From Candidatus Sumerlaeota bacterium (lineage in GTDB: Bacteria; Sumerlaeota; Sumerlaeia; MWCT01; JAUWMI01), in the NCBI GenBank assembly GCA_030613245.1, contig JAUWMI010000026.1:1-63268 (forward strand): a stretch of DNA of 63,268 nucleotides. Direction: 5' to 3'. Below the pieces are notes generated by a model. The model did not search any database and had not been told where the DNA came from. It worked only from the letters and a program-made list of their open reading frames with translations. The position numbers were made by a program, and so were the translations under genes. Positions 1 through 63,268 of this stretch are shown piece by piece. The number at the start of each line of letters is the position of its first letter. Within the stretch, counting starts at the first letter, position 1.

Positions 1-1
1 A

Positions 2-568
2 TACAACGACGCAACCGGCATAGTCTCCGGGCCTGTTACCATTTTCCCCACGCCTCATATGGGCAACGTGGATCTGGTACAGACCTCGGACGGTCGGCTG
101 ATAGTGCAGCTCAGTAGCTCGGGTCATGTTACAATCTTCCATGTGGAAGATGACGGCAGCCTGACGGTCACTCAAGATAACGACTTATATTGGGAATTTG
201 GCATTGTAAATATCCACAGAGCGGCAATCAGTCCTGACGATCGCTTTCTGTTTGTTATTGCCCTCGATGGGAACAATGTCAACAGCTTTGACCTTTCCAG
301 CTCTGGTACCATTACACCCATCACACGGCTTAGTGGTTTTGACCTGGCGCAGGCCCTTGCCCTCACCCCTGATGGCAGGTTCTTGGTCGTTACGCATACC
401 TACTATGCCGGGTATCCAGCTGCAATCCTGAGTGTCTTCGAGGTGGGAGAAGATGGCTCGCTGACCTATCTTTCTGGAAAAGACGTTCCCCTCAGCAATA
501 CCGTAGCAGAGCTTGCCTTTTTCCCCCCACTCCCCACCGCCGCAAAATACTGGACCTTTTACTGGTAA
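2..568 (+). CDS. Lactonase-like beta-propeller protein, 5' end outside window
   Basis: The frame is open from the first bases of the window, so the ATG at 59 is internal and only the last 188 residues are seen. The visible part has repeated beta-propeller blades: 'SPDDRFLFV' and 'TPDGRFLVV' each lead into a strand, and 'VFEVGEDGSLTYL' is typical of 7-bladed lactonase/YVTN-type propellers. The family covers 6-phosphogluconolactonase-like enzymes and many secreted propellers of unknown role; no catalytic residue can be assigned from this fragment. The protein ends in an unusual aromatic tail (KYWTFYW). A secreted propeller of unknown function is as likely as an enzyme. Confidence 0.75.
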   Translation, partial: YNDATGIVSGPVTIFPTPHMGNVDLVQTSDGRLIVQLSSSGHVTIFHVEDDGSLTVTQDNDLYWEFGIVNIHRAAISPDDRFLFVIALDGNNVNSFDLSSSGTITPITRLSGFDLAQALALTPDGRFLVVTHTYYAGYPAAILSVFEVGEDGSLTYLSGKDVPLSNTVAELAFFPPLPTAAKYWTFYW

Positions 569-1036
569 CGCATCCTCTCAGTCGATTCAGGCCAATCCAC
601 CTTCCTTCTCGACGATTAATTTCGGATAAAATCGCCACAGAGACACTGAGGCACAGTGAGCCCAAGGCTCATAAAAGTATTGAATTGCAAATTGTAAATT
701 GCAAAATGCAAAAGTAAAATTTGAATTTTGATATTTGCACTTTTGGGCTGTTTCATGCTGCTCTGTGACTCTGTGTCTCCGTGGCCTTAGGTCTCTGTGA
801 CAGTCTTTAATGAACCTCAGGGAGAATTTGCCCCTTGTTGGGAAATGCCAATTTTCGCCCCGTCAGGGATGTATGAGTACGTTAGAACTTGACCTGGTGC
901 CCCCGAATCCCTTTAATACAATCCTAAGTCTTTATCCTGGCAGTAGGAAAAAATGCCGGGGCAGCTCAAGCCAAACTAAAGCGCCCTGGCTAAGAGATAA
1001 GGGTTGAAGAATTTTACAAGGAGCAGTGAAGCGATC
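569..1036. other. Intergenic region with one large repeat
   Basis: No convincing gene. The main content is the hairpin-ended repeat at 634-785. A small reading frame at 810-1007 shows no domain and overlaps the start region of the next gene. The AAGGAG at 1018-1023 is the likely ribosome site for the ATG at 1037. Confidence 0.6.
634..785. repeat. Dispersed hairpin-ended repeat, copy 1 (octamer-word family)
   Basis: The left end reads GCCACAGAGACACTGAG and the right end is its near reverse complement (CTCTGTGTCTCCGTGGC). Between them is AT-rich DNA built from words such as AAATTGCAAATTG. Copies with the same ends and the same kind of core lie at 42812-42934 and 47658-47781. The structure resembles a MITE or other non-coding mobile repeat; no gene is inside. 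Confidence 0.8.
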
Positions 1037-2644
1037 ATGAAACTGAGAATTTTCCCTCGTTTTCAGCAGGCAACGATAATAGTAGGTAGCCTGATTCTGT
1101 GCATTGTAATAATAGCGGGTGCACAGGAGACAAAACCTCCCGCTGGTGGCTCTCCCTCATATACGTTGACCGAATCTCTGAACCTTAATTTGCCTGTTCC
1201 TGCCATCATTGGCGATCTGGACCAAGAAGCACTTATCCGCATGGCAGTGCCTCAATGGGCATTTCAGCAGTTGAGCTGGCCAAAGAAACAGGAGATCGAG
1301 AATCACCTTGGCTCTGCCACACATGAGCAAAGGGCAGAAGCCGCGCAGTGGATTTCGCAGGTTCTCAATCGTGAGTTTATCCTTCCAGAGATTTCAGACA
1401 AACTGATTCCCCTGCGAAACTGGGCCGTGCTTTACCGGGATTGGATTGATCACGGAGGGTCTGACTCGTTCCTGGTGAAGTACACCATGAAACGCCATGT
1501 GATTCAGATTACTGAGACGACAAACTACGTGCTGATCGCGGTGCGCAACCTGGATGGCATAAAGACACGGGAAAAAGCGGAGCAGATGAACCTCGCCTTC
1601 GAAACAGCCCGCACGCTCCTCGCCAAATCGCTACAGGCTTCGGAACCCAACCGCCTGGGCGTTGTTGCTGACCAGAGCACGGGCGAAGTGACCGTGGGTT
1701 TCTGGGCACCTGAGACCGCACCAGGGAAAGACGCCGCATCTCGGCAAAGCACAACTGGCTCGCAGCTTCCCTCTGACAGCATCAAATTTTGCACTGACGG
1801 TGACTTTGTGATATTTCAACTACTCAAATACATCTGGGGAGCTTCTCTTCAGAATCCCTTTGAACCCCGCTTCGCGGCTCTGGTCACCATCCCGTCCGAC
1901 ACCCAGACGTGGCAAATGATCGAAGAGATTATTGCCTCTAATCCCGAGCTCGATACCCCGCGAAAACGCATCGAGTTCTGGGAGCGATTCAAGGATCGGA
2001 TCGTGATGAAAGAGTCGGAAGAGTATCTTGGCCCGCTTCTGTTTGACTCCCAGGGCAACAAGATTACGAGCTCAATTCCGCTGCGCCAGCTTGAACGCGC
2101 GTTTATGAATCTGAATGCCGATCAGCGCGAGATGCTGATTCAGCAGCGCATGGTTGACGAAAACTATATTAAAGGCCTGAACGCCTTCAACGAGAATCAC
2201 TACGACGAGGCCATTGACCGTTGGGTGCACGTCCTGGAGCTTGATCCTCTGAACGTACGGGCCGCCATTCTGCTCAGTATTGCCGTTGAATACAAAAAGG
2301 CGTTTCTGGCCAAAATCCAGCGCGAAGGGCCAGCCATGGATTCTGTTGTCGTCAAGGCACTGGATACGCTGGCCCGGCATCAGACCGCGGTTCAGAAAGA
2401 ACGGCTGGAGGAAAAGGCGCAAGACAAGCAGTCGCGCAAGATTGCCAGTCATCGCATACGCGCAATGGAATTCTATACCGAAGGCAACTACGAAAAGGCA
2501 ATTGAACAATGGGATGCAGTCATGCAGATCGATCCGGGTAATCCCCAGGCCAGCATGTTTCGCAAACTCGCTGCCGATCAGCTGGCACGCGAACGTAAGA
2601 AGCAAGAAGAAGCCCAACCTTCATCTACTCCCCCAACCTCCTAG
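1037..2644 (+). CDS. Secreted TPR protein of unknown function
   Basis: A 535-residue protein starting at the ATG at 1037, with AAGGAG about 13 bases upstream; an in-frame start at 1004 would give an awkward extra leader. The N-terminus is a signal peptide or anchor (basic MKLRIFPRF, then a hydrophobic stretch ending near AGAQE). The middle 350 residues match nothing I recognise. The C-terminal third has two TPR-like units, one ending 'VLELDPLNVRA' and one ending 'VMQIDPGNPQA', separated by a charged coiled stretch. It is probably a periplasmic scaffold. It stands alone; the next gene is on the other strand. Confidence 0.7.
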   Translation: MKLRIFPRFQQATIIVGSLILCIVIIAGAQETKPPAGGSPSYTLTESLNLNLPVPAIIGDLDQEALIRMAVPQWAFQQLSWPKKQEIENHLGSATHEQRAEAAQWISQVLNREFILPEISDKLIPLRNWAVLYRDWIDHGGSDSFLVKYTMKRHVIQITETTNYVLIAVRNLDGIKTREKAEQMNLAFETARTLLAKSLQASEPNRLGVVADQSTGEVTVGFWAPETAPGKDAASRQSTTGSQLPSDSIKFCTDGDFVIFQLLKYIWGASLQNPFEPRFAALVTIPSDTQTWQMIEEIIASNPELDTPRKRIEFWERFKDRIVMKESEEYLGPLLFDSQGNKITSSIPLRQLERAFMNLNADQREMLIQQRMVDENYIKGLNAFNENHYDEAIDRWVHVLELDPLNVRAAILLSIAVEYKKAFLAKIQREGPAMDSVVVKALDTLARHQTAVQKERLEEKAQDKQSRKIASHRIRAMEFYTEGNYEKAIEQWDAVMQIDPGNPQASMFRKLAADQLARERKKQEEAQPSSTPPTS

Positions 2645-2689
2645 AGGATTAAAAGCCGCTTTTTCGTGAAAAACTGCGCAATTAATGAA

Positions 2690-2716
2690 GTAGAGGCGGG
2701 GTAACCCCGCCCCTAC
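2690..2716. repeat. Short palindrome, GGGGTAACCCC core
   Basis: GTAGAGGC at one end and GCCCCTAC at the other enclose a palindromic GGGGTAACCCC-type core; the whole unit is almost a perfect inverted repeat. It belongs to the GTAGGGGC palindrome set scattered through the window. It lies just after a plus-strand gene and might act as a hairpin, but no T-run follows. Confidence 0.75.
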
Positions 2717-2784
2717 AATTTGACTGGGGCAATTCATGCATTGGCCCGACATTTGTCATCACAATTATGCAGTGGATGTAAATA

Positions 2785-2813
2785 GTAAGGGGCAGGTTTC
2801 AAACCTGCCCCCA
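2785..2813. repeat. Short palindrome, CAGGTTTCAAACCTG core
   Basis: Ends GTAAGGGG/CCCCCAT enclose the perfect palindrome CAGGTTTCAAACCTG. The same core occurs with different preservation at 32282-32306 and 35913-35963. It lies in the space between the convergent genes ending at 2644 and 2858. Confidence 0.75.
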
Positions 2814-2857
2814 TGAAATTTTAGGCAATTGGCACCCGCCGGAAATCGGCTTTCCCC

Positions 2858-3208
2858 TTATTCTCCATACACAAGCATGGTTATTTCGCAGAATATCCCC
2901 AGGATACTATAAACTTTGATATCCACATGGTGAATTTTGGTAATCTGACCATTTTTCAAAGCAGTCTGAATGCTGGCGTCACCGATTGCTACGATGCCCA
3001 GAACATTAATAGCCTTTGCCTCTCCAACCTTGGAGGTCGAAGTAGTTTCGCCCTCAGGGGCTTGTAACCTCATGGCTGGCACCTGATAATCAGCAAATAG
3101 CATAGGTATAGGTGCCGAAGTCACCCCAGTGCCCAATCCCACAGCACACCCTGTGAGCAAAATTGCCGGGACCAACAAAACCAGCAAGTACATGCCGGCT
3201 TTACGCAT
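2858..3208 (-). CDS. TRL-like lipoprotein
   Basis: A 116-residue protein with a clear lipoprotein signal (LLVPAILLTGC; Cys21 would be the lipidated residue). The mature part carries the pattern I associate with TRL-like proteins: 'GDASIQTALKNGQITKIHHV' followed by a 'YSILGIFCEITMLVYGE'-type end. The role of the family is unknown; members are small envelope lipoproteins, often with paralogues. The start is supported by AAAGGAG 7 bases upstream. It is a single gene facing the TPR protein. Confidence 0.8.
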   Translation of the reverse strand: MRKAGMYLLVLLVPAILLTGCAVGLGTGVTSAPIPMLFADYQVPAMRLQAPEGETTSTSKVGEAKAINVLGIVAIGDASIQTALKNGQITKIHHVDIKVYSILGIFCEITMLVYGE

Positions 3209-3332
3209 GATTGGCTCCTTTCTTGTTTTTATTTGCGAGTGCCATTTCGCCTAACATCTTTGAATCTGATGCCCATGCTTCGATAAGCCTGGTCTATTGC
3301 AAGGTGCCGCCCCATGTCAAGCACCATTTTTT

Positions 3333-3361
3333 GCATAGGGCACGCCGCGGCGTGCCCCTAC
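3333..3361. repeat. Short palindrome, CACGCCGCGGCGTG core
   Basis: GCATAGGG and CCCCTAC ends around the perfect palindrome CACGCCGCGGCGTG. It is a member of the GTAGGGGC set and lies between the TRL-like gene and the 3' end of the GT39-like gene. Confidence 0.75.
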
Positions 3362-3423
3362 AAAACGCCAACCAAAACAATCTCTTTTTATCTATTTAAG
3401 GTCGCTTGGCGTGTTGAGGCTAT

Positions 3424-5379
3424 CTATTCCTCTGCCTGCTGGCGCCGACCACGCGCAATGAGCTGCCACCACCCGCGGGCTACCGTATAAAGCCCCATAC
3501 CCACACAGCAGTAAACAAATGGTGCGATGTGCGCCACCAATCGCCAGTCCACCGCCTTGCCTGCAATGAATAGTATCGGCATCTCTACGAAAAACATTAT
3601 GAGCAATAGCATCCGTGAGGGCGAGCACAGGAGACTGACCAGGCCCACCAGGTAAAGGGCAAACAGCACCACGTTGCCTTCGAGCAGGATCCCTTTCGCA
3701 AAGGCTGTGAAAAAGATACGCACGAAGCCGCGCAGACTCGCATATACCACCTCAGGTATTGAATGCAGGCCAAAGAGGAATTTAAACGTGGTAATTGGTG
3801 GGCCAGTGTAAGGATTAGCACGCACGGCATCCACTGAAGGAAAGCCCTGCTGACCTTGAAATTCTATGTTGCGGTAAAAGCGTGCGTGGATATTACCTGA
3901 GAAGAAGGGATCGCCAGAATCGTCATAAGAATAGTTAAAAACGAGGTGCGGAGTCAGCAGGAGCAGCCCGATGCCAAGCGCGAGCATAACGTGCGTGGCT
4001 TTCCACCGCTTGACAACGCCTCCGAGTGGAAGCAGGAAAACGCTGAAGCTGAGCGAGGTAATGCGGCTCAGATGCAGAATCCCTGTTGTTATCCCCAGAA
4101 GCGAAAATCCACCAATGGTCTTGGGCCGCAAAAACATCAGGCAGGCGGCAAATGCCAGGATCGCCAGAATATAGAATTCGAGGCGCAGTCCGCGTACGCT
4201 CATGAAGATAAGATTGCTATTGATAGCCATCAAAAACGCAACCACCAGCCCGACAAACGCGTTGCATATTGCTCTGCCGAAATAAGCGCCGGCCACGAGG
4301 GCGCCAAGCGAAAGGAGCAGAGTGAAAAAGCGAAGACTGGTCTCCGTAGATGGAGTAAAGAAGTAAAAGATTTTAATCGCCCAGATGAAAAATGGCTCCC
4401 GCACGTATGGAGGAATATCGCAAGTGGTCTGAAACAAGCCAGGCGATGCCGTTGCGATAACATAGTAACCACGGGCATCAGGATCAAAGAGTTGTCCCGC
4501 CCTTTCTACCAGGAGATTCCAACGAACAGAAAATGCGAGTAGCACTATGGCAAACACTGTAAAGGCAAAGAGAGCATTCCTTGCCCGGTCATATTCGCGA
4601 CGCCGAAGCACATCCACCCAGAGAAAAACTAGCAGTGCAACATAAACCCAATTGAGATACACCAGCACCCCACCAGCCAGTCTGCTTGCGAGCAGTGCGC
4701 CTCCGTATATTACCAGCGCAATCACCAGGGAAAGATCGTCTCGTTTTAGGAAGCGCTGCAACAGCGCGTAGCAGAGAAAAGGAAGAAGCAGAAGGGCCAG
4801 GAGCGAAGGGATGCGCACCAGGTTGGCAGCCTGCGGGCTGAAGATGTGGACTTCAATCTTGCTTAGCAGCGGTGCAGGGATGCTTTTCACGTCCGGGTCA
4901 ATAACCGCCTTCAGGGTTAGATCGAATGATCCGCTATCAGCAACTGTTCTTGTGAGATAAACGCGCTGGCCGTGAAAGTCGGTGTTCTTCAGCCGAAATG
5001 TCTTTTCCCCTGCCATACACGTCAGGCTGTTCTCGATGCCTCCAATACGACTAAACCATAGCCGTAAGTAGACCGGTACTTCCTCAGGCGCTTTACTGAA
5101 CCGATACGTGATGCTGCCTTCCTCACCTGGGGCGAGCAATAATCCTTTGTCAAATCCCTGCCATGCACCGGTGAATTCTATGGCGTCTTTTCGTACGCGC
5201 TGATCTTGAGTGCGAAAATCATCTATATAGATTTGCACAAGGGGATCTGTGACCTGGAGAAAACGCGTGATCGCTCTTCCATGCACAAGCAGGATACCTG
5301 CGGAGGCAATCACCAGAATAAGCAGGACGTTGCGGTGAGATGTGAAAAACGATCGGATGTTAGTTAGCGGTTGTTGCAT
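3424..5379 (-). CDS. GT39-like membrane glycosyltransferase
   Basis: A 651-residue polytopic membrane protein. From the ATG at 5379 it has one N-terminal membrane helix, an extracytoplasmic beta-rich domain (about residues 45-185), then about ten membrane helices. The GT-C core has an acidic first loop (E292, then D299 and D301 in 'LFDPDARGYY'), as expected of lipid-phosphate-sugar-dependent enzymes (PMT/ArnT type). It probably moves a sugar from a polyprenyl carrier to a surface acceptor outside the inner membrane. An in-frame extension to 5556 is rejected because it is the translation of a repeat remnant (5494-5520). There is no clear ribosome site at 5379. The island of glycan genes on the other strand begins 0.7 kb upstream. 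Confidence 0.7.
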   Translation of the reverse strand: MQQPLTNIRSFFTSHRNVLLILVIASAGILLVHGRAITRFLQVTDPLVQIYIDDFRTQDQRVRKDAIEFTGAWQGFDKGLLLAPGEEGSITYRFSKAPEEVPVYLRLWFSRIGGIENSLTCMAGEKTFRLKNTDFHGQRVYLTRTVADSGSFDLTLKAVIDPDVKSIPAPLLSKIEVHIFSPQAANLVRIPSLLALLLLPFLCYALLQRFLKRDDLSLVIALVIYGGALLASRLAGGVLVYLNWVYVALLVFLWVDVLRRREYDRARNALFAFTVFAIVLLAFSVRWNLLVERAGQLFDPDARGYYVIATASPGLFQTTCDIPPYVREPFFIWAIKIFYFFTPSTETSLRFFTLLLSLGALVAGAYFGRAICNAFVGLVVAFLMAINSNLIFMSVRGLRLEFYILAILAFAACLMFLRPKTIGGFSLLGITTGILHLSRITSLSFSVFLLPLGGVVKRWKATHVMLALGIGLLLLTPHLVFNYSYDDSGDPFFSGNIHARFYRNIEFQGQQGFPSVDAVRANPYTGPPITTFKFLFGLHSIPEVVYASLRGFVRIFFTAFAKGILLEGNVVLFALYLVGLVSLLCSPSRMLLLIMFFVEMPILFIAGKAVDWRLVAHIAPFVYCCVGMGLYTVARGWWQLIARGRRQQAEE

Positions 5380-5493
5380 ACGATCAAGCGAAACGAGTTT
5401 TTCTCCTACGTACTGTTTTTCACCAGGCAAAGTCAATGCTGAAATGGTTCTCTCGGCTTTGCCCGGCTTTTCTCTGTCCTCGTTTTCCGCTAT

Positions 5494-5520
5494 ACCACAC
5501 GCAAAGGCGCAAAGATGTAA
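5494..5520. repeat. Remnant of octamer-word repeat
   Basis: ACCACACGCAAAGGCGCAAA followed by GATG shows two tandem copies of a CGCAAAGG-like word, a type common as hairpin arms in environmental bacterial genomes. Its opposite arm is not visible nearby. Its translation makes up the false N-terminal extension of the downstream minus-strand gene. Confidence 0.5.
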
Positions 5521-5780
5521 AGAAAAGCACAATGTAACATTGGACACTGTACTCACTTGGTGACTTGGCGGCTTTGCATGAGCTCTTTTACGTAATCTTC
5601 TCCCTGGTTTCAGACAAAATTTTGTGGTTCTTTGTCAGATAGGTTAGCAAGAAAGCCTGTGATGCATGGAACAACTTCAGTGTTTTCGTATCTCGGCAAG
5701 CGTACGGCAATTGCTTGAATCTGTGCCTCATTACGTAATGTGCCTGCTGTGTATTCCCTCTTCACCAGCCAACAGGACGA

Positions 5781-5808
5781 GTAGGGGCGTTTAATTAAAC
5801 GCCCGTAC
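5781..5808. repeat. Short palindrome, GTTTAATTAAAC core
   Basis: GTAGGGGC and GCCCGTAC ends around the perfect palindrome CGTTTAATTAAACG. The same core recurs at 49199-49225, more than 43 kb away. Confidence 0.8.
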
Positions 5809-5849
5809 TATTCAGCCGACCTTTTTCTATTGTTACGATCAAAAAACGC

Positions 5850-5992
5850 TAACTCATTTGACAAAGAGCCTTTTTTTCTATGATTTTGTTAATGCATTCA
5901 TTGCCCCTCACCCCTTCCCTCTCCCCACTGGGGAGAGGAGTAAGGTGAGGGGGGTATCTCTTCCAAAATGGTAACTCATTTGAGAAAGAGCC
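5850..5992. repeat. 21-base direct repeats flanking a C-rich hairpin
   Basis: TAACTCATTTGACAAAGAGC at 5850 recurs at 5972 with one base changed (both continue with C; 20 of 21 match). Between them, 5904-5952 is a long inverted repeat: CCCCTCACCCCTTCCCTCTC on one side and its near complement ending GGTGAGGGG on the other. It looks like an inserted element with a duplicated flank, or two units of a longer repeat. Confidence 0.65.
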
Positions 5993-6001
5993 AATTTTGT
6001 A

Positions 6002-6031
6002 TTGCACTTTCGCGAGACGGCTGAGTATAGT
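6002..6031 (+). promoter_or_regulatory. Possible sigma70 promoter for the glycan island
   Basis: TTGCAC and TATAGT are separated by 18 bases, and the -10 match is 5 of 6. It sits 50 bases before the ATG at 6082. The -35 box is weak (3 of 6), so this is a candidate only. Confidence 0.35.
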
Positions 6032-6081
6032 CTAAACGTTTTTCGAAACGGGTGTTTCACTCACTCAGCGAGTGACCAGCA

Positions 6082-7521
6082 ATGCGAATCGCGTTTATCA
6101 GAGCCTTCAATCCGGCAATTCCGTATCAGTCGTCCTTGCCGCCACTGGGTATTGGATACCTGGCGGCATATCTGAAACAAAAGTACTGGTTCGCCGAGGT
6201 GACTTATCATCATACGGTTGACGAGGTTCTGGCAGCGAAACCAGATCTAGTAGGCATTTCTTCCGCAACCGAGAATTTCAACTCGGCTGTGGAAATTGCG
6301 CAACGGGTCAAGGAAGAACTGAGAATTCCCATCATCGTTGGCGGCATTCACATAACCTCGCTGCCGCACACACTGCCCGCTGTGTTTGACGTCGGTATGA
6401 TCGGAGAAGGCGAACTTACATTTAATGAGCTGGTTCGACTTTATCACGATTGCTCGCCAACCCCAACTGACATGGCTAAAATCCCGGGCCTCTGCTTTCA
6501 CGAAAACGGCGGTGTGCGCGTCACAGCCCTCCGGGAGCTGATTCCAAATCTCGACGTTCTGCCTTACCCTGACCGTGATGTACTGGGTGATCGGTGGAAA
6601 GTGCCTTATGCGGAACAGTCTCATCTGATCACATCGCGGGGCTGTCCGTACAATTGTGCCTTCTGCGCATCCGCGCTTCACTGGCGCAGATTTCGTTACT
6701 TCTCTGCCGAGTACGTGGTAAAGGAGATTGAATTTCTGCGCAAGAAATACGATCCTGAGGAGATCTATTTTTTCGACGATCTCTTTATCGGTCATCTGAA
6801 GCGGTTCAAAGAAATCTGCCAGCTCATCAAGGAGCGCCAGTTACACCAGGGTGTCACCTTTCGTTCCTATGGCCGCGTGGATCTGATAAACGAAGAGCTC
6901 GCGCAGCTCTTCCACGACCTGCATTTTAAGTCAGTTGATTTTGGATTCGAGGCGAACACCCAAGAAATTCTTAGCTACTACAATAAGAACAATGCAACAC
7001 CGGAGCGCAATCAAGCGGCCATTGATCTGCTCAGTCCGCATGGAATCTCTATTGGTGCAAATCTGATTATCGGCGCTCCACCGGAAACCCTGGACGATAT
7101 GATGGAAACGTTTCGATTTGTTGAGCGGAACAAGGACTGCCTGGATCGCGTGTCCATGGGGCCGCTACTCGCGCTTCCCGGAACCACGGTCTGGGAAGAA
7201 GCGCGCAAGAAAGGCATCGTAAGTGAGAACATGGACTGGAGCCGACTGGAATTTAATCCTGACAACTTCGATCTGGAGCGCTATCCGTACCTGTGCGAGC
7301 AGGTCTCACCCGAGACGTTCTACGAATTTTACCTGAAGTTTCACCAGCTGGCCAGGGAGATCAACTACGTTGGGCAATTGCGCCAGCTCATGCGCATCCG
7401 CGCAAAACGCGAGGTAAAGATTGCACGCCTGCAATCGGAACTCGCCACGCTCAAAGGATCGCGCCTCGTTCGCCTTGCACTCACATTGCGACACTTGCTC
7501 TCCGGCTTGCTGAGGAGGTAG
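6082..7521 (+). CDS. B12-binding-type radical SAM protein
   Basis: A 479-residue protein with an N-terminal cobalamin-binding-like Rossmann domain (about 1-130; 'PPLGIGYLAAYL', 'IVGGIHITSLP', 'GEGELTFNELV') and a radical SAM TIM barrel carrying the 4Fe-4S ligands C188, C192 and C195 in 'SRGCPYNCAFC'. This is the BchE/HpnJ-like class, which performs methylations and rearrangements on lipids, cofactors and natural products; the substrate is not predictable. The C-terminus is a coiled stretch followed by a basic amphipathic tail ('GSRLVRLALTLRHLL'), as often seen in glycan-cluster enzymes. It opens a tightly packed set: the next gene starts 3 bases after its stop. Confidence 0.85.
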   Translation: MRIAFIRAFNPAIPYQSSLPPLGIGYLAAYLKQKYWFAEVTYHHTVDEVLAAKPDLVGISSATENFNSAVEIAQRVKEELRIPIIVGGIHITSLPHTLPAVFDVGMIGEGELTFNELVRLYHDCSPTPTDMAKIPGLCFHENGGVRVTALRELIPNLDVLPYPDRDVLGDRWKVPYAEQSHLITSRGCPYNCAFCASALHWRRFRYFSAEYVVKEIEFLRKKYDPEEIYFFDDLFIGHLKRFKEICQLIKERQLHQGVTFRSYGRVDLINEELAQLFHDLHFKSVDFGFEANTQEILSYYNKNNATPERNQAAIDLLSPHGISIGANLIIGAPPETLDDMMETFRFVERNKDCLDRVSMGPLLALPGTTVWEEARKKGIVSENMDWSRLEFNPDNFDLERYPYLCEQVSPETFYEFYLKFHQLAREINYVGQLRQLMRIRAKREVKIARLQSELATLKGSRLVRLALTLRHLLSGLLRR

Positions 7522-7524
7522 AAC

Positions 7525-8880
7525 GTGCGATTGCGCCTCCTCGACATCCTGGCATGCCCGCTGGACTCCGTGACCCCTCTGGACATTATTCGCCTAAAAT
7601 CTTCCACACGACCGCCTGGTCAAAACGTCTTCATAGCTCCTTGTTCAACATACTGCGCACACCAGAATCAGCCCATTCGTGCGGAGCAAACAGCAAATCA
7701 GCATCCATGCACGGCGTGCAACTCTGTGATGATCGAAGACGCCATTCTCACGTGTCCCGCTTGCCATCGCTGGTTTCCGGTAATTAATGGGATTCCCGTG
7801 CTGGTGCCAGACGGACTGCGCAACGAACGTGAAGAACTGGCGCTGCTGCGCAAGTATGAAGCAGCCGTGCCTCAGGCGATCCTGCGCGAAGGCCTTCCAC
7901 TCAACCTGGCTAATCGCCAGAGCGTGACGCGCACAGCAGAAGAAGAGCACACGCGCGAGGAGGCGCATTACTGGGGAGAATTCTTTCACGCATACGCTGC
8001 CATTGGTGATAAATCAATTCTGGACATCCGCCAGAAAGGCACACATCCAGCGTACTACATCTACGGAGTGCTTGAACCTGATGAACGCGACAGGACGCGT
8101 CGCTACGGGGTCTGGCCCGATCACCTGGGAAAGAAGATGTTTGGTCCGCTAGCTCAATTTCGCGGCAAGCGCGCTCTGGATGTGGGCTGCGGTGGCGGCC
8201 AGTTTGGACTGGAAGCCGCGTATCAGGGAATTGACGTCGTTGGCATGGACATCAGCCATGGCGCACTTTCGGTTGCGGCAAACCATGCCTCCACGGTCGG
8301 CCAAGAAATTCAGTACGTCTGTGCCGACCCCATGTACCCTCCATTCCGTTCCGGCTGCTTTGACCTGCTTCTCTCCAAAGATGCCTTGCATCATTTCCAT
8401 GATCCGTACGCCGCGCTGGAGAGACTGTGCCAGACTTTGCGTTCAGATGGCCACCTGCTTGCCTACGAGCATGTAGGCAATTCGCGCCTGGTCAGTGCAA
8501 TCATTGACGTCTGCGCACGTGTGCTGATCCCAAGAATCGAGCGGCGCTATGCACGCGTATCAATTCCCCCTGTGTTTCAATACCCTTCTGTCTTAGAAGA
8601 TGTAGGAATTATCCGGGTAGTGGATGCCCTGCGATCGTTCTTTCACCCTGTTATGGAATACGGCGAGCTGATGCTCTACTTTGAATTGGAACAGCTTGTC
8701 TACTATGCTTGCGGGAAACGACGCGGAATTGCATCCCTGGTGCGAAATCTCACCTTCGCGATTGAGAAGATACTGCTCCTATTTACTCCACCGGACCATC
8801 TGAGTTTCTTCGGCCAACGTAAACCACCGGCCAGTAAGTCAAAAGAGGAGGAAAGACCCGGTGGCCCGCAAAAAGGATAA
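7525..8880 (+). CDS. SAM methyltransferase with Trm112-like zinc ribbon
   Basis: A 451-residue protein starting at GTG 7525; a strong GAGGAGG site (7512-7518) lies across the end of the upstream gene. The N-terminus is a Trm112-like ribbon: 'LLDILACP', then 'CTACN', 'LTCPACHRWFPV' and the typical 'INGIPVLVPD'. A class I methyltransferase domain follows, with motif I 'ALDVGCGGGQFGLEA' and 'GMDIS'. In other bacteria such fusions methylate sugars or lipids in surface-glycan loci. The ribbon has about 40 extra residues between its Cys pairs. It overlaps the next gene by 20 bases, which indicates co-transcription. Confidence 0.85.
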   Translation: MRLRLLDILACPLDSVTPLDIIRLKSSTRPPGQNVFIAPCSTYCAHQNQPIRAEQTANQHPCTACNSVMIEDAILTCPACHRWFPVINGIPVLVPDGLRNEREELALLRKYEAAVPQAILREGLPLNLANRQSVTRTAEEEHTREEAHYWGEFFHAYAAIGDKSILDIRQKGTHPAYYIYGVLEPDERDRTRRYGVWPDHLGKKMFGPLAQFRGKRALDVGCGGGQFGLEAAYQGIDVVGMDISHGALSVAANHASTVGQEIQYVCADPMYPPFRSGCFDLLLSKDALHHFHDPYAALERLCQTLRSDGHLLAYEHVGNSRLVSAIIDVCARVLIPRIERRYARVSIPPVFQYPSVLEDVGIIRVVDALRSFFHPVMEYGELMLYFELEQLVYYACGKRRGIASLVRNLTFAIEKILLLFTPPDHLSFFGQRKPPASKSKEEERPGGPQKG

Positions 8881-10867
8881 GCTCACCAGCCAGAAGGCCG
8901 CACCTGATGCTGCCGGAAGCCCTCGATACTGGCTTGCTGACAAGTACGCAATAGGGCTTCTCGGGCTGCTCGTGCTGCTGACCTTTGCCAATTCCCTCAC
9001 CAATGAGTTCACGTTCGACGATCGTCCGTACATCGCCGAGAACGAATATATTACCGATCTCAAGTACCTGAAAGAGATCTTTACCAAGCCATTCCCACCT
9101 CATATGCCCGACCTGTCGCTCTATCGGCCGCTCGTGGAGCTGTCGTTTATGGTAGATCGCGCCATTGGGCTCCGAGAAAGTCCGTTTGCACTGTATGGTT
9201 TTCCACCAGAAGTAAGCACCCTACCATTTCATATCACCAATCTTCTTATTCATTTCGGCGTCTGCGTCTTGATCTATTTTCTTATCAAGCAACTGCACCC
9301 ATCGCGCTACCTACCATTTTTTGCAGCAGCCATTTTCTCCGTGCATCCGGTACACGTGGAGGTGGTGGCCTCAATTGTAGGCCGTGCTGAATCGCTCTGT
9401 GCCCTTTTCTCTCTTCTGGCGATTTTCTTCTACCTGCGACGTACCCCGGGCGAGCCCTATACATCCATACCCACACTCCTTTCCCTCGCATGCTTCTTCT
9501 GCGCTCTCCTGAGCAAAGAGACGGCGATCATCCTGCCGCTCGTACTGATCATGCTGGAGAATATGCGCAAAGAAAATTCACTCCAGAGCCGCATCTTTCC
9601 CTCTCGCATTGCAGCATACGTGCACACGTACCTCCCTTACCTCGCAGTTGCAATGCTCTACATGACTATCCGGATATGTGTAGTCGGAGAAATTGGCATC
9701 CGCAAAGACATGACATACTTTGCGCAGCGGCCCGGTATTCAATTCATTACGTCAATGCCAATTGTCTTTTTCCTCTACCTTAAGCTCTTGATCTTTCCGC
9801 TCCAGCTAAATGCGGATTATAACTTTCCTGTTCTGCTGTTCGGTCAGTATTCCATTAAGGCGGCGAAGACAATTCTGTCATTCTGGGTGCTTATCGGCCT
9901 GACAACTGTCATCGGGTACCTGGGGCTGAGCGTATACGCTGCAGCTCGGCGCCACCTGCTGGCCATTGCCTTGCTCTGGTTTCTGATCACGCTGCTTCCC
10001 GTATCGAATATTGTTCCCTTTGGCGACATCATGGCCGAGCGATTTCTTTACTTACCCTCAATCGCGTTCTGTGCCGTGGTTGGCGGAGTGCTGGCAAGAG
10101 GAGTGGAGAGATACGGCACCAGGACCAGACCAAAACGCATAGCCGCGCAGTTCGCGTGGGCCATCTTCGTATGCCTGATATTGCTCTATGCGTTGCGTTC
10201 GGCCGTCAGGAACAGCGACTGGAAGGATGAAGTGGCGTTCTGGAAAACGGTCATGCGTGTTGCACCGACAAACAGCGATGCGTACTACGGTCTGGCGCAC
10301 TCATATGCTGATAAACGGAAAGAGGCGCTGAAGAAGGGTAACGTGTTGAAAGTGCAGGGCAAATTTAGCCAATCTGAGCGCTATCTCGACCATGCTGCCT
10401 CTTACGAGCAGAAGGCAATTGAGTTCTACAGCCTGACCATCAAGAAAAATCCTACGTATTATGAAGCCTACGTTAATCTTGCCACCCTGCTGATTGAGGC
10501 AAAAGAGCCGGATTATCTGGAAGCGCGAAGGCTCTACCAGGAAGGCCTCAACCAGTATCCGAGCAACTGGAAATATCTAGACGTGTTTTACTACGGCATT
10601 GGCCTGACCTATGCATTGACCCACGAGTATCAACAGGCTGCAGATTATTTTAAAACGGCCATCCACTTCAAATCGAACGATCCCAAGTACCACATAAACC
10701 TGGGATCAGCCTATGCAAATCTGGACCAATTCGAGCTTGCTCGCAAGGAGTGGGAATATGCGCTCGACATAGATCCGACCAATACTGAAGCCATTAAGAA
10801 TCTAGAAAAGCTAGAAAGGGTTGTCAGTCAGGCAAAGGAACAACAACTTGAAGCACAAACACCGTGA
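8861..10867 (+). CDS. TMTC-like O-mannosyltransferase-type membrane/TPR protein
   Basis: A 668-residue protein starting at GTG 8861, behind AGAGGAGG. The N-terminal 450 residues hold about ten membrane helices with marks of the TMTC (GT105) family: an acidic 'FTFDDRPYIAEN' loop, 'LYRPLVELSF', 'VHPVHVEVVASIVGRAE', 'SKETAI' and 'ERFLYLPSI'. The C-terminal 220 residues are TPR repeats ('YHINLGSAYANLDQFELA', 'ALDIDPTN'). Eukaryotic TMTCs attach mannose to Ser/Thr in the ER lumen; the bacterial homologue would work on the periplasmic face with a polyprenyl-phosphate sugar. With the GT39-like enzyme and the methyltransferases it suggests protein O-glycosylation, which is inference. Confidence 0.8.
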   Translation: MARKKDKLTSQKAAPDAAGSPRYWLADKYAIGLLGLLVLLTFANSLTNEFTFDDRPYIAENEYITDLKYLKEIFTKPFPPHMPDLSLYRPLVELSFMVDRAIGLRESPFALYGFPPEVSTLPFHITNLLIHFGVCVLIYFLIKQLHPSRYLPFFAAAIFSVHPVHVEVVASIVGRAESLCALFSLLAIFFYLRRTPGEPYTSIPTLLSLACFFCALLSKETAIILPLVLIMLENMRKENSLQSRIFPSRIAAYVHTYLPYLAVAMLYMTIRICVVGEIGIRKDMTYFAQRPGIQFITSMPIVFFLYLKLLIFPLQLNADYNFPVLLFGQYSIKAAKTILSFWVLIGLTTVIGYLGLSVYAAARRHLLAIALLWFLITLLPVSNIVPFGDIMAERFLYLPSIAFCAVVGGVLARGVERYGTRTRPKRIAAQFAWAIFVCLILLYALRSAVRNSDWKDEVAFWKTVMRVAPTNSDAYYGLAHSYADKRKEALKKGNVLKVQGKFSQSERYLDHAASYEQKAIEFYSLTIKKNPTYYEAYVNLATLLIEAKEPDYLEARRLYQEGLNQYPSNWKYLDVFYYGIGLTYALTHEYQQAADYFKTAIHFKSNDPKYHINLGSAYANLDQFELARKEWEYALDIDPTNTEAIKNLEKLERVVSQAKEQQLEAQTP

Positions 10868-11025
10868 CGCGACGCCCGAACTATTTCGGAAAAGGAAGTC
10901 ATTGACAGCTTTCAGGTAAGACACGCAGAATCGGTTCTGTTCCGCGACAGACCGTCTGCATCGGCTGTTGCAACTTCAAAGGTGCAGGGCTCGTCGTTCC
11001 TGGAGCCTCATCCTGGATTGATATA

Positions 11026-11056
11026 GGAGCGACCCGCCGCGGCGGGCGGCTCGCCC
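11026..11056. repeat. GC-rich palindrome, CCCGCCGCGGCGGG core
   Basis: GAGCGA and GGCTC arms surround the perfect palindrome CCCGCCGCGGCGGG. It is similar in size and style to the GTAGGGGC set but has other ends. It sits directly before the next gene and overlaps the region upstream of the alternative TTG start at 11058. Confidence 0.6.
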
Positions 11057-11084
11057 GTTGAAAGAGAAAGTAACCCACACACTC

Positions 11085-12689
11085 ATGGTTTCAAATCTCC
11101 AGCCCCCGCTTGCAGAGATAATCCGATGTCCGCGCTGCGGCTGCCGGTTTGCCAACGCTCGGGTGGTTGACGAGCTGAGCTCCGCTGGAGAGCATCTGAG
11201 TTGCGCAAAGTGCACCAATCGCTACCCGATCCGTAACGGAATTCCATACCTGGTAACGCGTGGCCCTCAAACTCTCCATACCATTCACGAGCTCCTCATG
11301 TACTCGCACTTTTACGAGCGGCTCCGGCAGCGCCGCATTGAGCGGGACCGCCTGGAAGAGAAATTCAGCGAGTTTTCAAGTTCGATTCAGATCTACCGGA
11401 CAACGTTCTACAATGGGATCAGCCGCATTGACTTCAGCAAAAGGCCACTGATCTGCGATGTGGGAGCGGGGATGTGCGAAACCTCCTACGTGCTGAGTCA
11501 AAAAGGGGCGCGAGTAGTAGCGACGGATTTCTCACCGCTCGACCTTCTCAATCCGCGTCTCTTTTCGCTGCATACAGAGGAGGTTCACGATTTCTATCAA
11601 GCATTTGACGGGATAGCGCCAATTGATGCCGATGCTGCAGGGCTGCGTCGTGTCGTGTGTGAGGCAACATTACTTCCATTCAATGACGAGACGTTTGATG
11701 TGGTCTTCTGCCGCTCAACGATGCATCATCTGACCGATATCCCAAGTGCCTTCGCGGAAATGGCACGCATCCTGAAGCCCACAGGATCATTGGTCATTGT
11801 CTGCGAACCCGGACGCTCGGTTCTGGATAGCGAAAAGCAGTACCTCGACTATCTGCTCGACTACCAGGAAGGAATCAACGAGAAGGCGCCTACAGTTTTT
11901 ACATTCTGGCACGCACTGCGCAAAACCGGCTTCGGGGAGATTTCGATTGAATGCTACAGTCCAGCATTCGGACACCGAGTCAGCAAACTGCTCAGACGTT
12001 TCAACCTTCATCCTGACCCACAAAAGTATGCCGGTATGCATGCCTCCTCGCGCTACGGCTTGCTGCCATTCGTCTGGTTGGGATGCGTGGTGAATATTTA
12101 CGCAACAAAGATACGGCGCGTGCGGAGGGTGCCACCGAAGTTGCGCACAACACCAATACCGGAGGGGTCGAACCTATCAACTATCCTACCCGAACCGCTG
12201 GCCGAGCTCATCTTTGCATTTGAAAAGAATCTTCCGGTATTACGGCGAATCATTCGCAGCCAAATTCCTGCCGCCGCATTGAAACAGGAAATCGATTTCT
12301 CTAAGCATCTCCCGCATCTGAACCGCGTGGGATGGCGGCCGCCGGAAATCATTGGCGTCGAGAAAGCTCGCTATCCCCTTAGCGATGCAATTTGCTTCCT
12401 GCAAGGCGATCCAGCGGCATCCCAGCTGGAGATCGAGCTCTTTGGAGTGCCGCGTCGCGTAGCCAAGCGGTTTTCCCTCTCCATTGTCGTCAATGATATC
12501 CCGCTGACCTTGGAGCATAGCATCAAGCCAGGCTGGCAGACCTTGCTGGTGAATTTAGCGCCGGTGCCAGACAAATCTGTACTGGAGGTACATCTGCATC
12601 AGAACGGTTTGTTCCGACCATGTGATATTTTCGGCGTTGAAGACTCTCGCGAGATCGGCATCGGTATCAAACGAATTCGCGTTGCTTAA
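11085..12689 (+). CDS. Second Trm112-ribbon SAM methyltransferase
   Basis: A 534-residue protein from ATG 11085; TTG 11058 would add nine residues, and neither start has a strong ribosome site. The N-terminal zinc ribbon has 'IIRCPRCGCRF' and 'LSCAKCTNRYPIRNGIPYLV'. The class I methyltransferase domain has 'ICDVGAGMCETSYVL' and 'VVATDFSPLDLL', with motif 'VVFCRSTMHHLTD'. An extra C-terminal beta-rich domain of about 110 residues ('QLEIELFGVPRRV' onward) may bind a substrate or carbohydrate. It parallels the gene at 7525 but is not a close copy. A role in modifying the product of the glycan island is inferred from position. Confidence 0.8.
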   Translation: MVSNLQPPLAEIIRCPRCGCRFANARVVDELSSAGEHLSCAKCTNRYPIRNGIPYLVTRGPQTLHTIHELLMYSHFYERLRQRRIERDRLEEKFSEFSSSIQIYRTTFYNGISRIDFSKRPLICDVGAGMCETSYVLSQKGARVVATDFSPLDLLNPRLFSLHTEEVHDFYQAFDGIAPIDADAAGLRRVVCEATLLPFNDETFDVVFCRSTMHHLTDIPSAFAEMARILKPTGSLVIVCEPGRSVLDSEKQYLDYLLDYQEGINEKAPTVFTFWHALRKTGFGEISIECYSPAFGHRVSKLLRRFNLHPDPQKYAGMHASSRYGLLPFVWLGCVVNIYATKIRRVRRVPPKLRTTPIPEGSNLSTILPEPLAELIFAFEKNLPVLRRIIRSQIPAAALKQEIDFSKHLPHLNRVGWRPPEIIGVEKARYPLSDAICFLQGDPAASQLEIELFGVPRRVAKRFSLSIVVNDIPLTLEHSIKPGWQTLLVNLAPVPDKSVLEVHLHQNGLFRPCDIFGVEDSREIGIGIKRIRVA

Positions 12690-12704
12690 CGACAAGAACC
12701 ACCT

Positions 12705-13535
12705 ATGAACACCCATGTTAAACCCAAGCCATACGCTGGCCTGCACCTCGGCGTAGTGCCTTATCTGAACGTCAAGCCACTGATCTGGAACATTGAAGCT
12801 CTGGCGCCTGGCCTTGAGGTCATAACGGCAGTGCCTCGTGACCTTACGGCTATGCTCGATGCTGGCCAGGTTAACGTGGGCATTACTCCGGTGGCCGCAT
12901 ACTTTCATCATCCCGGCTATAGCATTGTGCCCGGCATCTCAATTGCCTGCAAGGGTGAAGCGCGTAGTGTAGTGCTTTTCTCAAAGACGCCAGTGGAACA
13001 GATTCGCTCAGTGCTGCTTGATCGCAGCTCGTTGAGCTCCATTGCCTTGTTCCGCGTGCTGCTGCGCGAGCACTTTCAAATCAGCCCGGCACTAACGCTT
13101 TCTGAAGAACCGATTTCCTGCTTTCCGCTCTCCAAGGAGAGTTCGTGCGATGCGTTTCTCATCATTGGCAACGCTGCCATGCAGGTGCAAAAACCATTTC
13201 CGTACCGCTATGACCTCGGCGAGGCATGGCACCAGCTCACTGGTCTTCCATTCGTATTTGCCTTCTGGGCAGTGCGAGAAGACCAACATCTGCGGGATTT
13301 CGACCGCGTGCTCGTGCGAAGTAAACAGGAGGGCCTGAAACACCTTGCAGACATTGCGCGCGCAGAAAGCCAGCACCTGAACATTCCTGAATCCCTCTGT
13401 TACCAGTACCTGAGCCGAAACATGCGATACGACCTCGGCGAGTGCGAACTCGAGGGCATCAGACGCTTCCAGGAGCTCCTGACCGCACAGGGCCTGTGTC
13501 CACCGCACGTCGAGCTCAAGTTTTACCGCGCATGA
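12705..13535 (+). CDS. mqnA: Chorismate dehydratase, futalosine menaquinone pathway
   Basis: A 276-residue protein matching MqnA throughout: 'LGVVPYLNVKPLIW' at the N-terminus, 'VNVGITPVAAYFHH', 'ISIACKGEARSVVLFS', 'FLIIGNAAM' and 'TGLPFVFAFWAVRE'. It converts chorismate to 3-[(1-carboxyvinyl)oxy]benzoate, the first step of the futalosine route to menaquinone, and has a periplasmic-binding-protein-like fold. It starts 16 bases after the methyltransferase stop and may be carried on the same transcript. No other mqn gene is in the window. The family and function call is firm. Confidence 0.93.
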   Translation: MNTHVKPKPYAGLHLGVVPYLNVKPLIWNIEALAPGLEVITAVPRDLTAMLDAGQVNVGITPVAAYFHHPGYSIVPGISIACKGEARSVVLFSKTPVEQIRSVLLDRSSLSSIALFRVLLREHFQISPALTLSEEPISCFPLSKESSCDAFLIIGNAAMQVQKPFPYRYDLGEAWHQLTGLPFVFAFWAVREDQHLRDFDRVLVRSKQEGLKHLADIARAESQHLNIPESLCYQYLSRNMRYDLGECELEGIRRFQELLTAQGLCPPHVELKFYRA

Positions 13536-14082
13536 TAATCGTCGCAGGTCTACCGCATGGGAGCAGCATTCCCGGTGCGCTCTTGGGCTGCTCCCGGGCA
13601 ATACGCGCAAGCTTAGCGACAGACGATTCCCATGCGGAAAGATTTACTCAAAGACCTCCATTTTATCAGTACCTCGGCCAAATCTGCTGGGCCGTCTTCT
13701 CACATACTCCTTGCATGGGCAGTTAAATGCTGACCGGCTGTTTTCAGCTCCATTTGCGGACTTTGAACGTCCTCAAAGTCCTTCACCATCAGCGTCTCCT
13801 CTGGAATGGCTTTGTATTTACAAGTTAAGTGTCTACAGCAACTCGCGGACGGTTCATTTTCCTATTCCCCACAATCAGTCTTGCCTAATGATTCGAAAAG
13901 GGTGGCTTTTTTGCTTGACTCTCAGGGCGATAAAAAAATAAACTCTGACTTTAATTCCGTTGGATGAAAAGCCCTGTAACAACTCGCCTATTCACAACCC
14001 GTTGGGGCATCTTTTGAATGTTGACATCAAGCTGATTTGGACATAGTCTTATGAAAAGATAATTCGAAAGGGGATTTTTGGA
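13536..14082. other. Intergenic region, no gene seen
   Basis: A 547-base spacer. A small frame at 13711-13941 has no recognisable content. The only element I can support is the promoter-like pair at 14021-14049 in front of the next gene. Confidence 0.5.
14021..14049 (+). promoter_or_regulatory. Candidate sigma70 promoter
   Basis: A perfect TTGACA (14021-14026), a 17-base spacer and TAGTCT (14044-14049, 3 of 6). This puts the transcript start about 27 bases before the ATG at 14083, with AAAGGGG as ribosome site between them. Confidence 0.5.
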
Positions 14083-17000
14083 ATGAAAAAGTTCTTATGT
14101 CTCATTTCTGTGCTAGCCGTGTTTCTGATCGCTGGGATGGCACAGGCCCAGGTACTCTTCTCAGATACCTTCACGGGGATGGATGGCAGCAAACCCCAGC
14201 ATTGGGTAACGTTAAATGCCCCGGCTGTTGGCTTCTGGTATCTCCAGAATGGGCAGTTTGCCACAGGGAATGGGGACGATATCTTGGGAACCTATTCCTA
14301 CGCTCTGATCAATGTTCCCGGCGCGGCAGACTGGACTGATTATCAGGTGCAAGTAGATGCCTGGATGCTCGCGCCCCAGGCCAATGGAAAAACCATCCTG
14401 GTGGGCCGCTGGCAAGACCCAAACAACCACTATGAAGGCTACCTGGAGACCTATCAGGGTAAGCGCGTGCTGACTATTGAAAAGGTCAGCGGTGGCAATC
14501 GCATCATGCTGGCGAAAGCAGTGGACGGAGTGAGCGGGGTCACTATCTCACCAATTGAAAGAGGAAAGTCGCCTGCGGATAGCAAGCACTTCGTGTTGAG
14601 TTTCAAGGGAAGCCAGATTTCGCTCAGTTACGCCGGAGCCGTTTCGATCAGTGCTACAGATGCTGAGTTCTCCCGCGGCACTGGCGGTATTGGTCAGTGG
14701 GATAACTTTCTCTTCTTCGACAATGTGATTGTCCAGAATCTTGGTGCACCTGTGCAAGCACTGGCAATCTCGCCGGCTGCTCCTCCCGAGCAACCAATGC
14801 CAGAGGTTCCAGCGGCCCCAGCACCACCTCCTCCCTCTGAAGAAGCAGGTGCTACCTACCGCATTACTATTGGCACGCAGCTGGACGAGACTATTGCGCA
14901 ACGGTTGAAGAAACAACTTGAAGGGTGGGGCTATGCGCCTGTGCATCTGATTCAGGCCGATCAAGGCGTCAACGTGCTTCAGGGTAACTACCTGTCCACC
15001 AATGAGGCCGAGCGTGCAAAGCAGTTTCTGACTGAGGAAGGTCTAAGCCCCGGCGACATTGTTACGATGGCTGGTGGCGCAGCACAATTGGCCGCGGGGG
15101 GCGGTGCCACAGTCCAAAAGAATTTCCGCGTCATGGTCAATGAGTTTGGCCGGGAACCCGATGCACGAAACCTGAAGGATCAGCTGGAAAGCGACGGCTA
15201 TGCAGGTATTGATATTGTAGAGGACATGAATCGCTATATTGTCTATGTCATGCAGTTTGCCACTGAGTCGGAGGCAAAGAAGCTCGCGTCGGTTCTGACG
15301 CAAGACGGGTATCGAGCGAGCCGGGTAGCAGAGGTGGCAGAGCGGCTTCCTGTTACTCCGCCCCCCACGCTAGCCAAACCCAAAGCCACGCCGGCTCAGC
15401 CGATTATACCGGAGACTGTCAGGGCGGAATGGCAGCAGCTCACTTCGAAAGAAAGAGAGCGCGTCATTGAAACTATCCGGCTGGAGCAGGTGCTCCGCTC
15501 CGGTGATGTGCTGGCACAGGAAGTCATTGACCTGAAGAGAAGATTCGAGCAACTCACGGAGGGCCAAAAACAAATCGTCCGATTAATCCGCGAAAAAACC
15601 GAGGAACAAACCCGCATACAACAGCAGGTCCTCCGACTGTTTGATCAGGTCGAAAAGGCAATGGATGAGCAAAACTGGGATCGCGCGGAGGCCTACTTAG
15701 TCCAAGTTCGAGAAATAGACCCCTTCAATCCCAAAATTGAGTTGAAGGAAGGAGTGATTAAGAATCTGAGACAGAACATTCTCTTTGATGGGCAAGATAA
15801 ATTTGTTGCCTCAATGCGCAACGAGCAGATTAGCGCCGCCAAGAAGAGCGCCCAGGAGCTCGAGCAGCAAGGTAACCTTGAGGCAGCCATTGCCAAATGG
15901 GAAAGCGTGAAGATGCTGGTTGACATGAAGGGCTCCGAGCATCGCAATGCGCTTGAAAACGTTGGTAGACTGCGTGGCAAGATCGAGACACAGCGTCGAG
16001 CCGACGATCTGCGCAGATCTCGCCAGGAGTACATCACTTACGCCATTGCAGGACTGTTGGTGGTTCTCATCCTGATTACCGTTCTCATCATGGTGCGGTC
16101 GCGCCGCCGCGATCGTGAACTACTACGCCAGGTGCAAGAACTCACCATGCAACCGCCCCTGGAACTGGCAGAGGGAAAGGCTCCGCTAGAAATTCCCGAG
16201 CCGACCAAGCGCAGACCGCTCGGTCGTAAGAAACCATCCAAACCCAAGGTAGAGGAAGAGCCAGCGCCACCTCCTGAGCCGGCACCGATACCTGAAACCC
16301 TTGACGAGCAAATACCCGAGCCAGAACCTATCCCGGAGATCCCATCAGAGGAAGAAATCATAATTGATACAGTCAGTCTGGATCAGACGGAACCGGTGAC
16401 GACTCAAATACCCGCAGGCGAAATAGAGGAAGAACCGGTCGAAAAAGTGGCACCGGCACCGGCAGAGGATGAAAAAATCACTCCAGTTGAGATGGAGCCG
16501 GATGTCATGCTCGAGCCAACACCATCAGAGGACAAGGAGAAAGAAGAAGAAAAAAAGGAGGAACCACTCTATAGCTCGATCACCCTGGACGGTATTGATC
16601 TTGGTCCAACGACACCAGAAGAGACCGGAGGAGAGGAAAAATCGACCAGTGACATTGACGTTGATATGGGAATTGATGAGCTGCTCTCGGCAGGTCTCCC
16701 TGGCGCCCCGGAGAAGGCTCCCGATGAAACGCAAAAGATCCCCCCAGCTGAGGAGGAGCCTCGCCCTCTGGCCGAACAACCTGAACCTCAGGCGCCTGCA
16801 AAAGAAGAAATCCCGTCTCCAGCGCCCGGTGCTGCCCCAAAACCCGACGACATTACCACACAAGAGGAGGAGCCCGCAGTCGCAAAAGCTGTCTACGAAC
16901 AGAACTTTGACAACGAACCTCTGGGTGAAAAGCCAAAGAATTGGACTGGAGACTATGAATACGCATCGCTTGTTGTGAGCAACCAATCGCCAGTGCCCGG

Positions 17001-17451
17001 ATCAAAGCAGCACCTGAAATGCGAGAAGAAGACCGGTGCCGGTTCCGCATATTATACGTGCAAGTTTCCAGACGTCACCGGCGAAATTGAAATTGAGTTC
17101 GATATTCGCTGCGACGATAAAAATAAATACTTACTTGGCTTTTATATTGAAAAGGACAACGACTTTCGTCAGTCAATCCATACTATTATTCATCGGACTG
17201 AGACCAAGGCAAAACCAACGCTCCGGATCCAGGGCGAACCGACCCCGTACGAGCTGAAAACCTGGCGTCACGTTCGGTACCTGATTAACCTGCATAACGG
17301 AACAGTCAATGGGTACGTGGATAACGACCTTGTTGCAGATAACGTCAAATTAGCCAGCCCTCCACGCAAGCTCAATTCGTTGTCAATTCGCGACAACCTG
17401 GCCACCATAGGAGTCTTGCTAATTGACAATGTCAAGATTATCAAGAAATAG
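14083..17451 (+). CDS. One-TM protein with LamG-like and SPOR-like domains
   Basis: A 1122-residue protein. In order it has a signal peptide (cut near AQAQ, residue 22), a LamG/3-keto-disaccharide-hydrolase-like beta sandwich (about 24-220), a Pro-rich linker, and two SPOR-like domains (about 257-330 and 345-420). A long coiled-coil and TPR-like stretch (about 445-640) follows, then a membrane helix at about 650-670 ending in RSRRRDREL. After it come a Pro/Glu-rich region of about 260 residues and a second LamG-like sandwich (937-1122). SPOR domains bind denuded peptidoglycan; LamG-like folds bind glycans. If the signal peptide is cleaved, the second sandwich is cytoplasmic, which is odd. The function is unknown; a cell-wall-linked scaffold is my guess. 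Confidence 0.75.
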   Translation: MKKFLCLISVLAVFLIAGMAQAQVLFSDTFTGMDGSKPQHWVTLNAPAVGFWYLQNGQFATGNGDDILGTYSYALINVPGAADWTDYQVQVDAWMLAPQANGKTILVGRWQDPNNHYEGYLETYQGKRVLTIEKVSGGNRIMLAKAVDGVSGVTISPIERGKSPADSKHFVLSFKGSQISLSYAGAVSISATDAEFSRGTGGIGQWDNFLFFDNVIVQNLGAPVQALAISPAAPPEQPMPEVPAAPAPPPPSEEAGATYRITIGTQLDETIAQRLKKQLEGWGYAPVHLIQADQGVNVLQGNYLSTNEAERAKQFLTEEGLSPGDIVTMAGGAAQLAAGGGATVQKNFRVMVNEFGREPDARNLKDQLESDGYAGIDIVEDMNRYIVYVMQFATESEAKKLASVLTQDGYRASRVAEVAERLPVTPPPTLAKPKATPAQPIIPETVRAEWQQLTSKERERVIETIRLEQVLRSGDVLAQEVIDLKRRFEQLTEGQKQIVRLIREKTEEQTRIQQQVLRLFDQVEKAMDEQNWDRAEAYLVQVREIDPFNPKIELKEGVIKNLRQNILFDGQDKFVASMRNEQISAAKKSAQELEQQGNLEAAIAKWESVKMLVDMKGSEHRNALENVGRLRGKIETQRRADDLRRSRQEYITYAIAGLLVVLILITVLIMVRSRRRDRELLRQVQELTMQPPLELAEGKAPLEIPEPTKRRPLGRKKPSKPKVEEEPAPPPEPAPIPETLDEQIPEPEPIPEIPSEEEIIIDTVSLDQTEPVTTQIPAGEIEEEPVEKVAPAPAEDEKITPVEMEPDVMLEPTPSEDKEKEEEKKEEPLYSSITLDGIDLGPTTPEETGGEEKSTSDIDVDMGIDELLSAGLPGAPEKAPDETQKIPPAEEEPRPLAEQPEPQAPAKEEIPSPAPGAAPKPDDITTQEEEPAVAKAVYEQNFDNEPLGEKPKNWTGDYEYASLVVSNQSPVPGSKQHLKCEKKTGAGSAYYTCKFPDVTGEIEIEFDIRCDDKNKYLLGFYIEKDNDFRQSIHTIIHRTETKAKPTLRIQGEPTPYELKTWRHVRYLINLHNGTVNGYVDNDLVADNVKLASPPRKLNSLSIRDNLATIGVLLIDNVKIIKK

Positions 17452-17512
17452 CTGGTGCTAAAGAAACCGATTGTCATATACTCTCCAAAGCAGACAGTTA
17501 TTCGGTAATTCG

Positions 17513-17545
17513 TTACCGCAAAGCGCGGTAGCGCCGTGCTTTACG
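17513..17545. repeat. Imperfect hairpin after the LamG/SPOR gene
   Basis: TTACCGCAAAGCGCGG is followed, after a short loop, by CCGTGCTTTACG, giving an imperfect stem. It lies 60 bases after the stop at 17451. There is no T-run, so a terminator role is uncertain; it may be another palindromic repeat. Confidence 0.4.
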
Positions 17546-17740
17546 AAGGGCCTGGTATCTGGCATAATCCTTGCGATGCTTATTAAATTGCACTGATCAG
17601 AGGGTCCAATTCGACTCTGTGGAGGATGGCTTGACACCTGGAGCTCCTGTTCAAGTTGTCTAAAGGTCTGACGATCTGCTGCTCATTATTCTGTACACGA
17701 CGCTATTCCTGTTCCACTCTACAAAGGATGCTCTGGCAAC

Positions 17741-20700
17741 ATGAGAGTGTTTTCGCAAACCGAAGTTATTGAAATAATAAACACCCACCTCGACCCTCAT
17801 ACCTTTATCCAGCATATTAACTACTTTTCAGAAAAGACCCAGGTGCTCGGGACCACGCTAAAGTGCTTCTGTCCGATTCATGGTGAGAAAGCCTTCCGGT
17901 CGCTTATCATTGATACACGCCACAGAACTTACAAGTGTACGATGAAATTTTGTCCTGGCTTCGAAGGGGGAACCCTGATTGATCTCTATGCTCAGTGCGC
18001 CAAGATCCCCCCCCTACAAGCGGCTTTCGCTCTGGTTAAGAACCTCAGTGTCCAGCTCCCCGAGGAGTTGGCCGTACAGCTGGACTCCGGGGGGCTGATG
18101 AGCGCCGAAGAAGCCTATAACAACCAGCAATTCGATGAGGCGAAGGCGCTCGTCGAGCAGGTGCTAGAGGTAAACCCGAACAATATTGACGCGCACGTGC
18201 TCCTTGCCCGCATCTTGGAGGCCCTTGAGCAGCACGCCGATGCTCTTGCAGAATATCAGTTCATTGCTGACCAATATGTAGAATTGAATCTGCTGGACAA
18301 GGCGATCGTTATTCTGGAAAAGCACGTCATACCGGCAAAGGCAAAGGACGAAGGCCTTCTGCTCAAGCTCGCTGAACTTCACACGCGCCAGGGCTCGACA
18401 TTCCAGGCAATTGAGATTTACTGCGATGTCTGCCGCGAGCGAGAAAGTCGTGGGGATGCATCTTCGAATCTGCCCCTCTATCAGAAGATCCTGGCTCTTG
18501 ATCCCCGGCTGGTTGAAATCCGCAGGAAACTTGCCGAAATCTACGAGGCTACCGGCGAGCAACTCTCCGCCTTAGAGGAGTATCTAGAAATTGCCCGGCT
18601 TTGTGAGGCGGAAAACGATACAAGCGAGGCCCTTGCTGCGCTTGAGCACGCCAGAACCATAGACCCGGCCAATCTGCAAGCCCGCGAACTGCTGGCCCCT
18701 CTCTACCTCTCCCTGAACAACCCCCAAGCGGCCCAGGACGAGTATCTCGCCCTCGCGAACACCCACTTGGAACAAGGTAACACTGAGCGCGCCATGGCGT
18801 GCTATAAAGAACTCCTCAAACTTGCACCTGACCTACTGGAAGCACGGGAGGGGCTGATCAACATCCTGGTGCAGAGAAACGAACTCCAGCAAGCTGCACA
18901 GGAATACGTTGAGCTGGCAGCGCTGTACCGCAATCAGGACAATGACGAGAAAGCCATTGATATTCTCCAACAGGCAAAATCGTATGATTTTTCTAACGCG
19001 CCTGTCCGGGAGTTGCTGTGCGAGCTCTATATGAAGGCTCAGAATAGGGATGCGTTGTTTGACGAGTCCATTCAGCTCGCCGAGCTTCTGTGCGAGAGCA
19101 ATCAACATGAAAAAGGACGCCGCATTCTGGAAAATCTGGCAGTGGTCTTTCCGCAAGATCTTGAGAAACGCCGGGCCATTGCCAGAGACTATGAAAAGTA
19201 TCATGAGCCGGGCAAAGCGCTTCAGGAGTATCTCGAGCTTGCGCGGACGGCGCTGGCCGAGTCACAGCTTGCTCTGGTCGAAGAGATCTGCAGCGATGGG
19301 TTGCGACTCGAGGCTGAAAATATCGAGTTCCGGGAAATTCGATTGCAAGCCCTCACGGCTCAGGACAAACATGCCGAGGCCGTGGAGGCGTGCAAGCATC
19401 TGGCTAACCTGTACACAACGGGTGATCAGCGGCAAAAGGCAATAGAACGGCTACGCCAGGCACTTGACATACTTCCCTCAGCTGATACGAGCGTTTATGC
19501 GCAGCTCGCCCAGCTCTATCATGAAAACGGCCAGACTGACGAAGCCATTCAAACACTAAAGACCCTTGCACAGATACAACTTGATGCGGCTGCACTTGAC
19601 GACGCTAACGAAACAGCTGAGAAAATCCTCCAGATTGACCCGTCAAACATCGATGCGCGCCGCACGCTAGCCACCATTGCTCATCAGCAAGGCGACACTG
19701 AGAAAGCCGTTGCCGAGCTCAGCAACCTGGCTGATGCCTGCATCGAGCAGAACCAGTATCCAACAGCTCGTGATACGTTGCGCCAGATTCTGGAGATTGA
19801 TCCCGCGCACCTCCAGGTCATGCGCAAACTCGCCCATCTTATTCTTCAGCACGAATCCGTCGACTCCGCCATTTCTTTACTTCGTCAGGTTATCGGCCTG
19901 CTGAAAAATACTACAACCGAGGACGAAGTAATTCAGGAGTACAAAACCATTCTCAGCCACGCGCCATCATGTATTGAGCTCCGCAAGGACTATGCTGACT
20001 ACCTGAAGGAAATTGGCCGAACCCCCGAAGCCATAGCCGAACTTCTACAGGTGGCGAAGGAACAAAAAGAGACTGTCAAGGATACGGCTCGCGCAATGGA
20101 GGTTTTTGAGCACATTCTCACCCTAGAGCCGAACAATCTGGAGACCCTGCTGGAACTGGCCACCCTGGCCCAGACTACACAGGACATTACTGCGGCCGTT
20201 TCCTATTATCATAAGGCAGCGCGGCTCTGTGGCGACCAGGACAAACACGACCAGGCATATGACCTGTACAACAGAATCTTGCGCCTTGACTCAAACGATG
20301 AGCCTGCACGCAGGGGCATAGCCGAGTATTACATCCATCGCGGTCAAACCGGCAAGGCCATCAAACATCTCACCGCCCTGATAACCAAGCGAAGAAAAGA
20401 GGGGCGTAACAAGGAGAATATTCCTACATATCTTCGGATTCTCGAGCTGGACGAGTCGAACACCTCCGTGCGCGAGCAGCTGGCCGAGCTGTACGAGGAA
20501 ATCGGGGAGCAACAGGCAGCTGCTGAACAGCTTTGTCTCATCGCCACTCAGTATGCTGCTGCACGAAAACTGCGCCGCGCCATTGATGTGCTCACCAAGG
20601 CTGTCAGCACTGATCCAACAAATGAAGCCACACACCGGACTTTGGCCGACTGCTATTTCAAAGACGGCCAGAAGGACAAGGCCAAGGAAACGTATGGCGT

Positions 20701-23700
20701 GCTGGAGAATCTCTACCTCGAGCGCGGTGCCGTGGAACAGGCCGAAGCACTCCTCAAGGAGATTCGAGAACTCGATCCGAGTGATATTAGTATTGGTGAA
20801 CGATTAGGCAAACTCTATGAAACAAAGGGTGATGTGGCTGCTGCGTGCAATGAATATCGCAACGTCAGCCAGCTGTATCTGGACGCCAACCAGCTCGATA
20901 AAGCAATCGAGATCCTGCAGCGGTCACTTGAATTAGATGCCGAGCAAGTGGAAAGCCGCGAGCACCTGGCCCACCTGTTCGAGCAACAAAACAATCTTCC
21001 CGCTGCTGCGGAGCAATACCTGGCTCTAACTCGCATCTTATTCGACCGACAGGAGCCCGACAAGGCGCTGCACATCGGAGGCAAACTATCACAAATCGCT
21101 GCCGACGATACGCAAAAACGCATCCAGCTTGCTGCGCTCTATGCAGCCAACCGGAAAACCAGTCTGGCCTTACAGGAGCTGACCGAAACGGCCCAAGTCG
21201 CCAAGCGGCAAGAGGCATGGGAACAGGTGCTAACAGTTTGCGAAGAGGGGCTGCGCCTGGATGACCAGGCACAGGCCTTGCGCGAAATCAAGATTCAGGC
21301 CCTGCTCAATCTCGGCCAGACGCAAGATGCTATTGCTGAATACATGGGACTTGGCGATGTCTGCTTTAGAAAGAAAGAGTTTGCCCTTGCCGAGCAATAC
21401 TATCGCACCATCATTGAGCTCGATTCCACCCATCTTGAGGCACACACAAAGCTCGTTGACTCCCTGGTGAAACTCAATCGCAAGGCCGACGCAGTTCAGA
21501 ATCTGCTCACCATGGCACGCTTGCATGAGCAGCGCGGCGAACTTTCCGAGGCTATTGCGGCGGATCTAAAGGCCCTGAAATTTGACAACGCACATCTCCA
21601 GGCTCGCGACCACCTTGCACAGCTCTTTATCGCTACTCGCGACTTTCCAAGGGCGCTTTCGGAGCTCAACCGGTTGGCAGAGGCGGCAATTGCACATAAT
21701 GAACCCGACGCAGCCACTCGCTACCTCACCAGCATATTGGAAATCGAACCGCAATCAATTGAGACCCTGCGCACGCTGGCCCGCGTGGTAAGTGAGCATC
21801 AAGGCGTAGCTCAGGCCCGACCCTATTTCACGCAAATACTCGAGCAGGTTAAGGCAAAAGCCAAGCCCAAGGCCGTAATAAAGCAGTACGATTATCTACT
21901 GACGATTGATCCCGAGAACTGGGAGTTGCGCAAAGAGTTTGCTACATATTTGCGGGATCATGATCGCCCGGATCAGGCGATGACAGAGCTGCTAAAGGTG
22001 GCTGAAGCTTACGAGGCAGACGACTCGACCGTGGCCCAGGCCATTGATATCATGCTTCAGGCACAGAACATCGCCCCAGAGGATATGGATGTCCTGACCA
22101 GACTTGCCTCACTGTACGATCGGGCGCAGCAGCCTGATGAGGCCTACCGATTGTACGTCCAGGCAGCAGATGCCTTTTGCAAAGGAAAGCAAGGCGGTAA
22201 GGCTATTCATCTGTATGAACGGGCTGCCGAGCTCGATCCACAAGCCGAGCATCCACTCATCAATCTCGCCCAGCTTTACGATCGCATCTCGCAATTCGAC
22301 AACGCCGTGGCCACGCTTCTGCGCGTTGCATCACTGCGCACAGCAGCCAACCGCACCAGCGAGAATATCCCTATCTATTTGAAGGTACTTCAGCTGAATC
22401 CCGGTCAGCCCGACATCCGCAAGCAGCTCGCTCTTCTCTACGAGGCTGAGAGCCTCATTGACGATGCTGTGAATCAATATGCCCAGTTGGCTGATTCATA
22501 CGAACAACACCAGGATTATTATGCTGCCCTGCAAACCTATGAACACATAAAAGAGCTAAAGCCGAGTGATCTGAGCAGCCGGGAAAAATTGGTTCGTCTC
22601 CATGTCGAGGCTAACAAGCTCCCTGACGCCAAACGTGAACTCAATGAACTCGGAGACCTCTGCCTCAGCTTAAACAAGATCATTGAGGCCGAACGCTATT
22701 TCCGCCGAGTCCAGGAACTCGACCCATCAGATCTCGACATGCGCGAGCGGCTGGGAGCTTTTTACGAGGCGCAGGGCGATAACGCTGCCGCATGTAAGGA
22801 ATACGTCCAGATGGGCTACGCCCTGAGCGAGCAAGAGGACTTCCCAAAGGCTATTGAGCTATTGAATAAGGTAAAGGGCCTAGATCCCGAGAATCTCACA
22901 GCACGGGAGTACGCCATTGAACTGTACGACAAGATGTCGCAACCTGAGAAAGCGGCGGCCGAGGCGCTGGAGCTTAGCCAACGCTACTTTGAAGCAAAAT
23001 TACCCAAAGAAGCAATGCAAAAGTGCAAGCAGGTAAGTGCCTTTGTTCCCCTCGACGTGGATGCTCGTCTGGAAGTCGCCAAGCTCTATGAACAAAATGC
23101 CCTTCTGGACATGGCTCTCGAGGAATATTACCTCCTGGCTAATCGGCTTTTTGAAACCGGACGGTATAGTGAAATCCTGAAGGTCTGCAATATCGGTCTG
23201 GCATTGGACGAAGAGAATGTTCAGCTTCAGTCCCTCAAGGTCAAAGCGTATTTAGTGAACGACGATATTGAAGGAGCGATCCACGAGTACAAGATACTAG
23301 CACCAATTTTTGGAAACCTTGGACGTAAGGAAGAAGAGCAAAAGGTTTACCGTGAAATTATAGCCCTCAGGAGTGACGACATTGATAGTCGTCAACAGCT
23401 GGTGCGCCTTTATCGCGATGCGGAACGTCCAGAAGACGCCATTTCCGAACTGCAACAGCTCATTATGCTGTATAAGAAGGATCAGAATTTTGTGGAGGCA
23501 GCAGCTTGTTATCGAACACTGCTGGAACTGGACCCTGAGAATCTCGAGGCACGCGAAGAGCTGGCAAAACTCCTTACGACCTGCAATCAGCCTGCAGATG
23601 CAATTACAGAGTACTTTACCCTTGCCCGGGTATACGAGTCCCGCACTGACTTTGACAAGGCGCACTTATACTATCAGATGATCCAATCACTGGATCCGGA

Positions 23701-26700
23701 TAATCTGGAGGCACTCAGGGCACGCCGGGAGTTGGCCCGCAAACAGGATCTGACAGATGAATTCTTCTCGCTCTCAACCGCTCTGGCCGCAGTCCTTGAG
23801 TCACAACAAGCATACCAGGACGCCCTGCAAGTTTTGCATGAGGTGATCGCACTGGATCCGACACGCTTTGAGGTCTGGGAACAGGTAGCTCATCTTCATG
23901 AGAAACAGGATAATACCGACGAGGCGGTCGCCGTTTACCAGGAATTAAGCCGCCACTACGAAAAAGCCCAACAGTACGACAAGGCTATTAGTCAGTGTCA
24001 CAAGATTGCTGAGCATCAGCCTGAAAATATCGAGAATCTCTTAATGCTGGCCGCACTGTATCGCCAAACAGCCGCTCTTGAGCTGGCTATTGAATCCTAT
24101 ACCACGGCAATTACTCTGCTCAGAGACCAGGGAGATCTGACCCGTGCAAAGGAGATTGCCGAAAAGCTCCTTGAAGTGGACTCCATGCGGGCAGAATCGA
24201 GAGCACTCCACGCACAGGTGCTTGAAGCCCTTGGCGAGCACGAGCAGGCAGCTGATGCGTATGCTGCGCTGGCCACCCTGCATCAGGATGCGGGTCAGGT
24301 TGATGCAGCCGTAACGGCGCTGGCCACCGCTGTCAAGCTCTCCCCGGATCGCTTGCACGAACGTCTGCGCTATGCAAACCTCCTGCATCAGGCTAATCAG
24401 TTCGTTGACGCGGTGGAGCAATACCTCCAGCTCGCTCAGCAATACGAAGAGCTTGGGCAACTTGCCGATGCTGCAAGCTGTTGTCAGAATGTCCTTAAAA
24501 TCGAGTCGGACAACCTCACTGCTCACCAGCACCTTGCCCGTCTCTATAGCCAGACAGAATGCGCCGACCGTGCCAAAGAGGAATTGGAATGGCTGGGTGA
24601 GTATTCTGTTAACAACGAGGAATACGAGCGAGCGGAACAATACCTTCTCGAGGCCTTACAGCTAAAGATCGGCGAGCGGTCGTTACGGGAAAAACTCGCC
24701 ACCCTCTATAGCAAACAGGAGAAGAAAGACGATGCTATCGAGCAATTCCTTAAAATCACTGAATTGGCGATTCTGGAGGACAATCTAGAAAATGCCCTTT
24801 CCGCCCTGGAGCGCGCCCGCGATCTCTCCGGTACCAATACCGAGATTCGCAAGCATCTGGCCGAAATCTATGGCATTCGCGGCGAAAACGAAAAAGCCAA
24901 AGCCGAGATTATCTATATCATTGATAGCTACCTCGAACACGGGCTGGTTGAAGAAGCACAGACACTGAGCAAGTCCCTACTGAATAAGGAGCCGGACAAT
25001 TGGCAGCTGCGCGAACAGGTCGCAGGGCTATTTGAACACCACAGTATTCCAGAGCTGGCTGCTGCCCACTACATCGAAATTGCCAGATTCCATATGGCTG
25101 GCGAATCCTTTACCCAGGTTATCCACTACGCAAAACAGGCCCTTTCATTAACCCCCAACGATTTTGCTGTCCGAGAACTCCTCATCAAGACCCTGATTCA
25201 AACCGGCCAACAGGCAGAGGCCTACGAGCAGCTTACCCACCTCAGCGAACAGTACGGAGGCCAAGGTGCCTACGAAAAGGCAATCGAAACCCTGAATGCA
25301 ATGTGCGACATTGACCCCCGAAATCCATACCCACACGAAAAGCTTGCCACCTTCTACTCTTTGACCAATCAGGAAGACAAGGCACACACGGAACTCAACC
25401 TGCTAGCCGACATCTATCTTGATGATCAGCAGCCCGAAGAAGCACTGCGTACGCTGAAATCTCTTTTGGCCAAGCAACCCGACGACGTGAATATTTGGCG
25501 AAAATACATTGATACCAGCGCACAGCTGAAATGCGAGACCGAATTGCTCGGCGATTATATGAAATTGGCTAACGTCCTCATTGCCAAAGGTGCGGTTCTG
25601 GAAGCAACACAAACGTTTGAAACTATGCTCAGAATCGCCCCGCAGGACGCCGAGCTCCTGGACAAGTTCGTCAATTTTCTCATTGACCAGGGCCAATCTA
25701 CGCGGGCAATCAGGGAAGTCTTTGGCCTGGCGGATATTTATAATGCCAACGGACAGCATAAGCAGGCTGCCCGGATGCTTATTAAGGTGCAAGAACTCTC
25801 CCGCGAAGACCCTGACATACATTGTAAATTGGGCGAGACTTACCTCTTACTGAATGCAAAAGGCATGGCCATCGAACATTTTCTCGAAGCCGTTTCTCTC
25901 TATAAGGTGGCCAATGAAAAGCCGCCACAGATTGATCTCCTCAAACGAATCATCGAGATAGATCCCAACAATGTGAATGTGCGCAACCAGCTGATAGAGA
26001 TCTTCCTCTCTACCGATCAGGTGGAAGAAGCAGTGGAACAATCCATGCAAATTGCGGATCTCTACGTACAACGCGATTTGCTGGATCTGGCGGAGAAAGA
26101 GTATCGAAGAATCATTTCGATTGATCCAGAAAACCTCACGGCGCTTAATTCTCTCGCAGCCACGCATCTCCAGATCGGTATGGATGAAGACGTAGCACGG
26201 GATTATATCATGCTGGCGGAGCTCTACCTGAAGAAGGGAGCTTTGCAGGATGCGATTAAGTATTTCAAGAAAGGCTTGTCACTCGATCCACAGAATATCA
26301 AAGCGCACCGCGCCTACATTGATGCCTACTTACAGTTCGGGGTGGAGAAAGATCTTGTTGAAGACTATCTTGTGTTAGCTGATCTCCTTCTGGATCAACA
26401 TAACCTCGACGGCGCGAGAAGAATCTATATGCAGATTCTTGCTCTGGATCCAGAACACGCCATTGCTAAAGCAAAGTTACACGAAACCGATAAGCTCCTC
26501 ACCCCACATGAGGAAGATCTCGATTACATTACCCCTCGTCCCGCCACGCCGCAGGAAAAGCCAGTATCGCCTGATAAAGAAGCAATCCCCTCTGCTCAGG
26601 CTCAACCCTCTCTGGAAGAAACCATTGACACGTATCAGAATATTCTCCAGATGAACCCGGCAAACGCCCAGATTCGCATCAAACTGGCGGACCTTTATGA

Positions 26701-26980
26701 ACAAATCGGACGCGAGGAGGATGCATGCAGAGAATTAGATCAGGCTAGTGAAATTCTGATCGGGAAGGGAGAATTGGAGAAAAGCATTTTGATTTGCGAA
26801 CGCCTGATAGCGCTTCGACCTGCTGATGGAAACGTGCGTAACCGACTGGCAAAGGCAATCTTGCAGCGCGACTCGTTCAAAGCTATCGAGAGCGCCATTG
26901 GTGCGTACGAGACTGACCACCCGGATCGCCCAAAACCGACCAACAACAAGCCCTCCGAGTCCGAGCGAACCAGCACTTAG
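17741..26980 (+). CDS. Giant CHC2-type zinc finger plus TPR solenoid protein
   Basis: A 3079-residue protein starting at ATG 17741, with AAAGGA upstream. The first 110 residues resemble the DnaG primase CHC2 zinc finger: 'CFCPIHGEK' gives a Cys-x2-His pair and 'YKCTMKFCPGFEGGTLIDLY' gives a Cys-x4-Cys pair, where DnaG has Cys-x2-Cys. The TOPRIM catalytic domain of primase is absent. The rest is an all-helical solenoid. I count about 54 turns of the 'LELDPENLEA' type, about 54-55 residues apart, up to a hydrophilic tail after residue 3050. There is no signal peptide or membrane helix, so it is probably cytoplasmic. The finger may bind nucleic acid and the solenoid proteins; its role is unknown. 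The 9.2-kb frame is intact. Confidence 0.85.
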   Translation: MRVFSQTEVIEIINTHLDPHTFIQHINYFSEKTQVLGTTLKCFCPIHGEKAFRSLIIDTRHRTYKCTMKFCPGFEGGTLIDLYAQCAKIPPLQAAFALVKNLSVQLPEELAVQLDSGGLMSAEEAYNNQQFDEAKALVEQVLEVNPNNIDAHVLLARILEALEQHADALAEYQFIADQYVELNLLDKAIVILEKHVIPAKAKDEGLLLKLAELHTRQGSTFQAIEIYCDVCRERESRGDASSNLPLYQKILALDPRLVEIRRKLAEIYEATGEQLSALEEYLEIARLCEAENDTSEALAALEHARTIDPANLQARELLAPLYLSLNNPQAAQDEYLALANTHLEQGNTERAMACYKELLKLAPDLLEAREGLINILVQRNELQQAAQEYVELAALYRNQDNDEKAIDILQQAKSYDFSNAPVRELLCELYMKAQNRDALFDESIQLAELLCESNQHEKGRRILENLAVVFPQDLEKRRAIARDYEKYHEPGKALQEYLELARTALAESQLALVEEICSDGLRLEAENIEFREIRLQALTAQDKHAEAVEACKHLANLYTTGDQRQKAIERLRQALDILPSADTSVYAQLAQLYHENGQTDEAIQTLKTLAQIQLDAAALDDANETAEKILQIDPSNIDARRTLATIAHQQGDTEKAVAELSNLADACIEQNQYPTARDTLRQILEIDPAHLQVMRKLAHLILQHESVDSAISLLRQVIGLLKNTTTEDEVIQEYKTILSHAPSCIELRKDYADYLKEIGRTPEAIAELLQVAKEQKETVKDTARAMEVFEHILTLEPNNLETLLELATLAQTTQDITAAVSYYHKAARLCGDQDKHDQAYDLYNRILRLDSNDEPARRGIAEYYIHRGQTGKAIKHLTALITKRRKEGRNKENIPTYLRILELDESNTSVREQLAELYEEIGEQQAAAEQLCLIATQYAAARKLRRAIDVLTKAVSTDPTNEATHRTLADCYFKDGQKDKAKETYGVLENLYLERGAVEQAEALLKEIRELDPSDISIGERLGKLYETKGDVAAACNEYRNVSQLYLDANQLDKAIEILQRSLELDAEQVESREHLAHLFEQQNNLPAAAEQYLALTRILFDRQEPDKALHIGGKLSQIAADDTQKRIQLAALYAANRKTSLALQELTETAQVAKRQEAWEQVLTVCEEGLRLDDQAQALREIKIQALLNLGQTQDAIAEYMGLGDVCFRKKEFALAEQYYRTIIELDSTHLEAHTKLVDSLVKLNRKADAVQNLLTMARLHEQRGELSEAIAADLKALKFDNAHLQARDHLAQLFIATRDFPRALSELNRLAEAAIAHNEPDAATRYLTSILEIEPQSIETLRTLARVVSEHQGVAQARPYFTQILEQVKAKAKPKAVIKQYDYLLTIDPENWELRKEFATYLRDHDRPDQAMTELLKVAEAYEADDSTVAQAIDIMLQAQNIAPEDMDVLTRLASLYDRAQQPDEAYRLYVQAADAFCKGKQGGKAIHLYERAAELDPQAEHPLINLAQLYDRISQFDNAVATLLRVASLRTAANRTSENIPIYLKVLQLNPGQPDIRKQLALLYEAESLIDDAVNQYAQLADSYEQHQDYYAALQTYEHIKELKPSDLSSREKLVRLHVEANKLPDAKRELNELGDLCLSLNKIIEAERYFRRVQELDPSDLDMRERLGAFYEAQGDNAAACKEYVQMGYALSEQEDFPKAIELLNKVKGLDPENLTAREYAIELYDKMSQPEKAAAEALELSQRYFEAKLPKEAMQKCKQVSAFVPLDVDARLEVAKLYEQNALLDMALEEYYLLANRLFETGRYSEILKVCNIGLALDEENVQLQSLKVKAYLVNDDIEGAIHEYKILAPIFGNLGRKEEEQKVYREIIALRSDDIDSRQQLVRLYRDAERPEDAISELQQLIMLYKKDQNFVEAAACYRTLLELDPENLEAREELAKLLTTCNQPADAITEYFTLARVYESRTDFDKAHLYYQMIQSLDPDNLEALRARRELARKQDLTDEFFSLSTALAAVLESQQAYQDALQVLHEVIALDPTRFEVWEQVAHLHEKQDNTDEAVAVYQELSRHYEKAQQYDKAISQCHKIAEHQPENIENLLMLAALYRQTAALELAIESYTTAITLLRDQGDLTRAKEIAEKLLEVDSMRAESRALHAQVLEALGEHEQAADAYAALATLHQDAGQVDAAVTALATAVKLSPDRLHERLRYANLLHQANQFVDAVEQYLQLAQQYEELGQLADAASCCQNVLKIESDNLTAHQHLARLYSQTECADRAKEELEWLGEYSVNNEEYERAEQYLLEALQLKIGERSLREKLATLYSKQEKKDDAIEQFLKITELAILEDNLENALSALERARDLSGTNTEIRKHLAEIYGIRGENEKAKAEIIYIIDSYLEHGLVEEAQTLSKSLLNKEPDNWQLREQVAGLFEHHSIPELAAAHYIEIARFHMAGESFTQVIHYAKQALSLTPNDFAVRELLIKTLIQTGQQAEAYEQLTHLSEQYGGQGAYEKAIETLNAMCDIDPRNPYPHEKLATFYSLTNQEDKAHTELNLLADIYLDDQQPEEALRTLKSLLAKQPDDVNIWRKYIDTSAQLKCETELLGDYMKLANVLIAKGAVLEATQTFETMLRIAPQDAELLDKFVNFLIDQGQSTRAIREVFGLADIYNANGQHKQAARMLIKVQELSREDPDIHCKLGETYLLLNAKGMAIEHFLEAVSLYKVANEKPPQIDLLKRIIEIDPNNVNVRNQLIEIFLSTDQVEEAVEQSMQIADLYVQRDLLDLAEKEYRRIISIDPENLTALNSLAATHLQIGMDEDVARDYIMLAELYLKKGALQDAIKYFKKGLSLDPQNIKAHRAYIDAYLQFGVEKDLVEDYLVLADLLLDQHNLDGARRIYMQILALDPEHAIAKAKLHETDKLLTPHEEDLDYITPRPATPQEKPVSPDKEAIPSAQAQPSLEETIDTYQNILQMNPANAQIRIKLADLYEQIGREEDACRELDQASEILIGKGELEKSILICERLIALRPADGNVRNRLAKAILQRDSFKAIESAIGAYETDHPDRPKPTNNKPSESERTST

Positions 26981-27116
26981 GCCTTGATGCAAACCCGCAA
27001 AAGTCTCTTCTGCTTGCTTAATTATGCGGTAATTGTGCCATAATTCTTCCGGTCAAAATTCAATACTTATAAAAGCTTTAAATAGAATCTAAAACAACAC
27101 ACCGAACTAAACAGAT

Positions 27117-27152
27117 GAACACGAATGACACGAATGGACGAATTGCACGAAT
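27117..27152. repeat. Left 36-bp inverted repeat of the GxxExxY cassette
   Basis: Made of spaced ACGAAT words (GAACACGAATGACACGAATG and onward). It matches the reverse complement of 27528-27563 at 32 of 36 positions with no gaps. It ends 3 bases before the stop codon of the enclosed gene. Confidence 0.85.
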
Positions 27153-27155
27153 ATT

Positions 27156-27566
27156 TTAGTTTACTATTCGTCTGTATATTACCTTCTTGCTGCCAAAGTT
27201 TACCAGTATTCCTAGCTTCATTCCAGCAGCTTTTAAATAAGAAAGTAGCTGTGCCTCAAATATATTGCTTAGCTCCGATACTGCCTTAAGTTCCAAAATA
27301 ATTTTGTTCTCCAAAACCAGATCCAACCTGTATTCCCCTATCTTTTCACCCTTATAGTAAACCTCTACCAATTTCTGTCTTTCATACCCTATGCCTCTAT
27401 CCCTCAACTCCTTTGACAGAGCCTCCTCATATATCTTTTCTGAATATCCTGGACCTAAAATATTGTGAACCTCGAAGCATGCTTCAATTATCTTGAAGGA
27501 CAACTCTTTATATACCACCTTCTCTTCATTCGTGCCATTCGTATATTCGTGTAATTCGTGTTCCAC
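27156..27566 (-). CDS. GxxExxY protein, PD-(D/E)XK nuclease-like
   Basis: A 136-residue protein with the family signature G40-x2-E43-x2-Y46 after 'EVHNILGPG'. Further on are D82, E92 and K94 in 'YRLDLVLENKIILELKAV', the D...ExK pattern of PD-(D/E)XK nucleases, and 'EAQLLSYLKAAG' (Q106, Y110), which recalls the QxxxY motif of RecB/Cas4-type nucleases. The function of the family is unknown. The start is GTG 27566, with AGGTG just upstream. The first 14 residues (EHELHEYTNGTNE) are the translation of the flanking repeat, so the folded domain begins near residue 20. Its local base composition looks more AT-rich than its neighbours. Confidence 0.85.
   Translation of the reverse strand: MEHELHEYTNGTNEEKVVYKELSFKIIEACFEVHNILGPGYSEKIYEEALSKELRDRGIGYERQKLVEVYYKGEKIGEYRLDLVLENKIILELKAVSELSNIFEAQLLSYLKAAGMKLGILVNFGSKKVIYRRIVN
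27528..27563. repeat. Right 36-bp inverted repeat of the GxxExxY cassette
   Basis: Reverse-complement partner of 27117-27152 (32 of 36 positions). It lies inside the 5' end of the enclosed gene and is translated as its N-terminus. Confidence 0.85.
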
Positions 27567-27703
27567 TTTTCACCTAGTGTATTGGCTGAAGAGTCAAGAT
27601 TTACAATGTTTGATTTAATCTTGAAATTGTGTTCAATAAAAATGCGTAGCTCAAAGTGTATGCCCTAATGGAAAAGAACTGGTGCCATGGCAGGGAGGAG
27701 CCC

Positions 27704-28243
27704 TCATTTTTGCTCCAATATCTTCCCATATTGAAAAAGATTGCCCGCCTGGTAGATATCCATTTGCACCTGGCTGAATGGCCGCGCTTGAATCGAGCGC
27801 TCCTCCTCACCGAGCACGCGAATCCCGCCCGATGCTACATCGGCTTCAATCTGATTGCCACTCTTCAGGTTTGCCTCAGCCAGCTCCTCACACTCAACTA
27901 TGGGAAACCCCGAATTAATTGCATTGCGCTTATAAATGGCACCGAATGACTCACCGAGCAGCAAGACAATCCCCAGCGACGCAAAACAATCCACGGCCTG
28001 TTGGCGTGAAGACCCTGCCCCGAAGTTCTTTCCCACCATCACAATATCACCCGGCTGCGTCTTTGAGGGAAAATCCTCCCACCCACGCAGATTTCCGAAG
28101 GAGAATTTCCCCATTTCTCGAATATCAGTAACCGCTAGATGTGCATTGTGATAAATTTGATCCGTATCTATATCGTCAATTAACCGCCCTTGCTTATCCA
28201 CAATCATCCAGATCCGTCCCTGTATTACTGTTTCTCGTCCCAT
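27704..28243 (-). CDS. leuD: 3-isopropylmalate dehydratase small subunit
   Basis: A 179-residue swivelling-domain subunit of the aconitase superfamily: 'DDIDTDQIYHNAHL' near the N-terminus, 'VGKNFGAGSSRQQAVDCFAS' (the substrate-binding GSSR loop), 'FGAIYKRNAINSGFPIVEC'. With the large subunit it isomerises 2-isopropylmalate to 3-isopropylmalate in leucine synthesis. GAGGAG lies 6 bases before the ATG. It follows the large-subunit gene by 49 bases on the same strand. Related pairs serve homoaconitase or dimethylmalate reactions, so the exact substrate is likely but not proven. Confidence 0.85.
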   Translation of the reverse strand: MGRETVIQGRIWMIVDKQGRLIDDIDTDQIYHNAHLAVTDIREMGKFSFGNLRGWEDFPSKTQPGDIVMVGKNFGAGSSRQQAVDCFASLGIVLLLGESFGAIYKRNAINSGFPIVECEELAEANLKSGNQIEADVASGGIRVLGEEERSIQARPFSQVQMDIYQAGNLFQYGKILEQK

Positions 28244-28292
28244 CGCATCTCCTCTTCCATTCGGTTGACTGTTGGTCGAGTAGATTGTCCGG

Positions 28293-29549
28293 CTATTTCA
28301 ATTCCTCCGGGCTCACGATTTCGCCGGCAATGGCGGATGCTATGGCGGTGAGTGGGCTGACCAAATACGTATCTCCTGCCCCTTGCTTGCCGGGGAAATT
28401 CCGATTAGAGGTACTGAGCTGCACCTCGTTCTTTCCGGTCATCCCTATCTGACCCGAAGCACATCCACCACACGCAGCATGACTAACAATGATTCCGGCA
28501 TCAAAGAATCGCTGAACCAGACCTTGATCAAGTAATTGTCCATAGACTTCCCGCGTTGCCGGTACAATCTTTGCCATGACCGAGGATTTAATCTTCCGAG
28601 TCCCCAGAAATTCGGCCGCTTGCGCAAAATCCTCATAGCGTCCATTAGTACACGAGCCGAGAAAAACCGAATCCACAGCCTTACCCCGATACTCAGACAC
28701 CGGGGCCACCGCTGAGGGTTTTGGTGGAGCAGCAAGCTGCGGTGGAAGCCCCGAGACGTCCAGCTCCATCATCTGGCAATAATGCGCATCAGGATCCGCC
28801 GAAATAGGGCTCACATGTCCCCCAGGGCGCTGCCGCTCCTGGCAATAATCCAGAATCTCTTCAGTTGGGGTAAGCAACGCCGTGATGGCACCCATCTCCG
28901 TGGCCATGCTGGCCAGGGTCAGACGCTCCGCCAGATTCAAGCGCTCGATCTGCTCGCCATAAAATTCCACGGCTTTCCCTAGCGCTCCTTTAGCCCCAAG
29001 CTTCCCGACGACAAACAGCGTTAGATCCTTCACTGTTGTTGGATACTGGTACAGTCCCTTAATAACAATTTTGATCGTCTCAGGAACCTCAAACCACGTC
29101 CTGCCGGTCTTGAAGGCAAAAGCAATATCCTGATCACCCATACCTTGTCCAAATGCCCCGACAGCGCCGAGGATATTGAGATGGCTATCCGTGCCAACCA
29201 CCGTCACACCTGGATATACATATCCGTGCTCAAGCATCACATGTGAGCCGATGCCAGCGTCTACGTCAAATACCCGAATGCCCTGCTCGCGCGCAAATTC
29301 GCGGCACACCTGCTGATTATTGGCATAAGGAATAGTAACTGCTGGCGCTACGCAATCGAACGTGAACAGCGTCTTTGCCCGATCCGCAACCGCAAACGTG
29401 CCATACTCGCGCTGAAAATGCTGAACAACGTTTGCCCCGCCAAAATCACGTGCCGAGCGAACATCCAGGTCCATCCAGACCACCTGGCCTGGCACTACTT
29501 CTTCTCCCACGTGACGAGCGATGATCTTTTCAATAATTGTCATCCCCAT
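28293..29549 (-). CDS. leuC: 3-isopropylmalate dehydratase large subunit
   Basis: A 418-residue aconitase-family large subunit of the short LeuC/homoaconitase type. The 4Fe-4S ligands are seen as the Cys of 'GSCTNGRYEDF' and the Cys pair in 'SHAACGGCASGQIG'. The active-site elements 'VVGTDSHLNILGAVGAFGQG' and 'STSNRNFPGKQG' are present. The usual form of the Cys pair is CGPCLG or CGACLG; here it is CGGCASG, a minor variant that keeps both Cys. The start at 29549 has GAGG 8-9 bases upstream; a second in-frame ATG lies two codons later. First gene of leuCD. leuA and leuB are not in the window. Confidence 0.85.
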   Translation of the reverse strand: MGMTIIEKIIARHVGEEVVPGQVVWMDLDVRSARDFGGANVVQHFQREYGTFAVADRAKTLFTFDCVAPAVTIPYANNQQVCREFAREQGIRVFDVDAGIGSHVMLEHGYVYPGVTVVGTDSHLNILGAVGAFGQGMGDQDIAFAFKTGRTWFEVPETIKIVIKGLYQYPTTVKDLTLFVVGKLGAKGALGKAVEFYGEQIERLNLAERLTLASMATEMGAITALLTPTEEILDYCQERQRPGGHVSPISADPDAHYCQMMELDVSGLPPQLAAPPKPSAVAPVSEYRGKAVDSVFLGSCTNGRYEDFAQAAEFLGTRKIKSSVMAKIVPATREVYGQLLDQGLVQRFFDAGIIVSHAACGGCASGQIGMTGKNEVQLSTSNRNFPGKQGAGDTYLVSPLTAIASAIAGEIVSPEELK

Positions 29550-30161
29550 TCATGCTGCCTCTTGCCATGGTTTGCTATAAGCCTGACTTCTCCGGATAAC
29601 CTTAATCGCGTCGAGTCCAATGTCAATAGATTTATCCTCTCTTGGGTCGCGGTCGCCTGGATTGCCACCTATTAGTTCCCGCTTTTAATGTAATATATCT
29701 TACAGAGGATTGCTCGAATACCCTATCTGATATTATCCACATTAATCTTGTTCAACCAGCCGTGCTCCTGGTTCTCTGTTTGCCAAAAAGGATGGCAGTT
29801 TCCAGTGCACAAGAACGATGCGCACTGCACCAAAATGGGTCAGCTTTGTGAACGCACCTACACGCAAAGCATTTTTGCAGTCTCAAAATGCAGAAAAGCC
29901 CGTCTAGACCTTTTCCTTTGAATAAAAAGCTAAGGAAGTTAACAACCGTAAAATCAATATTATAGCCTCCCATCGGAAGATGTATCCTGAGATTTGGGTA
30001 AAATTTCCATTTGTTCAACTAATGGTCTGATTATTGCTCCCTTTATAGAATGTACACGGGGCGGATTATACGTTCCCACAAGTTAGAAGCCAATTGAGCC
30101 TTTATGGTAGTCAAGATGACTTCAAAGCGTATCGCCAAATTCTCCTGAGACCGGGGGACAT
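29550..30161. other. Divergent intergenic region between leuC and the FHA regulator
   Basis: A 612-base spacer expected to hold both promoters. On the minus strand a perfect TTGACA (complement of 29621-29626) lies upstream of leuC but has no good -10 box. On the plus strand TATAGAAT at 30044 lies before the regulator but has no good -35. No leader peptide, riboswitch or gene was recognised. Confidence 0.5.
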
Positions 30162-32048
30162 ATGCCAGTACTCCAAGTCATAAAAGGCCACAATATAGGA
30201 ACAAAGTACGAGCTGGACAATACCAACACCATCGGCCGCGATATCTCCAGTTCCATCCAGCTGCTTGACCCAAGTGTTTCCCGTTCCCACGCCCTCATTG
30301 TCAAAAACAATCAAGGCTATATTATTCGCGACAAGAAGAGCCTGAATGGCGTTCTTGTCAATGGTACTCGTGTCAAAGAGCGAACTCTCGAGCAGAATGA
30401 CGAAATCCAATTGGGAAAAACATGTCTCTTGTTTGATTCGGACATTGACATCAAGAATACGCTGTTTGGATCGAAATCAGTCATCCTGAGTTCCCCGGAC
30501 AGCGAGACAACCTCCCTTCCCCTCGTTGATCAGGAACTCGCCAGAGCTTCCTACACCGACAAGATTCCGGCGGAGTTGATTTTTAAAGTATGTGATCTCG
30601 CCTCAGCGTCTCCGACCACAATTGGCGACGAGCTGAATCACATTATGCAAAGCCTGATCAAGCTGTTCCACGGCGATAGCGGCCTGATCATGCTCTGGGA
30701 CCCAGTGAACAAAGATCTGGAGCCCATGGTGGCCATCTGTGAGGAAGAGGAGCTCTCGATCAACCGCAATATCATCGTCAGTGCCTTTATGCAAAAAAAG
30801 TCGGTTCTGAGTGTCAAAGATAAGCCCCATTCGGAAGACGCGAAGGGCAAACGGCGCACCAAGAAAAGCAGTAAGCGCTCAATTATGGTGGTACCGATTC
30901 TCAAGCGTTCGGAGGCCATGGGGGTTATTTATCTCGATAAAAAGAAAAGCGATGCATACAGCCTGAAGGATCTGGCCCTGCTGCAGGCGATTAGTAAAAT
31001 CGTGGCCACGAACATCGAGTTTGTCCGCGCCCAGGAGTCGCTCAAGTACATCGAGGAGAAACGTATTCCAGCCATCATTATCGGCCATAGCGACAAGATC
31101 AAGGAGATACTCGCTCTGGTCGGAAAAGTGGCCCAGACGACGACTACGGTCTTAATCCAGGGAGAAACCGGAACTGGAAAAGAGCTCTTTGCGCGTGAAA
31201 TTCACCAGCAAAGTGGCCGCCGTTCTTATCCTTTCATTGCACTGAATTGCGCTTCCATTCCACATGAGCTCGCTGATGGCGAACTGTTTGGCTACGAAAA
31301 AGGAGCATTCACGGGCGCTACAACAATGAAACGTGGCAAACTGGAGCTGGCGCATGGTGGCACTCTCCTTCTCGACGAAATCGGCGAGTTGGCCCCACAG
31401 GTTCAGCCCAAACTCCTCCGATTCCTTCAGGAGAAATGCTTCTATCGGCTAGGGGGGAGTAAATCAATCCGCGTAGACGTGCGGATCATTGCTGCAAGCA
31501 ATAAAGACCTGGCACAAGAAGTCACGGAGAGCCGTTTTCGCTACGACCTCCTTTCGCGGCTCAACGTTATTCAGCTCACCCTCCCGCCGCTCCGCGAGCG
31601 GCGGGAGGACATAAAACTCCTGCTGGATCATATCATCAAACTCTACGCCGCCGAGTTCGCCAAGCCAGTTACCGGCGTAACGCCAGAAGCCCTCCAAATG
31701 CTGGAAGGCTATTCCTGGCCTGGCAATATCCGCGAATTGCAGAATTGCCTGGAACGAGCAGTGTTGCTGACCGAATCGCACATGATTACCCCGGACGACT
31801 TGAATATTGGCTTTGAAATGCAGCCAGAGGCGGCAGAAAAGGAACCGATGTCGGAAAGCCGCGTGAACACCCAAGTAAGCTTGCCTACGTCCATCGCCTC
31901 TCTCGATGAGCTTGAGAAAGAATACATTCAGCAAACACTCGATTTGTGTAACTGGAACCAACTCAAGACCGCCAAAGTTCTTGGTCTCCATCGCAACACC
32001 CTCCGCCGCAAAATCACCGAATACGATCTGAGCCGGAAAACTTCTTAA
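30162..32048 (+). CDS. FHA-GAF-sigma54 activator
   Basis: A 628-residue enhancer-binding regulator. It has an N-terminal FHA domain (about 1-95; '[10 protein letters not shown]', '[11 protein letters not shown]', 'SLNGVLVNG') that should bind phosphothreonine, and a GAF-like domain (about 125-295). A sigma54 AAA+ domain follows, with Walker A 'GETGTGKE' near residue 333, the sigma54-contact loop GAFTGA near 381 and Walker B '[12 protein letters not shown]'. It ends in a Fis-type helix-turn-helix ('[16 protein letters not shown]'). It activates sigma54 promoters in answer to Ser/Thr phosphorylation and a small ligand; neither kinase nor ligand is encoded nearby. GGGGG lies 5 bases before the ATG. 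Confidence 0.92.
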
Positions 32049-32355
32049 CACGTCCCACCGCTGCCCCGCGTCCGCTGGTGCACTGTACTGCGATCCAGAG
32101 CGTAACCCGGATCGCACTATGCTGTGCTCGCAAGCAAAGCCTGAATAATGTTTTTGGCCCTCCCGGAGTCCTCATAAAATACACGTCCACACATCTGATT
32201 TGAAAAATGAAGGCACCGTGCTACAGGTGTTTTCCTTGATTTGCCCCCTGCTCTGATGTATCTGATCATGTGTTTATAATTGTAGGGGCATGTTTCAAAC
32301 CTGCTCTTGCGATCTCGTTGTTGCGACATAACCATATTATACGAGGAGGAAAACG
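32049..32355. other. Intergenic region with a decayed palindrome
   Basis: Holds the GTAGGGGC-type repeat at 32282-32306 and the strong ribosome site ACGAGGAGG for the next gene. No gene or clear terminator is seen after the regulator. Confidence 0.5.
32282..32306. repeat. Decayed palindrome, GTTTCAAACCTG core
   Basis: GTAGGGGCATGTTTCAAACC, then TGCTC. The left end is intact and the right end is worn (CTCTTGC instead of CCCCTAC). Confidence 0.55.
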
Positions 32356-32769
32356 ATGAAATTTCTGACAGAATACCTCTGGTTCAACACGAAAAAGCAT
32401 CGGGAATACGTAAATATTACTCCGCAGGTGGAGAAGTGCGTGGCCAAAAGTGGCATAAGAGAAGGGATGGTGCTGGTCTCTGCAATGCACATTACCGCAT
32501 CGGTATACGTAAACGATGCAGAGTCGGGGTTGATCAGGGATATTGACGAGTGGCTGCAACGGCTCGCGCCCGAGGGCCCGGACTACAACCACCATCGCAC
32601 TGGTGAACGCAACGGCGATGCGCATTTGAAAAACCTCCTCATGCATCACCAGGTGATCTTGCCTATCACAGACGGCAGTCTGGACCTTGGCCCCTGGCAG
32701 CAGGTCTACTACGCTGAGTTTGACGGACAGCGCCGCAAGCGCGTGGTTGTTAAGGTGATGGGCGAGTAA
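32356..32769 (+). CDS. yjbQ: YjbQ family protein (UPF0047)
   Basis: A 137-residue member of the YjbQ/UPF0047 family: '[20 protein letters not shown]', '[20 protein letters not shown]', '[20 protein letters not shown]' and '[16 protein letters not shown]'. The conserved His and Asp residues of the central segment are intact. Family members have been reported to have weak thiamine-phosphate synthase activity; their true role is unsettled. The start has GAGGAGG at ideal spacing. It lies 105 bases before the MEMO-AMMECR1 gene. From memory, yjbQ and AmmeMemoRadiSam genes are neighbours in other bacteria. Confidence 0.92.
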
Positions 32770-32795
32770 AAGGTGGCCCTATTTGACTCTTTGTA

Positions 32796-32823
32796 TTGAC
32801 ATGGAGGCCCCTGAGGGTAGAAT
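32796..32823 (+). promoter_or_regulatory. Strong sigma70 promoter before the MEMO-AMMECR1 gene
   Basis: Perfect TTGACA (32796-32801), a 16-base spacer and TAGAAT (32818-32823, 5 of 6). It would start transcription about 45 bases before the ATG at 32875, so this gene is probably not wholly dependent on yjbQ transcription. Confidence 0.65.
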
Positions 32824-32874
32824 GAAATTCTAGAAGTTTAGAATCAGAGAAAAATTTCGGGGAGTGATCATCAC

Positions 32875-34488
32875 ATGAACCGACGACGAATTGCCGTTTT
32901 ATTGCCAATGGTTGCGCTCGTATTATTTGCATTGAGGACAGGCATGGCGGAGGAAAAAATTCATCGCTGTGCTGGAGCAGGACGATGGTTCCTCGGTACG
33001 CAACAGGCACTCACGAAGCAGATTGCTGGTTGCATGCGTGCCGCTCCTGGCATTACGGTTACCAGTCCTGTTGTAGCACTGATATCCCCACACGCGGGGT
33101 ACCCTTATGCTGGCACGGTCATGGCAGCAGGCTACAAGACCATAAAGGGAAAATCCTATAAGCGGGTCATCATTCTTGGTATCAGCCATGCCTATGGATT
33201 CTCCGGCGCATCTATTCCGAAATACGATGCGTACGAGACCCCGCTCGGCCTCGTTCCGCTGGATACCCAGGTGCGCGATGCGCTCCTCAAACATCCCGAC
33301 GTCATCTCGCACTCAAGCTCTCACGTAATGGAGCACTCGATCGAAAACGAGCTTCCCTTTCTGCAAACCGTACTGAAGCCGGGGTTTCGCATCGTACCGA
33401 TTCAGGTGGGCGAAATGTCTGCGCGCCAGCGCGTGGCTCTCGCCGATGCACTTCGCCCATATTGCGACGACCAGACCTTGCTGGTTGCAAGCTCTGACTT
33501 TTCGCACGTCGGCGGGCGGTATGGGTACATGCCGTTCCGTGATAACCTGAAGGAGAACATTTACAAGCTCGATCAAGGCGCAATTGACCAGATTCTGGCT
33601 ATTGATGTGACAGGATTCACCAATTATGTTGCCAAAACGCGCACAACTATATGTGGTCGCAATCCCATCAAATTGCTGCTTACCCTGCTGGACAGAAATA
33701 CTACCAAGGGTGACCTGATTCTGTATCAGAACTCGAGCGACCGGTCCGGCGACTATAGCCAGCTCTCAGTTGGATACGCCGCCATTGTATTTACAAAGAG
33801 CGTCTCGCAAGCGAGAAGCAGAGAGGGGGAGAAAATGAAACCACAAAAAGAAGAGGAACCGCAGCCAAGGAAACCTGTTGAACGACAACCGAGAGAAACC
33901 GCAGAAGACGAAAAGAAGGCCATGAGCGAGAGGGTGCTCAGCGCGGATGAACAGCAAACCCTGCTCAAGCTTGCCCGCGATACGCTTGAAACAGCGTTGC
34001 AGCAAAAAGGCAAGGCAGGACCCGATCTCGCACGCTACGAGCTGACCCCACGGCTGCGAGAAAAATCCGGCGTGTTTGTCACATTAAAAAAGCACGGCCA
34101 GTTACGCGGCTGTATCGGTTACATCGAAGGCATCAAGCCGATTTACCAGACAGTGATTGATAATGCGAAAAATGCAGCGTTTAACGATCCGCGATTTCCA
34201 AAGGTGCGTGCTGAGGAGCTAAAGGACATCACGATTGAGATCTCTGTGATGACGCCTCTCCGCCGCATCCAATCCGTGGACGAGATCGTAGTTGGCAAGC
34301 ATGGCCTTACAATTGAAAAAGGCAATCGCCATGGCCTCCTGCTTCCGCAGGTGCCAGGAGAGTGGGGATGGGATCGAGATACGTTTCTGGTACACATCTG
34401 CCGCAAGGCTGGCCTTCCCGACGATGCCTGGAAAGAGGGAGCCACCCTCAAGGTCTTCAGCGCCCAGGTCTTCGGAGAAGAAGAGTAA
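32875..34488 (+). CDS. MEMO-AMMECR1 fusion with a signal peptide
   Basis: A 537-residue fusion of AmmeMemoRadiSam components B and A. Residues 1-25 look like a signal peptide or anchor (MNRRRIAVLLPMVALVLFAL). The MEMO (LigB-fold) domain spans about 30-310, with likely metal ligands H73 ('SPHAGYPY'), H105 ('GISHAYG') and H211 ('DFSHVGG') and the conserved 'TTICGRNPI' Cys. A charged linker of about 40 residues follows, then AMMECR1 (about 352-537) with 'LRGCIGYIEG'. The function of the system is unsettled; links to iron or redox chemistry have been discussed for human MEMO1. The radical SAM partner is not in the window. Export would separate this protein from it. GGGGAG lies 12 bases before the ATG. 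Confidence 0.9.
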   Translation: MNRRRIAVLLPMVALVLFALRTGMAEEKIHRCAGAGRWFLGTQQALTKQIAGCMRAAPGITVTSPVVALISPHAGYPYAGTVMAAGYKTIKGKSYKRVIILGISHAYGFSGASIPKYDAYETPLGLVPLDTQVRDALLKHPDVISHSSSHVMEHSIENELPFLQTVLKPGFRIVPIQVGEMSARQRVALADALRPYCDDQTLLVASSDFSHVGGRYGYMPFRDNLKENIYKLDQGAIDQILAIDVTGFTNYVAKTRTTICGRNPIKLLLTLLDRNTTKGDLILYQNSSDRSGDYSQLSVGYAAIVFTKSVSQARSREGEKMKPQKEEEPQPRKPVERQPRETAEDEKKAMSERVLSADEQQTLLKLARDTLETALQQKGKAGPDLARYELTPRLREKSGVFVTLKKHGQLRGCIGYIEGIKPIYQTVIDNAKNAAFNDPRFPKVRAEELKDITIEISVMTPLRRIQSVDEIVVGKHGLTIEKGNRHGLLLPQVPGEWGWDRDTFLVHICRKAGLPDDAWKEGATLKVFSAQVFGEEE

Positions 34489-34630
34489 GCTTGGGGTCAA
34501 GACTCACTCTATATTCAGCATCTCATACCCCCCTTTAAGGCATTACATTTTGTCTTGTTTCTTTGCCTTTACGGGTCTTGGCTTCAGATGTTCTTTTCAA
34601 CACTAATATTACGGGCTAGCATATAAAATT

Positions 34631-35857
34631 GTGACAAACCAAATTAAATTCCCTAAGAAGCTGAAATGGTCTAATTTACAAATCTTGTATTTGTTCCTGC
34701 TCTTGAGCATGCAAGATGCCCAAGCATTCTTTGATACGCCTCCTGCGCTTGATTTAGAGCTGCAAAACGCGACGGTCGGATCTATAGTGGATCTCGGGTT
34801 TCCAATCCTCCCGCAAGATTTGATCCTTAACAAGGATTCTGGTCAACTTCAAGTAGTGGCAGGGAATTTAATATACAGCGATGACCCAGAGACACCAACT
34901 GATTTTGGCATCCTATATCGCGATACTCTGGGCGCAGGTAGTAGTCGCATTTATCTGTATCATGTAAATGGTACGCCGCATAATGCAAAGCTTACGGCAG
35001 TACTTAAGAATAACAACTCAACATCTGCAACGATTGAATTCACACACAAGGCGCTTCCTAATCCTTCTTCAGATTATGCAACCATTGGAAAAGAGGCTGT
35101 ACGCCAATTTTATGAGAACCTTTACTTCCCAGCATCATTTACACTTGCTCCTCATTCAGCCACAGTTATTGATCCAGAACTTGATGCTACAGTCCCCACC
35201 TATAATGAGCTGCTAAACGCCATTTATGAATTTAGCTCGAGTCAACCCATCACCGCGACCATACTATTCATTAAAGCCACAAGTGATACCCTGACTACAT
35301 TCGCATCGCTTACCAACTTCGTCCCCAATGACGGATATTCCCGACAGGGCACTTTTCTCAACTATGGAAAAGAGAACATGGTTAATTACGTTTACAGTAC
35401 TGCCGATGGGATAAAACGGCTACGAATTGCGGACGATATCTATATCGGGAACGATCCCTTTCTAATCGGTACTGATGCGGAAACCAGCGCCACACAGAAG
35501 CTGAAAGGGAATTATGGCGTCACTTATAAAATGCGGCTCAATGTCACAAGCAGTGATGGCCGTTACCTTGCACTTTTGCTTAATCCCCGAGCCGGAGCAT
35601 ACGGCGGCTACCTGCGCACCACATTTCCATTAGGAGCAACCCCCGTTGGACAGCTCGTGCCCGATCCCGCCAAACGAGTGTCATACAATTGGCAGGGCGC
35701 CATATGCGCCAAACTTACCCCTGGCATTTCCCAGCAAACATTACTCATAGAAATAATGCCGGCTGGTGCAAGTCCTCTACCCATTGAACTTCTTCTCGTT
35801 CCGTTTTCATCCGCGCCTTCAGAAGTGGAAGATTTCTTGCTCTATTCGCAGCAATAG
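34631..35857 (+). CDS. Secreted protein of unknown function
   Basis: A 408-residue protein starting at GTG 34631. A basic N-region (NQIKFPKKLKW), a hydrophobic core and a cut near AQAFF indicate a signal peptide. The body is beta-rich with few charges: 'DFGILYRDTLGAGSSRIYLY', 'NNNSTSATIEFTHKALPNPS' and 'GNYGVTYKMRLNV'. I have a vague memory of similar sequences in secreted Firmicutes proteins next to S-layer or copper-amine-oxidase-like domains, which is not enough for a name. Local codon use looks more AT-rich than in the preceding gene, so transfer is possible. No ribosome site is clear. Confidence 0.6.
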   Translation: MTNQIKFPKKLKWSNLQILYLFLLLSMQDAQAFFDTPPALDLELQNATVGSIVDLGFPILPQDLILNKDSGQLQVVAGNLIYSDDPETPTDFGILYRDTLGAGSSRIYLYHVNGTPHNAKLTAVLKNNNSTSATIEFTHKALPNPSSDYATIGKEAVRQFYENLYFPASFTLAPHSATVIDPELDATVPTYNELLNAIYEFSSSQPITATILFIKATSDTLTTFASLTNFVPNDGYSRQGTFLNYGKENMVNYVYSTADGIKRLRIADDIYIGNDPFLIGTDAETSATQKLKGNYGVTYKMRLNVTSSDGRYLALLLNPRAGAYGGYLRTTFPLGATPVGQLVPDPAKRVSYNWQGAICAKLTPGISQQTLLIEIMPAGASPLPIELLLVPFSSAPSEVEDFLLYSQQ

Positions 35858-35912
35858 AGACGAAATCGGGCCCGAGAGACGGCAGGATTTGACATGTGAA
35901 AGCAACGGAGAG

Positions 35913-35963
35913 GTAGGGGCAGGTTTGAAACCTGTTGAAAATGCGCCTTATGCGTGCCCCTAC
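35913..35963. repeat. Long GTAGGGGC repeat with a composite core
   Basis: GTAGGGGC and GCCCCTAC ends are intact. Between them lie CAGGTTTGAAACCTG and the module GTTGAAAATGCGCCT (35934-35948). The second module recurs exactly at 60985-60999 and, inverted, at 49280-49294. It looks like one core inserted beside another. Confidence 0.75.
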
Positions 35964-36104
35964 GAAATCCGCGTGTATCTGCATGCATTTGCGGTTGCAA
36001 TAAAAATTCATGCTTAAACCACAGATAAAAACTTAAGGCTTTTTGCTTAAATGTTTCTTTTTATTCGTTGCATACAAAGAGTCCATGATCAGTCAGAATT
36101 TTTT

Positions 36105-36182
36105 AACCACAACGACACTACGAACACAACGACGACCATAGGGACTTCGATGAATATTGTGCCCGTCGTGCCGTCGTGGTTT
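36105..36182. repeat. Hairpin-ended repeat built of ACAACGAC words
   Basis: The left arm starts AACCACAACGACAC and the right arm ends GTCGTGCCGTCGTGGTT, its near reverse complement. Tandem ACAACGAC-like words make up the arm. Its architecture matches the repeats at 634, 42812 and 47658 although the words differ. Confidence 0.7.
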
Positions 36183-36226
36183 CATATGGCTTTTTCTCTA
36201 TGTGCTTTTAGAAAAAAGGGCAAGCC

Positions 36227-38539
36227 ATGAGCCGGTTGGACGTGTACATTCAAAGCGTAATGTCGCGCATGGGATTGGAAGAGCCGCAGCGCGCGGAGAT
36301 CGAAAAAGAACTGCGCGCACCTCTCGAACGCGCAGTTGAGACTGGTCTGGGAAAAGGCCTCACCAGAGACCAGGCTGAGCGTCATGCTTTGCAGGCCGCA
36401 AAGAACTCATCTTTCCTCCTTAAACACCTCGGCATTCCCTCTGGGTCTGCATGGGACTACTTTGAGTACTTCACAACTCTTATCTGGATGATTATTATCA
36501 CATGCTTAATTGTGGTAATAGGGCTTAAGAGCTGGCAAAGTTGGATCTTTCTTCTATCTTTATGGATGCTCCTTTATGGATACCCTCTCTTACAAATGTT
36601 CAGACGTGTTGAGCTCAGCGACGGGCTAGAAGTGCACAGATTTCCTAAGAAACCTCGCCGCATCCCTTTCGACAGGATTAAACGCGTTCGGCTTCCTCGT
36701 CTGAGCTTGCTCGCAACAAGAGTTGTCATAGAAACCGATGACGCGTCTGTGGAATTAGACCGCAGATTCAATGGATTTCCCATTGCAGCGGTTGCGCTCC
36801 TTGCCTTTGCTTCAGAAAAAATAGACAGAAACGCCAGGAGGTATCTCGAGAAGGCTAGGTGCAGAATATACATTCCGCAGGAATCTTCCACTATGCACCG
36901 GGTTTTCACGCTTCTTTGGGCATGCGTCTTACTGGGATTTTTTATCGCCATTCGTCCTGTATGGTGGGGGTTTGGCTTTGGCCTATTATTGCCGATTGTC
37001 CTGATTGCGGCCAATGTACTGATTTATTTGCAGCATTACACGCATAAGGAGACCGTGAAAAAGGGACTTACTCAGCTACTGGCCCTAATTCTTTTGGTTA
37101 GCATTGCCACTTTATCCTATGCTGCGATTGGAGAGTCTTCGCTGGCGCGATGGCTATCAGTTGTTGCTCTCGCTATGATAACCGGTGCCATGGTTATTCT
37201 CTGGTGGCGCTGGTCATGTGTCTTTCTCCTTGGCGTATTTGCCTTAGGTGCGATTCCAGTTCTCTTATCACTGTACCTCTTCCCATCACTCTACTGTAAA
37301 GAGCTTAAGCCCCTTGTATTGAGGACAGCATCATGGAGGTCATCAAACTTTCAAATTCTGGGCTCTGAAGGGCCAATTGTATGGTTGGATTACTATAGGG
37401 AAAACACAAGCGGTAATGTAACCCAAGCGCTCAAAGCAGTATATTTGAATGGGAAGATGCGTTCACTTAAGCTGGAAAAACCCGGTCACTGGGAGCTCAT
37501 GTCTCCAACTCCTCTTCAAGAACCCTCTGTGCTTCGAAAGATTCCTCACCATCCGGAACCGATCCGGGAAGTACACATCTACGATCAAGAAATATCCGCA
37601 GCAACAAAGGTGGTCACCCTTCCTCCTGGGATCGAGCCCTCATGGCTCCATTTCTCGCTGTTTTCGATCTGGTCTCCTGACGCAAAATATTTGATAACGA
37701 GTACCAGAACCTATGAAAGAGAAGTGATAAACGTAAACGATGGCAGCGTTACAAGAATTGGCAAACGATTTTATCCTTTTGAATGGGTTGATGGCAAGAC
37801 ATTACTGGCGCGGCTCGATCCAAGGCCAAAGCTCCATGAGGCAGACGATAGCACCTCAGCAGGTTTACCCAATAGCATTGAGCTGTGGAAATTTGACGTG
37901 GAGAAAGGAAGCAAGGAATTGTTTGTACGGCGAGCACTCACTGAGAATGAGAAGTGCCAGACCACCTTGCCGGGTCTGAAATATGCCATCATATACTATT
38001 ATGAAACTCCACCTCCTGCTGGCGTCCCGCACGAGCAACCACCAGATTTGTGCTTTGTCATGCACATTGAAACTGGCGAAACTTTTTCCGTTCCTATACC
38101 ATCTGGTTTTTTATTCTTATTTTCTTCCGGGTGGAATAAAGAAAAAGAAATACTTGCATACGCCGCCGCTCCGAAAAATAACGGCGAAGGCCCACGAATA
38201 GTGGTGGTTAATTTGAAAGCCAAATACATAAAGGAGCGTAAATTTTCGGTGAACGAAGGCATTGAAAATGTCAGTTTATCTCCTGATGCAAAGAAGATAC
38301 TTTTCAATCACACATTGAAAAATGACGCTCTATTAAGACGCTTTTCAAGATTAGATCTCTGGGATATTGAAAAGGACAAAATTACACCTGTCCGTTCAAT
38401 CGGAGTGTTTGGACCTTTATTTGCAGTTTTCATTTCCTTTAATCAAGTCTGGTCACCTGATAGCACCTGGTTCGCCTATCCTTTTGAAAAATTAATACCG
38501 CGAGGTCACCGCACAATCGAGGTGGTAAAAGTTCCCTAA
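36227..38539 (+). CDS. Membrane protein with C-terminal beta-propeller
   Basis: A 770-residue protein. Residues 1-75 are a charged helical prefix ('MSRLDVYIQSVMSRMGLEEP', 'LTRDQAERHALQ') like the short helical domain placed before some permeases. Two membrane helices (about 85-125) follow, then a PH-like domain ('RRIPFDRIKRVRLPRLSL') and four to six more helices (about 225-365). The last 400 residues are propeller-like, with WD/TolB-style motifs ('FSIWSPDAKYLITST', 'LSPDAKKILFN', 'QVWSPDSTWFAYP'). The combination suggests an inner-membrane sensor or scaffold with a periplasmic propeller. I cannot name it. It is followed by a hairpin at 38546. Confidence 0.65.
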   Translation: MSRLDVYIQSVMSRMGLEEPQRAEIEKELRAPLERAVETGLGKGLTRDQAERHALQAAKNSSFLLKHLGIPSGSAWDYFEYFTTLIWMIIITCLIVVIGLKSWQSWIFLLSLWMLLYGYPLLQMFRRVELSDGLEVHRFPKKPRRIPFDRIKRVRLPRLSLLATRVVIETDDASVELDRRFNGFPIAAVALLAFASEKIDRNARRYLEKARCRIYIPQESSTMHRVFTLLWACVLLGFFIAIRPVWWGFGFGLLLPIVLIAANVLIYLQHYTHKETVKKGLTQLLALILLVSIATLSYAAIGESSLARWLSVVALAMITGAMVILWWRWSCVFLLGVFALGAIPVLLSLYLFPSLYCKELKPLVLRTASWRSSNFQILGSEGPIVWLDYYRENTSGNVTQALKAVYLNGKMRSLKLEKPGHWELMSPTPLQEPSVLRKIPHHPEPIREVHIYDQEISAATKVVTLPPGIEPSWLHFSLFSIWSPDAKYLITSTRTYEREVINVNDGSVTRIGKRFYPFEWVDGKTLLARLDPRPKLHEADDSTSAGLPNSIELWKFDVEKGSKELFVRRALTENEKCQTTLPGLKYAIIYYYETPPPAGVPHEQPPDLCFVMHIETGETFSVPIPSGFLFLFSSGWNKEKEILAYAAAPKNNGEGPRIVVVNLKAKYIKERKFSVNEGIENVSLSPDAKKILFNHTLKNDALLRRFSRLDLWDIEKDKITPVRSIGVFGPLFAVFISFNQVWSPDSTWFAYPFEKLIPRGHRTIEVVKVP

Positions 38540-38545
38540 GTGCAG

Positions 38546-38578
38546 GGAGAAAAGCCAAGCGTTAGGCTTGGAATCTCC
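38546..38578 (+). terminator. Hairpin after the propeller gene
   Basis: GGAGA...CCAAGC-GTTAG-GCTTGG...TCTCC forms a two-part stem 7 bases after the stop. There is no T-run, so it may be rho-dependent or only stabilise the 3' end. Confidence 0.45.
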
Positions 38579-38834
38579 TCGTGGCCAAATTGATTCTCGT
38601 ACCAACTAGGCGCGTTTGTCTTCTTGCACCACCAAATAGCCAGCGAAAAAGGCCTTGACAGGTAACCCTTTTTTTTGATCCTTGTAAACAAGGTCGTGCG
38701 CGGGAATAAATTTGCTCTCGCTCTTTTTCCATGCTGGTTATCTTCACCTGTCCTTATCCGTCTCTGCCGCACGTCTCCCGTGCAGCGAATTCTCATGCAT
38801 GCACGACACAACCAATTTCCCAAAGGAGAAATGT

Positions 38835-40265
38835 ATGCTCATGAAATCTCGCCTCAACGGTCACTCTGCCAAATGGCTGGCCAGCGCACTTCTCTCATGC
38901 CTGCTGCTTTTCGTCTGCTGCGCCGCCATGGCCGACGAAATCAAGTGGGAAAAGGATTTCAACACCGCACTCAAAAAAGCCGCAGCCCAGAAAAAACCTG
39001 TAATGGTGGATATGTATACCGATTGGTGTGGCTGGTGTAAAGTGCTCGACGAAAAGACTTACTCTGACCCAGGGGTCATCAAGCAGGCAAAGGACTTCAT
39101 CAACGTCAAGGTGGACGGCGATAAGAACCGCGACGTCACCACCAAATACAAAATCCGTGGCTATCCCACCATCCTCTTTCTCGACCATACAGGCAAGGAG
39201 ACCCACCGCGTGGTTGGCTTTCGGCCACCTGAAGACTTTCTGCCTATAATGAAGAACCTTGCCCAGAACAAAGACCCCGAAGAAGAAATAAAGAAACTTA
39301 TCGCCTCCAAGCCCTCAGACTGGGAATCTCTCCTTCGTATTGCCAACTATTATATGGAAAAGCAAGACCTAGACCAGGCCCTTGACTCCTTTGAAAGGGC
39401 GCTGGCTAAAATCCCCGCGGAAAAACAGGAACAACGCGAAGACACCACGTTTTATCTTGTGCAACTCTACCTTCAAAAACAAAGGATTGACGACGCCGAA
39501 AAGCTGCTCCTCGAGCTTGAAAAACAGCCAGACCTTAAGGACGTTAAAAGGCTTCGGCAATCTTTTGTTGGGGTCTATCTGTTCAAGGGCGATAAACCCA
39601 AGGTGCTTGAGCACCTCAAAAAATTCCGTACCCTCATCACTAATCCTGGGGAGCTGAAACAACTCGATGAACTCGAATCCAACCTTGACCAATTTATCGC
39701 CCAGTTCAAAGCAGCGCAATCCGCTGCGGAAAAAACGGAAGCAAAGCCCGAACCTGGGGCAAAGCCTGAGTCCGAGGCTCTCGACCCGGAGACAAAAGTG
39801 CGCCAGCTTACCGCCCGCACCAAGGCCACCATGCGCACCGTTGCCATAGGACTGGAAGCCTATTCCGTTGACAACAATACCTATCCCGCCAGCGCCCTCG
39901 GCTCCGATCCGCTCAGTGCCTTCGCTCCCTTTCCCGAGCTCAAGCAGCGTTATTCAATCCGCAACTACGTCCGCGGCTCTGCCCATTCCCTCACCAGTCC
40001 GATCGCTTACATTTTATCCTCCCACTTGGTTGATCCCTTTTCCGCGGACGAAAAGGAAAAGCGCCGTCCATACTCTTATTACAGCGGTAAAACGCATGGC
40101 TGGATCGTTATCAGCGTGGGCCCTGACCGCGACTATGATATTAACCCCGAGCGGGACTACCACGGCCCCAAGCCATCACAGCCTGAGGAATCCCTGCTCA
40201 TCAAAGCCTACGACCCCACGAATGGCATCACCAGCTCGGGCGACATCTTTCGCATTAAACAGTAA
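38835..40265 (+). CDS. Exported thioredoxin-TPR protein with C-terminal pseudopilin head
   Basis: A 476-residue protein. The start at ATG 38835 is set by AAAGGAG 6 bases upstream; longer in-frame versions are leader DNA. A signal peptide ends near AMADE. A thioredoxin-like domain (about residues 35-145) has the redox motif CGWC in 'YTDWCGWCKVLDE' and a cis-Pro in 'RGYPTILFLD'. TPR-like helices (about 155-290) and a Lys/Glu/Pro linker follow. The last 160 residues are a GspG-type pseudopilin head: 'TVAIGLEAYSVDNNTYP', 'LTSPIAYI', 'VDPFS', 'SVGPDRDYDINPE', 'AYDPTNGITSSGDIFR'. It is a periplasmic disulfide-active protein. The same head ends the convergent gene at 40432. Confidence 0.8.
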   Translation: MLMKSRLNGHSAKWLASALLSCLLLFVCCAAMADEIKWEKDFNTALKKAAAQKKPVMVDMYTDWCGWCKVLDEKTYSDPGVIKQAKDFINVKVDGDKNRDVTTKYKIRGYPTILFLDHTGKETHRVVGFRPPEDFLPIMKNLAQNKDPEEEIKKLIASKPSDWESLLRIANYYMEKQDLDQALDSFERALAKIPAEKQEQREDTTFYLVQLYLQKQRIDDAEKLLLELEKQPDLKDVKRLRQSFVGVYLFKGDKPKVLEHLKKFRTLITNPGELKQLDELESNLDQFIAQFKAAQSAAEKTEAKPEPGAKPESEALDPETKVRQLTARTKATMRTVAIGLEAYSVDNNTYPASALGSDPLSAFAPFPELKQRYSIRNYVRGSAHSLTSPIAYILSSHLVDPFSADEKEKRRPYSYYSGKTHGWIVISVGPDRDYDINPERDYHGPKPSQPEESLLIKAYDPTNGITSSGDIFRIKQ

Positions 40266-40326
40266 AAGCATTGCAAGGAGTGAGAGCGTTCGGGTGTACG
40301 CCTTGCCCTTAGCAACATAAAAACAC

Positions 40327-40369
40327 AGGCGCATTCCGGATATCTTCTCCGAAATGCGCCTTTCATTTT
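40327..40369. terminator. Bidirectional terminator between convergent genes
   Basis: The stem AGGCGCATT/AATGCGCCT, extended by CCGGA/TCCGA, is followed by TTTCATTTT on the plus strand and by TTTTTATG on the minus strand. It sits between the stops at 40265 and 40432 and suits both genes. Confidence 0.75.
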
Positions 40370-40383
40370 CACTGCCTAAAAAT

Positions 40384-40412
40384 GTAGGGGCGATCCGCCG
40401 GATCGCCCCTAC
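40384..40412. repeat. Short palindrome, GATCCGCCGGATC core
   Basis: Perfect GTAGGGGC and GCCCCTAC ends around CGATCCGCCGGATCG. It is the best-preserved copy of the set and lies 20 bases from the 3' end of the minus-strand gene. Confidence 0.8.
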
Positions 40413-40431
40413 ATCACTCCGTTATGTCTCA

Positions 40432-42666
40432 CTAATGTGAAATATTCGACCGCCAGACGTCACCGTTGCTCACAGAGCCGTTTGTCGGATCGTATGTCTT
40501 ATTCACTATAATGTCCCACAGGGCTTTAGAGTCTCTCGGTTGCTGAAAATCCTGCTGCGGGACGATGTCGTAATCCTTATCCGGCCCTGCACTGATAAGT
40601 ATCCACGCTCTGCCACTAGTATAGTAGCTGAGCCATTCCTTCTTGCCGGCTGAAAAGGGATCCCGAGGTATGCTTGTAATGTAGGCAATTGGGCTGGTGA
40701 GTCCACCCCTGCCCGTCTCCTCACTAGGCAGAATGAACGTTGGGCGCTGCGTCGCAAAATCTGTCCGCAGCTCCCACATTGGATAACGATTATGGTCTAT
40801 TCCGTATGCCTCAAGTGCTGTGGCCAACGACCGCTGATCCGCTTTCACCCGCATCACCGAAGCCCGCCCCTGCGCCTGTAGAAAATTCGGCACAGCTATT
40901 GCCGCCATAACGCCACCCACACCAGCTGCAATCAATTTTTCGGCGCCTACAGAGTACGATTCCGAAATTATTGCCTTCTCCTCGGCCTTGCTGCGGCTCA
41001 CTGACGGAAGCATGTGATTCGAGATCGCTGCTAAGTTCGGTATCGATTTCATTGGAATTGGCTGCATCCCCTGCTGCTGCAACTTGACATTAATACCCTG
41101 CAGTATCATCAGCACCACCGGTTGCATCTGCGAAAAATCCGCAGGCTTGCTGCACGATTGCCCAATCAGATTCCCTGCCAGCTTGAGCTCCTGGAATTCC
41201 GCTACCGGCTCGATGTATTTCCCGCTCGTTTTTGCATCTATAATCCGCTGCAACTGCGACACACCGCTCGTCACCACCAGATACTCCTCGAAGGTCGCCA
41301 CGCAGACTTGAACCGGAACCATAGGAATCATGAACATCTTATACGCTATCCCGCTGTACTCGCCCGGCTGCGTCATAAGCCCCGCTTGCTCGATTATTTT
41401 GTCGAGCAGCTGGTTGAACTTTGCGGTGTCCCTGAGCTGAATGAGCAACGCCATGAAAGGAAATGGTACACCTTGCTCCACGGCAAAGGCATGCTCAGAC
41501 CCAATCATCGCGCAGATCTCGTCCACTCCGAACCCTAATTCCTCCTTAATCTGGGCTGATGCCTGCTTAAGTCCTGCTGGAAACTCCTCTGGCGCAACGC
41601 TGTTCCCGATCGCTTTGATCAGCACCAATACATCACTCATTGACTTCACTGATATCGCTGAGTACGACTGCGTGGTTGGAGGAAGCATCTTGATCGTCTT
41701 CAGCTCATCTGTTGGCTTGAGCAGTCCAAACAACCCGCGCCGCGGCACTGCAAACGTCAGCTTCATCAGCGAGTAAGCCCCTTTCCCTTTCAGCGTTGAC
41801 GTAGCCGCGAGATACTCCATATCGAACAGCCCGAGCGGATCCAGCAACTGCTGCATCATAAGCATGTCGCGAGAGTTGCGAGTCAGCTCCTCGGTCCCCA
41901 CCAGGGCAATTAGCTGCTTCGCCCATTGCGTTGCACGCGCCAGATTCACCCATATGTACGTATCCGCTGCCGGATCACTCATCCCTCGCGCTGACGCATA
42001 TCCTGCAGAGCTTGTCCAATTCGCTTCGGTTTGCTTCTGACGCTTTATCACCTGCGCGACTCGGTCAACCGACGGCCCAAGCACCCATAGATCATCGAGA
42101 AACAGGTAGGCAAATTCAATACCGCCTCCCAAATTCGTGCGAGTGATCGTATGTCCCTCAACGGCCTCATCAGTGACCTGGAGATCCGGAACGTGTTTCT
42201 TTAACGCGCCAATCACCGCAGTGCTGAGAAACGTCTTCGCCTTCTCCGTGTTCTCGCCGAACCGCGCGTAGATCATCGGCACCGTATACTCCGCCGTCAT
42301 TTGCGCCGGAATCTCTATCACCAGCGCCACATCCTTCTGAAACAGTCCGAAGAACTCGTCCAGGTCGAACCCGACCAATTCTTTCAGCTTCGCCCAGTTG
42401 GGCAGAAAAAAGTTCTGCTTCCAGCTCGTCAGGTTCGGATCCGTCCACATCGCATGCATCGCCGATTCTTTAAATCGCTCCCTGTACCGCGCCATATCCG
42501 GCTTATACAGCAGCACGACCGTATCTTGTGGCAGCAGCGCGTCAAACGTCGTCACTGCCGCAGCTGCTGCCTTCTCCAGAACTTCCGGCGCTTCTTCCCT
42601 CTGTCCACATCCAAACACCAACACACACACTACCACTGCCAGCCCTACAATACGCAATCTTCTCAT
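40432..42666 (-). CDS. Lipoprotein with C-terminal pilin helix and pseudopilin head
   Basis: A 744-residue protein with a lipoprotein signal (VVVCVLVFGC; lipid Cys20). The first 570 residues resemble DUF3352-type proteins in layout ('LLPQDTVVLLYKPDMARYRE', 'DLDEFFGLFQKDVALVIEIP'), but I am not certain of the family. After residue 590 a pilin-like hydrophobic helix appears ('GVGGVMAAIAVPNFLQAQGR'), then 'ADQRSLATALEAYGIDHNRYP' in two parts and a head domain ('LTSPIAYITSIPRDPFSAGK', 'ISAGPDKDYDIVPQQDF', 'KTYDPTNGSVSNGDVWRS'). This head is closely similar to that of the convergent gene. No peptidase-cleavable prepilin leader is present, so it is not a true pilin. Confidence 0.7.
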   Translation of the reverse strand: MRRLRIVGLAVVVCVLVFGCGQREEAPEVLEKAAAAAVTTFDALLPQDTVVLLYKPDMARYRERFKESAMHAMWTDPNLTSWKQNFFLPNWAKLKELVGFDLDEFFGLFQKDVALVIEIPAQMTAEYTVPMIYARFGENTEKAKTFLSTAVIGALKKHVPDLQVTDEAVEGHTITRTNLGGGIEFAYLFLDDLWVLGPSVDRVAQVIKRQKQTEANWTSSAGYASARGMSDPAADTYIWVNLARATQWAKQLIALVGTEELTRNSRDMLMMQQLLDPLGLFDMEYLAATSTLKGKGAYSLMKLTFAVPRRGLFGLLKPTDELKTIKMLPPTTQSYSAISVKSMSDVLVLIKAIGNSVAPEEFPAGLKQASAQIKEELGFGVDEICAMIGSEHAFAVEQGVPFPFMALLIQLRDTAKFNQLLDKIIEQAGLMTQPGEYSGIAYKMFMIPMVPVQVCVATFEEYLVVTSGVSQLQRIIDAKTSGKYIEPVAEFQELKLAGNLIGQSCSKPADFSQMQPVVLMILQGINVKLQQQGMQPIPMKSIPNLAAISNHMLPSVSRSKAEEKAIISESYSVGAEKLIAAGVGGVMAAIAVPNFLQAQGRASVMRVKADQRSLATALEAYGIDHNRYPMWELRTDFATQRPTFILPSEETGRGGLTSPIAYITSIPRDPFSAGKKEWLSYYTSGRAWILISAGPDKDYDIVPQQDFQQPRDSKALWDIIVNKTYDPTNGSVSNGDVWRSNISH

Positions 42667-42811
42667 TGCAACCCTCCTATTAGTATCATGTCAAAATCTA
42701 CTGTTTCCAGACCCACTTCTTTAAAGCGTTAACTAATACCTATTGGGAAATCAAGGAGAATTCCGCAATCTATAAAAAGAATTCCCTTTTAACTTATCTT
42801 TGCTAAAGACT

Positions 42812-42934
42812 GCCACGGAGACACAGAGTATCGAATTGCAAATTGAAAATTGTAAATTGGAAAATGCAAATTGCAAATTTAAGAATTTACACTTAAAGTT
42901 TTTTCCCTTTTGTTAATCTCTGTGCCTCTGTGGC
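42812..42934. repeat. Dispersed hairpin-ended repeat, copy 2 (octamer-word family)
   Basis: GCCACGGAGACACAGAG at the left and CTCTGTGCCTCTGTGGC at the right; inside is AAATTG-word DNA as in the copies at 634 and 47658. Confidence 0.85.
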
Positions 42935-42946
42935 TAAACTAAAGAC

Positions 42947-42985
42947 GTAGGGGCTCAAAAGCCGCTGCGGCAGATGAGTCCCTAC
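42947..42985. repeat. GTAGGGGC palindrome with GCCGCTGCGGC core, next to the uvrC stop
   Basis: GTAGGGGCTCA...TGAGTCCCTAC arms surround GCCGCTGCGGC. It starts 4 bases after the uvrC stop codon and could form a hairpin in the uvrC transcript. Confidence 0.7.
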
Positions 42986-42989
42986 AATT

Positions 42990-44843
42990 TTACTGCGTAT
43001 GGAAAAACTCGTACAGACTCTCACCTACTGATGCAGGAATCCCCGGAATGTTTTTGAGTTCATCGCGGCTGGCAGATTTTATCTTGGCCAGACTGCCGAA
43101 GTGCCGAAGTAAAATGCGCTTGCGCTTCGGCCCTACTCCAGCAAGCTCGTCAAGCAGCGACCGCAGGTTTCGCTTACGATGCAGCCGCTGGTAATAGCTG
43201 ATTGCAAACCTGTGCGCCTCATCCCGAATACGCTGGAGTAGGTGCAGCACTGCCCGATGCGACTTGAACATAATCGGGTTCTTGCGCCCCGGCACATATA
43301 CGTGCTCCTCCTCGCTCCCGGCCCCTGATCGTCTAACGCGCCCCTCTACGCGCCCTTTCGCCAGTGCCGCCAGCTCAACACCCGTCACGCCCAGGGCTTT
43401 CAGCACAACTCGCGCAATGCTGAGCTGCCCTTTCCCTCCATCCACAAGCAGCAGGTCGGGCATCTCGCCACCTTCCGTCTTTAGCCTACGAAAATGCCGC
43501 TCCAGCACCTCTCGCATCATCGCATAATCATCCGAGCCTTCCACGGTGCGAATCTTGAATAGCCGGTAGCCGCTCTTCTCTGCCTCCCCATCAGCGAATA
43601 CAACCAACGCACCTACAGCCATCGTGCCGCTAATGTTCGAGATGTCCACACACTCGATACGCCGAGGTGTCTTCTTCAGCCGCAGCTTTTTATGCACTTC
43701 CTCGAGTAGCTCCTCCCTGTCTTGATCGCCGGCTGCAGCACGCTCCAATCGCTCACGTGCATTTTCAATCCCCAGCTCCACCAACCGCCGCTTCTCACCA
43801 CGCTGGGGCACTCCGATCACTACCCGCCGTTCCTTTAGCCCCCCCAGCCACTCCTCCAGCAGCTCTCGCTCCTCTGGTTCCGCCGATGCGAGAATCTCCG
43901 CCGGTATGTACTTCTGTTCATGATAGAACTGACTGATAAACCCGTAGAGCACCTTCCCCGCTTCTTCTCCATAATCTGCAAACACGAAATCACGACTCTC
44001 AATCAACACTCCACTGCGATACGTCAGCACTATAACGGCTATGCGTCCTCCCGCGCTCCACTGCGCAATCACGTCGCGATCCTCTAGTCCATGGCTCGCT
44101 ACTCTCTGGCGCTCGATAGTTTTTCTCACCGCTGCGATCTGGTCTCGCACTCGTGCGGCCTTCTCAAACTCCATCGCCTCCGCGTGCGCCTTCATCCGCT
44201 CGTCCAGCATCCGCACTACTTCCTGTTCCTTCCCCTTTAGAAACAGGATCACTCCCCGCACCAGCTCCGCATACTCCTCCGGGTCTACCTCATACACACA
44301 CGGCCCTAAGCAATTCTCGATCTGATATAGCAGGCACGGCCGCGTGCGGTTGCGAAACACACTGTCCTTACACGAGCGCAGTGGGAAAATCCGCTGTAAG
44401 AGTTGCAACACATCACGTACCGCACTCGTTGAGGTGTATGGGCCGAAGTAATATGCCCCGTTCTTTCTCCGCCGCCGAATCACCTCCAGCCGCGCATATT
44501 CCTGCTTCGCATCAAGCCGTAGACTAATATATGTCTTGTCGTCGCGCAGCCGAATGTTATAGCGCGGACGCTGTCGCTTGATCAGTGTGTTCTCCAGTAA
44601 AAATGCCTCTTTCTCCGTCGTCGTTACCAGATAATCAATACTTGCTACACGATTGACAAAAAACCTCGTGCTATAGCGCTCATCCATAGCTGCTGAAAAA
44701 TGCGAGCGGAGCCGGCTACGCAAATTCTTCGCCTTCCCAATATAGAGCACCTCGCCACGCGCCCCTTTCATAATATACACCCCGGGTGCAGTCGGATAAT
44801 GCTCCAGCTGCGTAGTATCAAATTGCATTTCACTCATATCCAA
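42990..44843 (-). CDS. uvrC: Excinuclease ABC subunit C
   Basis: A full-length UvrC of 617 residues. It has the N-terminal GIY-YIG nuclease ('PGVYIMKG', 'VLYIGKAKNLRSRLRSHF'), a Cys-rich segment ('CLLYQIENCLGPCV'), the UVR motif that binds UvrB ('MEFEKAARVRDQI'), the RNase H-like nuclease domain ('IECVDISNISG', 'LLLVDGGKGQLSIA') and C-terminal helix-hairpin-helix motifs ('LAGVGPKRKRILLRHFGSL'). It makes both cuts in nucleotide excision repair. A TTG start at 44843 has AAGGA at 8 bases; ATG 44837 is an alternative two codons later. It stands alone rather than beside uvrA or uvrB. Confidence 0.96.
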   Translation of the reverse strand: MDMSEMQFDTTQLEHYPTAPGVYIMKGARGEVLYIGKAKNLRSRLRSHFSAAMDERYSTRFFVNRVASIDYLVTTTEKEAFLLENTLIKRQRPRYNIRLRDDKTYISLRLDAKQEYARLEVIRRRRKNGAYYFGPYTSTSAVRDVLQLLQRIFPLRSCKDSVFRNRTRPCLLYQIENCLGPCVYEVDPEEYAELVRGVILFLKGKEQEVVRMLDERMKAHAEAMEFEKAARVRDQIAAVRKTIERQRVASHGLEDRDVIAQWSAGGRIAVIVLTYRSGVLIESRDFVFADYGEEAGKVLYGFISQFYHEQKYIPAEILASAEPEERELLEEWLGGLKERRVVIGVPQRGEKRRLVELGIENARERLERAAAGDQDREELLEEVHKKLRLKKTPRRIECVDISNISGTMAVGALVVFADGEAEKSGYRLFKIRTVEGSDDYAMMREVLERHFRRLKTEGGEMPDLLLVDGGKGQLSIARVVLKALGVTGVELAALAKGRVEGRVRRSGAGSEEEHVYVPGRKNPIMFKSHRAVLHLLQRIRDEAHRFAISYYQRLHRKRNLRSLLDELAGVGPKRKRILLRHFGSLAKIKSASRDELKNIPGIPASVGESLYEFFHTQ

Positions 44844-44977
44844 ATAATCAATCCTTGCCTTGCGGCCCGAGGAACCCCGCCTTTTGCTACCGCATGATCA
44901 CTCATCAGACCACATGTCATCTCGATTACAGGCTACCCCATAACTTCCATTAAGCTATATATCGCACAACGCCTCCT

Positions 44978-45976
44978 TCACGGAAGCCAGAGGTACTGAA
45001 ACTGCGGCCCGCCGGACTGGAAAATGCCTTGTGCATCAATATTCACCAGGTTTACCTGCCTTGCACCCGGCCACCCGGAGCGCTCATATATGTTCCCGTA
45101 ATATTGCCCCGGCCGTTTGTAGAACACCACTTTCGCCTGATCTATCCCCGCATCTTCCTTTGCAATCGCAATTACCTTCTCAAGATACGCAATGCCATCA
45201 ATCATCTTCAGATCAACCGCCTGTTGCGCACTGTATACCCGGCCATCCGCAAGCCGGAGCACGCTCTCGCGATTGAGTTCTGGCCGCCTGTCCACGATGA
45301 TATCCACAAACCGCCCGTACATCTCCTGGATCAATCGCTCCAGAATCTCGCGTTCTTCCGGCGTGAAGTCACGCCACATTGATCCAATATCTTTCTTCTC
45401 ACCCGACTTGATCACGCGGCTCTTCACACCTATCTTCTCCGCCAGACCCGACACTTGTGGAAATACCGCAATTACCCCGATACTCCCTGTAACCGTGGTG
45501 GGATGCGCATAAATCTTATCTGCAGCCAGGGCTACGTAATATCCTCCCGAGGCTGCCACGTTCATCATCGCTGCATACACTGGTTTGTTCGTCTTCGTCT
45601 TAAATTCCTTCACCGCATTATAAATCAGGTCACACGCAGTCACACCACCACCAGGGCTGGCAATCCGCAGCACTACTGCCCGTACCCGATCGTCCTGCTC
45701 CGCCTTCTCCAGCATATCTTTTATCTCTGATACTGTATTCTCGTGCGAAAAAATACCTCTTTGCTCTTCTCCCGTAATGATTCCTTTGATAGGCACGATC
45801 AAAATCCTGTTCCGTACAAACGGCTTCTCCGCCTTCTCCACTACCACCTCTTTCAGCTCACCCTTGTAGTCCATAAAACCGGGGATAATCACAAGCGCGC
45901 ATCCTTGAATAAGAACACAAAGCAGTACCATCACGATGCTCATCCACAAACCCGACTGCCTCTTCTCTCCAGCCAT
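44978..45976 (-). CDS. sppA: Signal peptide peptidase SppA
   Basis: A 332-residue membrane-anchored serine protease of family S49. After an N-terminal membrane helix ('MSIVMVLLCVLIQGC', which may also be a lipoprotein signal) come 'IPIKGIITGEE'-type strand residues, 'LRIASPGGGVTACDLIYNAV', the nucleophile S143 in 'VAASGGYYVALAAD' and the likely general base K195 in 'SGEKKDIGS'. The S-K spacing matches Bacillus SppA. It cleaves leftover signal peptides in the membrane. It lies upstream of uvrC on the same strand with a 134-base gap. Confidence 0.92.
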   Translation of the reverse strand: MAGEKRQSGLWMSIVMVLLCVLIQGCALVIIPGFMDYKGELKEVVVEKAEKPFVRNRILIVPIKGIITGEEQRGIFSHENTVSEIKDMLEKAEQDDRVRAVVLRIASPGGGVTACDLIYNAVKEFKTKTNKPVYAAMMNVAASGGYYVALAADKIYAHPTTVTGSIGVIAVFPQVSGLAEKIGVKSRVIKSGEKKDIGSMWRDFTPEEREILERLIQEMYGRFVDIIVDRRPELNRESVLRLADGRVYSAQQAVDLKMIDGIAYLEKVIAIAKEDAGIDQAKVVFYKRPGQYYGNIYERSGWPGARQVNLVNIDAQGIFQSGGPQFQYLWLP

Positions 45977-46284
45977 CTGCCTTCCTCCTTTATCGAAGTG
46001 ATGTCTATCCTTAGAGTGTTAAATCAATCAACTTTTTCTATGCTTTACTTCGCCATTTGTCAACGTCGGAATGCCTATGGTGTCTTGACCGGCCACTCGA
46101 TCGCTAAGAGTTTCTTCATGCGTTACGCCGCATTCCTTTCCCCGTCTGGGATACTCAAGAATATTGTTTGACTTCCCTCCCGCATCAAAAGTACAAATAA
46201 TCTGATTCAATAACCCGGTGAAGCACTACTAACCGGGAGTTCATCCTGTGGGTGCCTGTCTTATTCCCAAAGGAGACTCCTGAC
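45977..46284. other. Divergent promoter region between sppA and dapF
   Basis: A 308-base spacer. It holds the candidate dapF promoter at 46168-46197 and the AAAGGAG site for dapF. On the minus strand GGAGGAAGGCAG precedes the sppA ATG. No gene is seen. Confidence 0.55.
46168..46197 (+). promoter_or_regulatory. Candidate sigma70 promoter for dapF
   Basis: TTGACT (5 of 6), an 18-base spacer and TACAAA (4 of 6), about 90 bases before the dapF start. Confidence 0.4.
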
Positions 46285-47100
46285 ATGCAACTCAAATTCT
46301 GGAAACTTGAAGGCACTGGAAACGACTTCGTCGCCCTTAACACCTTCAAGCATCGTGTTCCCCTTGCAAAACGTCCCGCAATGGCACGCATCCTCTGTTG
46401 CCGACGTCGCTCCATTGGCGCCGACGGACTGTTCTTCCTTGACCCCTCAAAGAACCACCATTTTAAAATGCGCCATTATAATCCCGATGGCTCCGAGGCC
46501 GGAATCTGCGGTAACGGTGCCCGCTCTGCCGCATTCCTCGCCCATTACCTCGGCCTTGCCCCTCGCAACATTACTTTCGAAACATCTTCTGGTGTCTACC
46601 GCGCCAAACTCAAAGATAGCTCTGTAGTGCTCGCCATGTCTCCCATCAAGACAATCCAACTGAACGTCTCCGTGCGATCTCGCGTCTTCAATGGCGCAGT
46701 TCACTTTGTTGACATCGGTGTGCCCCACATTGTGATCGTCACTGACAATATTAAAGACCTGGATGTCATTACTATCGGTCGCACCCTTCGCCACCATCAG
46801 CGCTTCCAACCCCGTGGTACCAACGTCAACTTCATCACTGTGCGTGACAGGCATACTATCGCAATTCGAACGTACGAAAGAGGCGTTGAGGACGAGACTC
46901 TCGCTTGTGGCACCGGAAGCCTTGCCTCAGCCGTTGCCGCGACCCTTAACCGCATGGCCAGCTCACCCATTGCCGTCCACACGCGAGGCGGAGATATCCT
47001 GACCGTGCGCTTTAAAATTAAAAACCACTCGGTCGAGCAGCTGCAACTCGAAGGCAAGACACGCATCGTCTTCTCCGGCGAAATCAAATACCCGCTTTAG
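46285..47100 (+). CDS. dapF: Diaminopimelate epimerase
   Basis: A 271-residue enzyme that interconverts LL- and meso-diaminopimelate for lysine and peptidoglycan. The start at 46285 is set by AAAGGAG 8 bases upstream; a GTG 33 bases earlier is in frame but has no such site. Both catalytic Cys are visible, in 'SEAGICGNGARS' and 'ETLACGTGSLAS', with 'LEGTGNDFV' at the N-terminus. It heads a plus-strand row (dapF, folK, tsaE, tsaB) with gaps of 62 and 175 bases and one overlap. Confidence 0.95.
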   Translation: MQLKFWKLEGTGNDFVALNTFKHRVPLAKRPAMARILCCRRRSIGADGLFFLDPSKNHHFKMRHYNPDGSEAGICGNGARSAAFLAHYLGLAPRNITFETSSGVYRAKLKDSSVVLAMSPIKTIQLNVSVRSRVFNGAVHFVDIGVPHIVIVTDNIKDLDVITIGRTLRHHQRFQPRGTNVNFITVRDRHTIAIRTYERGVEDETLACGTGSLASAVAATLNRMASSPIAVHTRGGDILTVRFKIKNHSVEQLQLEGKTRIVFSGEIKYPL

Positions 47101-47162
47101 CTCTCGAGCTAATAACAGCCGGCTACTGGTCTTCACGCCTGCAATTTGGAGACTGAATCGCA

Positions 47163-47651
47163 ATGCACCGCGTTTTTCTTGGCCTCGGCTCAAATATCGG
47201 CGATAAACACCACAATCTTAGCCTGGCTATCAGCGAACTCACCCAGACTCCTGGTATCACTCTGCTCAACACTTCCTCCCTCTATAAATCCGCCCCCTGG
47301 GGATACAAAGAGCAGGACTGGTTCCTGAACGGCGTCGTTGAAATCTCCACAACCCTCTCTCCTCAGGAACTCCTGCACGCCGTTAAAGATATTGAATCTA
47401 GCATGGGTCGTGAGCCTGGACCTCAATGGGGTCCCCGACTCATTGATATTGATATCCTCCTCTACAACCAGGAAATCATCCAGACTCCCGAACTCACCAT
47501 TCCACATCCCTTTGTCACCGAGCGCCTCTTCGTTCTCATCCCCCTCCTCGAACTCGACCCTGATCTCCGGCATCCTCAAACCAATGCCCCCCTTAAATAT
47601 TCGCTTCAGAAACTTGACCAGCAAGGCAAGATTGTGCCATGGTCTGAATAG
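47163..47651 (+). CDS. folK: HPPK, folate biosynthesis
   Basis: A 162-residue 2-amino-4-hydroxy-6-hydroxymethyldihydropteridine diphosphokinase. It transfers pyrophosphate from ATP to hydroxymethyl-dihydropterin. Motifs are 'VFLGLGSNIGDK', 'YKSAPWGYKEQDWFLNGVVE', 'MGREPGPQWGPRLIDIDILL' (with the two Mg-binding Asp) and 'IPHPFVTERLFVLIPLLEL'. GGAG lies 10 bases before the ATG. It follows dapF and is probably on the same transcript. The length is normal. Confidence 0.95.
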   Translation: MHRVFLGLGSNIGDKHHNLSLAISELTQTPGITLLNTSSLYKSAPWGYKEQDWFLNGVVEISTTLSPQELLHAVKDIESSMGREPGPQWGPRLIDIDILLYNQEIIQTPELTIPHPFVTERLFVLIPLLELDPDLRHPQTNAPLKYSLQKLDQQGKIVPWSE

Positions 47652-47657
47652 CAGTCA

Positions 47658-47781
47658 GCCACAGAGACACAAAGAACTGAATTGTAAATTGCAAATTGAA
47701 AAGTGCAAAAGGCAAATTTAAAAATTTATACCAAAAACTTTCCCCCTCTTTTTGATCTCGTTGTCTCTGCGCCTCTGTGGC
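47658..47781. repeat. Dispersed hairpin-ended repeat, copy 3 (octamer-word family)
   Basis: GCCACAGAGACACAAAG at the left, CTCTGCGCCTCTGTGGC at the right, with an AAATTG-word interior. It lies between folK and tsaE, 7 bases after the folK stop, so it is probably inside their transcript. Confidence 0.85.
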
Positions 47782-47826
47782 ATTCTTGAATAAGGGAAAT
47801 TTTTAAGCACATCCATAAAGAAAAAA

Positions 47827-48351
47827 ATGGCCTCTCGAGTCTATCAGTCACATTCAGAATCCGCAACGCAGACATTTGCTGCGCGTCTTGCCCGGCGCCT
47901 CCGCGGTGGAGAAATCCTCGGTCTCGTCGGCCCTCTGGGCAGCGGCAAGACATGCTTTGCCAAAGGCATCGCCCGTGGCCTGGCTATCCCGCAAATCATT
48001 ACCAGCCCCAGCTTCGTGTTACTCAAAAGCTACCAGGGCCGTCTCACTTTGCACCACGTTGACTTCTACCGGCTCGAAATGCCCAATGACTTCTTCTCCA
48101 TCGGCATGGATGAACTGCTCGCGCCAGATGCTGTCATCGTCATCGAGTGGGCCGATAGGTTCCTCCCGCTTCTTCCCAAACCGCTCTTGCTCATATCTTT
48201 TGAGGTTCTCGGCCGCAATGACCGCCAGCTGTCTTTCGAAACCCACGAAGCTCACCCTGATCATTTCAACTATCTGTTGCAGAATCTTGATATTGTAACC
48301 AAGCGCTTGGCACCAGATAAGCAGCGCACCATCTCAAAGGATGACCTATGA
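47827..48351 (+). CDS. tsaE: tRNA t6A synthesis ATPase TsaE
   Basis: A 174-residue P-loop protein of the TsaE family, needed with TsaB, TsaC and TsaD to make threonylcarbamoyladenosine at tRNA position 37. The Walker A is G35-T42 ('GPLGSGKT'). Further family segments are 'ITSPSFVLLKSYQGRLTLHH', 'DFYRL', 'DAVIVIEWADRF'. The ribosome site is weak, perhaps because a repeat separates it from folK. Its last four bases (ATGA) overlap the start of tsaB, so the two should be translated together. Confidence 0.93.
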   Translation: MASRVYQSHSESATQTFAARLARRLRGGEILGLVGPLGSGKTCFAKGIARGLAIPQIITSPSFVLLKSYQGRLTLHHVDFYRLEMPNDFFSIGMDELLAPDAVIVIEWADRFLPLLPKPLLLISFEVLGRNDRQLSFETHEAHPDHFNYLLQNLDIVTKRLAPDKQRTISKDDL

Positions 48352-49088
48352 AAAACAAGAGCCAGCAAAATCAATCCAAGCCACTGACGGAGGATAAGCC
48401 TCTGCGCGTCCTGGCTATCGAAACCGCCACCTACTGCGGCGGCGTCGCTATCCTCGACTCTCAAAAACTACTCGCTTCGCTACACCTCAATACCACCAAA
48501 ACACACTCCGAACGCCTCATGGCTTCCATACATACGCTGCTCAATGAACTCTCCTTCACCGTGGCTGATCTTGACGGCATCGTCATATCCCGCGGGCCTG
48601 GCTCATTTACCGGCATTCGCATCGGAATGAGCGTGGCCAAGGGTCTTGCCTTCGCGGCAAAAAAACCACTCGTCGCTGTCTCCACCCTCGAAGCCCTCGC
48701 CTCACGCTTTGCGCCCCATGGCTTCCTCATCTGTCCGGTAATTGATGCCCGTCGCCAGGAAGTCTTCGCCGCTCTCTATGAAAAAGATCCTTACTCCTTC
48801 TGCCTCCGCTCGAAATCCGACGAAATGGTTCTACCCATTGAACGTCTGCTTCCGAAAATCAACTCACCTGCTATCTTTTCTGGCGACGGCTCGCTCAAGT
48901 ATCAATCCATCATCCGCGAAACACTTGGCTCCAATGCTCACTTCGCCCCTCCAACCCGCATGCTTCCTTCTGCTGAGGATGTCGCGCTCCTCGGCTTGGA
49001 GTCCCTGCGCCAGGGCAACGTCGCTGACCCTTCTCTCCTTGAACCCACATACCTGCGCAAATCCGACGCCAAACGCCCTCGTCCCTGA
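48348..49088 (+). CDS. tsaB: tRNA t6A synthesis protein TsaB
   Basis: A 246-residue ASKHA-fold protein that forms the scaffold dimer with TsaD. Motifs are '[17 protein letters not shown]', '[14 protein letters not shown]', '[20 protein letters not shown]' and '[15 protein letters not shown]'. The N-terminus has about 18 extra hydrophilic residues ([17 protein letters not shown]) before the domain. A later start is possible, but the 4-base overlap with tsaE supports this one. tsaD is not in the window. Confidence 0.93.
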
Positions 49089-49198
49089 TCGCCACATCAC
49101 TCCTCCGCTGTGATTTTCGAATCTCGATCCTACGATGTTAAAAGATATAGCCTTCTAGGTATGTCCTATTGAGATTTGTATAGATAACGGTACAGCAT

Positions 49199-49225
49199 GT
49201 AGGGCGTTTAATTAAACGCCCCTAC
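49199..49225. repeat. Short palindrome, GTTTAATTAAAC core, second copy
   Basis: GTAGGGCG and CGCCCCTAC ends around GTTTAATTAAAC, the same core as at 5781-5808 but with one end base lost on the opposite arm. Confidence 0.8.
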
Positions 49226-49261
49226 AAGTATGCGTGGTATGGGCATCCTGGTCATAAATCT

Positions 49262-49304
49262 ACACGGGCATCACGCCACAGGCGCATTTTCAACCTGCCC
49301 GTGT
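49262..49304. repeat. Palindromic repeat with the GTTGAAAATGCGCCT module inverted
   Basis: ACACGGGC and GCCCGTGT arms. The interior includes AGGCGCATTTTCAAC (49280-49294), the exact complement of the module at 35934 and 60985. Confidence 0.65.
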
Positions 49305-49422
49305 AGGCCAAACAGAGAAACACATGCGATCCAGGTCTTTTTGTTAGGAGGCTCTCATTCCACTAAAGATGGGATCACCAGATGGGGTCTTTTATAAAAC
49401 AGCAGTTCCCTTTTAAAGAGGC

Positions 49423-51300
49423 TTATTCCAGGAATTTGAATGGGGATATATACTCCCCATATTTTTCTCTGGCTTCGAGAAGACGCTGGCGCTGTTCATG
49501 AAGTATATCATAAAATATATGAGGAGAATCCATAATCCCTGTTCGATATATTTTTTCAATTCTGATGATTTTTTTGAGGATTTCAGGAATACGGAGCGTG
49601 AACTGTTCAACGTATTCTTTTTCTGAGTAATCCTTATCAAGCACTTGCTTGAAAAATTTCGCCAAGTCTCGGAATTGAGGAATGAAGCCAGTAGGTGTCG
49701 CAATAGCCGGTACATCACCGTGCACACGAAGCTCCATCCATTTCAGCCAGACATATTTGTCTTTTATTCCGTTGAGATATTTTCCTTTCTTGTCTTTAAG
49801 AAAGTAATTTACTGCAAAAATCGCGGGCGGATGTTGTAAGCCGATACCAAACATTATGTGATTCTGAATGTATCGTCCCAGGGGAATGGAGAGAAAATCG
49901 AGATTGGACATCGGTTGGAAGCTGCGTATGCCTTCTTGTCCGAGCGTAGCTGCCGTGGTTTCCGACTCAAGACTCGCACCCATTGTAACCACTCCGTGTC
50001 CCCAGCTGAAAGACTCCTGTACAGGAACCAACGTATCGCCGTCGCGACCGCCATAGACAACACCTCCAATCGGGACACCCTTGGCATCATCCGCCAGCTT
50101 ATCGAGGTTTGGAAAATTGCTTAGTCTGACACAGTACCGGGCATTTTTGTGGGAAGCGGCTATCTCGTTACCCTCTTTGTCCTTCATTCCGCGATACCAC
50201 GCCCCCGCGTAGTTACTACCCCTTTCAGGATGTTTACGCCCATCACCTACCCAGTATGGCATACCATCAACATCAAGAACATTCGAGAAAATGATTTCCC
50301 CCGGACTCGTGAGCAATTTCCATATAGTCGGATCACTATCAGGATTCACGTCCTGAATAATGCCAAATATTCCGCTTTCGACATTTACAGCATGAACCCG
50401 CCCGCTAATTCTTCTCAGGTATGCAATATCGTCTCCAACGATGCTTTCACCGGGAACCATTGCCGTGGACGTCTTTCCGCAAAAGCTCGGGAACGCAGCC
50501 GTAAAATATGTGATGCGATCTTTGGGGCCACGAATTCCCATAACAAGCATATGTTCGGCAAGCCAGCTTTCTCGATCCGCCTTCCGAATTGTTAGACGCA
50601 AGGACAACTTTTTAAATCCAACCGTATTGCCTGCATACTGAGTATTGACGCTGTAGACAACCTCCTCTTCGACATCAATGTATATTCGTCTCTGGTCTAT
50701 GTTGATACTGACATTATTTTCGGTTTCCCCGGCTGAATGAAGGACCGCGAAGAAATCGTCTGATTCGCCGAGCTGTTTGAACTGTTCGTAGCCGGGACGA
50801 TAGAGCAGATCTTCACTATGAGCAACGTAGGCTGAGTCAGTGAGCTGAACCGCAGAAATCGAAAATATCGAGTTTCCAGGCCCGAGAGTAAAAAACCGGA
50901 CTATCATTTCCCTTCCAACCATGATGTTTTTGAGAATACCCCGTATCTCGGCCAACCCCTTCTTCCGATCGATAGCATTTATGTTTGTCCCCAAATCAAG
51001 TCCTCGTGGTACCAGATACTTTGTATTTGCCTTATCACGGGCCTGGTCGTAGTAGCCGTCAAAATGCACGGTATGCCCTTCCATCTTGAGAGATTTCTCT
51101 TCTCCAGTCTCAACAGCCCTTTTGCGGACGTATTCGATGTCTGCCGGAGAGTCGGTACACACAAACACCGAATCAGGATTACAAAGTACGACGGCATCCG
51201 TGACGAACCGATGTAGCCTTGGGTTTGGAATCTTTTCCAGTTTGTGCAAGTCATCTTCTTTCAATTTGAGACGGATGATTTTGGCATGCCCTTTTTTCAT
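49423..51300 (-). CDS. pckG: Phosphoenolpyruvate carboxykinase (GTP)
   Basis: A full-length 625-residue GTP-type enzyme that interconverts oxaloacetate and PEP. The hyper-reactive Cys274 and P-loop Lys276 are in 'FPSFCGKTSTAMVP'. Other family segments are 'TKYLVPRGLDLGTNINAIDR', 'VGDDIAYLRR', 'NVESGIFGIIQDVN' and 'GWMELRVHGD'-like 'LKWMELRVHGD'. The ATG has GAGGT at 8 bases. In an anaerobe it could run in either direction, for gluconeogenesis or CO2 fixation. It is a single gene facing tsaB; a symmetrical site lies upstream at 51437. Confidence 0.95.
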   Translation of the reverse strand: MKKGHAKIIRLKLKEDDLHKLEKIPNPRLHRFVTDAVVLCNPDSVFVCTDSPADIEYVRKRAVETGEEKSLKMEGHTVHFDGYYDQARDKANTKYLVPRGLDLGTNINAIDRKKGLAEIRGILKNIMVGREMIVRFFTLGPGNSIFSISAVQLTDSAYVAHSEDLLYRPGYEQFKQLGESDDFFAVLHSAGETENNVSINIDQRRIYIDVEEEVVYSVNTQYAGNTVGFKKLSLRLTIRKADRESWLAEHMLVMGIRGPKDRITYFTAAFPSFCGKTSTAMVPGESIVGDDIAYLRRISGRVHAVNVESGIFGIIQDVNPDSDPTIWKLLTSPGEIIFSNVLDVDGMPYWVGDGRKHPERGSNYAGAWYRGMKDKEGNEIAASHKNARYCVRLSNFPNLDKLADDAKGVPIGGVVYGGRDGDTLVPVQESFSWGHGVVTMGASLESETTAATLGQEGIRSFQPMSNLDFLSIPLGRYIQNHIMFGIGLQHPPAIFAVNYFLKDKKGKYLNGIKDKYVWLKWMELRVHGDVPAIATPTGFIPQFRDLAKFFKQVLDKDYSEKEYVEQFTLRIPEILKKIIRIEKIYRTGIMDSPHIFYDILHEQRQRLLEAREKYGEYISPFKFLE

Positions 51301-51910
51301 GTTCTTACCTCTTTCCGAGAGATCTTTTGCGATTTTTCTCTGAGTCCTTCCTTATCTCTACCTATTACACGATTTCAGTGTAGATGGCAAAACAATGAGT
51401 TATTTCTTCGACTCAAAATCTGCCTTAAATCGCCTTTGTGATTTAAAATCACAGTTGGCCCACACTATAGCTAATGGCAATTTTAGACCGTTCTCTGATT
51501 GTTTGCCAACATTTAAGCAATCTTCCTTAGATGAAAAATGTCTTCAAGTCAATTGTCAAAATTCCTAACGCCCTCGCTCTTGATCCTCACCGCCAACTCT
51601 TCACTCCGATTGTCGCATCTCAATCTTCCAATGTCCAAAGATGTGCGGGAAATCGGGGATAGGTTATTCTTTATACAACACGCAAGGTTTACGACATCGG
51701 AGCGATTTCCTTGCGGCGGATTCCATACTTTTCGGTCTGCAAAATCTTTTTCATCTTCCAGGCAGAACCCGTTCCGCCGTACACGTTCTGCCGCTTCGTC
51801 TGAACAAGAGCTTGACTTTTGCGAAATAGCACGAATATGGTGAGAACCGCGATTTCGTAAGAAAAACCCTTAGTGGAATGCCCAAATTTGTGCCTAAAAG
51901 AGTACCTATC
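51301..51910. other. Divergent intergenic region pckG/lipoprotein
   Basis: A 610-base spacer. It holds the palindrome at 51437-51453 and, nearer pckG on the minus strand, TTGCCA (51385-51390) and TGTAAT (51364-51369) with a short 15-base spacer, a weak promoter candidate. A frame at 51538-51843 has no recognisable protein content. Confidence 0.45.
51437..51453. promoter_or_regulatory. Possible operator upstream of pckG
   Basis: TGTGATTTAAAATCACA is a near-perfect inverted repeat 137 bases before the pckG start. The half-sites equal those of CRP-type sites (TGTGA/TCACA), but the spacing is 7, not 6, so the bound protein is unknown. It could be chance. Confidence 0.3.
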
Positions 51911-52408
51911 ATGTTACGCTGCCGTTCGCAATTTGTACCTATTGGCCTGCTTGCTTTTCTCACGGCCATCCTCTGCTCTTGCTCAATCATTCAGCCTGGT
52001 GGCGCTCCGATCAACCCACTCAAACACGCAAAAGTTGGCGACTGGGTTTCTTACGAAGTCCTCGGTGGCCTCATCCAGAAGCAAACTATTACCGAGATTT
52101 CAAATGGCCTGGCAATAATCCAGATGGACGTCTTCTCCGACGGAAAAATCCTTAAAACCGATACTGAGCAGAGACCGCTAAAACCTCCTGTATACTACCA
52201 GACTTCAGCATGGGGCAGACGTGTCGGCCGCGAAACCGTGACTCTCAATGACCAGTCCTTCTCCTGCATCGTCTTCATACAAGAAGGAGTTGTGAATAAC
52301 GTCATTACACGCTGGTATTCTGAGGAGATCCCTGTAACTGGCCTTGTTCAAATGGCCAGAAACGATCTCATTATCCTGAAGCTTGCCGACTTTGGCTCGG
52401 CACGATAG
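51911..52408 (+). CDS. Small lipoprotein, exporter-associated
   Basis: A 165-residue protein from ATG 51911; an ATG at 51878 would give an unusually long N-region. The signal peptide ends in a lipobox-like 'LTAILCSC'. The mature part is beta-rich ('KVGDWVSYEVLGGLIQKQTI', 'GKILKTDTEQRPLKPP', 'VVNNVITRWYSEEIPVTGLV') and looks like a small outer-membrane or periplasmic sandwich. I do not recognise the family. It lies 16 bases before the next lipoprotein gene and two genes before the MMPL exporter, so a role in the same lipid-transport unit is likely by context. Confidence 0.65.
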   Translation: MLRCRSQFVPIGLLAFLTAILCSCSIIQPGGAPINPLKHAKVGDWVSYEVLGGLIQKQTITEISNGLAIIQMDVFSDGKILKTDTEQRPLKPPVYYQTSAWGRRVGRETVTLNDQSFSCIVFIQEGVVNNVITRWYSEEIPVTGLVQMARNDLIILKLADFGSAR

Positions 52409-52424
52409 AAGAAACGCACAGCAT

Positions 52425-53426
52425 ATGAAGACTGCATGGCGCTTAAATCCCTGCATCGCTTTCGGCAACTCTGAAGGGCGATTAGCGAATAGCCCCTACA
52501 AGAGACTTGTCTGTGTTCTTCTTCTCGGGTTTGCCCTTACCTCCTGCAGCTTGCTTCGGCCAAAACCCTTCAGTCCTATTTCTTCCGTAACACGTGGAGA
52601 TCTTTCGCCAGCCCAAATTCACTCATTCCTCGATCAGCGCACGCCCCAACTCAACTCCCTCTGGGCACACATGAAAATCTACCTCTCCGGCCATAATATT
52701 AAAGGTAAGAAGTTCTTTGAAGCCACACTTCTTTATCAGATACCCGATAAACCCGACACGCAAGAAGACAGTTGGGCGGGCAAGCTACGCCTACGAGGTT
52801 ATCGCACCATCACTTCCACACTCTTCGAATGTCTCGCACTGCCCGACCGCGTCCAGATTTATCTCAACAAAGACCGCGAACTCTATTCCGGAACACCCCA
52901 GACTTTACGCAGGCATCCGGCCCTGTTTTTCGGCATCAATCCCACCGACATCGCGCACGCTCTTGAAATCGAACGCACCATCACTAACGTGCTTCAGAAA
53001 ACCCGCCTTGAGACCGAGGGCAGCGCCACGCAAGAAGGCAGTAGGGCGCTAACGTCCCTGAGGTTGCCAGTCCGGAACCGCATCGCTACACTTCCCGGCC
53101 ATTATGTCTTCATCCGCACGCTCACTGATAATGCAAAACAGGTCTTCGTCATGCGCAAAACCGATCTATTGATTGACCGAGTCGCCCTCTATGACTCTAA
53201 CAAGCGCCTTGCCCTCGACATTACCTACCACCAATACGATCTCTTCGATGGCCATCTCCTTCCAACCAAAATGACCGTTCGCTTCATCCAATCTCAGGCG
53301 ACCATGACAGCCAGGGTTCTGAAATACAAAATCAATCCGCCGCTTCAGCCCGCAGTCTTTCGCTTCCCTCCACAATATTCTGTCCAGGAGTATCCCCTCG
53401 AAGCATTATTGAAACGGACGTCTTAA
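52425..53426 (+). CDS. LolA/DUF4292-like lipoprotein
   Basis: A 333-residue lipoprotein: 'VCVLLLGFALTSCSLLRPKP', with Cys after LTS. The mature protein has the layout of LolA/LolB or DUF4292-like lipid-binding folds: an N-terminal helix ('IHSFLDQRTPQLNSLWAHMK'), 'WAGKLRLRGYR', 'IYLNKDRELYSG', then 'DLLIDRVALYDSNKRLALD' and 'LLPTKMTVRF'. The assignment is by pattern and moderate. The residues before the hydrophobic core (EGRLANSPYK) are encoded by a palindromic repeat at 52475-52499. One base separates its stop from the exporter gene. Confidence 0.65.
   Translation: MKTAWRLNPCIAFGNSEGRLANSPYKRLVCVLLLGFALTSCSLLRPKPFSPISSVTRGDLSPAQIHSFLDQRTPQLNSLWAHMKIYLSGHNIKGKKFFEATLLYQIPDKPDTQEDSWAGKLRLRGYRTITSTLFECLALPDRVQIYLNKDRELYSGTPQTLRRHPALFFGINPTDIAHALEIERTITNVLQKTRLETEGSATQEGSRALTSLRLPVRNRIATLPGHYVFIRTLTDNAKQVFVMRKTDLLIDRVALYDSNKRLALDITYHQYDLFDGHLLPTKMTVRFIQSQATMTARVLKYKINPPLQPAVFRFPPQYSVQEYPLEALLKRTS
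52475..52499. repeat. GTAGGGGC-type palindrome inside a coding region
   Basis: AGGGCGATTAGCGAATAGCC followed by CCTAC, an imperfect palindrome with the family's CCCCTAC end. It is translated as part of the signal peptide N-region of the lipoprotein at 52425. No in-frame start lies after it. Confidence 0.6.
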
Positions 53427-53427
53427 T

Positions 53428-56067
53428 ATGCGCCGCGCATTCCTCAAACTTATCGCTACCATCACCTATAAGGCCCCGTGCGTTGTGCTTTGCGTCGTTG
53501 CCATTATTACCATCTGCGCCATCGTCGCTCTGCTCTCGCTCCATATCGAGACCGATATGGTGGCCCTCTTGCCTGAAGAATCCCCGGCCGCCATTACCTT
53601 CCGCAATGCGCTCCGCGATTTCGGCGCCTTTGACTATATGCTCGCCGTGGTGGAAGCCTCTAAGCCTCACCAGGAACCTGCACTCATCCATGCCGCTAAG
53701 ACATTTGCACGTGCCATTGACAACACTGAGTTCATTTCCACCGTGGATTACAAACTCGACCCTGAGGCAAAAGACTTCTATCTCCAGAATGCCGACGAAC
53801 GCATCGTCTCCCTCCTCACTGATTCCGACTGGACCAAAATCACCGAAAAACTCCATTCAGATGAAATTTATCGTCAACTCGTCCGCCTCAAACATCGCCT
53901 GCTCACCCCCACTACTCCCAAAATCCGCGAAAACCTCCTCGCCGATCCCCTCAATATCTCTTATATTATTCGCCAGCGCCTCGTCCACAGTCGCGGCCCC
54001 ACTAAACTGAACCTCCGCCGGGGCTACTTCCTTTCCTCCGATGGAAAAATGCTCCTCATGGTACTTAAACCGCGCAAGCCCTCCTCCGACCTCGTCTTCA
54101 CCGCAAAACTCATGAAGTTCCTCAACCAGACCAGGGACACCATCCAGAAACGCCTCCCCTCCTTTCTGGATTCCGAAGAAGACAACGGAGCGCACACGTC
54201 ACGGAGCGCCCCCGTCCAAGACAGCCAGATTCGCATCAGCTTCGTTGGGAGCCATCCCGAGGCCCTCAACGACGCCCGCATGATCCGTAAAGACCTTTAC
54301 AATACCCTTACCACCTCCTTTATCTGCGTGCTTGCGCTCTTCATCTTCGTCTTCCGTCGCCTCGATGCCATTTACTTTGTGGGCCTACCTCTTATTGTCG
54401 GCATCCTCTGGACCCTCGGCCTCACCAGCCTCTGCATCGGCCGTCTGACTATTGTAACTTTCGCCTTTGGCGCTGTGCTCATTGGCCTCGGTATTGACTT
54501 CGCTATTCACATTTACAATCGTTTTATTGAAGAGCTAAAGATCAGCGACGATGCTTTCCTTGCCCTGAAAACCGCTATCGTCGAAACCGGCGAAGGAATC
54601 TTCACTGGTGCCATCACCACAGCCGTTGCCTTCTATGGCCTGCTTTTCGCTTCTTTCAAAGGCTTTCAGGAACTCGGGTTCGTCGCTGGCAGTGGTATCC
54701 TTTGCTGCCTCCTCTCTATCTACCTTGTCCTTCCAGCACTGATGACCATCCGCGCACGTTATGCCCAGGCTAAACTCAGCCGCTCCCCACTCACAGGCCT
54801 TGGCCTGCGCCACGTCGCTCACGTCGTCCTAACCTATCCTCGCTCAACCATCGCCCTCGGCCTTATCATCACTACCTACCTCGCATTCCATGCTCTCTCC
54901 GTCTCCTTTAACGAAGACTTCCGCGCCTTGCGGCAGCCCTCACCTCAATATCTACGCCTGCGCGATCGCCTCGAACGTCACTTCGAACTCCCATCTAACC
55001 AAGTTATAGCCATCGTTTCCGGCAGCTCCGTTCAAGAGGCTCTCGAAAAAAACGATGCCCTCTATGACAACATCGAAGAAGCCCACGATACCTACGACAT
55101 TCTTTCCTGCGACTCTCTGCGCACCTTCCTCCCCTCTATAAAAACACAGCAGCGCTCTCAGCAACTTATCCTCTCACTTGACATTGATGCCCTCGAACAT
55201 GCCGTGCTGAGCCAAGGCCGCAAACTCAGTTTTACCCCCGAAACTTTCCAGCCCTTTCTCGAACGCCTGCGCTTACTCCAGCAACACGCCCGCCAGGAGA
55301 ACTTTGTCGAATTCGGCTCCGTTAATAGCCCCATTTTCAAACGCCTCGTCTGGAAATACATGTACCGCTCCTCTAGAGGCTATCGTATCGTTACTCATAT
55401 CTATCCCCCTTCAGGCACCTGGCACGAAGCCGTACCAATCGAATTCCTTCACTCCCTTAAAAAAGACGTCGGCCACATTGACTTCACCGGCGTTGCCATT
55501 ATCGCCAGAGAACTCGAAAAGGTCGTCAAGAAGGATCTTGCCTACATTGTCATCGTCGTCACGCTTAGCGTCCTGCTTATCCTCCTCTTCCACTTCCGCA
55601 GTATTTCACGCGCTATTCTCTCCCTCATCCCTGTGCTATGTGGATCTCTCTGGATGCTCGGCTCCATGCATATCCTTGGCATTCAGATGAACTTCCTTAA
55701 CATCATTGTCATGCCCATGATTATCGGCATCGGCGTTGATAGTGGCATCCATATCCTCCAGCGCTACTACGCAGCCATAGCACAGGATGCTGAGCCTCAA
55801 CACAGAAAGAATAGCGATCATCTCCTCACCGCCATTGAAAACACAGGCCGCGCCGTTGTCATTACATCTCTCACCACCATTATTGGCTTCGGCTCCCTTG
55901 CTTTTGCCAGTTTTCGCGGCATTCGCGAAATGGGCATCCTCTCTATCCTGGGCGTCGCCTTCTGCCTTATCGCCGCTCTCACCATTCTCCCCGCAACTCT
56001 CAAGATCTGGGAACGCCGCAAGCGCTTCACTGACTTCGTCGGCATCGAACAGGACGAAATCCGCTGA
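53428..56067 (+). CDS. MMPL/RND family exporter, HpnN-like
   Basis: An 879-residue exporter with the two-fold RND layout: one membrane helix at the N-terminus, a large periplasmic domain, a block of five helices, then the same again. Each half has the MMPL signature after a Gly-rich helix: 'GLGIDFAIHIYNRF' and 'GIGVDSGIHILQRY', whose Asp belong to the proton relay. Related proteins move hopanoids, mycolates or other lipids to the outer membrane. With the two lipoproteins just upstream it forms a likely lipid-export unit. The ATG is one base after the previous stop, consistent with translational coupling. Confidence 0.85.
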   Translation: MRRAFLKLIATITYKAPCVVLCVVAIITICAIVALLSLHIETDMVALLPEESPAAITFRNALRDFGAFDYMLAVVEASKPHQEPALIHAAKTFARAIDNTEFISTVDYKLDPEAKDFYLQNADERIVSLLTDSDWTKITEKLHSDEIYRQLVRLKHRLLTPTTPKIRENLLADPLNISYIIRQRLVHSRGPTKLNLRRGYFLSSDGKMLLMVLKPRKPSSDLVFTAKLMKFLNQTRDTIQKRLPSFLDSEEDNGAHTSRSAPVQDSQIRISFVGSHPEALNDARMIRKDLYNTLTTSFICVLALFIFVFRRLDAIYFVGLPLIVGILWTLGLTSLCIGRLTIVTFAFGAVLIGLGIDFAIHIYNRFIEELKISDDAFLALKTAIVETGEGIFTGAITTAVAFYGLLFASFKGFQELGFVAGSGILCCLLSIYLVLPALMTIRARYAQAKLSRSPLTGLGLRHVAHVVLTYPRSTIALGLIITTYLAFHALSVSFNEDFRALRQPSPQYLRLRDRLERHFELPSNQVIAIVSGSSVQEALEKNDALYDNIEEAHDTYDILSCDSLRTFLPSIKTQQRSQQLILSLDIDALEHAVLSQGRKLSFTPETFQPFLERLRLLQQHARQENFVEFGSVNSPIFKRLVWKYMYRSSRGYRIVTHIYPPSGTWHEAVPIEFLHSLKKDVGHIDFTGVAIIARELEKVVKKDLAYIVIVVTLSVLLILLFHFRSISRAILSLIPVLCGSLWMLGSMHILGIQMNFLNIIVMPMIIGIGVDSGIHILQRYYAAIAQDAEPQHRKNSDHLLTAIENTGRAVVITSLTTIIGFGSLAFASFRGIREMGILSILGVAFCLIAALTILPATLKIWERRKRFTDFVGIEQDEIR

Positions 56068-56545
56068 TCCCTATAGAACGTAAAACAAGAACAAGAGATT
56101 GGAAGGTAGTATTATCCCAGATTGTGCAGTAGAACTCAGAAAGAGAGGAGTACAAGCTTCTTAACTAAAAGAACCACAAGGGGCTGCTGGAACACGTTTT
56201 CATTAGGTCACAAAAAGATAAAGCGATAAGTATGAGCGATTTCATTCGCCCAAGGCGGATGAAATCGCTCGTAAAGAACGGTTTCGGAGGGCCCCGCGCG
56301 GGTGATGCGCCTAAGCGAACCCCCCTCGCAACAGAGAAATATTTTGTAATGCAAAATCTGGGATTATAGATAGCTTGGCAGGCAAATAATCATGGGGATT
56401 TGTGTGGAGTATATCCCAAACAAGTTAAATAAAGTCCGGAAACTTCTGTAAAAATGGTTGACTGAAAAGGCAAGCCATCAGTATCTCCAGATGAGTTTGA
56501 CTCTTTACTTGGCGCACTCTTTTCAAAAAACGGGGTGGGAGAAAA
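56068..56545. other. Convergent intergenic region with a long hairpin
   Basis: A 478-base spacer between the exporter and the minus-strand radical SAM gene. The only clear structure is the hairpin at 56234-56270. The radical SAM gene has no obvious terminator. Confidence 0.5.
56234..56270. repeat. 17-bp-stem palindrome
   Basis: GAGCGATTTCATTCGCC, a 3-base loop and GGCGGATGAAATCGCTC; one mismatch in 17. It has the size and style of the other intergenic palindromes but different ends. It lies 170 bases after the exporter stop. Confidence 0.7.
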
Positions 56546-58159
56546 CTAAGAAAATAAATTCTTCAGCTTCTTGGCAACGACAGAAAAAAGGCTGGCCTTT
56601 TTTGCGAATTTCCCCTTTTCTAACTGGTCAGACAACTGCTTGATCTCGGCCTTGAGCTGTTCGTTTTCCTTTTCCAGGGTGGCGATTTCGCGCAGTGCAC
56701 ACCATAAAACTTCGGGGTTTTTACGTAAAGACTCATCTTTTGTCAGCTTCAAAATAGTTTCTCTATCTGCAGCGTGATACCTGGCAAGCAGATATAAAGC
56801 GTTCCAGAACTCGTAAGCTTTTTCATCACATCTCCCAATCATTCCCTCCTTCTCTGCCCTTAGCGTAAGAGTGGTTCCAGGGAAAAATGCGAGTTTTCCA
56901 AGATGAATCTCAAACTTGCCAGGAATCTGTGTCAGAAAGTCAAGCGTCTGATATCTATCTGCCTCTGTTTCATACGGATTGTTGGTTATGATATCATAAT
57001 TGGGAAATATTTGGTGTTTGGCAATCAGTTCCACTGCTTTAAGCACCGTCTGTCTGTTCGTTTTTCTGTCAAATACTTCCCGATTTATTCTATCGCTACC
57101 TGACTGAATACCCATTGTAATATACTCAATTCCCATGTCTTTGAGGATTGATAAATATTCGTCATTTACATAGGCAGGATGTGTATAACACCAGAAGGGA
57201 AGTGCTATTTCTTTCTTATATAATTCTGCAAATTCCACTAACCAGGGCGTTTGTAATGTGAAAATGTCATCCTGAAATTCAACTATCATAAGTTGTGGCA
57301 TTCTTGCTCTTGCTCTTCGAAGTTCCTCTATTACGTGTTCTGGGCTTCGTCTCCGCACCTTGCATAGTCCCTCATGATCTCGTCTCAACGTACTGTAGAT
57401 ACAAAAACTGCAGTTAAACGGGCATCCCCTACTTGTCATAATTTTATGCGTCCAGTAAAGCTGGCTATCAATGAGCGGCTCTTTATGAATTATTTTATTT
57501 TCGTAAATCATAAATTCTCTGTCACTGTCATACAGGGGGAAGCCCAGCTCGTCGAGATTCTGGCACACATCTCGGTTTTCATTTTTAATAATTTTGGCGT
57601 TTTGACGAAGCCAGAGACCCCCGATTTTCTTTGACGAGATGTCTTCTCCCTCCTCAAGCGCTTCACTAAATTCCTCAATTGTACGTTCTCCCTCTCCCAT
57701 GCAGATGAAATCCACCACACCTTCATTATCAAAGCAATCCATAGGGGCAACTATAGGATGTACACCACCCCATATTACCGGCAAAGCAAGGTTTTTCTTG
57801 ATCAATCCGGTTAATTCAAGAGCGACCTTTTTGTGATAGGAAGGCACGGAAATTCCTGCATATTTAACTTTGCGCTCTGAAAGGATTTTTAGCAGCAGGT
57901 CCAGTTCCCGCTGCGTGTAGGGAACGGAATAGTCCAGATAAACCTCACCAAATGGCGAGACTCCAACAAGGTAGGCATCTTCAGAAGATCTGTTTGGTGC
58001 TTCTTGCTCCTTTGATTCGAGCAATTCCCGACTTTGCTCAACGTATCTCTTAAAATGGATAATTGTTATATCATGTCCCCTACTTTGGAGATAACCTGCG
58101 ATATGTCGCAAGCCAAGACAGAACTCGTCATAAAGCGATATGAGCGCAATACTAGCCAT
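56546..58159 (-). CDS. B12-binding-type radical SAM protein with coiled-coil tail
   Basis: A 537-residue protein with an N-terminal cobalamin-binding-like Rossmann domain (about 1-180; 'ALPVIWGGVHPIVAP', 'CMGEGERTIEEF') and a radical SAM barrel with C246, C250 and C253 in 'SRGCPFNCSFC'. The later 'ITMGIQSGSDRINREVFDRK' and 'NNPYETEADRYQTL' segments fit the same class. Residues 490-520 form a coiled coil ('LEKENEQLKAEIKQLSDQLE'), then a basic tail ('KKASLFSVVAKKLKNLFS') that may touch the membrane. The tail design is like that of the enzyme at 6082. The substrate is unknown. The gene reads more AT-rich than its neighbours. Confidence 0.85.
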   Translation of the reverse strand: MASIALISLYDEFCLGLRHIAGYLQSRGHDITIIHFKRYVEQSRELLESKEQEAPNRSSEDAYLVGVSPFGEVYLDYSVPYTQRELDLLLKILSERKVKYAGISVPSYHKKVALELTGLIKKNLALPVIWGGVHPIVAPMDCFDNEGVVDFICMGEGERTIEEFSEALEEGEDISSKKIGGLWLRQNAKIIKNENRDVCQNLDELGFPLYDSDREFMIYENKIIHKEPLIDSQLYWTHKIMTSRGCPFNCSFCIYSTLRRDHEGLCKVRRRSPEHVIEELRRARARMPQLMIVEFQDDIFTLQTPWLVEFAELYKKEIALPFWCYTHPAYVNDEYLSILKDMGIEYITMGIQSGSDRINREVFDRKTNRQTVLKAVELIAKHQIFPNYDIITNNPYETEADRYQTLDFLTQIPGKFEIHLGKLAFFPGTTLTLRAEKEGMIGRCDEKAYEFWNALYLLARYHAADRETILKLTKDESLRKNPEVLWCALREIATLEKENEQLKAEIKQLSDQLEKGKFAKKASLFSVVAKKLKNLFS

Positions 58160-58473
58160 TTTTCTTTATTATCTGTTGTTCGATGTTCCCTATTCTTTGC
58201 TTTTCAACGTCACAAGCAAATGTGAAATTCTGGGATGACTAAAGCAAAAGAGGTATGAATTGGCAAGATAGAAATCAAAAGCACAAAGTTCTATAGCTGA
58301 AAATCTGGGTTGGGAATTTAGATTTCTTTCCGGCTCTTTGGCAGATCGTCTAATAGAACAAAGGGCCGTTCTCAAAAAGAACTGTCCATTTGGAGGAAAG
58401 GCAGGGAGCACAAACGCAGGATTTTGTCCCTATTGAATCAGGAAGCGGCGGGCTTGTCCGCCTCTGGTGGCGA
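58160..58473. other. Intergenic region, no gene seen
   Basis: A 314-base spacer between the radical SAM start and the SDR stop. A small GTTCT/AGAAC hairpin lies at 58368-58382. Nothing else was identified. Confidence 0.5.
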
Positions 58474-59214
58474 TTACACCAGCGAAGCGCCTCCGTCAAC
58501 GTTCAAGATTTGTCCCCGTATCCAGAACGACTCTTCAAGGCAGAGCAGAAAAATTACATTGGCAATATCTTCGGGCTGAGCTACCCGGCCCGCTGGAGTT
58601 GATTCGAGAATACGCTTTCTTACTTCAGGCGACAGCAAATGCTGGCGATCGGTCTCCACCGCACCGGGCGCTACGCCGTTCACTACGATGTTCTTCGGCG
58701 CGAGTTCAAAGGCCAGCTGCCGCGTCAGTGCTTCGAGCGCGGCTTTTGCCGCTCGATAAGCGCCAATGCCCGGGAGTGACTTTTTTACCGCAAGCGTAGA
58801 GACGTTTATGATCACGCCGCCGCCTTGCATCAACTTGACAGCTGCCTGAGCACAGTAGAGCGCACTGAGGGCATTAAGGGCAAAGAGTTTCTCCATCGTC
58901 TCGCCAGTGACGTCCTCAATAGGAGTCCGCAGCCCCAGACCTGCATTGTTCACCAGGATATCCAGCCTGCCGTAGCGCTCCTTAATCTTGGCAAACATCT
59001 GGTCAACCTCTTTGCGGTTTGTAACGTCAGCGCCTACTGTCCACGCATCTCCACCTTGCCCACGAATTTCCCGCACAACTTCCTCGGCCAGCTCTTGCTG
59101 CTCCACGTAATTAATAACCACAGAGGCGCCTTCAGACGCTAATTTCACGGCAGTCGCCCGTCCGATGCCACGACTGGCTCCTGTGATCAGTGCGCGTTTA
59201 TTCTTTAAACGCAT
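58474..59214 (-). CDS. SDR family oxidoreductase, FabG-like
   Basis: A 246-residue classical short-chain dehydrogenase. The start at ATG 59214 has AAGGAG 6 bases upstream. The NAD(P) motif is 'ITGASRGIGRA', followed by 'LVNNAGLG' (Asn near 91), and the catalytic S139, Y153 and K157 (in 'INVSTLAV' and 'AYRAAKAA'). The C-terminus 'ILNVDGGASLV' is typical. Substrates range from 3-oxoacyl-ACP to sugars and steroids and cannot be told here. It follows argG by 44 bases on the same strand, probably as one transcript, though no functional link is evident. Confidence 0.88.
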   Translation of the reverse strand: MRLKNKRALITGASRGIGRATAVKLASEGASVVINYVEQQELAEEVVREIRGQGGDAWTVGADVTNRKEVDQMFAKIKERYGRLDILVNNAGLGLRTPIEDVTGETMEKLFALNALSALYCAQAAVKLMQGGGVIINVSTLAVKKSLPGIGAYRAAKAALEALTRQLAFELAPKNIVVNGVAPGAVETDRQHLLSPEVRKRILESTPAGRVAQPEDIANVIFLLCLEESFWIRGQILNVDGGASLV

Positions 59215-59258
59215 CAATCGCTCCTTGTAGCTTACGCAGATAGAACTGCGCGGTCCTG

Positions 59259-60488
59259 CTACTTTTCCTTACGCTGTTTTTTGTTGACCCGCGCCTGCAC
59301 CTTGAGCGGTAGCCCAAAAATCTCGATGAATCCCTTTGCAGCACTCTGGTCAAACATATCGCCTGTTTCGTAAGTGGCCAACGATTTGTCGTAGAGCGAA
59401 AAGGGCGAGCGTCGCCCTACCGGTATGCACGTCCCCTTATACAGTTGCAGCCGAACTTCACCGGTGACATTTTCTTGCGTTGCCTCGACAAACGCTGCCA
59501 ACGCCTTGCGCAGCGGCGAGAACCAGAGCCCGTAGTAGATCAGCTCGGCATACTTCGGCACAATCGTTTCCTTAAAATGCGAGGTCTCGCGATCCAGTGT
59601 CAGGCTCTCCAGCTCCCGGTGTGCGGTAATCAGGATAGTTGCAGCCGATGCCTCGTAGACTTCACGCGACTTAATGCCTACCAGCCGGTTTTCCACCAGA
59701 TCAATCCGCCCCACACCGTGTTGATCACCCAGAGTTGTCAGCTCCTGGATGATCTCGAGCGGCGATGCCTTCTGGCCATTGAGTCGTACCGGAACGCCTC
59801 GCTCAAAGCCCAGCTTGATGGTGCACGGCTTGGAAGGTGCCTTAAGCGGGGACGTCGTTGACTGAAACGCATCCTCCGGCGGCGTTACCCAGGGATCCTC
59901 CAGCACGCCGCACTCGATACTGCGTCCGTAGAGATTGGCATCAATGCTATAGGGCTTCTTCTTCGTGGCGCTTACGGGAATATTGTAGCGCTTCGCGTAC
60001 TCGATCTCCTCCTCACGCGTTTTCATCTCCCACTCGCGCACCGGTGCAAGAACTTGAATGTCCGGGTCCAGGGCAAAGGCCGTCACCTCGAAGCGCACCT
60101 GATCGTTTCCTTTTCCAGTAGATCCATGGGCAACTGCGTCGGCTTTCTCCTGCCTGGCAATTGCCATGAGCCACTTGGCGATCAGCGGCCTCGCCAGTGC
60201 AGTCGCCAGTGGATACTTTCCTTCGTAGAGTACATTCGCCTTGATAGCCGGAAGCACGTACTCCTTCACGAACTCTTGTTTTACGTCCTTAATCACGATC
60301 TTGCTGGCCCCTGTGCGGATAGCCTTCTCGCGTAGAGGCTTCAGATCCTCCCCCTGTCCTAGATCAGCAGCAAATGCGATAACCTCGCACCCGTAATTCT
60401 CAATCAGCCATCGTATCATGACTGATGTGTCCAGGCCTCCAGAATAGGCAAGCACCACCTTGCGAATCTTACGCTGTTTTTTCTTCAT
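59259..60488 (-). CDS. argG: Argininosuccinate synthase
   Basis: A 409-residue enzyme joining citrulline and aspartate with ATP in arginine synthesis. The PP-loop 'VVLAYSGGLDTSVMIRWL' is near the N-terminus, with 'GKYPLATALARPLIAK', 'AVAHGSTGKGNDQVRFE', 'YSIDANLYGRSIECGVLEDP' and 'HGVGRIDLVENRLVGIKSRE'. It is full length, with a Lys-rich C-terminus (NKKQRKEK) and N-terminus (MKKKQRKIRK). AAAGGA lies about 11 bases before the ATG. No other arg gene is in the window. Confidence 0.96.
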   Translation of the reverse strand: MKKKQRKIRKVVLAYSGGLDTSVMIRWLIENYGCEVIAFAADLGQGEDLKPLREKAIRTGASKIVIKDVKQEFVKEYVLPAIKANVLYEGKYPLATALARPLIAKWLMAIARQEKADAVAHGSTGKGNDQVRFEVTAFALDPDIQVLAPVREWEMKTREEEIEYAKRYNIPVSATKKKPYSIDANLYGRSIECGVLEDPWVTPPEDAFQSTTSPLKAPSKPCTIKLGFERGVPVRLNGQKASPLEIIQELTTLGDQHGVGRIDLVENRLVGIKSREVYEASAATILITAHRELESLTLDRETSHFKETIVPKYAELIYYGLWFSPLRKALAAFVEATQENVTGEVRLQLYKGTCIPVGRRSPFSLYDKSLATYETGDMFDQSAAKGFIEIFGLPLKVQARVNKKQRKEK

Positions 60489-60808
60489 GCTCTCGTAAAC
60501 GTCCTTTCTCGCTGAAGTTCAAGAAATAGGTGCTACAGTTAGCTACAAATTTGCCCCCTTGTCAAATGAAAATGATGCCCGAAGAACCTTGCGTTCCTCT
60601 TTCCAAAGATGAAAGATGCTCCGTTCACGACCTTGGAAAATCAAGTGCCATCCGCATATGTGCACACCCCCTAGATTTTAGCAGCAGTCCTCCAGAAATC
60701 AGTATGGGATTTAATTTTACTTGACTTGGTGCTGGGCTTAACTTGGATAATACAATATAGATTTGAAATATTCTAGCCGCATTATAATGAGGGGCGGATA
60801 AAATGCAA

Positions 60809-60949
60809 GGCACAAAGACATAGAAATCTTCGTGCCTTCAGGCTGAAGCCTTGGTGTCTTCGTGGTTATCTTTGAATGATCACCACCAAGGGTTCACCCT
60901 GAAGGTTCACCCTGAAGGGCACAAAGACACAAAGAAAATCTCTGTGGCA
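60809..60949. repeat. Octamer-word repeat, CACAAAGA type
   Basis: It starts GGCACAAAGACATAGAAAT; a second word array GGGCACAAAGACACAAAGA lies near 60918. Complementary stretches (TGGTGTCTTCGTGG, CTCTGTGGC) form the opposite arms. Between them GGTTCACCCTGAA is repeated in tandem. It seems a mosaic of two nested repeats. Confidence 0.6.
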
Positions 60950-60983
60950 ATTCTTAATCAAAAGAAGAGACAAGCAGCACGCC

Positions 60984-61023
60984 AGTTGAAAATGCGCCTC
61001 TGGCGTGAGGCGCATTTTGAACT
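60984..61023. repeat. 17-bp-stem hairpin with the GTTGAAAATGCGCCT module
   Basis: AGTTGAAAATGCGCCTC, a 6-base loop and GAGGCGCATTTTGAACT (one mismatch). It contains the module found at 35934 and 49280. It lies 43 bases before the SBBP gene and could shape its leader. Confidence 0.7.
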
Positions 61024-61066
61024 TTTTAGAGCGGATTCAATATTGGCAACAGGAGGAATGTGTCAG

Positions 61067-63268
61067 ATGATGGGATCTGTCATGCAAAAGGCCATAGGCG
61101 CGGCACTGGTGTGTGCCTTGTTTTGTGTCATTCAAAGCGGGTGGACAGATTCGACCGCAGCGGAACCTTCGCAAGCTGCAACCGCGGCTTCGGTCATGGG
61201 ATCCGTGATCGCGTCGGAACAGCCCTCCGACGTGCCATCGGCGCAGGTCGTGATGGAAAAACTCGCCCGCTCGCCCGCCGTCTTCATCGAAAACCAGGGG
61301 CAGTGGGATGATGAGACGATCCGGTTCGCCCTGAGCAGCAAGGGCGCCAACGTCGGCCTGACCGACGAAGGAGTGCGCTTCCAGCTCTTCCAGCGCGAAT
61401 CCCTGGACGTAGCATCCGCCTCAGGGGGATGGCCTGTCACGGGCAGGATGCCCGTGCCACCGGAGGAAACAGAAACCGCAGCACGGGGACTGGCAAAACG
61501 GGGACTGACTCCAGGGGAGCGAAGCGACGAAGTGTCTGTCCCCGGCCGTGACGCGTCCCCCAGGCGCATGCTCGAGTTCGCGTTGCGGTTCCTGGACGCT
61601 CGGCGCGTCGTGCCCGAAGGCCAGGGCCGTTCCGAGCAGGTCTTCCATTACCGCCTCGGCGAGCCGGCGAGCTGGCGCGAGAATGTGCCCTCGTGGGACG
61701 CCCTGGTTTACCGCAACCTTTACGACGGGATTGACCTGCGCGTGACCGGCAAGCGCACTGGCATCAAGTTCGAATTCATCGTTGCGCCGGGAGCCGACTG
61801 GCGCCAAATCCGCGTTCGTTACAACGGCATAGAGGGTCTTGCGCTGCGCGACAACGGCTCGCTTGAAATCCACCCTGCCGAAGGCTGGGCCCCGCTTGTG
61901 GACGGTGCGCCGTATATCTACCAGGAGATTGACGGCCGACGCCACCCGGTCGAAGGCCGCTTCGCACTTGTTGATTCAAAAACCTGGCGTTTTGAAATTT
62001 CAGGAAATTTTGATTCCGCCCGCCAGCTAATCATTGATCCTGAGATTGAGTGGTCCACCTATCTGGGCGGAAGTAATGACGACCGGGGTAATGACATCGC
62101 GGTGGACGGTTCGGGCAATATCGTTGTGACCGGCGAGACCGAGTCCAGCGGCTGGGTCTCAGGAGGCTTCGATACGACCAATGACGGGCGCGGGGACGCC
62201 TTCGTGGCGAAACTCAGCTCATCAGGAGCACACCTCTGGTCCACCTACCTGGGCGGGAGTCTTTGGGACAATGGCCATGGCATCGCGGTGGACGCCTCGG
62301 GCAATATTGTGCTGACCGGCTATACCCAGTCCAGCGGCTGGGTCTCAGGCGGCTTCGATACGACCTATAACGGCAGCGCTTACGACGCCTTCGTGGCGAA
62401 GCTGAGCCCATCAGGTGCGCACCTGTGGTCTACCTACCTGGGCGGCACTGCTTACGACTATGGCTATGGCATCGCGGTGGACCGCTCGGGCAATATCGTG
62501 GTGAGCGGCAGGACCGCGTCCAGTGGCTGGGTTTCAGGCGGCTTCGATACGACTCATGACGGCTGGTTCGACGCCTTCGTGGCGAAACTGAGCCCCGAAG
62601 GCGCGCACCTCTGGTCAACCTACCTTGGCGGAGGTAATAGCGAATCGGGCCGTGCCATCGCGGTGGACACCTCGGGCAATATCGTGGTAAGCGGCAGCAC
62701 TAATTCCATCGGGTGGGTCTCAGGCGGCTTCGATACGACGCATAACGGCTTTTCGGACGCCTTCGTGGCGAAACTAAGCTCATCAGGCGCGCACCTCTGG
62801 TGCACCTATCTGGGCGGGACTAATTATGACTATGTCGATGGAATTGCGGAGGACGCCTCGGGCAATATTGTGCTGACCGGCTATACCCAGTCCAGCGGCT
62901 GGGTCTCAGGCGGCTTCGATACGACCTATAATGGGGGCTCTCACGACGCCTTCGTTGCGAAACTCAGCCCACAAGGTGCCCACCTGTGGTCCACCTACCT
63001 GGGCGGCACTTCTTACGACTATGGCTATGGCATCGCGGTGGACCGCTCGGGCAATATCGTTGTGACCGGCAGGACCAGCTCAATCGGCTGGGTTTCAGGC
63101 GGCTTCGATACAACCTATAACGGCGGGTACTGGGACCCCTTCGTGGCGAAGCTGAGCCCATCAGGTGCGCACCTCTGGTCCACCTACCTGGGCGGGAGTG
63201 ATTGGGACTATGGCTATGGCATCGCGGTTGACGGATCGGGAAATATCGTGGTGTCCGGCTTTACCGAT
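61067..63268 (+). CDS. Secreted SBBP-repeat beta-propeller protein, 3' end outside window
   Basis: The frame is open from ATG 61067 to the last base (734 codons seen). AGGAGG ends 10 bases before this ATG. A signal peptide (KAIGAALVCALFCVIQSG) is followed by the domain that commonly precedes SBBP repeats ('FIENQGQWDDETIRFALSS', 'VYRNLYDGIDLRV', 'EIHPAEG'). From codon 329 on, near-identical units of 62-63 residues begin with 'WSTYLGGS', carry 'GIAVDxSGNIVxTG' and 'GWVSGGFDTT', and end 'AFVAKLSPSGAHL'. Such proteins are exported or surface propellers of unknown ligand. Codons 120-160 are repeat-derived, inserted sequence. The coding DNA is clearly richer in GC than the upstream region. Confidence 0.88.
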   Translation, partial: MMGSVMQKAIGAALVCALFCVIQSGWTDSTAAEPSQAATAASVMGSVIASEQPSDVPSAQVVMEKLARSPAVFIENQGQWDDETIRFALSSKGANVGLTDEGVRFQLFQRESLDVASASGGWPVTGRMPVPPEETETAARGLAKRGLTPGERSDEVSVPGRDASPRRMLEFALRFLDARRVVPEGQGRSEQVFHYRLGEPASWRENVPSWDALVYRNLYDGIDLRVTGKRTGIKFEFIVAPGADWRQIRVRYNGIEGLALRDNGSLEIHPAEGWAPLVDGAPYIYQEIDGRRHPVEGRFALVDSKTWRFEISGNFDSARQLIIDPEIEWSTYLGGSNDDRGNDIAVDGSGNIVVTGETESSGWVSGGFDTTNDGRGDAFVAKLSSSGAHLWSTYLGGSLWDNGHGIAVDASGNIVLTGYTQSSGWVSGGFDTTYNGSAYDAFVAKLSPSGAHLWSTYLGGTAYDYGYGIAVDRSGNIVVSGRTASSGWVSGGFDTTHDGWFDAFVAKLSPEGAHLWSTYLGGGNSESGRAIAVDTSGNIVVSGSTNSIGWVSGGFDTTHNGFSDAFVAKLSSSGAHLWCTYLGGTNYDYVDGIAEDASGNIVLTGYTQSSGWVSGGFDTTYNGGSHDAFVAKLSPQGAHLWSTYLGGTSYDYGYGIAVDRSGNIVVTGRTSSIGWVSGGFDTTYNGGYWDPFVAKLSPSGAHLWSTYLGGSDWDYGYGIAVDGSGNIVVSGFTD
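61438..61543. repeat. Dispersed-type repeats inserted in frame in the SBBP gene
   Basis: CACGGGCAGGATGCCCGTG (61438-61456) is a perfect-arm palindrome, and 61500-61543 has GGGGACTGACTCC facing GTGTCTGTCCCC. Both have the look of intergenic repeats common in such genomes. They are translated without a stop or frameshift, as 'PVTGRMPVPPEE' and 'RGLTPGERSDEVSVPG', between two parts of the N-terminal domain. Confidence 0.6.
62051..63268 (+). repeat. Tandem 186/189-bp SBBP units
   Basis: Unit starts (TGGTCCACCTA or close) lie at 62051, 62237, 62426, 62612, 62798, 62987 and 63176, giving six full units of 186 or 189 bp and part of a seventh. The one-codon length difference lies in the 'NGxxxDAF' loop. 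Nucleotide identity between units is high, so the array is recently expanded or kept alike by gene conversion. Confidence 0.85.

Follow-up and report, generated by a model that had tools for sequence, protein, structure and literature searches.

The GxxExxY gene of the window and the two inverted repeats that frame it form one compact unit, and the mobility of gene and arms as a unit is well supported, since such units are duplicated, polymorphic in presence, and missing as a block at orthologous sites. The window is the whole stretch of DNA analysed here, a contig of 63,268 nucleotides from a Candidatus Sumerlaeota bacterium. I put the probability at about 60% that the unit belongs to a selfish system resembling REP/REPIN-RAYT, with a Cas4/RecB-like predicted nuclease in place of the HUH transposase; the nuclease would then recognise short tandem words in the arms and drive their spread. 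GxxExxY is a common annotated family for which the open-access sources searched give no function, and on this reading the family, whose genes are framed in three quarters or more of cases, would cease to be an orphan and become the enzyme behind a widespread selfish system. The element carries a known protein family, yet it departs from the defining features of REPIN-RAYT systems, 23S intervening sequences and insertion sequences.

The features of the element and its neighbours are listed in the table. The initial annotation described a gene framed by ungapped 36-bp inverted repeats, and the two arms, aligned without gaps, indeed agree in 32 of their 36 bases; extended to 27110-27152 and 27528-27570 they are 84% complementary. 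A sliding test of the window at the same spacing (2472 starts) gave a mean of 7.4 and values below 18 everywhere else, while this locus reached 30. Each arm consists of four tandem copies of ACGAAT at a spacing of 8-9 nt, a structure that the initial annotation had not mentioned. The GTG start lies at the outer edge of the 5' arm and the first codons are read through that repeat, as had been claimed, with codons 2-13 lying inside it. The stop codon had been said to touch the other repeat; the adjacency is nearly right, but 3 nt separate the stop from the 3' arm. The element is intergenic, between convergent TPR-like and LeuD-like genes. The relatives compared included no member of the window's own genus or family; the best relative of the LeuD-like gene (62%, in G003) has other neighbours, and the TPR-like ORF opens with a CHC2-zinc-finger-like stretch by my own reading.

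Table. Positions of the GxxExxY element and its neighbours in the window, and key residues of the encoded protein.
Feature	Position	Strand	Remarks
Whole unit	27116..27577	-	462 bp; second copy in same genome
GxxExxY gene	27156..27566	-	GTG start at 27566; 136 aa
5' arm (relative to gene)	27528..27563	-	four ACGAAT words; minus-strand reading GAACACGAATTACACGAATATACGAATGGCACGAAT
3' arm	27117..27152	+	GAACACGAATGACACGAATGGACGAATTGCACGAAT; inverted copy of 5' arm
Extra 14 bp outside 5' arm	27564..27577	-	CTAGGTGAAAAGTG; present in second genomic copy too
Left neighbour, TPR-repeat-like ORF	17741..26980	+	3079 aa; own reading of sequence
Right neighbour, isopropylmalate-isomerase small-subunit (LeuD)-like ORF	27704..28243	-	own reading of sequence
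Key residues of GxxExxY protein	E43, Y46, D82, E92xK94, Q106xxxY110		

The suggestion that gene and repeats travel together as a minimal mobile element was supported by a second copy in the same genome (G000, Sumerlaeota) and by element-free orthologous sites of related elements, described below. The second copy (G000:C42:57546-58013) matches the window's unit without gaps and with 18 mismatches, at 96.1% identity over 462 bp, and the flanks of the two copies are unrelated. On one side the duplication stops with the outer end of an arm, and on the other it runs 14 bp past the arm; since these 14 bp recur in the second copy, the unit extends slightly beyond the 5' arm. A dN/dS of 0.14 between the two copies indicates that the protein was under constraint, and a further pair, C59/C88, gave 0.16. 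G000 holds seven GxxExxY genes, and inverted tandem-word repeats or hairpins were found by eye around all seven, several copies being flanked by complete hairpins. By eye, the words around these genes vary (ACGAAT, CACAGAG, AACAAGATT, CACAAAG, AGGATNNAT), and the ACGAAT hairpins of this genome are head-inward. Separately, contigs C22 and C37 of G000 (L082 and L083) carry tandem clusters in which CTTCGTG alternates with AATCTTGT hairpins in units of ~220 bp, and the window itself has a lone three-word array at 761-783 on the minus strand (CACGGAGACACAGAGTCACAGAG), probably a gene-less arm.

The window protein matches TIGR04256 (1.9e-42) and PF13366 PDDEXK_3 (1.4e-40), above the curated cut-offs (144 bits vs 35 and 139 vs 22, respectively), and TIGR04256 is its sole NCBIfam match. 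The D...ExK and QxxxY pattern attributed to it is present, with the residues kept in 138-156 of 158 homologues. A search of solved structures by sequence returned no significant relative, and fold comparison was therefore used instead. The AlphaFold2 model (pLDDT 91.8), compared with the PDB, placed SSO0001 (4ic1) at the top, which I take to be a Cas4-family nuclease, followed by lambda-type exonucleases, MGME1 and AddAB. On the strength of this model, the window protein has a PD-(D/E)XK fold nearest to Cas4/RecB nucleases and is a predicted nuclease. It shares with the Cas4/RecB-type PD-(D/E)XK nucleases (SSO0001, 4ic1) the fold and the D...ExK...QxxxY motif. Unlike Cas4, it is only 136 aa long, lies within repeat arms, and is encoded away from cas genes, next to TPR-like and LeuD-like neighbours; it has a single cysteine in its full length and thus no Cas4-type four-cysteine iron-sulphur cluster.

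Whether inverted ends track the gene boundaries in homologues was a check proposed with the initial annotation, and they mostly do. Arms, defined by a score of 14 or more, frame 59 of 79 GxxExxY genes from 39 genomes of the window's class plus two outside it, compared with 8.8% of mismatched pairings and 4 of 134 neighbouring genes. Framing was likewise found at 63 of 79 usable loci across many phyla (KSB1, Planctomycetota, Verrucomicrobiota, Chlamydiota, Chloroflexi, Acidobacteriota, Bacteroidota, Proteobacteria, and others); these loci were gathered with a single-protein query and are biased to one clade that shares the word CGCARAG across phyla, which is why 29% of mismatched pairings also scored there. 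In the Geothrix fermentans DSM 14018 isolate and the complete Planctomycetales ZRK34 chromosome, 14 of 15 genes are framed, and words differ within one genome of this set. The window comes from a draft genome, which would leave room for chance or an assembly artefact, but the same framing in an isolate, in a complete chromosome and in many phyla argues strongly against it, as do the mismatched-pair and control-gene tests, and I regard this explanation as hardly credible. Against the selfish-system reading, some 20-25% of GxxExxY genes have no recognisable arms. Neither pattern named beforehand as contrary to mobility, namely homologues that have conserved neighbours and lack inverted repeats, or orthologous sites that are never empty in close relatives, was found. 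Phage records contained no GxxExxY match and a viral-contig scan with a Prevotella protein gave none, while plasmid records yielded 7 matches, all distant.

An arm is a discrete repeat of ~25-40 bp, composed of a TT(A/C)ACC-type head followed by a word array. In the array, a word of ~6-7 nt that is specific to the element is repeated three or four times in tandem at a spacing of 8-11 nt, and common words follow CRCNNAG or CRCNNAT. The best word period of GxxExxY arms is 8-11 in all 122 elements, and in 99 of these the words are arranged head-outward. Words vary among elements (CACGAAT, CGCAGAG, CACCAAG, and others) and are shared by both arms of one element. Between genomes, more similar proteins have more similar arm words (0 of 2000 permutations), and in 126 and 115 of 148 pairs an element's two arms are more alike than the corresponding arms of its relatives; in both tests, pairs and genomes are not phylogenetically independent and host relatedness is only partly controlled. 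If each enzyme is paired with its word, the concerted change of words in both arms would follow.

The arms are also dispersed without the gene. Some stand singly, others form hairpin pairs with their heads pointing outward or inward, and others again make up the head-outward pairs that enclose a GxxExxY gene; gene-less close pairs listed in one genome (G006) are, by eye, head-outward as in gene-bearing units. Across 39 genomes there are 1502 three-word arrays, vs 133 for a reversed control pattern, and genomes with more GxxExxY genes tend to have more arrays (rho 0.74; partial correlation 0.63 with four-helix-bundle gene number held constant); here too the genomes are not phylogenetically independent. 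G007, a single-contig genome, and G020 contain 22 and 16 arrays, respectively, and no GxxExxY gene; these arrays may be relics, or may belong to another mover.

A second gene family is found in similar surroundings. Of 24 free-standing four-helix-bundle genes (TIGR02436, S23/IVP-type; L189-L218) of the window's class, 21 lie between inverted tandem words (AGTTCTG, GGATGAG, AGACAGT, GATTGCC, and others), with an arm period of 7 in 18 of the 21 and of 8 in the other 3. Periods of 7 vs 8-11 indicate that each gene family keeps its own kind of end. The window has, at 42833-42868, tandem AAATTG words with a period of 7 (CAAATTGAAAATTGTAAATTGG) that resemble an arm of the four-helix-bundle type.

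These parallel units leave room for a process that the host or a different element drives, such as replication slippage, template switching, or an IS transposase acting in trans, and that would move the arms, with GxxExxY and the four-helix-bundle protein as passengers or arm-binders that gain by travelling. Two unrelated protein families in similar arm-gene-arm units, one of them without a nuclease, would fit this explanation, as would the common solo arms and the arrays in G007 and G020. However, the arm period splits the two families almost completely, the words follow protein similarity, array number follows GxxExxY number with the four-helix-bundle number held, and the catalytic residues of GxxExxY are conserved; I therefore consider a host-driven origin unlikely. 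For the preferred nuclease-driven system, a possible mechanism is that the GxxExxY nuclease recognises its own word array, either in one folded arm or in two paired arms, and cuts at this place or where the DNA is extruded or being replicated. Repair or strand transfer could then place a copy of the unit in an intergenic region, in some cases between convergent genes, and a gene-less arm pair might be copied in trans in the same way.

Orthologous sites without the element, the second check that had been proposed, were seen for related elements in Prevotella and Sumerlaeota. At the Prevotella site, L286 has a full unit, G106 only a solo arm, and G174 and G145 are empty. The Sumerlaeota site lies between two convergent genes; G023 carries the full unit there (TTCACCACGGAG...gene...CTCCGTGGTGAA), and its genus mate G030 lacks it, with the same genes nearly abutting. 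The right-hand homology of this comparison is weak (59%, E 4.5e-10). Elsewhere in G023 lie about ten further arms with the unit's word, and none were found when G030 was queried for arms with that word. Two Prevotella copies in one genome are 94% identical over 617 bp. Counting against mobility, some elements keep the same place in related species. No target duplication was evident at the compared Prevotella and Sumerlaeota sites, whose flanks are only 59-83% alike. Two further observations were made in Prevotella: in L300 321-1240 (G106), CACAGAAAT-type arms stand on either side of a GxxExxY gene as direct rather than inverted repeats and at some distance, and L278 4389-4495 is a separate dispersed repeat of ~100 bp, up to 95% identical, which is found in many Prevotella genomes and lies near one element.

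The solo arm in G106, exactly at the site of the gene-bearing L286 unit, raises a special form of the nuclease model, in which the enzyme homes: it would cut resident solo arms or hairpins that carry its word, and a gene-bearing copy would serve as the repair template, inserting the gene with the arms as homology. The complete hairpins that flank several G000 copies are also consistent with homing. Against it, the G106 solo arm carries another word than the L286 unit (CACAGAAAT vs CACAGATT), and the G030, G174, and G145 sites have no arm at all, which argues that insertion needs no resident arm, unless one was lost, and that homing into resident arms is not the sole route. I consider homing as the general explanation very unlikely.

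The selfish system proposed here, in which the nuclease acts on its own words, is closest in organisation to REP/REPIN-RAYT. There, dispersed extragenic repeats occur as singlets and as hairpin-forming inverted doublets beside a dedicated single-gene nuclease, and the repeat type pairs with the protein type (Bertels and Rainey, 2011; PMC3116915). GxxExxY arms are likewise dispersed as singlets and inverted doublets and tied to a gene. The gene, however, encodes a Cas4/RecB-like PD-(D/E)XK protein and not a RAYT, which is an HUH Tyr transposase; the arm is a tandem direct array of a variable word where a REP is one short imperfect palindrome; and, unlike in REPIN-RAYT, the gene-bearing units themselves occur as insertions. 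With insertion sequences and MITEs the units share terminal inverted repeats, an internal gene, and gene-less short derivatives, and, as with insertion sequences, related elements are present or absent at orthologous sites. In contrast to insertion sequences there is no transposase, the sole gene being a PD-(D/E)XK family member, and in contrast to both IS and MITEs the ends differ in sequence between copies and no target duplication was seen at the compared sites with their diverged flanks. A simple transposon with fixed terminal inverted repeats does not fit tandem-word ends that vary among elements, dispersed solo arms and the lack of a visible target duplication. A search of open-licence PubMed Central papers, with subscription papers and preprints outside its scope, found no description of GxxExxY repeat elements.

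The third comparison concerns 23S intervening sequences. That of Coxiella is reported to have tandem heptamers (GACAGAT) before an ORF encoding the S23 four-helix-bundle protein; at ~430 bp, with one small ORF within inverted repeats, it is described as selfish and its mobility is suspected, and RNase III excises such sequences as stems (PMC4990558). The GxxExxY unit is similar in being a single ORF in inverted repeats with tandem short words. It differs in lying between genes, outside 23S rRNA, in encoding a nuclease fold and no four-helix-bundle S23 protein, and in a word period of 8-11 where the intervening sequence has heptamers. The excision by RNase III, and the position of two of the examined units (window and G023) between convergent genes, would also suit arms that are regulatory or RNA features of a resident gene, such as terminators or RNase III-type stems, with apparent mobility reflecting ordinary gene gain and loss. 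Yet arms and gene arrive and leave together, gene-less arms are dispersed in large numbers and words differ among elements of one genome, all of which makes this account highly improbable.

More tentatively, and in my estimate somewhat short of even odds, these units may represent an unrecognised class of mobile DNA spanning many phyla, in which a minimal Cas4/RecB-like nuclease mobiliser reads a tandem word that is repeatedly re-specified at both ends in concert, with the four-helix-bundle units and intervening sequences as a sister class with heptamer words. The nuclease-driven reading, if true, would account for intergenic word repeats of a kind counted at up to some two hundred copies per genome and would connect them with the mobility of 23S intervening sequences, which has long lacked an explanation. 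It would also provide a natural set of nuclease-word pairs in which changes in DNA recognition could be studied.
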